Of a stretch of DNA of 32,061 nt, positions 1 through 32,061 are shown piece by piece. The notes under the pieces are model-generated. The model made no database searches and had not been told where the DNA came from. It worked only from the letters and a program-made list of their open reading frames with translations. Made by a program: the position numbers and the translations under genes. Origin of the DNA: Chloroflexota bacterium (lineage in GTDB: Bacteria > Chloroflexota > Dehalococcoidia > Lucifugimonadales > UBA3495). Position 1 is the first letter of the stretch. Each line of letters starts with the position of its first letter. The stretch covers positions 1 to 32,061 of the forward strand of contig JAQBXL010000017.1 of NCBI GenBank assembly GCA_027624135.1, given 5' to 3'.

Positions 1-1
1 A

Positions 2-52
2 CTGAGGGCCGGTTGGGATGAAGACTACCTTCTCAAGGTGTTATCCCTATGA
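2..52 (+). CDS. Possible 3' end of an upstream gene (partial)
   Basis: The second forward frame is open from the window edge to a TGA at 50-52 and reads as a plausible protein tail (…GWDEDYLLKVLSL). The codons are mostly ordinary for this genome. Only 16 residues are visible, so no family can be named and chance cannot be excluded. Positions 53-181 hold only the leader of the next gene, with a TATAAT at 110-115 that has no convincing -35 partner. Confidence 0.3.
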   Translation: MRAGWDEDYLLKVLSL

Positions 53-181
53 GATGCGATTGCCCTGAGCCACAAGCTGAGGCCCGGCCCGCCCACCAGG
101 ATTTCGTATTATAATGCCCCAGTCATTTCAGACTCCCGACAGGCAACCATTACCCAAAATCTCGATCAAGAGGAGGGGGAC

Positions 182-1093
182 ATGCCCATAGAACAGTTTG
201 CCCCGGAGCTATCCAAGATCATCTCCACGGACGAGCCCATCCTGCACCTGGCAGACGGATTCGGCGGCGACCAGGGCCCAGCCGAAGGACCGCTCTGGTG
301 GAAAGAGGGCGGCTACCTGCTGTTCAGCGATATCCACAACAACAAGCGCATGAAGCACGTGCCTGGTGGAGACACCACCGTGTTCCAAGAACCGACCAAC
401 CGCGCCAACGGCCTGTCCCGCGACCGGCAGGGACGTTTGGTTTCCGCAGAGCACGATAGCCGGCGAGTCGCCCGCCAGGAGGCGGATGGCAGCGTCACGG
501 TTATCGCCGCCAGCTTCCAGGGACGCCGACTCAACCGGCCCAATGATGTGGTCGTGAAGTCGGATGGGAGCATCTATTTTACGGACCCCTGGACCAGCCC
601 CCTGCCGCCCGAGCAATATGACCTGACCTTCTCCGGTGTCTACCGGGTCACCCCGGACCTGGGGACGATCAGCCTGTTGGTCGACGATTTCGTCGTCCCC
701 AACGGCCTGATGTTCTCTCCTGACGAGAGCATCCTCTATATCAACGATTCCCGCAGAGGCCACATCCGCTCGTTTGAGCTTCAGCCCAACGGCACTCTGG
801 CCAAGCAGAGCGATAAGGTGATCGCCGATCTCACTGGCAGCGAGTCCGGAGTGCCTGACGGTATGAAGGTGGACATCGAAGGCAACATCTACTGCGGTGG
901 CTCAGGCGGGCTGTACATCATGGACCCCACCGGCAAGAAGTTGGGAATGATCAACCATGGCGCCACTGCCACTACCAACCTGGCCTTTGGCGGCGACGAC
1001 TGGAAAACTTTGTACTTCACCAGCCGCAACCACCTGGGCTCTGTAAAAGTAAACATCCCCGGCAACCCGGTCCCCGCCGTCAAGAAAGGCTAG
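182..1093 (+). CDS. SMP-30/gluconolactonase/LRE family protein
   Basis: A 303-residue six-bladed beta-propeller of the SMP-30/gluconolactonase family, which hydrolyses sugar lactones or similar esters using one bound divalent metal. Family landmarks are visible in order: GPAEGPLWW near residue 35 (the Glu metal ligand), NRPND near 120 (Asn ligand), VVPNGLMFSPDE near 170 and VPDGMKVD near 228 (Asp ligand region). Full length for the family, with no signal peptide, so probably cytoplasmic. The ATG follows a strong GAGGAGGGGGA ribosome site. The next gene, a CMD-family protein on the same strand, is about 130 bp downstream across a palindromic repeat. The exact substrate cannot be read from sequence. 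Confidence 0.9.
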   Translation: MPIEQFAPELSKIISTDEPILHLADGFGGDQGPAEGPLWWKEGGYLLFSDIHNNKRMKHVPGGDTTVFQEPTNRANGLSRDRQGRLVSAEHDSRRVARQEADGSVTVIAASFQGRRLNRPNDVVVKSDGSIYFTDPWTSPLPPEQYDLTFSGVYRVTPDLGTISLLVDDFVVPNGLMFSPDESILYINDSRRGHIRSFELQPNGTLAKQSDKVIADLTGSESGVPDGMKVDIEGNIYCGGSGGLYIMDPTGKKLGMINHGATATTNLAFGGDDWKTLYFTSRNHLGSVKVNIPGNPVPAVKKG

Positions 1094-1117
1094 ATCGCCC
1101 AAATCGCAACCAATAGT

Positions 1118-1166
1118 CCCTTCCCCCGTCCTTCCGCAGAAGAACGGGGGAAGGCTAGGATGGGGG
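1118..1166. repeat. Intergenic palindromic repeat, type A, copy 1
   Basis: A 15-bp arm (CCTTCCCCCGTCCTT) pairs with AAGAACGGGGGAAGG with one mismatch. It is followed by AAGGCTAGGATGGGGG. The same arm, tail and preceding ATCGCAAC-AATA context recur at 23992-24029, also just after a stop codon. There is no T-tract, so it is not a classical intrinsic terminator, though it could stabilise or end the upstream transcript. Confidence 0.8.
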
Positions 1167-1225
1167 CCAAAACCCCCGCCCGGACCAACCAACAACCAAA
1201 CTCAAAAAACACAGGAGAAACCCAA

Positions 1226-1774
1226 ATGGCTAGACTACCCGCCGTAACCCGCGAACAATTAAAACCCGACGAGCTTGAGTATTTCGACTCCATCGTGGGC
1301 AGCCGAGGCAGCATCCGTGGCCCCTATGGGGTATTGCTGCACAGTCCCAAGTTGGCGGCCCGCGTCGCAGATACCGGCGCCTTTGTGCGCTTTGACTTCG
1401 GCATCCCCGAGGCTCTCAAAGAAGTTGTGATCATAACCGCTGGCAGGGAGATGCATTCGCAGTACGAATTCTCTGCTCACGCCAAATTGGCCCGCAATGC
1501 TGGAGTCTCCGACGCGACCATCAAGGTCATCGCCAACGGCACAGCCCCTGCGGGCCTTGTTGGTGACGAAGCTCTGCTAGTCGGCTACGTGCACGAGCTG
1601 CTGCGCGACCACAAAGTCAAAGACGCCACCTACAAGGCCCTGGTCGACCGCTTTGGCCAGCAGGACACCTTGCACTTGGCTGTGCTGGTCGGCCACTACC
1701 TGTTGGTAGCACAAGTCTTGTGCACCATGGACGTCGAACTCGGCGAAGGTATGGTCGCCGAGATCCCGGACTAA
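1226..1774 (+). CDS. Carboxymuconolactone decarboxylase (CMD)/AhpD-like family protein
   Basis: A 182-residue all-helical protein of the CMD/AhpD superfamily. The core QYEFSAHAKLARNAGVSDATI (in two overlapping parts, about residues 76-96) carries the conserved His and Ala-Gly-turn, but lacks the CxxC pair that makes AhpD a thiol reductase. A decarboxylase/isomerase-type or uncharacterised role is therefore likelier than peroxide defence. The ATG at 1226 is chosen because AGGAGAAA lies 7 to 14 bases before it and the protein then begins MARLPAVTREQL, typical of the family; the open frame upstream runs through the palindromic repeat. It lies 3' of the lactonase, consistent with shared catabolic use. 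Confidence 0.85.
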   Translation: MARLPAVTREQLKPDELEYFDSIVGSRGSIRGPYGVLLHSPKLAARVADTGAFVRFDFGIPEALKEVVIITAGREMHSQYEFSAHAKLARNAGVSDATIKVIANGTAPAGLVGDEALLVGYVHELLRDHKVKDATYKALVDRFGQQDTLHLAVLVGHYLLVAQVLCTMDVELGEGMVAEIPD

Positions 1775-1934
1775 TTCCGCCCCAACAGCCATCGTTTGCC
1801 GCATCTCAACTTTTCCCAAGGCTGTCGGGAAATAATTGGGCGTACTATGGCCGGGAAACCTCGGCTAGAGTACGCTCATCGCGTGCCACTCGGATAAGGC
1901 AAGCAGACGAACCGGCCGATAAGGTCAGAAAGAA

Positions 1935-1958
1935 AAAGCCCCTCACCTGAGGGGCTTT
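1935..1958 (+). terminator. Intrinsic terminator-like hairpin
   Basis: Perfect 11-bp arms AAAGCCCCTCA (1935-1945) and TGAGGGGCTTT (1948-1958). It is preceded by an A-run and followed by TTT, so it could act in either direction. It is the likely end of the lactonase-CMD transcript. Confidence 0.7.
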
Positions 1959-2012
1959 CGATTAACCGAATTCGATGGGCAAAAAAAGAACGCTTCAGTG
2001 ATTTCTGAGAAC

Positions 2013-2037
2013 GCTCCGCTATGTTAGCATGCGGAGC
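2013..2037. repeat. Hairpin GCTCCGC/GCGGAGC with inner ATG/CAT pairs
   Basis: 7-bp outer arms at 2013-2019 and 2031-2037, with ATG/CAT able to pair inside around a TTAG loop. It lies between the terminator and the aldolase promoter. Function unknown. Confidence 0.5.
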
Positions 2038-2092
2038 AATAGGTTGTCAAGTGTTTGAGCCTGAAATCTAGAAATACCGCGCGAATGGCGTT

Positions 2093-2109
2093 GCTCATAT
2101 AATATGAGC
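2093..2109 (+). promoter_or_regulatory. Palindromic operator overlapping a -10 box
   Basis: Perfect 8-bp arms GCTCATAT/ATATGAGC around a single A. The palindrome contains a consensus TATAAT at 2098-2103, 39 bp upstream of the aldolase ATG. No good -35 is seen 16-18 bp upstream. A dimeric regulator bound here would sit directly on the -10 element. Confidence 0.55.
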
Positions 2110-2141
2110 ATAAATGATTCTTGGAGGGAAACCAACCAGCC

Positions 2142-2909
2142 ATGCGAGAGAACACGACTAAGAAAAAGTTAGCAGAAGGCAAAGTGGTCTATGGCGCGAT
2201 CATTAGCCGCTTCGCCCCCGATATCGTCGAGATATTTGGCGCCATCGGCTATGACTTCGTGATGATTGATTGCGAGCATGGTCCGATGGATCTGGATCAG
2301 GTGGAGCACATGGTCCGGGCGGCCGAGGTTTTCGGAATAACCCCCATCGCCCGCATCCCAGACCATGCTGACGCCACGATCTTGAGGTTCCTGGACCGGG
2401 GAGTGCAGGGAATCATCGTGCCACATATCAATACTGCGAAAGATGCTGAGTCGGTGGCCCTGGCAGCGCGCTACTACCCTGAAGGCCGCCGAGGTGTGGC
2501 GGGTGGGCGCGCCCATGACTACGGAGTTGGCGTTTCCAGGGAGGAGTCAGCCACTTGGATCAACTCAAATGTCCTGGTCATTCCCATGGTCGAGGAAACC
2601 GAAGCGGTCGATAATCTGGACGCCATTCTGAAAGTGCCAGGCGTGGATGTGCTTCACGTGGCCGCCGGTGATCTGGGCCAGAGCATGGGAAATCCTGGGG
2701 CCGCCGCAGTAAGGGGCCTGATGAGCCAGGTTATCCCCAAGATCAAAGGCTCGGGCAAGCACGTGGGAGCAGGCGGCAACTCCCCGGCCGACGCCGCTGG
2801 TGTGGCCGAGTTCATCAAGCTGGGCGCCAATTTCATCACCGTCTCCTCCCAAGGCCTGATGCGCCTGGCTGGAGAGGATTTTCGTCGGCGAGTGGAAGCA
2901 GAACTTTAG
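2142..2909 (+). CDS. HpcH/HpaI aldolase family protein (class II, metal-dependent)
   Basis: A 255-residue TIM-barrel aldolase of the HpcH/HpaI family, which cleaves 2-oxo-3-deoxy/4-hydroxy acids to pyruvate plus an aldehyde. Visible motifs are DFVMIDCEHGPMD near residue 44 (catalytic His region), a conserved Arg in PIARIPD near 73, GVQGIIVPHINT near 91 (Glu often replaces the His here) and MVEETEAVDN near 148 carrying the Glu metal ligand. The ATG at 2142 is favoured over an in-frame TTG at 2121 because GGAGGG (2123-2128) then serves as its ribosome site, although the 13-nt spacing is long. It has its own palindromic promoter and ends at a hairpin facing a convergent gene, so it is probably a single-gene unit. 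Confidence 0.88.
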   Translation: MRENTTKKKLAEGKVVYGAIISRFAPDIVEIFGAIGYDFVMIDCEHGPMDLDQVEHMVRAAEVFGITPIARIPDHADATILRFLDRGVQGIIVPHINTAKDAESVALAARYYPEGRRGVAGGRAHDYGVGVSREESATWINSNVLVIPMVEETEAVDNLDAILKVPGVDVLHVAAGDLGQSMGNPGAAAVRGLMSQVIPKIKGSGKHVGAGGNSPADAAGVAEFIKLGANFITVSSQGLMRLAGEDFRRRVEAEL

Positions 2910-2921
2910 TCCGACACAAAG

Positions 2922-2962
2922 AATCAGAATGGCCCCGTTTCGCCGTTAAGGCCGTTTTGATT
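2922..2962. terminator. Shared hairpin between convergent genes
   Basis: AATCAGAATGGCC (2922-2934) pairs over 13 positions with GGCCGTTTTGATT (2950-2962); the two differences are G-U wobbles in the forward transcript. It sits between the aldolase stop and the convergent amidohydrolase stop, the expected place for a bidirectional terminator. Confidence 0.5.
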
Positions 2963-2993
2963 CCACCAATTGACCGAATAGCCGTCCCGAACT

Positions 2994-4016
2994 CTATCCG
3001 TTTACGCGGTACACCCGCTCAGCGGTGCCCTGGAACATGGCGGCCCGTTCCGAGTCCGAGTAACCCTTGGACAGGCGTTTGAAGCCATTGAACAGGATGT
3101 TGAAGGAATGGCCCACTTTGTCGGGTGGAAAGTTACTCTCAAACATGCACCGGTCGGGTCCAAACTGTTCGATGGAGTAGTTCATGTACGGCGCCATGAG
3201 TCCGGCCAGTTCCTCCGACCCGATGGGAATATCTCCGGCCGACCAGTTGTAACCGGTCCGAGGCTGGCCGATCCCGCCAAGCTTAACGACGACGTTGGGA
3301 CACTTGGCTACCGCGGCAAGACCCTCTCTCCAGGTAGGCAGGACTTCTTCATCGCGGTTGGCGTAGGGGCCGACACGCAGCACGCCCCCTATGTGGTTGA
3401 GGATGATGGTCAGGTCGGGAATCGCCTGAGCGAATTCCACCAACTCTGGCAACTGGTGAAAATACATCCAAGCATCGAATGACAAACCCATGCGGGCCAA
3501 AACCCTAGCGCCAGCCCGAAATCTTTCTTCGGATAGCTGACTTTTCCGATCCCATCGGTTGTTCGCTATGTCAGGATGCGGATCCCAGGTGAGACCGTGA
3601 CGGATCCCCCTGAACCGGTTGGGGCTGGCTGCCTGTAGGGCTTCCAGCACTGGAGCGACACCGTCTCCCAGGTGTAGATCGGCATGCCCCACGATGGCCG
3701 CTGCCGCCTTAGCTTCGCCATATAGGCCGGTGGCCCCGGCAGCGGCCAGGCCTTGAACAAATTCGACCTCGCCCACCGGACGCATCTCTTCCGGTCCATC
3801 TATCCGGTACATCGAATTCGCCTCGACAAACACCGTGGACCGCACGTTGTGGCCGCTGTTCAGGTCGGCGTACAACTCGTGCAGTAGATATCTTTGGTAT
3901 GGAATGCGTGCTGCGCGAAAATCCCAAAAATGATGGTGTGGGTCGCAGATCGGAATCTCCGGCTCAAGTGTGGGTTCCTGTGTGAGCGCCAGCCAGTCAT
4001 TGCCTCCGAATGGCAT
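2994..4016 (-). CDS. Amidohydrolase-2 family protein, paralog 1
   Basis: A 340-residue TIM-barrel metal-dependent hydrolase of the amidohydrolase-2 (ACMSD/lactonase-like) family, which includes C-C decarboxylases and 2-pyrone/lactone hydrolases. CDPHHHFWD at residues 24-32 carries the first metal ligands; GIRHG near 138 and ILNHIGG near 212 carry the later His ligands; FGPDRCMFESNFPPDK near 290 holds the terminal acidic site. The ATG at 4016 is preferred over a TTG 18 bases upstream because AAGGAGG lies 5 bases before it, and because the divergent paralog begins with the same FGGNDWLALT segment. Cytoplasmic. Substrate not determinable. Confidence 0.9.
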   Translation of the reverse strand: MPFGGNDWLALTQEPTLEPEIPICDPHHHFWDFRAARIPYQRYLLHELYADLNSGHNVRSTVFVEANSMYRIDGPEEMRPVGEVEFVQGLAAAGATGLYGEAKAAAAIVGHADLHLGDGVAPVLEALQAASPNRFRGIRHGLTWDPHPDIANNRWDRKSQLSEERFRAGARVLARMGLSFDAWMYFHQLPELVEFAQAIPDLTIILNHIGGVLRVGPYANRDEEVLPTWREGLAAVAKCPNVVVKLGGIGQPRTGYNWSAGDIPIGSEELAGLMAPYMNYSIEQFGPDRCMFESNFPPDKVGHSFNILFNGFKRLSKGYSDSERAAMFQGTAERVYRVNG

Positions 4017-4221
4017 TTCGGCCTCCTTGGTCAACTTCCGAATCGTCTATAAAATTCTTGTAACAGCGGGTGTAGTTTAGGTGCAGTTTATGTGATAAAC
4101 CAGACCGGTGTGAAACTCAAACTCGAGATGCACACGCTTTAGTCTATGTATTGCAGCGGATTAGCGGACATCGAACACGTGATATTATCGAGCCGCAAAC
4201 CAGAACAGCGGAGGCAAGATC
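4017..4221. promoter_or_regulatory. Divergent control region between paralogous amidohydrolases
   Basis: 205 bp separate the two divergent starts. A perfect inverted repeat GTTTAT-GTG-ATAAAC occupies 4086-4100, near the middle, and GTGTG (4108-4112)/CACAC (4131-4135) form a looser pair. These are candidate operators for co-regulating both genes. No convincing -35/-10 pair was found for either direction. Confidence 0.45.
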
Positions 4222-5238
4222 ATGGCATTCGGTGGAAACGATTGGCTGGCATTGACCGATGAACCGACCCTTGAACCTGAGATTCCCATCTGTGATCCCC
4301 ATCACCATTTTTGGGATTTTCGCTCTCGTAGCACCCCTTACCAGCGTTACCTGATCCACGAACTGAACGCCGATATCTACAGTGGTCACAACGTTCGGTC
4401 GACGGTATTTGTTGAGGCACATTCGATGTACCGCCCCGACGGCCCGGAAGAGCTGCGCCCGGTTGGAGAAGTCGAATTCGTGCAGGGTCTGGCTGCGGCC
4501 AGCGCCAGCGGGATCTATGGTCCCAGTAGGGCGGCAGCGGCGATAGTCGGTCACGCTGACCTGAAGCTTGCCGACAAGGTGCGGCCAGCTCTGGACGCGC
4601 TAGCGGCAGCCAGTCCAAACCGGTTCCGAGGGATCCGCCACAACGTCTCCTGGAATCCTGACTCGATATTTGAGAATCGAGAGACCGAGGGGATCTTGGC
4701 CGACGGCAGATTCCGTGAAGGCGCAAAGGTCTTGGTCCAGATGGGATTGTCATTGGATATGATGCTTTCCTTCCCCCAATTGCCTGAGCTTGCGGACTTT
4801 GCCAACGCAGTGCCTGACCTGCCCATCATCCTCAACCACATCGGTGGTGGAAACCGGGTCGGAATCTACGCCGGAAAGGACGCCGAGGTCTTGGCGGAAT
4901 GGCAGGCCGGCATGGCCGCCGTTGCAGCCTGTTCCAACGTCACAGTCAAGCTAGGCGGGTTGGGCATGCCCCGGTGGGGTTTTGGCTGGCACACCAGGGA
5001 GATTCCCATCGGATCAGAGGAATTGGCCGAGGCCATGTCGCCGTGGCTGACCTACTGCATCGAGAAATTCGGGCCCGACCGATGCATGTTCGAGAGCAAC
5101 TTCCCGCCCGACAAGGTGTCGTTTTCCTACAACGTGATGTGTAATGCCTTCAAGCTGCTTTCCAAAAGCTACTCGGATTCGGAACGCGCGGCCATGTTTC
5201 ATGACACGGCAGTCAGGGTCTATCGGATTGACGTTTAG
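4222..5238 (+). CDS. Amidohydrolase-2 family protein, paralog 2
   Basis: A 338-residue paralog of the divergent neighbour, strongly similar along its whole length and opening with the same FGGNDWLALT and CDPHHHFWDF blocks. Metal-site motifs are conserved: the DPHHHFWD triad near residue 25, GIRHN near 138, ILNHIGGG near 205 and FGPDRCMFESNFPPDK near 285. The regions between the blocks differ (for example HNVSWNPDSIFENRETEG against HGLTWDPHPDIANNRWD), suggesting a changed substrate pocket. The ATG follows GCGGAGGCAAGATC. The pair shares one control region, so both enzymes may respond to the same compound and act on successive or related substrates. Confidence 0.9.
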   Translation: MAFGGNDWLALTDEPTLEPEIPICDPHHHFWDFRSRSTPYQRYLIHELNADIYSGHNVRSTVFVEAHSMYRPDGPEELRPVGEVEFVQGLAAASASGIYGPSRAAAAIVGHADLKLADKVRPALDALAAASPNRFRGIRHNVSWNPDSIFENRETEGILADGRFREGAKVLVQMGLSLDMMLSFPQLPELADFANAVPDLPIILNHIGGGNRVGIYAGKDAEVLAEWQAGMAAVAACSNVTVKLGGLGMPRWGFGWHTREIPIGSEELAEAMSPWLTYCIEKFGPDRCMFESNFPPDKVSFSYNVMCNAFKLLSKSYSDSERAAMFHDTAVRVYRIDV

Positions 5239-5306
5239 TCGATTGCCCAAAGGCGGTAGGTCAAACGGGTAGCCAATGCCCGAATCGACTTGCCACTTAA
5301 CGTTTC

Positions 5307-5335
5307 TTGTCATGCCAGGGAGCCTGGGTTACAAT
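5307..5335 (+). promoter_or_regulatory. Sigma70-type promoter of the CitE-like operon
   Basis: TTGTCA (5307-5312), a 17-bp spacer, then TACAAT (5330-5335). The predicted start near 5342 leaves a leader of about 100 nt to the ATG at 5446. This argues against the longer open frame that begins at a TTG at 5290, upstream of the promoter. Confidence 0.65.
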
Positions 5336-5445
5336 CCCCACCGGCTAGACGCGCTGAATCATCTGAGACCAACAATCCTCATCCAAACACCGCTCATTGG
5401 CTTGCGTCTGATCATTCCAAGAGCGGTTCAGGTTTACCTGCTGCA

Positions 5446-6396
5446 ATGACGACCAACACGATTCTGCCTCAAAAAATCCGGCGGTCATGGCTGCTTGTGC
5501 CCGCCTCCCAGAAAGAGAGATCGGTGACTGCCGCTAAATCCAATGCCGACGTGGTATTGCTTGATCTGGTGGAGTTTGTTTCCGACAGAGACAAACCATC
5601 GGCCAGGGAGGGCATCGCCGAGACAGTTCGGGAACTCAGGGAAGGCGGCGCCGAAGTATTCGTGCAGGTGGATAGTGAACTTTTATATGCCGACCTCCAT
5701 GCCTGTGTCTGCCCGGAACTGACCGGGATTGTCATAGCGCATCTGGAGTCGATAGCCCAGATTCAAGAAGCCGACACCTTATTGAGTCAACTTGAAGACG
5801 AACGTGGAATACTCTCCGGCGCGCTGGAGATCGTCGCCTCTCTAGAGACGGCACAGGCCAACCAAGACGCATTTCAGATCGCGACCGCCAGCCCTCGAAT
5901 CTCCGGGCTGACCTTGGGCCGGGCCGAGTTGGTGATGGACCTGCGCCCTGAGCCTTCGGGGGAGATTCATCTCATGCAGTACCTGATGCAGCGGCTTATC
6001 ACGGTGGCTGGAGCAGTCGGGGTTCAACCCTACGGCGCTTGGTGCCGCGAACCAGACCGTGGACTCCTAGCCACGCCGGAAAACACGTCAAATGCGGCGA
6101 TTCGAGGCCGGGCCGTTGGCTTTAAGGGTTCATTCTGCGTCTTGGAGAACCAGGTGGAACCCCTGAATAGCGGATTCACTCCCGGCGCTCAAGAGGTAGA
6201 TGAGGCTAGTCAGTTACTGAAACAATATCAGGCCGCCGTTACGGAAGGTGCGGCATCAATACGCATCGCGGACCGGATCTTCGATGCGGGAGCCTCGCTT
6301 CAAGCTCAGGCGACCATCGACCGGGCCTCGAAGATCGCGGTCCATGATCAAGCCAAGGCCGACGCTCAAGCCGGGCGTCCGGTTCCAGCGCCCTAG
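5446..6396 (+). CDS. CitE-like (HpcH/HpaI) protein with degenerate active site
   Basis: A 316-residue protein of the CitE/malyl-CoA lyase-like TIM-barrel family, first of three consecutive paralogs. The fold markers remain: RRSWLLVPAS near residue 12, ASLETAQAN with the Glu ligand near 130, and the C-terminal GFTPGAQEV. Three sites conserved in its two neighbours are changed. LDLEDxV is LDLVEFV (39-45), the Arg of FVRVN is Gln in FVQVD (72-76), and LPKVES is IAHLES (97-102), losing the Pro-Lys. The second metal-ligand Asp appears as Glu (GRAELVMDL). It may be a non-catalytic partner subunit or have a shifted activity. ATG 5446 fits the promoter and the family N-terminus, though its ribosome site is weak. 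The next gene is 25 bp away. Confidence 0.8.
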   Translation: MTTNTILPQKIRRSWLLVPASQKERSVTAAKSNADVVLLDLVEFVSDRDKPSAREGIAETVRELREGGAEVFVQVDSELLYADLHACVCPELTGIVIAHLESIAQIQEADTLLSQLEDERGILSGALEIVASLETAQANQDAFQIATASPRISGLTLGRAELVMDLRPEPSGEIHLMQYLMQRLITVAGAVGVQPYGAWCREPDRGLLATPENTSNAAIRGRAVGFKGSFCVLENQVEPLNSGFTPGAQEVDEASQLLKQYQAAVTEGAASIRIADRIFDAGASLQAQATIDRASKIAVHDQAKADAQAGRPVPAP

Positions 6397-6421
6397 TTTC
6401 ACCTAGTGGGAGATTCATTCA

Positions 6422-7363
6422 ATGGCTGAAGAGATAGGAGTGCACCGCTCGGGCCTAACCATGCCCGTGGTCACCCCCAGGTTCGTGGACAATGCGTGGC
6501 GGCGGGGTTGCGACTTCATCAACCTGGACTTGGAAGATTCGGTGCCCCAACACATGAAGGGCTACGCCAGAACCCTGATTAAGGACGCCATCGCCAACGT
6601 TACCAAGGGCGGGGCCGAGGCGTTTACCCGAATCAACCACGACCTGGTTCAAGCGGACCTGGAAGGCATAGTTTGGCCTGGCCTGTCCAAGGTCAACTAC
6701 CCCAAGGCGGAATACCCAGAGGAGATCGAAAAGCTGGACCGAATCATCAGCCGTTTGGAACGCGAACGGGGGATACGCCCTGGAACTGTGGAGATTGGAG
6801 CCAATATCGAGACATCCGTTGGAGTGGCCAACGCCTACGACATCGCATCAGCCAGCCCGCGAGTCAAAGAATTCGGTGGTGCCGGCGGGTACGACATGTC
6901 CCGTGATCTTGGCGTTGAGATGTTCGTAGGTTTTGACCAGTTCGTCTACGGCAAGGGCGAGGTAGAGTTGGCGGCCCGGGCCTTGGGGCTTGAGCCCCAT
7001 ACCGCACCGTTCACCGCAAATACAACTGGCAGTGTCGGCGATCCCGACCGCGCTTTCCGGGAGGCGGAGGCGGCACGCAAATGCGGTTTCCGCGTCGGCG
7101 GTGGCCTTCATCCCAATGTGGTGGAGCCGCAAACCCGTGGGTTCACTCCGACTCAGGAAGAAGTCGCAGAAGCCCACCAGACCCTGGATCAATACCGGAA
7201 GTTGGAAGTGTCAGGGGAAACATGGGCCGATATCGACGGCAAGATTATCGACCGTTACGAAGCCGCCAGGGCCCGCAGATTGCTGGAATGGTCCGCTGCC
7301 TGTGCTCGCCGCGACCAGGCTAAGGCCGAAGCCGTTGCCCGTGTGGAAGCGGTGGGAGAATAG
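6422..7363 (+). CDS. CitE-like CoA-ester lyase, paralog 2
   Basis: A 313-residue member of the HpcH/HpaI-CitE family (citrate lyase beta, malyl/citramalyl-CoA lyase relatives), which cleaves 3-hydroxyacyl-CoA type C-C bonds with Mg2+. Conserved features are LDLEDSV at 35-41, Arg70 in FTRIN, YPKAE near 93-97, ANIETSVG with the Glu ligand near 128, and GYDMSRDLG with the Asp ligand near 157. The C-terminal segment GFTPTQEEV is typical. It starts 25 bp after the previous stop, and the next gene begins only 3 bp after its TAG, so translational coupling is likely. The exact CoA ester is not predictable. Confidence 0.85.
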   Translation: MAEEIGVHRSGLTMPVVTPRFVDNAWRRGCDFINLDLEDSVPQHMKGYARTLIKDAIANVTKGGAEAFTRINHDLVQADLEGIVWPGLSKVNYPKAEYPEEIEKLDRIISRLERERGIRPGTVEIGANIETSVGVANAYDIASASPRVKEFGGAGGYDMSRDLGVEMFVGFDQFVYGKGEVELAARALGLEPHTAPFTANTTGSVGDPDRAFREAEAARKCGFRVGGGLHPNVVEPQTRGFTPTQEEVAEAHQTLDQYRKLEVSGETWADIDGKIIDRYEAARARRLLEWSAACARRDQAKAEAVARVEAVGE

Positions 7364-7366
7364 GCG

Positions 7367-8290
7367 ATGTCAATCCTTATTCGCAGGTCCAACTTGATGG
7401 TCCCGGTCACCAATGACCGGTTCGTGCAGGGCGCCTGGCGTCACGGCGCAGACGCCATTACTTTAGATTTGGAAGACGGTGTCGTGCCAGCTTTCAAGGC
7501 CAGTGCCCGAGGATTGGTCAAGGACGCCGTTGCGGCAGTAGGAAAGGGAGCCGCCGAAATATTCGTCCGTGTCAACAAAGAGTTCATGGAAGCCGACATA
7601 GATGCTTCGGTATGGCCAGGCCTCTCCGGAATCATGTTGCCCAAGGTCGAATCTCCTGAAGACGTGATTCAGGCGTCAGAGCTTCTCCGCGCACTAGAAG
7701 GTAAGCGTGGGATAGAGCCTGGCACATTGAATCTGATAGTGCTATTGGAGTCGGCCAATGCCATTTGGCGGGTCCGGGAGATCATCTCCGCCGGTGAGCG
7801 GGTTTCCCAAGTAGGAATAGACGAAAGCGATCTTTCAGCCAAACTCGGAATAAGCCCGCTACCAGAATACGACCCGTTCGTTTATGCGCGGGGCCGTGTG
7901 GCCATCGAAGGCACCGCTGCCGGTGTACAGCCGGTGGGCATCGCCTATCCCTTGGGCGCCATGGCGAGTCTGTTGCCCGATGAAGACATGCTCAAAATTG
8001 CAACCGACTCCAAGAACCTGGGGTTCAAGGGGATTATTTGCCCCCACCCTTCTTGGATCTCATCGGTCAACACCGCTTTCACTCCAACCGAGTCTGAAGT
8101 GGACTTTTACACCCAGGTTCGCGAGGTCTTCGCCCAGGCCATCGCCGCAGGAACCGCAGCGGTGCCCTTCCACGGCCGCATGATCGATGTGCCAGTGGAT
8201 GAATGGGCGAAAGTAGTGATGGCGACATCAACGGCCTGCCGGCAGCGAGACGCCGAGAAACAAACCGCCTTGGCAGCAGCCTCTCGGTAA
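7367..8290 (+). CDS. CitE-like CoA-ester lyase, paralog 3
   Basis: A 307-residue member of the same family and last gene of the operon. Catalytic landmarks are intact: LDLEDGV at 33-39, FVRVN with Arg68, IMLPKVES at 89-96, VLLESANAI with the Glu ligand near 125, and DESDLSAKLG with the Asp ligand near 155. The start overlaps the previous gene's end region (ATG 3 bp after its stop). The closest sequence resemblance within the window is to the second paralog, so the two intact copies could form a heteromer or have separate substrates. A convergent ADP-forming CoA synthetase ends 36 bp downstream and could supply the CoA esters. Confidence 0.87.
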   Translation: MSILIRRSNLMVPVTNDRFVQGAWRHGADAITLDLEDGVVPAFKASARGLVKDAVAAVGKGAAEIFVRVNKEFMEADIDASVWPGLSGIMLPKVESPEDVIQASELLRALEGKRGIEPGTLNLIVLLESANAIWRVREIISAGERVSQVGIDESDLSAKLGISPLPEYDPFVYARGRVAIEGTAAGVQPVGIAYPLGAMASLLPDEDMLKIATDSKNLGFKGIICPHPSWISSVNTAFTPTESEVDFYTQVREVFAQAIAAGTAAVPFHGRMIDVPVDEWAKVVMATSTACRQRDAEKQTALAAASR

Positions 8291-8326
8291 CGACCTACCG
8301 GTAACGAAAGGCTGGCTGGAGCCGGA

Positions 8327-10483
8327 CTAGGACCGGAATATCGCCACGGCGTCAGCCGCCTTCACTCCTTGACCGGCAGGCAACACCATCAGCGGGTTGA
8401 TGTCTAGCTCGGCGAGACTACCCTCCAGTTGGGTGCCTAAATGGGAGACCTGCACCAGTGTTTTCACCAGGGCGTCAACATCGGCGGCTGGCCGTCCCCT
8501 GAACCGTTGCAGCAGGCGTGCACCCTTCACCTCAGCGATCATCCCCCGGGCGTCGCTTTCGTCTATGGGGCACAAGCGCAGGGCCACGTCGTTGTAGACC
8601 TCCACCATCACTCCACCTGTTCCGAAGAGAAGCGCCGGGCCTAGCTGAGAGTCATAGCTGATTCCTACGATTACTTCTGTGGCGTCGCGGACCATCTCTT
8701 GGACCAACACGCCATTCATCGTCCCTGATCCAGACCCGCCTCCCAGATCGGCCGCCGCCGCAATAGACACTATGGTTTCGTATGCTGATCTCACCGCGTT
8801 CTCGTCATGAAGTCCCAACATGACCAATCCAGCCTCGGTTTTGTGGGGCATGTTGGTCACATCGGCTTTCAATACAACCGGATAGCCGATCTCGCCAGCA
8901 GCCCTTACAGCATCGTCGGCATTCTCTACCAGCGTCTCTCCGGTTATGGGAACGCCCCACTCGGCCAGCAATGCCTTGCTCGAGTGCTCTGAAAGGGCGA
9001 TACCACCAGTGGCTGACAGGCGAGCGGCAACCGCCTGCTGCTGTGGGCTGATGGCCGGGGATTCAGGGAATCCGGTTGGGCCACGGTGGCCCAACCAATC
9101 GTGGTAGTCCAGCAAGGTGCGGATCCCGGAAGCCAATCGGTTGGGAGTGTAGAAGACAGGAATGCGGGCCTTTTTCAACATGTCCAGACCGGCGGGCTCC
9201 CTTCGGCTGCCCGTCCAGAGGAATGCCAGGGCCATTTCCTTGGCCAGGTCCCGTTGGGCAATGACCTGCTTCGCTTGGGCATCGCCACCAGAACTCGCCA
9301 CTACCAGCGTGCCCATTGCGGGGTCTCCCGCCATGAATTGCATGATCTCCGGGAAGGAATCGCTATTGGCAAAGCCAGTGACATCAGAGGGATTTGCGGC
9401 CCAACCGAAGCCTTTTAGCACGTCATTGATTCCGTCCCGGGCGGTGTCGTTTAGTTCGGGAAGATCCAAGCCCACCTGGCCGCACATGTCAGCCGTAAGT
9501 GAACTTATACCGCCTGAATGGGAGACCACTGCCAGGCCTTTGGCGGCTGGCGCCGGAGAATTAGCCAGGAGGTTGCAGACCTCCAAGAGCTCATCGTAAT
9601 CAGCAACACGAATCACCCCGTATTGGGCTAGAGCGGCGTCATATAGGGCGTCCATGCCCGTAAGCGCTGCCGTGTGAGACTGGGCGGCCTTTGCGCCCAA
9701 TTCCGACCGACCGATCTTGATCAGGACGATGGGCTTGCCGCGTTGGGCTGCCAATTTGGCAACTTCGATGAACTCCCCAGCGTCTTTGAATCCCTCTACG
9801 AAACCGGCAATCACCTTCGTGTCATCGTCATCCAGCAGGTAGCGCACAAAGTCCGAGAAGTCCAGGTCAGCCTCGTTCCCTGTGGAGATGATGTAGCTAA
9901 GCCCGATTCCGCTGTCGACCGCCCGGTTCAAGAAGGGACCGAAGGCCGAAGCGCCGCTTTGACAGACCAGGCCCACTGACCCGCCAAGCCCTTCGGCGCC
10001 CCGGGATGAGGCGCTAACCCAGATGTCGTCCTTCACATTGGCCAAGCCTAGGCAATTGGGTCCGCTGATACGCAATCCCGATTCCCTGGCAAATGCGCCT
10101 AATTGTTCCTGCAACTCCCGTCCTTCTGAAGTGCCACGCTCGGAAAAACCCGCTGAAATGACAATAGCAGCGCGGATTCCTTTTTGGTGGCTCTCTTTGA
10201 GCACATTCATTACCTGACCCGAGGAGACGACCACGCCAACGACGTCCGGCGCTTCGGGGAGGTCAGTCACGCTTGGATAACATTTGACCCCCATCACTTC
10301 TTCATAGCGAGGGTTAACCGGGTATACGTTGATCCGGTCCGCCGATTTCAGTGCGGCGGCCAGCATCCGGCCGCCGTATTGCATCCGGGGGGTGGCGCCA
10401 ACCACCGCGATGGAACGGGGATTCAGCATCTTGTCGATGGAGGAAAGTTGGTCATCGGTCCAGGTAGTCACAGGCGGCTCCAT
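8327..10483 (-). CDS. Acyl/acetyl-CoA synthetase (ADP-forming), fused alpha-beta
   Basis: A 718-residue fusion of the two NDP-forming acyl-CoA synthetase subunits: acyl-CoA + ADP + Pi to acid + CoA + ATP, reversible. Residues about 15-110 form the CoA-binding Rossmann domain (NPRSIAVVGAT). The succinyl-CoA-ligase-like domains follow, with the phosphorylated histidine expected at His270 in AAQSHTAALTG. NPSDVTG lies near residue 364. The C-terminal third (about 490-715) is an ATP-grasp domain with ADVTNMPHKTEAG and ELDINPLMV. Length is standard for fused forms. The ATG is clear but no strong ribosome site precedes it. It lies 120 bp downstream of the OsmC selenoprotein gene on the same strand and converges on three CoA-lyase-like genes. 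Substrate range is unknown. Confidence 0.92.
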   Translation of the reverse strand: MEPPVTTWTDDQLSSIDKMLNPRSIAVVGATPRMQYGGRMLAAALKSADRINVYPVNPRYEEVMGVKCYPSVTDLPEAPDVVGVVVSSGQVMNVLKESHQKGIRAAIVISAGFSERGTSEGRELQEQLGAFARESGLRISGPNCLGLANVKDDIWVSASSRGAEGLGGSVGLVCQSGASAFGPFLNRAVDSGIGLSYIISTGNEADLDFSDFVRYLLDDDDTKVIAGFVEGFKDAGEFIEVAKLAAQRGKPIVLIKIGRSELGAKAAQSHTAALTGMDALYDAALAQYGVIRVADYDELLEVCNLLANSPAPAAKGLAVVSHSGGISSLTADMCGQVGLDLPELNDTARDGINDVLKGFGWAANPSDVTGFANSDSFPEIMQFMAGDPAMGTLVVASSGGDAQAKQVIAQRDLAKEMALAFLWTGSRREPAGLDMLKKARIPVFYTPNRLASGIRTLLDYHDWLGHRGPTGFPESPAISPQQQAVAARLSATGGIALSEHSSKALLAEWGVPITGETLVENADDAVRAAGEIGYPVVLKADVTNMPHKTEAGLVMLGLHDENAVRSAYETIVSIAAAADLGGGSGSGTMNGVLVQEMVRDATEVIVGISYDSQLGPALLFGTGGVMVEVYNDVALRLCPIDESDARGMIAEVKGARLLQRFRGRPAADVDALVKTLVQVSHLGTQLEGSLAELDINPLMVLPAGQGVKAADAVAIFRS

Positions 10484-10603
10484 AGGTGTTATTTCTAGTG
10501 GGCGGGCGCTAGTCGTAATTATCCGAAACCGAGGCTACCATGCTTCGGCAAGATCTGCGACTAACCCAAATACATATTGGGACTCGGCTTCTACTAATTT
10601 TGC

Positions 10604-11623
10604 TTACTCTACTACCATTTCATGGTGCAGCAGAACGCCTCCATCTCGGTAGGCTATCGATAACGGATCGCGTTGAAGCGCCGCCTGCACCACGGTCAGC
10701 GGAGTCGTGCTCGGCGTTCCTGGCACGGTGATCCGGCGCAATACCTTGCGGTAGCCCACCACGCCCTCAGCGGCATTTGCCTGGGATTGACCCACGCCAC
10801 CGGCTGCGGCGATGAACAGTTCGACCAGGAGACCATCAGAACCTTCGGTCACTTGGGGCAACAGCCGACTCAATGTGGACACCGTTGATGCAGCCCAGGC
10901 GCCGTGGGCCAGCGGGAAGGGACCTGGCGCCATCCCTTCTGAGCTATGGCCCCCAAGCACGAGCCAACGGCTTGGGCGGGTCAGGTTCTGGTATCTCACC
11001 GAGACCTTGGCTTCACCTTCTCGAACCATGCCACCGGATCCGTCATATTCTTTCGTATCTAGCAGGTATTGACCAGAAACCGTTCCAGCGGAGATGGAGG
11101 GAATGTCGCCCTCAAGCGGCTCGAGGGATTCGGGATACGGAGAGGCTGATGCAACATCTCCGGAACTCCATACCACCTCGTCTTCGATCTGCATGGAGCC
11201 TTTGTTTAGAGCTTGGCCCACCGGACAGAAATTGGAGGCTCGCTCAAGCCGGACCCGCTCACTTTCTGAGATACTCCCTTTCAAAGTCACCAACTCCCGG
11301 ACTCCAAATCCGATGGAATTCGGAATTTCGGTAGGTACGACTTCGAATTCGACTTTGATGTCGTCTAGAGAGATGTTTCCTCGGTAGGCCACGCCTACCA
11401 ATGTAACAATGGTTCAAGCAGCCCAAGCCGCCACCGACAGGTATTGCGGGGGAGGGCCAGGAATATCGGAGTTTGAGTTTTGCATGCCGGTCACATATGA
11501 CCATGGCCCCGCCAAGCCTGGCGCTGCCCCGACCACGGTGAGGATAGCGTCATTTCCAACAGGCCGCGCGATTATGCCCGGCTTACTTTGATAATCCGTC
11601 CCGATATTTGTTCCTTCGACCAT
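10604..11623 (-). CDS. OsmC-like selenoprotein, duplicated OsmC domain (Sec at in-frame TGA 11414-11416)
   Basis: One 339-codon frame, interrupted only by TGA as codon 70, reads through from ATG 11623 (GAGGT ribosome site) to TAA at 10604. Around the TGA the protein reads QYLSVAAWAA-U-TIVTLVG, followed by ISLDDIKVEFEV. This is the OsmC/Ohr pattern in which the residue at U is the peroxidatic Cys. The resolving Cys follows at residue 133 in RASNFCPVGQAL, and it is the only other Cys I see. OsmC proteins reduce organic hydroperoxides, so Sec would make a more reactive version. The C-terminal half repeats the module: GPFPLAHGAWAAS-TVSTL has Ser246 where domain 1 has Sec70. A SECIS-like hairpin lies just downstream of the TGA. 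It is divergent from a luciferase-like gene and precedes the CoA synthetase. The alternative is a nonsense-mutated pseudogene. Confidence 0.85.
11381..11401 (-). promoter_or_regulatory. Candidate bacterial SECIS element (OsmC-like gene)
   Basis: In the transcript, 14 nt after UGA, GGUAGGC pairs perfectly with GCCUACC around a GUG loop, and a U-G and a U-A pair extend the base. The apical loop begins 21 nt after the UGA and starts with G. This matches the known bacterial SECIS layout (short stem, loop 16-37 nt from UGA, G among the first loop bases). Confidence 0.75.
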
Positions 11624-11653
11624 TAGCTACCTCAACGTTTGTCAATTGCGGTA

Positions 11654-11682
11654 TTGTAACCGTAATTATTCAATCATAAGAT
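11654..11682 (+). promoter_or_regulatory. Sigma70-type promoter of the luciferase-like gene
   Basis: TTGTAA (11654-11659), a 17-bp spacer, TAAGAT (11677-11682), about 54 bp before the ATG at 11736. On the opposite strand TACAAT overlaps the same stretch and could serve the divergent OsmC-like gene, but its -35 is poor. Confidence 0.55.
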
Positions 11683-11735
11683 GATTCTCGCGGAATCGGT
11701 TGGGCTGGGACTTTTGGAGCAGATAGGGGACGGAA

Positions 11736-12653
11736 ATGAAGATCGGCGTGAACTTGGTCAACTTCGGGCCAGACGCAAATCCTAAGGCGTTGATGCGTTG
11801 GGCTCAGTTATCGGAATCCTTGGGCTATCACCTGTTGATGACGTCCGACCACATCGCCATGACTCCAGAAGTCAACGCACGTTATCCCGCTCCATTCTAT
11901 GAGCCTATCTCCTTGCTTGGCTGGCTGGCCGGTGTCACGAGCACCATCGAGATCGGCACGACCGTGATCATCGTTCCTTATCGCAGCCCGCTTGAAGTCG
12001 CCAGAGCCTGTGCCAATATCGATCAGCTCAGTGGGGGCCGATTCATCCTAGGTGTTGGCATTGGATGGGCCCAGGAGGAATTCAAGTCATTGCGTGTCCC
12101 CTTCAAGTCCAGAGGCGCCATTACCAACGAATATCTGGAGGCGATCAAGCTCCTTTGGACCCAGGATGTGGCGTCCTATGAGGGCAAGTTCATATCGTTC
12201 AAGGATGTGCATACCGCGCCGCGGCCGGTCCGGTCCCCGCATCCTCCTATCTGGGTGGGCGGTCCCAGCGATGCAGCATTGCGGCGCACCGTCCGGTACG
12301 GAGACGCTTGGCATCCCGTGCGGGTGCGCATGGATTGGTTCAAGGACACTGGGATTCCTCGCCTCCAGCAGATCGCTGAGGAAGAGGGTAAGCCCATGCC
12401 CCCGTTGTGTCCAAGGATCAGGCTCAGACTAACAGACTCACCGATCCCTGACGCAGATCGTTTTCTGGGAGAAGGCACCCTAGACCAGGTGCACCGCGAC
12501 CTGTCTGAGCTAGAAGCAATGGGATGCTCCTACGTAGTTTTGGATACGTACTGCGATGATCTAGAGCTAGTAAGGAACGGCGAAACATCTTGGCGGTTGT
12601 TGCGCACAATGGCTGAGAAAGTGCTGGATCTGGAGAACCAGACAGTGCGCTGA
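11736..12653 (+). CDS. LLM-class F420-/FMN-dependent oxidoreductase
   Basis: A 305-residue luciferase-like monooxygenase-family TIM barrel. MKIGVNLVNFGP opens the first strand; the cofactor pocket motifs TSDHIAMTP near residue 41, GTTVIIVPYRSPLEVAR near 73 and LSGGRFILGVGIGW near 95 are typical of F420-dependent members. IWVGGPSDAALRR near 170 and GDAWHP near 187 complete the pattern. These proteins use F420H2 or FMNH2 to oxidise or oxygenate diverse organic molecules, and expanded families of them are reported in SAR202-type Chloroflexota. It has its own promoter, is divergent from the OsmC-like selenoprotein, and ends in TGA, showing UGA is a stop in this genome. Cofactor choice is an inference. 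Confidence 0.88.
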   Translation: MKIGVNLVNFGPDANPKALMRWAQLSESLGYHLLMTSDHIAMTPEVNARYPAPFYEPISLLGWLAGVTSTIEIGTTVIIVPYRSPLEVARACANIDQLSGGRFILGVGIGWAQEEFKSLRVPFKSRGAITNEYLEAIKLLWTQDVASYEGKFISFKDVHTAPRPVRSPHPPIWVGGPSDAALRRTVRYGDAWHPVRVRMDWFKDTGIPRLQQIAEEEGKPMPPLCPRIRLRLTDSPIPDADRFLGEGTLDQVHRDLSELEAMGCSYVVLDTYCDDLELVRNGETSWRLLRTMAEKVLDLENQTVR

Positions 12654-12741
12654 CCGCCAACACCGACTGTGATTAAATGACGGCGTTAGATTTTCTAGTT
12701 AGCCGTTATCCCCAGAAGACCAAAAATAAGGAGTCGCCACT

Positions 12742-13452
12742 ATGGAACCAGTCATAAGAAACTTCAGGACCTTTGCGCCGGGCCAGGCCGCCCGGGTCAT
12801 ATCTCTGGACGACAACCCGCCCACCTGCACCATGAGCTATTCGGTCATCGAGCCTGGCAAGACCAGCTCCCACCACATACACCCGTGGGAACATGAGGTC
12901 TATGTCATGGAGGGCTCGGGCACCCTAATCTGCGACGGGAAGGAATACCCGGTGAAAGCCGGCGACGCGATGTACATACCCGGCAATGTGGACCACTACA
13001 CCCTGAATGATGGCGGCCAAGGCAACATCCGCCGCATCGAGATCAATCCCCTCATCGCCGCCCAGAGTGGTGGCGCAGGCAACGACGGCGGGCAGGGCAC
13101 GGGAGAACCGCCGGTCATCCGCAACTTCAAAGACCTGAATTCCGAATCTGGGAGCCGGATCCTTGGAATCAGCGACGGTGTGCCGACCTACTTGATGCTA
13201 TACAACGGCGCGATGGCCCCGGGGGCAGTGAGTCATCCGGATACCGGCGGGCATATCCACGAGTGGGAACACGTGGTCTACGTGCTGGAAGGCACCGGCA
13301 TCCTCGGCTGCGGCGGAAAAGACTACACGGTCTCCGAGGGTGACGCCATCCTGGTGCCACAAAACACCCAGCACCAGTGGCGCAACGAGTCCGACGCGCC
13401 GGTGCTACGTGTGACCTTCAATCCTGTGGCGTCCGACGCCGCCGAGCACTAG
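12742..13452 (+). CDS. Tandem cupin (bicupin) domain protein
   Basis: A 236-residue protein of two cupin-2 barrels joined by a Gly-rich linker (AAQSGGAGNDGGQGTGEPP, about residues 106-124). Each half opens with a similar segment (PVIRNFRTF and PVIRNFKDL), showing internal duplication. Metal-ligand sets are present twice: SHHIHPWEHEVYVMEGSG with GNVDHY in the first, and GGHIHEWEHVVYVLEGTG with NTQHQW in the second. A metal-dependent dioxygenase, isomerase or small-molecule sensor role is possible; the family does not say which. AAGGAG lies before the ATG. The upstream luciferase-like gene on the same strand is 88 bp away, so co-transcription is plausible. Confidence 0.85.
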   Translation: MEPVIRNFRTFAPGQAARVISLDDNPPTCTMSYSVIEPGKTSSHHIHPWEHEVYVMEGSGTLICDGKEYPVKAGDAMYIPGNVDHYTLNDGGQGNIRRIEINPLIAAQSGGAGNDGGQGTGEPPVIRNFKDLNSESGSRILGISDGVPTYLMLYNGAMAPGAVSHPDTGGHIHEWEHVVYVLEGTGILGCGGKDYTVSEGDAILVPQNTQHQWRNESDAPVLRVTFNPVASDAAEH

Positions 13453-13457
13453 GAGTC

Positions 13458-13649
13458 TTATCCCCACGGCTTCTCAGCCGCCGAGTTTCGGCCAGAGATC
13501 CGTCCAAAAGCCAGGCACTCCCCGATGTTGCCAGTTCCCTGGTAAAGATGGCTGTTGATGGACCTAAGCGCCCCCGCGCTGTAGAGGCGGGGCAGGGGGC
13601 TGCCATCGGGGCGGACGATCTGGCCTTTGCTGTTGCGCCTGGGACCACC
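13458..13649 (-). pseudogene. 3' remnant of an FAD-dependent (fumarate-reductase-like) flavoprotein
   Basis: On the minus strand a 63-codon stretch ending in TAA (13458-13460) reads GGPRRNSKGQIVRPDGSPLP, then RLYSAGALRSINSHLYQGTG, then NIGECLAFGRISGRNSAAEK-PWG. This is the C-terminal FAD-binding tail of fumarate-reductase/3-ketosteroid-dehydrogenase-like flavoproteins (GGPxRN, PRLYSAGELG, GGGNIxECLAFGRIAG). The remaining 400 or so residues are absent, no start codon lies in frame, and the frame upstream reads into the stop of the small cupin gene. It is a relic of a deletion between the two flanking cupin genes. Confidence 0.75.
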
Positions 13650-13730
13650 GTTTCCCTTATCTTCGAAATTCCCAAGGGAGTTAGTATCTCCGTTTCGACG
13701 CCGGGTTGATGCATAAGCACTTGAGCCGGG

Positions 13731-14063
13731 TTAGTCCTTCAATATAACGTACACAGCAGATGACGGGGTGAGGTCGAGGTGGGCGTGGCCTCGGCCCGTC
13801 ACGTCTTCCATCAGTCGAATGTCGCCGCCTCGAAGCACCTGCTTTGAGCCGTCACTGGTCGTGATTTCGACCTCCCCGGAAAGATGGATTATCAGGCGCC
13901 GTTCTGGCAGCGGGTGGAAGTCCATATTTCTAGTGCCGTCAAAATGTTGGACCCTCACTTCTGAGACATTGGTCAACGCGCCCAATTCGGGGCGGTCCTC
14001 CAGTCGCAGTTCCTCGATATGACTCTCACCGTCGCTCCCCGCGAAAACTCGGTACATCGCCAT
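13731..14063 (-). CDS. Small single-domain cupin protein
   Basis: A 110-residue cupin-like beta-barrel protein with FHPLPERRLIIHLSGEVEI near residue 48, GSKQVLRGGDIRLMEDVTG near 72 and GHAHLDLTPSSAVYVIL at the end, following the usual cupin order. Only some of the standard His/Glu metal ligands are evident (His50, and His residues in GRGHAHLD), so metal binding is uncertain. AGAGGTG precedes the ATG. It is the last gene of the minus-strand operon, 47 bp after the UGSC-type selenoprotein, and is followed by a flavoprotein relic. It may bind or sense the pathway's product. Confidence 0.75.
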   Translation of the reverse strand: MAMYRVFAGSDGESHIEELRLEDRPELGALTNVSEVRVQHFDGTRNMDFHPLPERRLIIHLSGEVEITTSDGSKQVLRGGDIRLMEDVTGRGHAHLDLTPSSAVYVILKD

Positions 14064-14110
14064 GAATCACCTCTTTAGATGGCTAGCTTCTAATATCTTG
14101 TTATCGACGA

Positions 14111-15835
14111 CTAAACTTCTTCCACGGGCGACGTGGCTATGCCGTAGGTCCCATAGAAAAAGTTGGCGTAGTGGGTTGATCCTCCGGTGACGAAGAGCAG
14201 GTATTGCTCCGGGCTCTCCAGCGCCGGAATGGTCGCCTCGGGATCATCCTCCAGATGTTGCAACTCCGGGTGGTGCAGCCACTTGCCGTTGGCGTCCATG
14301 GGCATCGGCCCTTTGGCCAAGACCGACTTCAAAGAGATACGGCAGTTTTCGTGCAACCAGGACTGGGCGTCCTGCTTGCTCATGCCAGCCTCAGCCATTA
14401 TCACTGCCCGGGAAGGACTTAGGATGATGGGGTGATATGGCCCTTGATACGGCACTCGCTTGTTGGTGTGGCCAACTTGAGCGGACTGCCAACCCCTGAT
14501 CCAATCGCCCGCTCCGGCGTTCGGATAGAACATCATCGACGCGATGTTATTCAAGGTGTCCTCGTGGGTCTTGGATCTGGGATCGATGATTGTCGTCGGA
14601 CCGGTCACGGTTACCACCGTGACCGCGCTTTGCTCACGCTTGAACCCCTTGTCCATATGGTAGGGCTGCCAGGGACTGACCTCTTCGTTCTCGGCGATGC
14701 ACATCCCAAATTTAGTCGGCAGACCGATGAAATTGGGGTCTCCGGAGCCGGCGTTGCAGTAGCCGATATTGATCAGGCACAGGCGCAGCGCCCGACCGAT
14801 GGCGGTGTTCGCGCTATTGATGACGCCCGGTCCCATTGCGGTAGTCCCGAAGTTGATCCCGGCCTTCTTGGCGATGGGGCCATTGACCAGGATAATGGGC
14901 GCTTCTGTGTGGCCGGAGACTTGCATATCGCGGTGGTTCATCTCCGGTTGGGCCAGGCAGTCTATCGCGGCAAGGAGAACCGGGAATTGCTCCGGACGGC
15001 AACCGGCCATGACGGCGTTGATAGCAATCTTTTCGACTGTCGCCAGCCCGAAGCCGGGCTCCATCACCATCAGCACGTCTCCGGGGGCTCTCCTGGTTCC
15101 CTTCAGCATTTCCTCGACGGCTGCCGGCGTGGGAGGCATGACTGGGATGCCGTCGCTCCAATCCCGTTCCGCCAGGAAGCGGTTCACCGCGTCCAGCCCG
15201 GAGGGCGTCTCATCCATCTCTATCGTGAACGTCTCCGTGGTCTGACCCCCGGTCCTTGCCCTGCGAGTGCCCCCAGCGGGAACTTCCAACGTAGTGAGGC
15301 CCCGAATGATGTCATCGATCTGCTCATCCACCATTTTGTGGATGAAATCGGCCTGCTGCCCGGTGGTCGCGTGGGGGATGGTGACGAACGCGGTGTTGGG
15401 CTGGCCCCATCCGTCCACACAGGATTGCCAAGCTCTGGTGAAACTTCTGGCGGCGATGGCTACCGCCGGCACCCCCGCTTTCTCGATTGCGACCATGTCA
15501 TGGGCAAGCCATGACGTGCAACCCCCTCAATGGGCGGTCGCTCCGATCATAGCGTCTACCTCAGTGGCTATCTTGGCCGCCTCTTCTTCATCGATATGAT
15601 TCCCTCGGCTCAGAGCGACGCGGCCGGGCCTGAGGTCTCCTCCGTAGCGCTCGAATCTTACGCTTGGGAACCGCTGACTGATGTGATGGGCCACCCGCTC
15701 GACGGCGATATCGGCGCCGCCCGTCATATTGTTGTACAGGCCAATGGTCTTACCATCAAGGCTGGCCAGGCGAGGCGCGGGAGGCACCTTGAAATCAACC
15801 CTTTCTGCGGCAGGGGACATGATCTGCAACTTCAT
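14111..15835 (-). CDS. UGSC-family selenoprotein with long C-terminal domain (Sec at in-frame TGA 15527-15529)
   Basis: One 574-residue frame interrupted only by TGA as codon 103. Around it the protein reads DAMIGATAH-U-GGCTSWLAHD, followed by MVAIEKAGVPAVAI. This is the UGSC-type pattern (Sec/Cys-Gly-Ser-Cys, then a DA..LE..G(I/V)P.V.I segment). Here the motif is U-G-G-C, a redox pair resembling CxxC. Residues 1-100 include KTIGLYNNMTGGADI, typical of the family's N-terminal alpha/beta unit. The C-terminal 380 residues form a second domain marked by DGIPVMPPT, TVEKIAINAVMAGCRPEQFP and PIILVNGP. GAGGAG precedes the ATG at 15835. A SECIS-like hairpin follows the TGA. It lies 18 bp after the threonine-synthase-like gene in the operon. 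The reaction is unknown; a thiol/selenol redox or reductive-elimination step is plausible. Confidence 0.85.
15497..15515 (-). promoter_or_regulatory. Candidate bacterial SECIS element (UGSC-type gene)
   Basis: 11 nt after UGA, GUCAUGG pairs perfectly with CCAUGAC around CUUGC, so the apical loop begins 18 nt after the UGA. An outer UUGC/GCAA pairing can enclose it. If the top G-C pair opens, the loop starts with G, as in known bacterial SECIS elements; as drawn it starts with C, the weakest point of the match. Confidence 0.6.
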
Positions 15836-15853
15836 GTAATTTCTCCTCTTGTA

Positions 15854-16981
15854 TCAGGCGTCTTGTCGGGGAGGCTCATCTTTGAGACCAAACCCGGTGA
15901 CTGGAACTAGGACAGTATCGCCGACTTTAATGACGCCTTCATCGACTAACGCATCGAGTCCAGCGAATGCGGCTGCTGATGTTGGTTCGGCGAAGATACC
16001 TTCCCGCTCGGCCAAGTCTTTCTGCGCTCGCAAGATGTTAGCATCCTCGACGGCTACGGCGGACCCGGATGTTTGCCTCAAGATGTCGAGGATCTGCCAA
16101 CTACGGGACGGTGCCGCGATGGAGATTCCACCGGCGACCGTTTTCGTGGCTGATTCAGGGCTCCAGTCTTCGCCGGAAAATGCGGCGACCAATGGCATGA
16201 CGTTTCTGGATTGGACACAGTGGAGCCGGGGTATTTTCTCGATCTCGCCTGCTTCCCGCAGTTCCTTGAACCCGTTGAACGCGCCGATGAAGAGTGAGCC
16301 ATTGCCTACCGGGAACACGATATGGTCCGGCAGAACGTGTTCAAACTGCTGCACAACCTCGTAGGCGAAGGCCTTGGTGCCCTCTGCGAAGTATGGGCTC
16401 ATCATATGCGACGCGTAGACGAGGCCGTGCTGTTGGCAGTAGGTTATGGCCGCTGCCGTGACGTCCCCGCGCGAACCCTCGATGGGGTGCACCTCGGTCC
16501 CATAAGCTCTGATCTGACGGAGTTTAGCCTCGGGCGCATCAGCAGGCACGAATATGTGGGACTTGATACCGGCGCGGGCTGCATAGGCTGAAACGGAGGC
16601 TCCAGCATTGCCAGACGAGTCTTCAACCAACTCGGCCACCCCATGCTCCCTGGCGACTGACAGCATCGTTGCGGCGCCCCGGTCTTTGAACGACCCCGTG
16701 GGGTTTAGGAATTCTAACTTGGCATATAGCTGGTGAAGAGACAGGCCGCCGCCCAGCGTCGTGAGGCTTACGCAGGGAGTGTTACCCTCTCCCAGCGACA
16801 CCCAGGAACCGGGATCGTGGATCGGCGAGGGAATGTGATTGCCGTCTGCCTCATGATCTGTTTCGTGGTGAGCGAAGTACGAGACGTCTAGAGGAGACCC
16901 ACAGTCGGAACATGGCTCCACCGACATATCCGGGGGACGGGACCTGCCGCATCTTGGGCAACGCAATTCGAAGTGTGACAT
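15854..16981 (-). CDS. Threonine-synthase-like PLP-dependent lyase
   Basis: A 375-residue fold-type II PLP enzyme. An N-terminal zinc-ribbon-like segment has Cys8-Pro-Arg-Cys11 and Cys24-Ser-Asp-Cys27, as in many bacterial and archaeal threonine synthases. PTGSFKDRG contains the PLP lysine Lys99, EDSSGNAG near 121 binds the cofactor phosphate side, and VGNGSLFIG near 225 is the glycine-rich loop. Threonine synthase converts O-phosphohomoserine to threonine. In this operon, with no other threonine genes and beside a rhodanese and a UGSC selenoprotein, a beta/gamma-elimination or replacement on a sulfur or selenium amino acid is an equally reasonable idea. The ATG sits 31 bp after the rhodanese stop. 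Confidence 0.8.
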   Translation of the reverse strand: MSHFELRCPRCGRSRPPDMSVEPCSDCGSPLDVSYFAHHETDHEADGNHIPSPIHDPGSWVSLGEGNTPCVSLTTLGGGLSLHQLYAKLEFLNPTGSFKDRGAATMLSVAREHGVAELVEDSSGNAGASVSAYAARAGIKSHIFVPADAPEAKLRQIRAYGTEVHPIEGSRGDVTAAAITYCQQHGLVYASHMMSPYFAEGTKAFAYEVVQQFEHVLPDHIVFPVGNGSLFIGAFNGFKELREAGEIEKIPRLHCVQSRNVMPLVAAFSGEDWSPESATKTVAGGISIAAPSRSWQILDILRQTSGSAVAVEDANILRAQKDLAEREGIFAEPTSAAAFAGLDALVDEGVIKVGDTVLVPVTGFGLKDEPPRQDA

Positions 16982-17012
16982 TCGGCCGCTTCTAGATTGA
17001 CCCTGGTCCGGC

Positions 17013-17405
17013 CTATTCGGCGGTCGGCAGACCAGCTTCTTTCCAGCCGCGCATGCCTCCGTCCATATAGGTTACGTTCGTGAATCCCATCTCTTTTAAC
17101 ACTTGGGCCCCAAGTGACGCCATCTGGCCGCCACCTCAAGTCACTATGACCTGTCTTGACCGGTCCTCTAATCGAGGGTCTCTCAAGCGTTCGGCAATCT
17201 CCAGATCGGCGCGCATCGGAAGCGAGCCCAGAGATATCATCGTCACATTCGGGGCTCGGTCTTGCTCCGGGACAGATTCGGCATCCCGAACTTCGATCAG
17301 CATCGCCTCTTGGTCTTCTTGAAGTCTCTGGTAGGCCTGCTCCGGAGAAATGCCCGTCACCTGGGATTTCGCCTCATTCACCATGTCAGTCCAGCTTTTT
17401 GCCAC
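17013..17405 (-). CDS. Rhodanese-domain selenoprotein (Sec at in-frame TGA 17136-17138)
   Basis: A single rhodanese domain of about 130 residues, interrupted only by a TGA at the catalytic Cys. Before it come AMLIEVRDAESVPE and RSRQVIVT; after it GGGQMASLGAQVLKEMGF, TNVTYMDGGMRGWKEAGLP and a TAG. The rhodanese pattern is VVYC-x-G-x-(R/M)-S-x-x-A...L...GF..V..L.GG...W, and the TGA replaces exactly that C. Rhodaneses move sulfane sulfur through a cysteine persulfide; a Sec version would form a selenenyl-sulfide or act as a redox protein. GTG 17405 is chosen because GGGAG is 7 bases upstream; a TTG two codons earlier is too close to it. The gene follows the FAD/Fe-S oxidase by about 90 bp and precedes the PLP enzyme. 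Confidence 0.87.
17100..17116 (-). promoter_or_regulatory. Candidate bacterial SECIS element (rhodanese gene)
   Basis: 19 nt after UGA, CACUUGG pairs perfectly with CCAAGUG around GGC. The apical loop begins 26 nt after the UGA and starts with G, inside the range known for bacterial SECIS elements. The hairpin lies within the coding region, as bacterial SECIS elements do. Confidence 0.75.
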
Positions 17406-17460
17406 AATCAATCTCCCGGTGCAAACTTGCTATGAATCCCATTCCGAAAGAGCTACCGCT

Positions 17461-17494
17461 CCTTCCCCCTTGGCAACCGAGGGGGATTTCCGCG
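17461..17494. repeat. Palindromic repeat, type B, copy at the 3' end of the oxidase gene
   Basis: CCCCCTTGG (17465-17473) pairs with CCGAGGGGG (17477-17485) around CAA with one G-T step, followed by ATTTCCGCG that abuts the oxidase stop codon. The tail CCGAGGGGGATTTCCGCG is shared with the copy inside the gene at 18236-18277. It separates the oxidase from the rhodanese in the operon and may set their relative transcript levels. Confidence 0.75.
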
Positions 17495-20434
17495 CTACCC
17501 TAGCGCGTCGGCCAGAACCTCGACCAAATGCCGCGCCTTCCGCCCGGTGCCGTGTTCCACCTGCTGGCGGCAGGAGACCCCCATCACCGCCACTTCCCAA
17601 TCACTGTGCTTGGCCCGGATTGCGGGGAACAAGGCCTCTTCGCCAATCTTCATCGACAGGTCATAATGCTCTTTCTCGTAGCCGAATGACCCGGCCATGC
17701 CGCAGCAACCAGCGTTGATCAACTCAACCTGGTAGCCGGGGGCCAATCGCAGCGCCGCCATGGAGGTGGCCGTGCCCATGTCGGCCTTCTGGTGGCAGTG
17801 GGCTTGGAACAGGACCTTCTTCTCCAGTTTGCTCAGGTCCAACTCCAGCTTCCCTTCTTCTTGGAGCTTCATCAAGAACTCGTCGATCATGTAAGAGTTC
17901 TCCGCAACCTTCCTCGCCCTCTCGTCTCTAACAAGTTCCGGGTATTCGTCCCGGAACGTCAGCAGGCAGCTTGGCTCGCATCCGATGACCGGTATGCCCT
18001 GTTCGGCATAGGCGTATAGCTGGTCGATGTTGGACGCCGCGTTGGCCTTGGCGTCGTCCAACAGCCCTTTGGAAATCATAGGGCGGCCACAACATTTCGT
18101 GTCCGAGAGAATCACATTGAGCCCCGCCGCCTCCAACAAAGCCACCGCCGCCTTCCCAATCTCAGGATAGTTGTAGTTCATATAGGTATCGTTCAACAGC
18201 ACCACGGTGTCCGTGGCCACCAGACTCGCCGCATCACTTCCCCCTTTCGTAAAGGGGGACCGAGGGGGATTTCCGCGCCCCCTGAACCATTTGGCAAAGG
18301 TCTGGCGGACGAACTTGGGTGTCTTCCGTTTGGGGGTTACACCCAAGACCATTTGCGCCATCATCTTGCCGATGGGGTTCTGCGCCATCAAGTTGGACAA
18401 CGGAGCTGTTCGGCTGCCCCAGGCGCTCAGCCGGTTGATGTGGGCAAAAACCTTGTTCCGGAGCGGTGTGCCGTTGGCCTGGTGGTACTGGTCTAGGAAC
18501 TCGTACTTCAACTTGGCCATGTCCACGCCTGATTCGCATTCAGACTTGCAGCCCTTGCACTCCAGACATAGGTCCATTGCTTCATAGAGCCGCTTGCTGG
18601 TCATCGTGCCTTCGGGCAGCTTGCCCGACAGCGCCGCTCTCAGCAGGTTGGCCCGGCCTCTGGTGGAATGTTCTTCGTCCCTGGTGGCGATGTACGAGGG
18701 GCACATATGTCCCTCCAGCTTCCGGCAGGCCCCCATGCCGTTGCACATCTCCACCGCTCCGGCGAAATTGGTATCGATGGAGAAATCGAGCTTGCTTGGC
18801 GGCGATGACGCCCGGTAGTCCGCGCCGTAACGCAGGTTCTGGTCCATGGGCGGGCAGTCGATGATCTTGCCGGGATTCATGATGCCGTCAGGGTCGAACG
18901 TGGCCTTGAGCTCTTGGAACAGTTTGTAGATCTCAGGGCCGAACATCTTTTCGTTCCACACGCCCCGTACGATGCCGTCGCCGTGCTCGCCGCTGAGTGA
19001 CCCGCCAAATTCCTTGACCAGATCGCTGATCTCGTCGGCGATGGCCACCATCTTGTCCACGCCGTCTTGGTTCTTCAGGCTGACCACTGGTCTGATGTGC
19101 AGGCAACCCACGCTGGCGTGCCCGTAGTAAGCGGCCTCAGTATCGTGGTTCCGGACGATCTCGTCGAACCGCCGGACAAAGTCGCCCATGTTCTCGGGGT
19201 CGACCGCCGTGTCCTCCACGAAGGGCAGCGGTTTGGCGTCGCCTTTCATGCTCATCAACAACCCCAGGCCGTTCTTTCGCACCGCCCATACGCTGGCCTG
19301 GGCTGCACGGTCCATCATGTTTACGCAGGCGTAACCATGGCTCCGGCGCGTCATGTCGTCCTTCAGTTTTTCCATCTTGTCGACAAGTTCAGCTTCCGAC
19401 TCGCCGTAGAATTCCACCACCAAGATGGCCCCAGGGTTCCCTTCGATGAACGCCATATTGGAGCCTAATCCGGTGGACGCTCTTGAACGCTCCAACACAT
19501 TGCGGTCCATGATCTCAATGGACGACGGCCCATGTTCCAGGATGTCTTTGATCGACTCGCTGGCCCCGAAGATATCTTCGAAGTGGACAACCGATATTGA
19601 CGTCATGGTTGGCCGCGGCACCAGGTTGATCTTGACCTCGGTTACTACGCAGAGAGTGCCCTCGGAGCCGACCACCATCTTGGTCATGTTGAAGGGCGAG
19701 TCCGTTAAGAATTCGTCCAGGTTGTAGCCGCTGACCCGGCGCATGATCTTGGGATAGCGGGCTTCGATCTCGGCCACGTTCTCCTGGGCCAACCGACGCA
19801 CTTCCCTGTAGATGTCGGACTCCAGTCCGCTGCCGCTGAGCTTGGCTTCCAATTCTCGGGCATCCAACGGGTTGAAATGAGTCTGGGTTCCGTCCGACAG
19901 CACCACATCAAGTTCTTTGATGTGGTCGATGGACTTGCCGTAGATCACCGAGTGGGCGCCACAGGTGTTGTTTCCGACTCCGCCGCCCACGCAGGCCCGG
20001 CTGGATGTGGTGGGGTCCGGGGCATACATCAGCCCGTATGGCAGCAGTTGCCGGTTCAGGTCGTCGAGCACGATGCCCGGCTCCACCCTGGCCCACTGCT
20101 CCTCTTTATTGACTTCAATGATCCGGTTCAGGTACTTGCTGAAATCGGTTACGATGGCATGGTTGACGGTTTGGCCCGCCAGGCTGGTGCCCCCAGCTCG
20201 GGGCAGCACCGGCACTCCGCTCGCTTTGGCGATTTCGACCACGGCCAGAACGTCTTCCACGTTGCGCGGTATCACCACGCCCACCGGCTCCATCTGGTAG
20301 ATGCTGGCGTCGGTGCTGTAAAGCACACGGGTGAAGGGGTCGAATTTGACCTCGCCAGAGACCCGGCGCTTCAGCGCGTTCTCAATGTCGCCCCTTTCTG
20401 CAGTGTGGATCCTGGCCGCTGCCGTGGTAGCCAT
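17495..20434 (-). CDS. FAD-linked oxidase / (Fe-S)-binding fusion protein (GlcD-GlcF / D-lactate dehydrogenase type)
   Basis: A 979-residue fusion. Residues about 35-260 are the FAD-binding PCMH domain (VLPRAGGTSLAGQTVN), and about 265-540 the FAD-oxidase C-terminal domain ending near SLSGEHGDGIVRG. About 570-700 carry Cys-rich iron-sulfur segments, notably CLECKGCKSECESGVD. The C-terminal quarter has two CCG modules (DTKCCGRPMISKG and NAGCCGMAGSFGYEKEHYD) as in GlcF/heterodisulfide-reductase-like subunits. Such enzymes oxidise a 2-hydroxy acid (D-lactate, glycolate, 2-hydroxyglutarate) and pass electrons to Fe-S centres, usually at the membrane face. A palindromic repeat is translated in the linker before the first CCG module. 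It heads the operon with the Sec-rhodanese. GGAG precedes the ATG. Confidence 0.92.
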   Translation of the reverse strand: MATTAAARIHTAERGDIENALKRRVSGEVKFDPFTRVLYSTDASIYQMEPVGVVIPRNVEDVLAVVEIAKASGVPVLPRAGGTSLAGQTVNHAIVTDFSKYLNRIIEVNKEEQWARVEPGIVLDDLNRQLLPYGLMYAPDPTTSSRACVGGGVGNNTCGAHSVIYGKSIDHIKELDVVLSDGTQTHFNPLDARELEAKLSGSGLESDIYREVRRLAQENVAEIEARYPKIMRRVSGYNLDEFLTDSPFNMTKMVVGSEGTLCVVTEVKINLVPRPTMTSISVVHFEDIFGASESIKDILEHGPSSIEIMDRNVLERSRASTGLGSNMAFIEGNPGAILVVEFYGESEAELVDKMEKLKDDMTRRSHGYACVNMMDRAAQASVWAVRKNGLGLLMSMKGDAKPLPFVEDTAVDPENMGDFVRRFDEIVRNHDTEAAYYGHASVGCLHIRPVVSLKNQDGVDKMVAIADEISDLVKEFGGSLSGEHGDGIVRGVWNEKMFGPEIYKLFQELKATFDPDGIMNPGKIIDCPPMDQNLRYGADYRASSPPSKLDFSIDTNFAGAVEMCNGMGACRKLEGHMCPSYIATRDEEHSTRGRANLLRAALSGKLPEGTMTSKRLYEAMDLCLECKGCKSECESGVDMAKLKYEFLDQYHQANGTPLRNKVFAHINRLSAWGSRTAPLSNLMAQNPIGKMMAQMVLGVTPKRKTPKFVRQTFAKWFRGRGNPPRSPFTKGGSDAASLVATDTVVLLNDTYMNYNYPEIGKAAVALLEAAGLNVILSDTKCCGRPMISKGLLDDAKANAASNIDQLYAYAEQGIPVIGCEPSCLLTFRDEYPELVRDERARKVAENSYMIDEFLMKLQEEGKLELDLSKLEKKVLFQAHCHQKADMGTATSMAALRLAPGYQVELINAGCCGMAGSFGYEKEHYDLSMKIGEEALFPAIRAKHSDWEVAVMGVSCRQQVEHGTGRKARHLVEVLADALG
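18236..18277. repeat. Palindromic repeat, type B, inserted in frame in the oxidase gene
   Basis: CCCCCTTT (18240-18247) and AAAGGGGG (18251-18258) form a perfect 8-bp hairpin with a CGT loop, then ACCGAGGGGGATTTCCGCG. On the minus strand it is translated as GNPPRSPFTKGG, a composition unlike the flanking protein, in the linker between the Fe-S domain and the first CCG module. The frame is kept. Confidence 0.8.
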
Positions 20435-20611
20435 GTGTTTACTCCGTAGCCCCGATTTGTATCGGGGCTGTCAGCGCTCAGCTTATCGGAATGGAGGTTC
20501 TGCTTCAACTGGAGTTGCAGGCGGGGTTGCTGTCACTCAGGGAATTGTGGACCGGTGGCGACGGCTGTAAACTTAGGCCCATATTTGCCCATAATTGCGC
20601 GGAGACAAGTG
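20435..20611. promoter_or_regulatory. Divergent control region with leader hairpin and a candidate promoter
   Basis: 177 bp between divergent genes. A perfect 9-bp hairpin (arms AGCCCCGAT at 20448-20456 and ATCGGGGCT at 20461-20469, loop TTGT) sits immediately upstream of the ribosome site of the oxidase gene and could control its translation or be a short palindromic repeat. For the rightward genes, TTGTGG (20545-20550), a 17-bp spacer and TAAACT (20568-20573) make a plausible but imperfect promoter. Confidence 0.5.
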
Positions 20612-21391
20612 ATGCCAGAATTTGCCAGCCACCCCCAAGGCACACCATCATGGACGGACCTCTCCACCACTGACGACCAAGCGGCCTTAGCGTTCTACGG
20701 TGCGCTATTCGGTTGGGTTGATGATCCACAGGAGATGGGCCCAGGCATGTATTACCATATGCAGAAGCTGAACGGTCTCGAAGCCGCAGCCATCTATCAG
20801 CAGGGCGAGGAAGAGAAGGGGCAGGGCGTGCCGCCCCACTGGAACACCTATTTCACGGTTGATGATGTTGACCAGTCTGCCGCAAAGGCCAAACAATCGG
20901 GCGCAACGCTCTTCTTGGAGCCTATGGACGTGTTCGACGCCGGGCGGATGGCGTATGTCCAAGACCCCCAAGGGGCCATGTTCGCCCTTTGGCAGCCCAA
21001 GGAGCATATTGGTAGCCGTGTGAAAGGCGAAACCGGGGCTATCATGTGGAATGAATTACTGACCAGCGACACAGAGGACGCCACCAAGTTTTATTCCGGA
21101 CTGCTCGGCCTGAACTCGTCGAAGATGCCGGGCCCCATGGACTACACCATGCTCAATGTGGCTGAGACCGGTGTGGCGGGTGTGATGGCAATCACCAGCG
21201 AGATGGGGCCAGTTCCGCCGAACTGGACGGTGTACTTCGGGGTTGATAACGTGGACGCGGCAATCAAGAAGGCCGAGTCCCTGGGAGGCTCGATAGTCGT
21301 CCCAGCCATGGATATACCGGAAATCGGCCGGTTTGCCGGACTCCAAGACCCTCAGGGAGCGATGTTCAGCGTCTTTCAGCCGGCGGGATAA
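20612..21391 (+). CDS. VOC-family protein with two glyoxalase-like domains
   Basis: A 259-residue protein of two vicinal-oxygen-chelate modules of about 125 residues. The first opens TPSWTDLSTTDDQAALAFYG and ends VQDPQGAMFALWQP; the second opens MWNELLTSDTEDATKFYSG and ends LQDPQGAMFSVFQP. The parallel endings show a tandem duplication, as in the CFP-30B-like hydroxylase group. These folds bind a metal and act as dioxygenases, isomerases, hydrolases or resistance proteins; the specific role is not evident. The ATG at 20612 is selected because GCGGAG lies 8-13 bases upstream, while the longer open frame begins inside the probable promoter. First gene of a four-gene rightward run. Confidence 0.87.
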   Translation: MPEFASHPQGTPSWTDLSTTDDQAALAFYGALFGWVDDPQEMGPGMYYHMQKLNGLEAAAIYQQGEEEKGQGVPPHWNTYFTVDDVDQSAAKAKQSGATLFLEPMDVFDAGRMAYVQDPQGAMFALWQPKEHIGSRVKGETGAIMWNELLTSDTEDATKFYSGLLGLNSSKMPGPMDYTMLNVAETGVAGVMAITSEMGPVPPNWTVYFGVDNVDAAIKKAESLGGSIVVPAMDIPEIGRFAGLQDPQGAMFSVFQPAG

Positions 21392-21431
21392 GAATATTCC
21401 ATCGGTGCGAATCTAGTCTACGGAGCGAAAA

Positions 21432-22316
21432 TTGAAGATCGCCTACTCACTATCCAACAACCAGGGCATGGAAGATGTTCAGGGGGTGATAGACCTCGCC
21501 GTCCGTGCCGAGAAACTGGGATTCGAGTCTGTCTGGGCCAGCGAACACATCTTCAACGTTACCTACGTCTACGACCGCATCGGTGACAAACCCTACTATG
21601 AACCGCTGACCATGTTGACCTACGTGGCAGCAGTCACCAAGACCATCGGCCTGGGCACCAGCGTGCTGGTGCTTCCCTACCACAACCCGATCCGCCTCGC
21701 CAAAGTCGCCGCCACCCTGGATGTTCTGTCCGGCGGCCGGCTGATGCTGGGCGTCGGTGTCGGCGTGATCGAGGAAGAACTGGAGGCCATGGGTAGTCCA
21801 TACCATGAACGGGGCGCAATCACCGACGAGGCCATCGCCATCATGAAGGAACTGTGGACCAAAGACGATCCCAGTTTCCAGGGCAAATACCACAATTTCT
21901 CCGGTATGAAGTTCACTCCCAAGCCGGTGCAGAAACCCCATATCCCGATAATCATCGGGGGCACCAGCCGGGCCGCCATCCGGCGGGCGGCCCGCTCGGG
22001 CAGCGCCTGGCACCCAACCGCCCTGTCACCCGAAGCTCTGGCCGAGGGCATAGACTACTTGAAAGAACAGGCGGTAAAGGTGGGGCGCGACCCGTCAGAG
22101 ATCGCCATCTCGGTCAGCGCCGCCATCGGCAGCACCCACAACCACAATCGCTATTCTCTGGGTGAAGACCCGGAAGAGATACTCGAACGGTCTCAGAGAT
22201 ACCAAGAGATGGGAGTCGAGCGCCTGCTTATCTCGCCCAATACCCGCGACCAAAGCCAACTTCGCCCCATCATGGAGATGTTGGCCGAAGTTGTGATCCC
22301 CAAAGTCCAAAGCTGA
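21432..22316 (+). CDS. LLM-class F420-/FMN-dependent oxidoreductase
   Basis: A 294-residue luciferase-like TIM barrel, distinct from the one at 11.7 kb. The TTG at 21432 is taken as the start: CGGAG lies about 6 bases upstream, the protein then begins MKIAYSLSNNQG as these proteins do, and no ATG fits. Typical motifs follow: ASEHIFNVTYVYD near residue 36, GTSVLVLPYHNPIRLAK near 75, LSGGRLMLGVGVGV near 98, PIIIGGTSRAAIRRAAR near 175 and GSAWHP near 192. The F420-type pocket is likelier than a bacterial luciferase. It ends in TGA, 20 bp before the aminotransferase, and lies 40 bp after the VOC gene. Substrate unknown. Confidence 0.87.
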   Translation: MKIAYSLSNNQGMEDVQGVIDLAVRAEKLGFESVWASEHIFNVTYVYDRIGDKPYYEPLTMLTYVAAVTKTIGLGTSVLVLPYHNPIRLAKVAATLDVLSGGRLMLGVGVGVIEEELEAMGSPYHERGAITDEAIAIMKELWTKDDPSFQGKYHNFSGMKFTPKPVQKPHIPIIIGGTSRAAIRRAARSGSAWHPTALSPEALAEGIDYLKEQAVKVGRDPSEIAISVSAAIGSTHNHNRYSLGEDPEEILERSQRYQEMGVERLLISPNTRDQSQLRPIMEMLAEVVIPKVQS

Positions 22317-22336
22317 CAGCGCCGTAAGGAGACACC

Positions 22337-23713
22337 ATGGCCACCCATTCCTCCGCCGATGTCAAGGCGCTGCAAGAGTCCGCTCTGGAACACCTATGGG
22401 TCTACCTCCGGGAACCGTCCGACATGGCCGAGATGGGTGAACCGGCCATCTTCGTCAGTGGCGAGGGTGTCCACGTCACCGACGCCCTGGGTAACACATC
22501 GATCGACGGGATGTCGGGGCTGTGGCTGAAGAACGTGGGCTACGGCCGTAAGGAGATTGCCGACGCCGCCTACGAGCAGATGTTGAACCTGACCTACATG
22601 CCCCTTGGAACCACCACAGAGCCAACCATCAGATTGGCCGAGAAAATATCCCAGATCGCCCCTGGCGACCTGACCCGGTCCTTCTTCACCAGCGGCGGCT
22701 CGGAGGCAGTCGAGACTGCCATCAAGCTTTCCCGCGCCTATTTCAAGCGGGTGGGCGAACCAAACCGGACCAAATTCATCAGCCGCAAGGGTTCCTACCA
22801 CGGCGCCACCATGGGCGCCCTGGCCCTGGGCGGCTCCTATCTGTATCCGAAGATCGACTATGAACCGTTGATGCCCGGCGTCTTCCACGTTCCCCAACCG
22901 TTGCCCTACCGCTGCGAGTTCGGCGGCCAAACACCAGAGGAATGTGCTGAGCTCTGCGTCAACGCGATCGAAGAAACGATCAAGTTCCAAGACCCCGACA
23001 CCATTGCAGCAGTGGTGGCGGAGCCCATCTCCAGTCCCATGGGCTGTGTGGTCCCCGGCGACAACTACTGGCCCCGGCTGCGGGAGATCTGCGACAAATA
23101 CGGCTGCCTGCTTATCGCCGACGAGGTGATTACGGGTTTTGGCCGCACGGGCAAGATGTTTGCCACTGAGCATTGGGGCGTGGTTCCCGACATGATGACC
23201 GTGGCCAAGGGAATCACCAGCGGCTATATCCCCATGGGGGGATGCATCACCCGTGGCGAGATATCCGACGCCTTCATTGGGAGTCAAAAGGCGGCCTTCA
23301 AGCATGTCATCACCTTTGGTGGTCATCCGGTTGCTGCGGCCGCGGCCCTAAAGAACATCGAGATCATGGAGAACGAGGGAATGGTCGAAAATTCGGCCAA
23401 GATGGGCAGCTATCTGCTGGACGGGCTGAAAGAGATGAAAGAGAAGTACCAGATGATTGGCGATGTCCGGGGTCTGGGACTGTTCTGCGGAATCGAGATC
23501 GTGGCCGACCGCGAAACCAAAGAGTACTTTCCGCCCGAGGCCAACCTGGCCAACCGCATAACCCAAGGCTTAGCCGACAACGGCTTGCTTCTCCGGGGCG
23601 GAGACCGCATGAACGTCGCGCCACCGCTATGCATCACCTCAAGCGAGGTCGACGACATAGTCTCAGCCATGGACAAAGTTTTTGCCCAAGTCTCGAAAGA
23701 CTTGGGCGTCTAG
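22337..23713 (+). CDS. Class III (omega-amino acid:pyruvate-type) aminotransferase
   Basis: A 458-residue fold-type I PLP enzyme of the class III aminotransferases, which move amino groups from omega-amines (beta-alanine, taurine, putrescine and similar) to pyruvate or 2-oxoglutarate. [13 protein letters not shown] near residue 58 is typical of the omega-transaminase group. [16 protein letters not shown] near 118 binds the PLP phosphate, [15 protein letters not shown] lies near 155, [15 protein letters not shown] near 258 carries the Asp that pairs with the pyridine nitrogen, and Lys291 in [10 protein letters not shown] is the Schiff-base lysine. AAGGAG precedes the ATG. Its place in an operon with a luciferase-like oxidoreductase suggests catabolism of an amine-bearing compound. 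Confidence 0.93.
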
Positions 23714-23733
23714 CAGGCGGAAGAGGAGTCGAT

Positions 23734-23979
23734 TTGGCCAAGAAACGATACCCATTGCCCAAGAGGTTCAATGCGGCGTTATCAGATGAGGCCTACGAGA
23801 AACTGCGGGGACTCAACGCCGACTACGGATTGGGCAACAATTACATCTTGACGGTCCTGCTGGAAAATCTAGATGCCATTGCTGACGACGGCGCACTAGC
23901 CAAAGCCTTCGAGGAGTCCATAGCGGAGCATGGCGCCCCAACTCCCGGAGGCATGCGCCAATCAGACTCAACGGAATAG
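23734..23979 (+). CDS. Small possible ribbon-helix-helix DNA-binding protein
   Basis: An 81-residue basic-to-acidic protein, 20 bp after the aminotransferase gene. GAGGAG lies 5-10 bases before a TTG start, the only usable start in the frame, and an unrelated antisense-looking frame upstream is ignored. KRFNAALSDEAYEKLRGLNA resembles the beta-strand and first helix of ribbon-helix-helix (CopG/Arc-like) proteins, and NYILTVLLENLDAIADDG the second helix. The C-terminus is acidic and Pro/Gly-rich. It could be a local repressor of its operon, but similarity is only to the fold pattern, so the assignment is tentative. Confidence 0.6.
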   Translation: MAKKRYPLPKRFNAALSDEAYEKLRGLNADYGLGNNYILTVLLENLDAIADDGALAKAFEESIAEHGAPTPGGMRQSDSTE

Positions 23980-23991
23980 ATCGCAACAATA

Positions 23992-24029
23992 CCTTCCCCC
24001 TCGCAAGGGGGAAGGCTAGGATGGGGGCA
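23992..24029. repeat. Intergenic palindromic repeat, type A, copy 2
   Basis: CCTTCCCCC (23992-24000) pairs perfectly with GGGGGAAGG (24007-24015) around TCGCAA, followed by CTAGGATGGGGGC. Arm, tail and the preceding ATCGCAACAATA match the copy at 1118-1166. It lies just after the stop of the rightward operon, between convergent genes. Confidence 0.8.
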
Positions 24030-24056
24030 TCCACGCCGAGCCGCAAATCTCGAACT

Positions 24057-24854
24057 CTAAGGCAGGCTCCGGAAGATATCCGCCATCCGGCGCACCCGCT
24101 CTGGGTCGATCCGGTTGGCTATGATCCCGCCCTCTTTCAAACTAGTGCCGATGATGGCGCCGTCGGAGTGCTCGATCACCCGCCAGATGTTTTTTTCGGT
24201 TACCCCGCTGCCAACTAAGACCAGCCCGTTGGGGGTAGCCCGGCGTACCACTGAAACATCGAAACTGGCAGTTTCTTCTCCTGTTGCCGCCCCAGAAACG
24301 ATCAAGCCGTCGGCCAGTCCACGCTGGGCCGTTTCCTTGGCCATCAGTCCCAGGTCAACCGTGCCCAACGGCACGGCGTGCTTCACCAAAACATCCGCCA
24401 ACACTTTCACGTCCGCTCCCAGAGCCTGGCGGTGGCGCATGGTCTGGAAAGCCTCGCCTTCTATCAGGCCCTCTTCGGCTGCCATCACTCCATAGTGGAC
24501 GTTCACGCGGATGAATTTCGCGCCGGTAACTGCAGCAATGCCTAGCGCTCCTAAGGCGTCGTTTCGCAGCATGTTTATCCCCACTGGGACTTTGACCACC
24601 TCTTGCACCCGCTCCACGGCCACGGTCATACCGGCGATGGTTTCGGGGTCCAAACGTCCAGTGCGGAAGGGAACATCGCCAAAGTTCTCCACGATGATTC
24701 CGTTCACGCCACCCTGCTCCAGGATTCCCGCTTCCTCCTCGGCCCGGTCGATCACCTTTTTCATATCTCCGCCCCACCGTGGTGAGCCGGGAAGGGGCAG
24801 CAGATGGACCACGCCGATGAACGCCTTGGAAGTGCCAAATAGGTCACGGCTCAT
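24057..24854 (-). CDS. BtpA/SgcQ family TIM-barrel protein
   Basis: A 265-residue protein of the BtpA/SgcQ family. FIGVVHLLPLPGSPRWGGD near residue 12 is the family signature; GGVNGIIVENFGDVPF near 48, VPVGINMLRNDALGAL near 94 and FIRVNVHYGV near 118 follow. BtpA of cyanobacteria stabilises photosystem I, but in non-phototrophs the family is of unknown function and may bind or convert a sugar- or nucleoside-like substrate. The ATG lies 3 bp after the toxin-like gene's stop, so it is probably translated from the same transcript as the HTH and MazF-like genes, which is odd for a toxin-antitoxin unit. Confidence 0.85.
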   Translation of the reverse strand: MSRDLFGTSKAFIGVVHLLPLPGSPRWGGDMKKVIDRAEEEAGILEQGGVNGIIVENFGDVPFRTGRLDPETIAGMTVAVERVQEVVKVPVGINMLRNDALGALGIAAVTGAKFIRVNVHYGVMAAEEGLIEGEAFQTMRHRQALGADVKVLADVLVKHAVPLGTVDLGLMAKETAQRGLADGLIVSGAATGEETASFDVSVVRRATPNGLVLVGSGVTEKNIWRVIEHSDGAIIGTSLKEGGIIANRIDPERVRRMADIFRSLP

Positions 24855-24857
24855 TGG

Positions 24858-25211
24858 TTAGCTCTTCAACTCTAGAATCTGTTTCAAGTTAGATTCTATT
24901 TCGATAAGATCCCTTTGGGAAACTGTACCCATTTTACGGTCAATCATGGTTTGTTTGATGGTCCGAATAATACCAGTTGCGACTGACGGAAATAGCAATC
25001 CTGCAGTTTCCCAGTCAACCATCAGATGGTCTCCCGCTAGAATCCGCCGGGTATTGCTAGTTATAGCCGACACCACCGCTTCCTGCCGTCCAACCAGGTA
25101 CTGTTCCGAGCTAAGAATCAGTACCGGCCGACGCTTGCTGCCGCTTTCTTCAGAAAATACGAAATCGACAAGAACCACGTCACCTCGGCTATAGTCGGTC
25201 GTACTCTGCAT
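24858..25211 (-). CDS. MazF/PemK-family growth inhibitor (toxin)
   Basis: A 117-residue MazF/PemK-like endoribonuclease. YSRGDVVLVDFVFSEESGSK is the conserved first strand and loop, RRPVLILSSEQY carries the catalytic-Arg region near residue 28, and AITSNTRR with the Ser/Thr of the active site is near 50. MazF toxins cut single-stranded mRNA at short motifs and are held by a partner protein. The ATG is inside the end of the upstream HTH gene (23-nt overlap), showing tight coupling. The partner is not the usual AbrB- or RHH-type antitoxin. It lies directly before the BtpA gene. Confidence 0.85.
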   Translation of the reverse strand: MQSTTDYSRGDVVLVDFVFSEESGSKRRPVLILSSEQYLVGRQEAVVSAITSNTRRILAGDHLMVDWETAGLLFPSVATGIIRTIKQTMIDRKMGTVSQRDLIEIESNLKQILELKS

Positions 25212-25677
25212 CCTGCTCGTTGTCCCATAATTCTGCTAGTACTGGGTCTTCGGCTCCGTTCAATTCTGCGATGCCTGATGAATCGTTCCGGTGCATTGGC
25301 GAATCGAGGTCCGCTCTTCTGATCCGGTGATGGCCGCCACGCCCGACGCGGTAGGCCACCATCTGGCCGTCGCGGATCAATTGCTGGACCGTGCGTTTCG
25401 AGACCGATAGATACTGGGCGGCTTCTACCACCGAGTACCACTCTTTGCCTGGACCTGCCCATACCCGCCGGTAGAAAACTTGGTTCGTGGTTTGTTTGGA
25501 AACAATGACACCTAGGTCTTCTAACTCCGATAACGCACCGTCGAGGTCAGTCGACGACAGAGTGGTCTTGCGGCGTAACTCTAGATAACCGATCGGAGCG
25601 TCGGCGGGAATCAGCTCAAGCAAGCCTTGGCGATTGCCGATAGAGCTAGAATATTGTGGGCCGTCATTCTGGGTCAT
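25189..25677 (-). CDS. Excisionase-type HTH protein, probable antitoxin/regulator
   Basis: A 162-residue protein. The N-terminal half (LELIPADAPIGYLELRRKTT, ALSELEDLGVIVSKQTTNQV) looks like a winged-helix domain. Residues about 79-130 form a MerR/excisionase-type helix-turn-helix: EWYSVVEAAQYLSVSKRTVQ, then IRDGQMVAYRVG and HHRIRRADL. The acidic C-terminus (AEDPVLAELWDNEQDAEYD) is suited to wrap a MazF dimer. It overlaps the MazF-like gene by 23 nt and is probably its antitoxin and autorepressor. An inverted repeat at 25706-25729 just upstream is a candidate operator. Confidence 0.75.
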   Translation of the reverse strand: MTQNDGPQYSSSIGNRQGLLELIPADAPIGYLELRRKTTLSSTDLDGALSELEDLGVIVSKQTTNQVFYRRVWAGPGKEWYSVVEAAQYLSVSKRTVQQLIRDGQMVAYRVGRGGHHRIRRADLDSPMHRNDSSGIAELNGAEDPVLAELWDNEQDAEYDRL

Positions 25678-25705
25678 GTTTTGCCATTTTTAGCGGTAAT
25701 ATGTT

Positions 25706-25729
25706 AATAACAGCGTTTTTTGCGTTATT
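25706..25729. promoter_or_regulatory. Inverted repeat, candidate operator of the HTH-MazF unit
   Basis: AATAAC-A-GC (25706-25714) pairs with GCGTTATT (25722-25729) with one bulged A. It lies about 30 bp upstream of the HTH start, in an AT-rich stretch that also separates this unit from divergent uvrA. Confidence 0.4.
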
Positions 25730-25784
25730 CTGCACAACTATTCTAGCATGAGGATTAACCCAGCGGAAGTCTATGTGTTGTCAT

Positions 25785-25808
25785 AACGATATTACAAACG
25801 ATGTTACA
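25785..25808 (+). promoter_or_regulatory. Tandem 12-bp direct repeat before uvrA
   Basis: AACGATATTACA and AACGATGTTACA are adjacent and differ at one base. They lie 34 bp upstream of the uvrA ATG, overlapping a TACAAT -10-like box at 25805-25810; TTGTCA at 25778-25783 is a -35-like box but 21 bp away. A damage-responsive or other regulator site is possible. Confidence 0.45.
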
Positions 25809-25841
25809 ATATGGTCCAGAATTGGGTGAGGGTGGAGACGT

Positions 25842-28808
25842 ATGCCCCAGGATTTTATCCACGTTAAAGGCGCCCGGGTTCACAACCTCAAGAACATAGA
25901 GATCACCATCCCCAGAGACAAGCTGGTGGTGATTACCGGAGTATCCGGTTCCGGCAAGAGTTCCCTGGCTTTCGACACCATCTACGCAGAGGGACAGCGC
26001 CGTTACGTTGAATCCCTCTCGGCCTACGCCCGCCAGTTCTTGGGTCGGATGGACAAACCAGACGTTGACTATATCGAAGGTCTTTCGCCGGCCATCTCCA
26101 TCGACCAGAAGGGCGTTTCCCACAACCCCCGGTCCACAGTGGGCACAGTTACCGAGATCTATGACTATCTCCGCCTGCTCTTCGCAAGAGTCGGCCTGCC
26201 CCATTGCCCCAAGTGCGGTCGACCCGTCGAGCGGCAGACCATCTCCCAGATCGTAGACTCCATCATGAGCCTCGAAGAGGGCAGCCGGATAACTCTGATG
26301 GCGCCCAAGATACGGCGCAAGAAGGGCGAACACAAAGACGTGTTTGAGAACGCCCGCCGCTCCGGATTCGTCCGCGTCAGGGTCAACGGAGAGATCCTCC
26401 TGCTGGACGAGATGGGAGACCTGGACCTCGACAAGAAGAAATGGCACTACATCGAACTGGTCGTCGACCGCCTGACCGTGCGGCCCGACACCGAGATAAG
26501 CCGGGTAGCCGAGTCTGTGGAGACCGCTCTGCGTGAGGGTGAAGGCGTAATGGAAGCCCACGTGGAAGACGGCGAGACGTTGGTCTTCTCTGAGCAGTTC
26601 GCCTGCGTCAAATGCAACACCAGCCTGCCTGAGATCGAGCCCCGCACCTTCAGCTTCAACAGTCCCCATGGCGCCTGTTCCGATTGCACTGGGCTGGGTT
26701 ACAAGCTGGCTTTGGACCCCGATCTGATCATCTCCAACAAAGACCTTTCCCTGTCCCAAGGGGCCATCGCTCCGTGGACTCGCGGAGGCCCATCCAGTGG
26801 TTGGTACATTAGCCTGATGGAATCGGTGGCCCAGGCCAACGGGTTCTCCTCCAAAACCCCGGTGAAGGACTTGGACCAGAAACACATCGACCTGATCCTC
26901 TACGGAAACGAAGAAAACAAGGTCACTGTTCGCCACCGTACCCACCGAGGCCAAGAATATTCATGGGACACCAACTTTGAAGGCGTGATTCCAAACCTGG
27001 AGCGCCGTTACAAGAGGACCGAGTCCGACTACATGCGCCATCAGATCGAGCGTTATATGTCGGCTCGCCCTTGTCTGTCCTGTGGCGGAAAGAGGTTGCG
27101 GCCTGAGGCCTTGGCGGTGACGGTCTGCGGTCTGGGAATCATGGAGGTCTGCGGCAAGAACATCGGCCAGGCGGCCGAGTGGATCAGGGAGATAGACCCC
27201 GACGCCCCCGGTCCCCATAAGAAGTCGGTCCTCACCGCCCGCGAGAAGACCATCGCCAATCAGGTCTTGAAAGAGATCGAGGGTCGCGTCAATTTCCTGG
27301 AAGGCATCGGCTTGGACTACATAACCATGGACCGCACCGCCCGAACTCTCTCCGGCGGCGAGGCCCAGCGAGTTCGTCTAGCCACCCAGATCGGTTCCGG
27401 GCTGACCGGCGTGCTCTATGTTTGCGACGAACCCACCGTTGGGTTGCATCCCCATGATGACCAACGATTGATCGACACCCTGCTCCATCTGAAGGACATG
27501 GGAAATACCGTGTTGGTAGTGGAGCACGACGAAGCCATGATGCGGTCGGCCGACTTCATAGCAGACCTTGGTCCCGGCGCCGGTGAACATGGAGGCGAAG
27601 TCGTCGCCACCGGAACAGTTGCTGACATCGAGGCGTCGCTCGAATCCCTGACTGGGGCGTACCTCAGCGGCCGCAAGGTCGTTCCGGTGCCGGAACAGCG
27701 GCGGAGCGGCAACGGTGGCGAGCTGGTGGTCAAGGGCGCTAGAGAAAATAACCTGAAAAACGTGGATGTCGGTTTCCCGTTGGGAGAGCTGGTCTGTATC
27801 ACCGGCGTTTCCGGGTCCGGCAAGAGCAGCCTGGTCTACGAGATCCTGTATAAGAAGCTCAACCAGGTGATCAACAATGGCCGGGAGGTTCCCGGAGCAC
27901 ACAGCGAGGTCCACGGAATCGAGGGCGTGGATAAGGTCGTAAACATCGACCAGTCTCCCATCGGCCGCACTCCCAGGAGCAACCCCGCGACCTACACCGG
28001 GGCGTTCACCCCTATTCGAGACCTTTTCGCAAGTTTGCCCGAAGCCCGCGTTCGCGGCTACGCTCCCGGCCGGTTCTCCTTCAACGTTAAGGGAGGCCGT
28101 TGCGAGGCATGCCAGGGCGAGGGCTATAACCAGATCGAGATGCAGTTCTTGCCTGACGTGACTGTTCCTTGCGAGGTATGCCAGGGCCGCCGCTACAACC
28201 GCGAGGCCCTTGAAGTAACTCTGAAGGATAAGAGCATCGCCGATGTTCTGAACATGACCGTGGGCCAGGCGCTGGAGTTTTTCATCAACTTCCCGCGCAT
28301 CAAACCCAAGTTGGAGACGCTGCGGGACGTGGGACTGGGCTACATCCGGTTGGGACAGCCTGCAACCACCCTCTCAGGCGGCGAAGCCCAGCGGGTGAAG
28401 CTGGCCACCGAACTATCAAAGCGCGCCACCGGCAAGACTGTATACCTGTTGGACGAGCCCACCACCGGACTTTCCTTCTCGGACTGTGCCGCCCTGCTCG
28501 GAGTCCTGCACCGCATAGTGGACAGCGGCAACACGGTGATCCTCATCGAGCACAACCTGGACGTTATCAAGAACTCTGACTGGGTGATTGACCTGGGTCC
28601 GGGAGCGGGCGACAAGGGTGGCAATCTCATCGCCACCGGCACTCCCGAGCAACTGGCTGCCAACGCGAAGTCCATCACCGGCAAGTACCTGAAGCGGGTG
28701 CTAAAGATACCAGATACCGCCTCAGAATCAGCGAAGACCAAACCCGCTGCCGGGAAATCGGCCAAGACGCGGTCTAAAGAGCCAGCAGCAGCGGTAGCTG
28801 GCGACTAG
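25842..28808 (+). CDS. uvrA: Excinuclease ABC subunit A (UvrA)
   Basis: A 988-residue UvrA, the damage-sensing ATPase of nucleotide excision repair, which loads UvrB at lesions. Two ABC modules are visible. Module I has [20 protein letters not shown] near residue 31 and the [20 protein letters not shown] signature near 500. Module II has [16 protein letters not shown] near 655 and [18 protein letters not shown] near 845 with [11 protein letters not shown]. Zinc-finger cysteines occur in [10 protein letters not shown]…GACSDC and in the CEACQGEG…[10 protein letters not shown] pair. The C-terminus adds a Lys/Ala-rich tail beyond the usual end. GGTGGAG precedes the ATG. It is divergent from the toxin-like unit and followed by an MBL-fold gene. 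Confidence 0.98.
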
Positions 28809-28897
28809 CCAAGTTACTAGAATGCCGGTCCGTCAGGCTGCTCTGCTAGAATAATCCATCAGGTCTACAACCAAAATCCACCACCCGGAGAGATGAT

Positions 28898-29539
28898 ATG
28901 GCACTGCACTATGACGGCGAAGTGAAAATCACCAAGGTAGCCAACATGAGTTCCATGGGCAACAACGGCTACCTGATAACTTGCCCCGAGACCAACGAAT
29001 GCATATTGATCGACACTCCAGGGGAACCGGAGAAACTGTTGGGCGCCATCGGCAATGAGAACATCAAGGCGATCTTGATCACCCATAACCATCGCGACCA
29101 CCTGGCTGGATTCGACGAGATCACTGGCAAAGTTAACGCTCCAGTGGGGATCTCTCCTGCCGACGCCCACGCTCTACCCAAGGCACCGGACGTTGAACTC
29201 ACCGACGGCAAGATCATAAAGTTCGGAAACCAAGAACTTCAGGTTCTGAACACTCCTGGCCACACCGATGGAGCGTCCTGTTTCTTGGTGGGCAAGCACC
29301 TATTCTCGGGCGACACCCTGTTTCCCGGCGGACCCGGCAAGAGCCGCAGCCCAAAGGCGTTCAAGCAACTGGTCAACAGTATCACCAGCAAGTTGCTGAC
29401 TCTATCAGACGACACAGCCGTCTACCCCGGCCATGGGGACGATACTACCATCGGAGAGGCCCGCCGCCGCTACACCGAATTCGCCTCCCGACCCCACCCA
29501 GATGACATGCAAGGCGACGTGGACTGGCTTAACAGCTAA
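28898..29539 (+). CDS. MBL-fold metallo-hydrolase
   Basis: A 213-residue metallo-beta-lactamase-fold protein of the glyoxalase II-like group. The metal site is complete: T-H63-N-H65-R-D67-H68, His122 in NTPGHTDGAS, Asp139 in LFSGDTLFPGG and His179 in VYPGHGDD. Likely hydrolyses a thioester such as S-lactoylglutathione or a related small-thiol ester, though persulfide dioxygenases share these motifs. Cytoplasmic, with no signal peptide. GGAGAG lies before the ATG. It is about 90 bp after uvrA and 30 bp before the M16 peptidase gene, so the three probably share transcription. Confidence 0.92.
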   Translation: MALHYDGEVKITKVANMSSMGNNGYLITCPETNECILIDTPGEPEKLLGAIGNENIKAILITHNHRDHLAGFDEITGKVNAPVGISPADAHALPKAPDVELTDGKIIKFGNQELQVLNTPGHTDGASCFLVGKHLFSGDTLFPGGPGKSRSPKAFKQLVNSITSKLLTLSDDTAVYPGHGDDTTIGEARRRYTEFASRPHPDDMQGDVDWLNS

Positions 29540-29569
29540 CACGCGAAACTTTAACTGCCCGAGGAGTAC

Positions 29570-30832
29570 ATGTACCAACGTTCAGTCCTGGATAATAAAC
29601 TTCGCGTTCTGACGTCAACCATGGCCCATACCCAGTCGGTATCCGTGGTCATCTGCGTTGGAGCGGGTTCCCGATACGAGTCCGACGCGATGGCGGGCGT
29701 CTCCCACTTCATCGAACACTTGCCTTTCAAAGGAACGACGAACTGGCCCACCGCCCGGGCTGTTAGCGAAGCCATCGAGGGGGTTGGCGGGGTGATGAAC
29801 GCCAGCACTGACCGCGAGATGACCGTCTTCTGGTGCAAGGTCTCTCGGCTTCATTACAAAACCGCGTTCGCTGTGCTGATGGATATGGTGCTCAACTCGA
29901 TTCTCGACCCCGAAGACGTGGAGAAAGAGCGCGAGGTTATTCAAGAAGAGCTGCGCATGACCTACGACCAACCGTCTTACAGAGTGGACCTGCTTATCGA
30001 CGAGGCCATCTGGCCTGACCAGGCTATGGGCCGAGACGTTGGCGGCACTCCAGAGTCGGTGGCCGACATCCAGCAGAAAGACATCCGCGAGTACATGCAC
30101 CAGCAATACAATCCGGCCAACACGGTGGTGGCAGTTGCCGGCAACGTGACCCACGACGAAGTGGTTGATATGCTAGCGGAGACTACGCGCGATTGGAAAC
30201 CCCTCGAGTCTCTGGATTGGGAACCGGCCACTGATGGGGATCAAGGTCCATCAGTTAAGATTGAGCGACGCCGCAGCGATCAGTCCCACGTATGCATAGC
30301 CGTGCCGGGCTTGTCCCTGAATCACCCTGACCGTTATGCCTTCAATCTGATGAACACCATCTTGGGCGACGGCATGAGCAGCCGCTTGTTCTTGAACCTT
30401 CGCGAGGAACAGGGTCTGGCCTACGACGTGCAAAGCTCAACCAGCAGTTTTCGGGATACGGGCTCACTGGTGGTCTACTGCGGAGTGGAACCCCAGAAGA
30501 CGAATGACGCCGTGAAGGCCATCGTCCAAGAGTTCAAAGGGATGCACGAGGAACCTGGCGAACAAGAGCTTCGCAAAGCCAAAGAGTATTCCAAGGGCCG
30601 ACTGTTGCTCAGTATGGAGGATACCAGAGCGGTAGCTTCATGGTTGGGCGCCCAGGAACTGCTCCAAGATTGCGTTCGCACTCCAGATGAAGTCGTGGAT
30701 ATGTTGGAGGCAGTGAATGCCTCAGACGTGTCCAGGGTAGCCAATAAAATGTTGGACGCCAACAAGATTCGGTTGGCGGTGGTCGGTCCTCGGGGCGGGT
30801 CCAAGACGCTCACCGGACTGCTCCGCTTCTAG
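29570..30832 (+). CDS. M16-family zinc metallopeptidase (processing-peptidase-like)
   Basis: A 420-residue pitrilysin/M16B-type peptidase. The inverted zinc motif H46-F-I-E49-H50 is intact, followed by FKGT and by the third ligand region EREVIQEEL (Glu near 126-127). The C-terminal half carries the family's second domain with LNLREEQGLAYDVQSS near 287. These enzymes degrade or process peptides inside a clam-shell chamber and often act in pairs; only one gene is seen here and its catalytic site is complete, so it may work as a homodimer. No signal peptide. GAGGAG precedes the ATG. A good terminator follows. Confidence 0.92.
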   Translation: MYQRSVLDNKLRVLTSTMAHTQSVSVVICVGAGSRYESDAMAGVSHFIEHLPFKGTTNWPTARAVSEAIEGVGGVMNASTDREMTVFWCKVSRLHYKTAFAVLMDMVLNSILDPEDVEKEREVIQEELRMTYDQPSYRVDLLIDEAIWPDQAMGRDVGGTPESVADIQQKDIREYMHQQYNPANTVVAVAGNVTHDEVVDMLAETTRDWKPLESLDWEPATDGDQGPSVKIERRRSDQSHVCIAVPGLSLNHPDRYAFNLMNTILGDGMSSRLFLNLREEQGLAYDVQSSTSSFRDTGSLVVYCGVEPQKTNDAVKAIVQEFKGMHEEPGEQELRKAKEYSKGRLLLSMEDTRAVASWLGAQELLQDCVRTPDEVVDMLEAVNASDVSRVANKMLDANKIRLAVVGPRGGSKTLTGLLRF

Positions 30833-30867
30833 CCCAGTTTAGGGCTACAGGCCACACCCATAAAAGA

Positions 30868-30903
30868 AGTAGAGGCGCCACACTGCGGCGTCTCCACTTT
30901 TTT
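30868..30903 (+). terminator. Intrinsic terminator after the M16 peptidase gene
   Basis: AGTAGAGGCGCC (30868-30879) pairs with GGCGTCTCCACT (30887-30898) with one mismatch and one wobble, followed by six T. It lies between convergent genes and, read on the other strand, could also end the FAH-family transcript. Confidence 0.8.
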
Positions 30904-30938
30904 AAGTCAGCGATCTTAAACCGAATCGAATCAGTGGC

Positions 30939-31730
30939 CTACTCGGCGTCCTCTGCTTCCACCGGGTTGCTCAATATGCCGATGCCGGGTATCTCAACAT
31001 CCACCAGATCTCCCGGCTTCAGCGCCACCGTAACACCGGTGCTGCCCGAGAAGACCAAGTCCCCCGGACGCAGGGTCACTTGCTGGCTGATGTAGCTAAC
31101 AATCTCAGCAAATGTGAACAGCATCTCTTCCGTGCAGCCGTGCTGAACCTCTTCGCCGTTCAGACGTACGATCATCTCTAATTTCTGCGGATCAACATCG
31201 GTGTCGATCCAAGGTCCTACTGGGGCGAAAGTGTCGGCGCCCTTGGCCCTCCAGAAAGTCCAGTCGTCTTTCTGCCAGGCGCGATCGCTGACGTCGTTGC
31301 CGCACGTATACCCCAGGATGCACTTGGGGGCCTCTTGCGGAGTCACCCGGCGGCAGGTCTTGCCAATCACAGCCACGGCCTCGCCCTCATAATGGACATC
31401 GCCGGAAGAATCATTGGGAAGAATTATGGGCTCCCCGGTGCCGGTGAGCGACCCTCTGGTCTTGATCCAGGGATTGGGGTGCTCAGGGACACTGGGATTC
31501 TCGTCTCCCAGCACGCCGGCTGCGAATTCCAAGTGATTTGCAAAATTTAGGCCGGGACACCAGATTTCTGAGGGCTCGGTCGGAGGCAAGAGTTTCACGT
31601 CCTGCAGACGGAACTTGGTATCTGTCATGCGGAACCTGGTATAGATGCTACCCCGGATTTCCACCACTTCATCGCCTTGGACCACACCGTAAGCGGTCCG
31701 GCCATTGCTGCGGAAGCGTGCTATTTTCAT
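30939..31730 (-). CDS. Fumarylacetoacetate hydrolase (FAH) family protein
   Basis: A 263-residue FAH-superfamily enzyme: hydrolysis or decarboxylation of 2-oxo/1,3-diketo acids with a divalent metal. The catalytic sequence HYEGEAVAVIGKTCRRV (about residues 115-131) contains the paired Glu ligands, GYTCGNDVSDRAWQKDD near 145 has the Asp ligand, and the C-terminal FTFAEIVSYISQQVTLRPGD and SGSTGV motifs are typical. The N-terminal MKIARFRSNGRTAYGVVQGD is the usual FAH start, so the ATG at 31730 is chosen; the open frame extends 62 codons upstream through the regulatory repeats. The ribosome site is weak. It may serve the end of a meta-cleavage or 2-oxo-acid pathway, consistent with the other catabolic genes. 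Confidence 0.9.
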   Translation of the reverse strand: MKIARFRSNGRTAYGVVQGDEVVEIRGSIYTRFRMTDTKFRLQDVKLLPPTEPSEIWCPGLNFANHLEFAAGVLGDENPSVPEHPNPWIKTRGSLTGTGEPIILPNDSSGDVHYEGEAVAVIGKTCRRVTPQEAPKCILGYTCGNDVSDRAWQKDDWTFWRAKGADTFAPVGPWIDTDVDPQKLEMIVRLNGEEVQHGCTEEMLFTFAEIVSYISQQVTLRPGDLVFSGSTGVTVALKPGDLVDVEIPGIGILSNPVEAEDAE

Positions 31731-32061
31731 TCTACCCCTACTTCTACCGACGAAAATGAGAACTAGGCTAGCGCAGATTCTACTGGCCAAATCCAGGCGT
31801 GGCAAGCGGAATTTGCGATTGCATAAAAGGACTGACGGGTACGGTACACGCCTAACCGTAGGTAAAAGTGTGAAAAAAGTGTGAATTCTGTGTGAGCCGT
31901 AATCACCTATAATCACCTCCTACCCCAACGTCAACGATGCCCGTGGCGAACGGCCGGTTAAGCCGACATTCCCCAGATCAAACCGACTTTCCTGGATATA
32001 GCTCTCCCTGGGATACCGCCAACGGTAATTCCGCATTCCAAGGATGTCAAATGCGGCCTGA
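31731..32061. other. Intergenic region with phased repeats
   Basis: 331 bp to the window edge without a firm gene. It holds the GTGTGA array and TATAAT described separately, and an inverted repeat CCGCATT (32031-32037)/AATGCGG (32050-32056). On the minus strand a frame is open from the window edge to a TAG at 31920-31922 (…AAFDILGMRNYRWRYPRESY…); it could be the tail of another gene but is too short to identify. Confidence 0.45.
31868..31918 (+). promoter_or_regulatory. Three GTGTGA boxes at 11-bp spacing with a downstream TATAAT
   Basis: GTGTGA starts at 31868, 31879 and 31890, exactly 11 bp apart. A consensus TATAAT follows at 31908-31913 with no -35, and TAATCACCT is repeated at 31900-31908 and 31910-31918. 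Helically phased direct repeats ending about 12 bp before a -10 resemble activator sites of OmpR/PhoB-type response regulators. The regulated gene could lie beyond the right edge or be the FAH gene. Confidence 0.5.

Follow-up and report, generated by a model that had tools for sequence, protein, structure and literature searches.

Three probable selenoprotein genes within 7 kb of a Chloroflexota genome, and an apparent distant relationship of the UGSC family to selenoprotein B of glycine and proline reductases

OsmC-like, UGSC and rhodanese-like proteins have all been catalogued as selenoprotein families (PMC1088965, PMC2398784, PMC13188914). OsmC-like selenoproteins (PF02566) have selenocysteine (Sec) in place of the peroxidatic Cys in their OsmC domain, within a UxxT motif (PMC1088965, PMC2398784). 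The UGSC family (PF24696, NF041046), characterized by a UxxC motif, was described in 2008 together with a fusion to a second domain called 'Unknown_1', and a thioredoxin-like fold was proposed for it (PMC2398784). Single-domain rhodanese-like selenoproteins with Sec at the catalytic Cys include the UxxG forms 2 and 4 (PMC13188914; PF00581). Several selenoprotein genes can stand side by side, as in the grdA-grdB, frhA-frhD-hdrA, SAO and Tso operons (PMC13188914). The bacterial SECIS (bSECIS) model calls for a stem of 4-16 bp and a loop of 3-9 nt situated 16-37 nt after the UGA, and also asks for a G in the first two loop positions and an MFE of at most -7.5 (PMC13188914).

The window analysed here is a stretch of 32,061 nucleotides from a Chloroflexota bacterium (contig JAQBXL010000017.1), whose 2.98-Mb assembly in 213 contigs is 87% complete. 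It contains one gene from each of these three mutually unrelated families, each gene interrupted by a TGA codon. The original prediction had called the families known or suspected to include selenoproteins, which applies to all three and understates the case, as they are firmly catalogued. The genes themselves thus belong to described families; what is new is their arrangement and the apparent link between UGSC and the selenoprotein B subunits of glycine and proline reductases (GrdB/PrdB). The features of the region are as follows.

10604..11623 (-): gene for an OsmC-like selenoprotein of 339 aa, with Sec70 in the motif WAAUTIVT
11414..11416 (-): UGA for Sec in the OsmC-like gene, codon 70
11383..11399 (-): SECIS-like hairpin of the OsmC-like gene, GGTAGGC-GTG-GCCTACC, 7 Watson-Crick bp, loop GUG, 21 nt after the UGA
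13731..14063 (-): 110-aa ORF, 47 nt downstream of the UGSC gene
14111..15835 (-): gene for a UGSC-family selenoprotein of 574 aa, with Sec103 in the motif AHUGGCTSW
15527..15529 (-): UGA for Sec in the UGSC gene, codon 103
15497..15515 (-): SECIS-like hairpin of the UGSC gene, GTCATGG-CTTGC-CCATGAC, 7 Watson-Crick bp, loop CUUGC, 18 nt after the UGA
15854..16981 (-): PLP-dependent threonine-synthase-like gene (PF00291, 266 bits), between the UGSC and rhodanese genes
17013..17405 (-): single-domain rhodanese selenoprotein gene, start GTG at 17405 or TTG at 17411, motif VTUGGGQM
17136..17138 (-): UGA for Sec in the rhodanese gene, codon 92 counted from 17411
17100..17116 (-): SECIS-like hairpin of the rhodanese gene, CACTTGG-GGC-CCAAGTG, 7 Watson-Crick bp, loop GGC, 26 nt after the UGA
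17495..20434 (-): FAD/Fe-S oxidoreductase gene (GlcD/YdiJ-GlpC-like), 83 nt upstream of the rhodanese gene

The proposed clustering of the three genes, two of them in one operon, stands in part. The rhodanese, PLP enzyme and UGSC genes form a close run on one strand, with gaps of 31 and 18 nt; the OsmC-like gene stands apart, 2 kb away, with two genes of the opposite strand and one more small gene in between. The 110-aa ORF, which matches no family, is probably on the same transcript as UGSC, and the FAD/Fe-S oxidoreductase gene is possibly on that of the rhodanese.

Read on the minus strand with TGA taken as U, each of the three genes has exactly one in-frame TGA and no second in-frame stop or other defect, as predicted. 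Elsewhere in the window UGA is a true stop, again as had been claimed: it ends three of the 26 main genes, including the threonine-synthase-like gene, which stops at an ordinary UGA 18 nt before UGSC. The scarcity of TGA stops could point to a genome-wide reassignment of UGA, for instance to Trp or Gly. We regard the probability of this as practically negligible, in agreement with the original prediction, since TGA falls only at Cys-equivalent sites and never at Trp or Gly sites, homologs carry Cys in the same column, and ordinary genes do end in TGA, that of the threonine-synthase-like gene being followed by a new start.

All three TGA codons fall on the redox or catalytic cysteine of their family, as the prediction had it: the peroxidatic Cys of OsmC/Ohr proteins and the catalytic Cys of rhodaneses, both by alignment to solved structures, and, for UGSC, the Cys found at eight homologous loci. 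The sequence beyond the TGA is under strong purifying selection, with dN/dS between this genome and its relatives of 0.02-0.15 over the three genes, and is translated in frame. Taken one by one, the values are about 0.12-0.13 for OsmC in comparisons with unsaturated synonymous change, 0.07 for UGSC and 0.02-0.14 for the rhodanese orthologs. Relatives show no decay by further stops or frameshifts, exactly one TGA being kept. The codons could still be ordinary stops, at which standard gene callers would halt and with which three genes of the window do end, leaving genes that are split, decaying or yielding truncated products only. Such a reading is extremely unlikely in view of the low dN/dS downstream, the recurrence of the same single TGA across many genera with no other defect, and its unvarying position at the catalytic residue. 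Reassignment, pseudogenes and sequencing error were all rejected on conservation.

The genome encodes much of the machinery needed to insert Sec, so that the expectation of finding it is borne out in part. It has selB (359 bits) and a selD (375 bits) that itself has TGA (Sec) at the active site, a feature common to all 12 genomes of the genus, along with the 3' two thirds of a tRNA-Sec, UCA anticodon included (contig C127). No selA was found in this 87%-complete assembly, also when the DNA of the selA region of a relative was used as query. Most genomes of the genus have selA and tRNA-Sec intact: selA scores above cut-off in 9/11 other genomes of the genus, and among 40 relatives 35 pass for selA and 32 for tRNA-Sec. 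One contig of the assembly is syntenic with the tRNA-Sec region of a relative (G001) and ends about 0.6 kb short of that locus. G014, a near-closed genome from the same family, combines a TGA-containing OsmC gene with selA and tRNA-Sec. We read the missing selA and partial tRNA-Sec as assembly loss. At least four further selenoprotein genes are present in this genome.

A missing selA and an incomplete tRNA-Sec, together with homologs that carry Cys at the UGA site, are what one might expect if an unusual tRNA with a UCA anticodon decoded UGA as cysteine or another standard residue. This is highly unlikely given the presence of selB and of a Sec-type selD, the selA and canonical tRNA-Sec of relatives, and a UGSC hairpin that has been selected specifically in TGA genes. 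We therefore consider it very probable that the three genes encode bacterial selenoproteins, with UGA decoded as selenocysteine by way of a hairpin and Sec at the site of the catalytic thiol. At the level of sequence comparison, Sec coding is demonstrated; the protein chemistry of the three enzymes we infer. In each gene the hairpin, 18-26 nt downstream of the UGA, would direct SelB and Sec-tRNA(Sec) to insert selenocysteine there, and the selenolate would take the place of the catalytic thiol of homologs in each protein. Standard gene callers cut short all three genes, so that annotations conceal how this lineage really uses selenium.

The hairpins are exactly as first described, with perfect 7-bp stems and loops 21, 18 and 26 nt after the UGA of OsmC, UGSC and rhodanese, respectively. 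A 7-bp Watson-Crick stem occurs at a comparable distance after only 1.3% of 8,084 ordinary codons in the window, so that finding one in three cases out of three is far from chance. Taken singly and with G-U pairs allowed, the hairpins do not differ significantly from synonymous recodings (p = 0.09 for OsmC, 0.05 for UGSC and 0.30 for rhodanese), and their weight therefore comes from conservation in relatives. The UGSC loop lies at 18-19 nt in 89/95 TGA-bearing UGSC genes, against 21 expected under synonymous recoding, and the mean z of the hairpin against such recoding is 2.1 in TGA genes versus 0.4 in nine non-TGA homologs, the hairpin being weak in Cys homologs. Within the stem, a Ser codon and a His codon contribute third bases that can change silently and that pair with each other in 65/66 genes as G-C (56), G-U (5) or A-U (4), a silent covariation in counts that ignore the kinship of the sequences. 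The OsmC hairpin is found at 21 nt in 5/5 homologs, and that of the rhodanese is kept in orthologs, one pair varying between A-U, G-U and G-C; no clear hairpin was seen in the rhodanese paralog group. The OsmC hairpin agrees with the published bSECIS model on every point; that of the rhodanese does so except for its MFE (-7.3 kcal/mol for the bare hairpin against the limit of -7.5), and the UGSC loop CUUGC has the G that the model asks for only when its closing pair is taken as open. An Rfam search of the window gave no matches.

The OsmC-like protein matches PF02566 with 31.1 bits (cut-off 27.5), and its TGA is kept in 5/5 sequences, the four relatives being 55-63% identical with one TGA each. 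In the alignment with Ohr/OsmC proteins, U70 falls on the peroxidatic Cys and C133 on the resolving one. Sec would thus stand for the peroxidatic Cys, with Cys133 as the resolving thiol, in an enzyme that presumably reduces peroxide, judging by the site and by what is known of the family. It differs from the catalogued OsmC selenoproteins by its motif, which is UTIV or UTVV (UxxV) rather than UxxT, and by a C-terminal extension of about 170 aa that contains a WAAS motif. This C-terminal half has no family match and no PDB match. The WAAS motif hints at a second, degenerate OsmC domain, which an hhalign probability of 31% does not establish.

The rhodanese matches PF00581 with 55 bits (cut-off 22), and its TGA is kept in 17/17 sequences, namely six orthologs counting this one, plus paralogs. 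The five other orthologs in the genus are 71-86% identical and have one TGA each. With its motif UGGG it is of the UxxG form and not of the CxU type (21 bits against 115 for NF041203). It differs from catalogued UxxG forms in that the genus has a second paralog group, both groups having Sec (TGA). Sec would stand here for the Cys that carries the persulfide, and the site and family knowledge suggest a transfer of sulfur or selenium. The succession of Sec rhodanese, PLP enzyme and Sec UGSC is found again in one other genome of the genus (G003). The rhodanese adjoins the PLP gene in G001 (in reversed order), G003, G004 and G008, the contigs of G001, G004 and G008 ending nearby. A rhodanese and PLP gene next to UGSC was not seen outside the genus, among loci of which most had flanks of 1.5 kb only. 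As in the selenoprotein operons cited above, selenoprotein genes stand close together, but the families are others, rhodanese and UGSC around a PLP enzyme, and the set is seen in one genus only.

The UGSC protein matches PF24696 with 103.5 bits (cut-off 25) and is below the equivalog cut-off of NF041046 (88.4 against 125 bits). As is the case for the fusion in the 2008 GOS paper, a UGSC domain is joined to an unnamed C-terminal domain (Unknown_1); compared with the proteins described in that paper, the motif is UGGC rather than UGSC, and the gene lies in a run with a Sec rhodanese. Dozens of full-length relatives with exactly one TGA each occur in the order, and TGA-containing homologs span dozens of genera. 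An alignment of 29 full-length homologs places the TGA of every one in a single column. In named genomes, 75 loci extend over the site, of which 66 have TGA, eight have Cys (TGC or TGT) and one has Ala (GCG).

From profile comparison, the UGSC domain appears to be distantly related to the Sec domain found in selenoprotein B of glycine/sarcosine/betaine reductase and in PrdB of D-proline reductase (PF07355, TIGR01917). An hhalign comparison of UGSC with the Sec region of these proteins gives a probability of 92% (E 5e-7), with Sec aligned on Sec, and the NCBIfam model of glycine reductase B matches 14/40 UGSC proteins (best 7e-5). The relationship would be remote, UGSC being far below the family cut-offs of GrdB/PrdB (13.1 against 602 bits); the second domain is different, and no GrdE/PrdA pyruvoyl partner was seen. 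No report of the link was found in part of the literature on UGSC selenoproteins, a major marine family that would thereby gain a concrete relative.

UGSC might instead be a plain thiol-redox protein with a thioredoxin fold, as suggested in 2008, and be unrelated to these reductases; its UxxC motif and the fold proposed in PMC2398784 favour this. We consider it unlikely, in view of the profile comparison, which aligns the Sec of UGSC with that of GrdB, and of a predicted structure whose listed matches are of another kind. In the full-length model (pLDDT 88, pTM 0.91; pLDDT 34 when folded without an alignment), residues 27-186 resemble Rossmann/flavodoxin-like alpha/beta proteins, with a best Z of 11.1 among the matches listed, none of which is a thioredoxin. 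The Sec-bearing domain is, in this model, not obviously of the thioredoxin fold. No PDB entry was matched in a sequence-profile search with UGSC. For the C-terminal domain there is no match in Pfam and no clear fold relative among the matches listed, which cover mainly residues 24-191; this domain also exists as a stand-alone protein.

If UGSC is related to GrdB/PrdB, its Sec would occupy the place of the Sec of selenoprotein B, and the UxxC nucleophile, reduced in the manner of thioredoxin substrates, may act on a substrate held by the protein's own C-terminal domain. Tentatively, and with more doubt than confidence, UGSC-Unknown_1 proteins could be a large branch of glycine/proline-reductase Sec enzymes, expanded in Chloroflexota and Proteobacteria and serving a thioredoxin-fed reductive catabolism, one of which in this genus might partner the PLP enzyme and the Sec rhodanese in a single pathway. 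In an actinobacterial MAG, a Cys-type UGSC gene lies near a gene for a thioredoxin reductase-thioredoxin fusion, which would be consistent with UGSC as a Grd-like reductase supplied by thioredoxin. A TGA-UGSC gene of a gammaproteobacterial MAG (L128) has selB on one side and selA on the other. Cys versions also occur in cultured bacteria and archaea, including Nonomuraea corallina, Natronomonas gomsonensis, Natrialba asiatica and Halobellus clavatus, which makes UGSC accessible at the bench.

The source genome (G000, 213 contigs) carries the following genes related to selenocysteine, with U marking an in-frame TGA read as Sec:

G000:C87:12420-13340 (L208), SelD with an in-frame TGA at the active site, motif CAGUAAK
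G000:C127:2734-2839 (L207), tRNA-Sec, its 3' two thirds joined to an unrelated 5' part
G000:C194:11898-13466 (L212), second UGSC selenoprotein gene, motif ADUGSCTSW
G000:C77:4737-5099 (L061), second rhodanese, TGA at the catalytic Cys, motif URLG
G000:C185:5478-6194 (L185, L211), PrdB-like gene

As judged from its sequence, the SelD is a selenophosphate synthetase of the Sec-containing type. The partial tRNA-Sec may have arisen when an integrating element left a copy of its attachment site behind, or it may reflect a misassembly. The URLG rhodanese has ten relatives within the genus, and no clear hairpin was seen in the expected range after its TGA. The PrdB-like frame reads on past a TGA, giving TPTUPACS, and is a candidate for an additional selenoprotein. 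The second UGSC gene stops at the end of the UGSC domain, the C-terminal domain being encoded by a gene of its own, next downstream.

UGSC genes are also found in other genomes. JACPQD01, a groundwater Chloroflexi MAG, has at least 15 with a TGA, partly in tandem and spread over seven loci (L065, L066, L082, L085, L121, L123 and L124), a large expansion of predicted selenoproteins. In a gammaproteobacterial MAG (L128:4811-10160), selB and selA flank the UGSC gene. One homolog (L140:2765-3988) has GCG (Ala) in place of Sec, and may be an inactive copy or one working differently.

Within the window, the C-terminal half of the OsmC-like protein (10607-11113) has a conserved WAAS motif that looks like the WAAU Sec site. 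This half is perhaps a second, degenerate OsmC domain, which would make the protein a fused pseudo-dimer.
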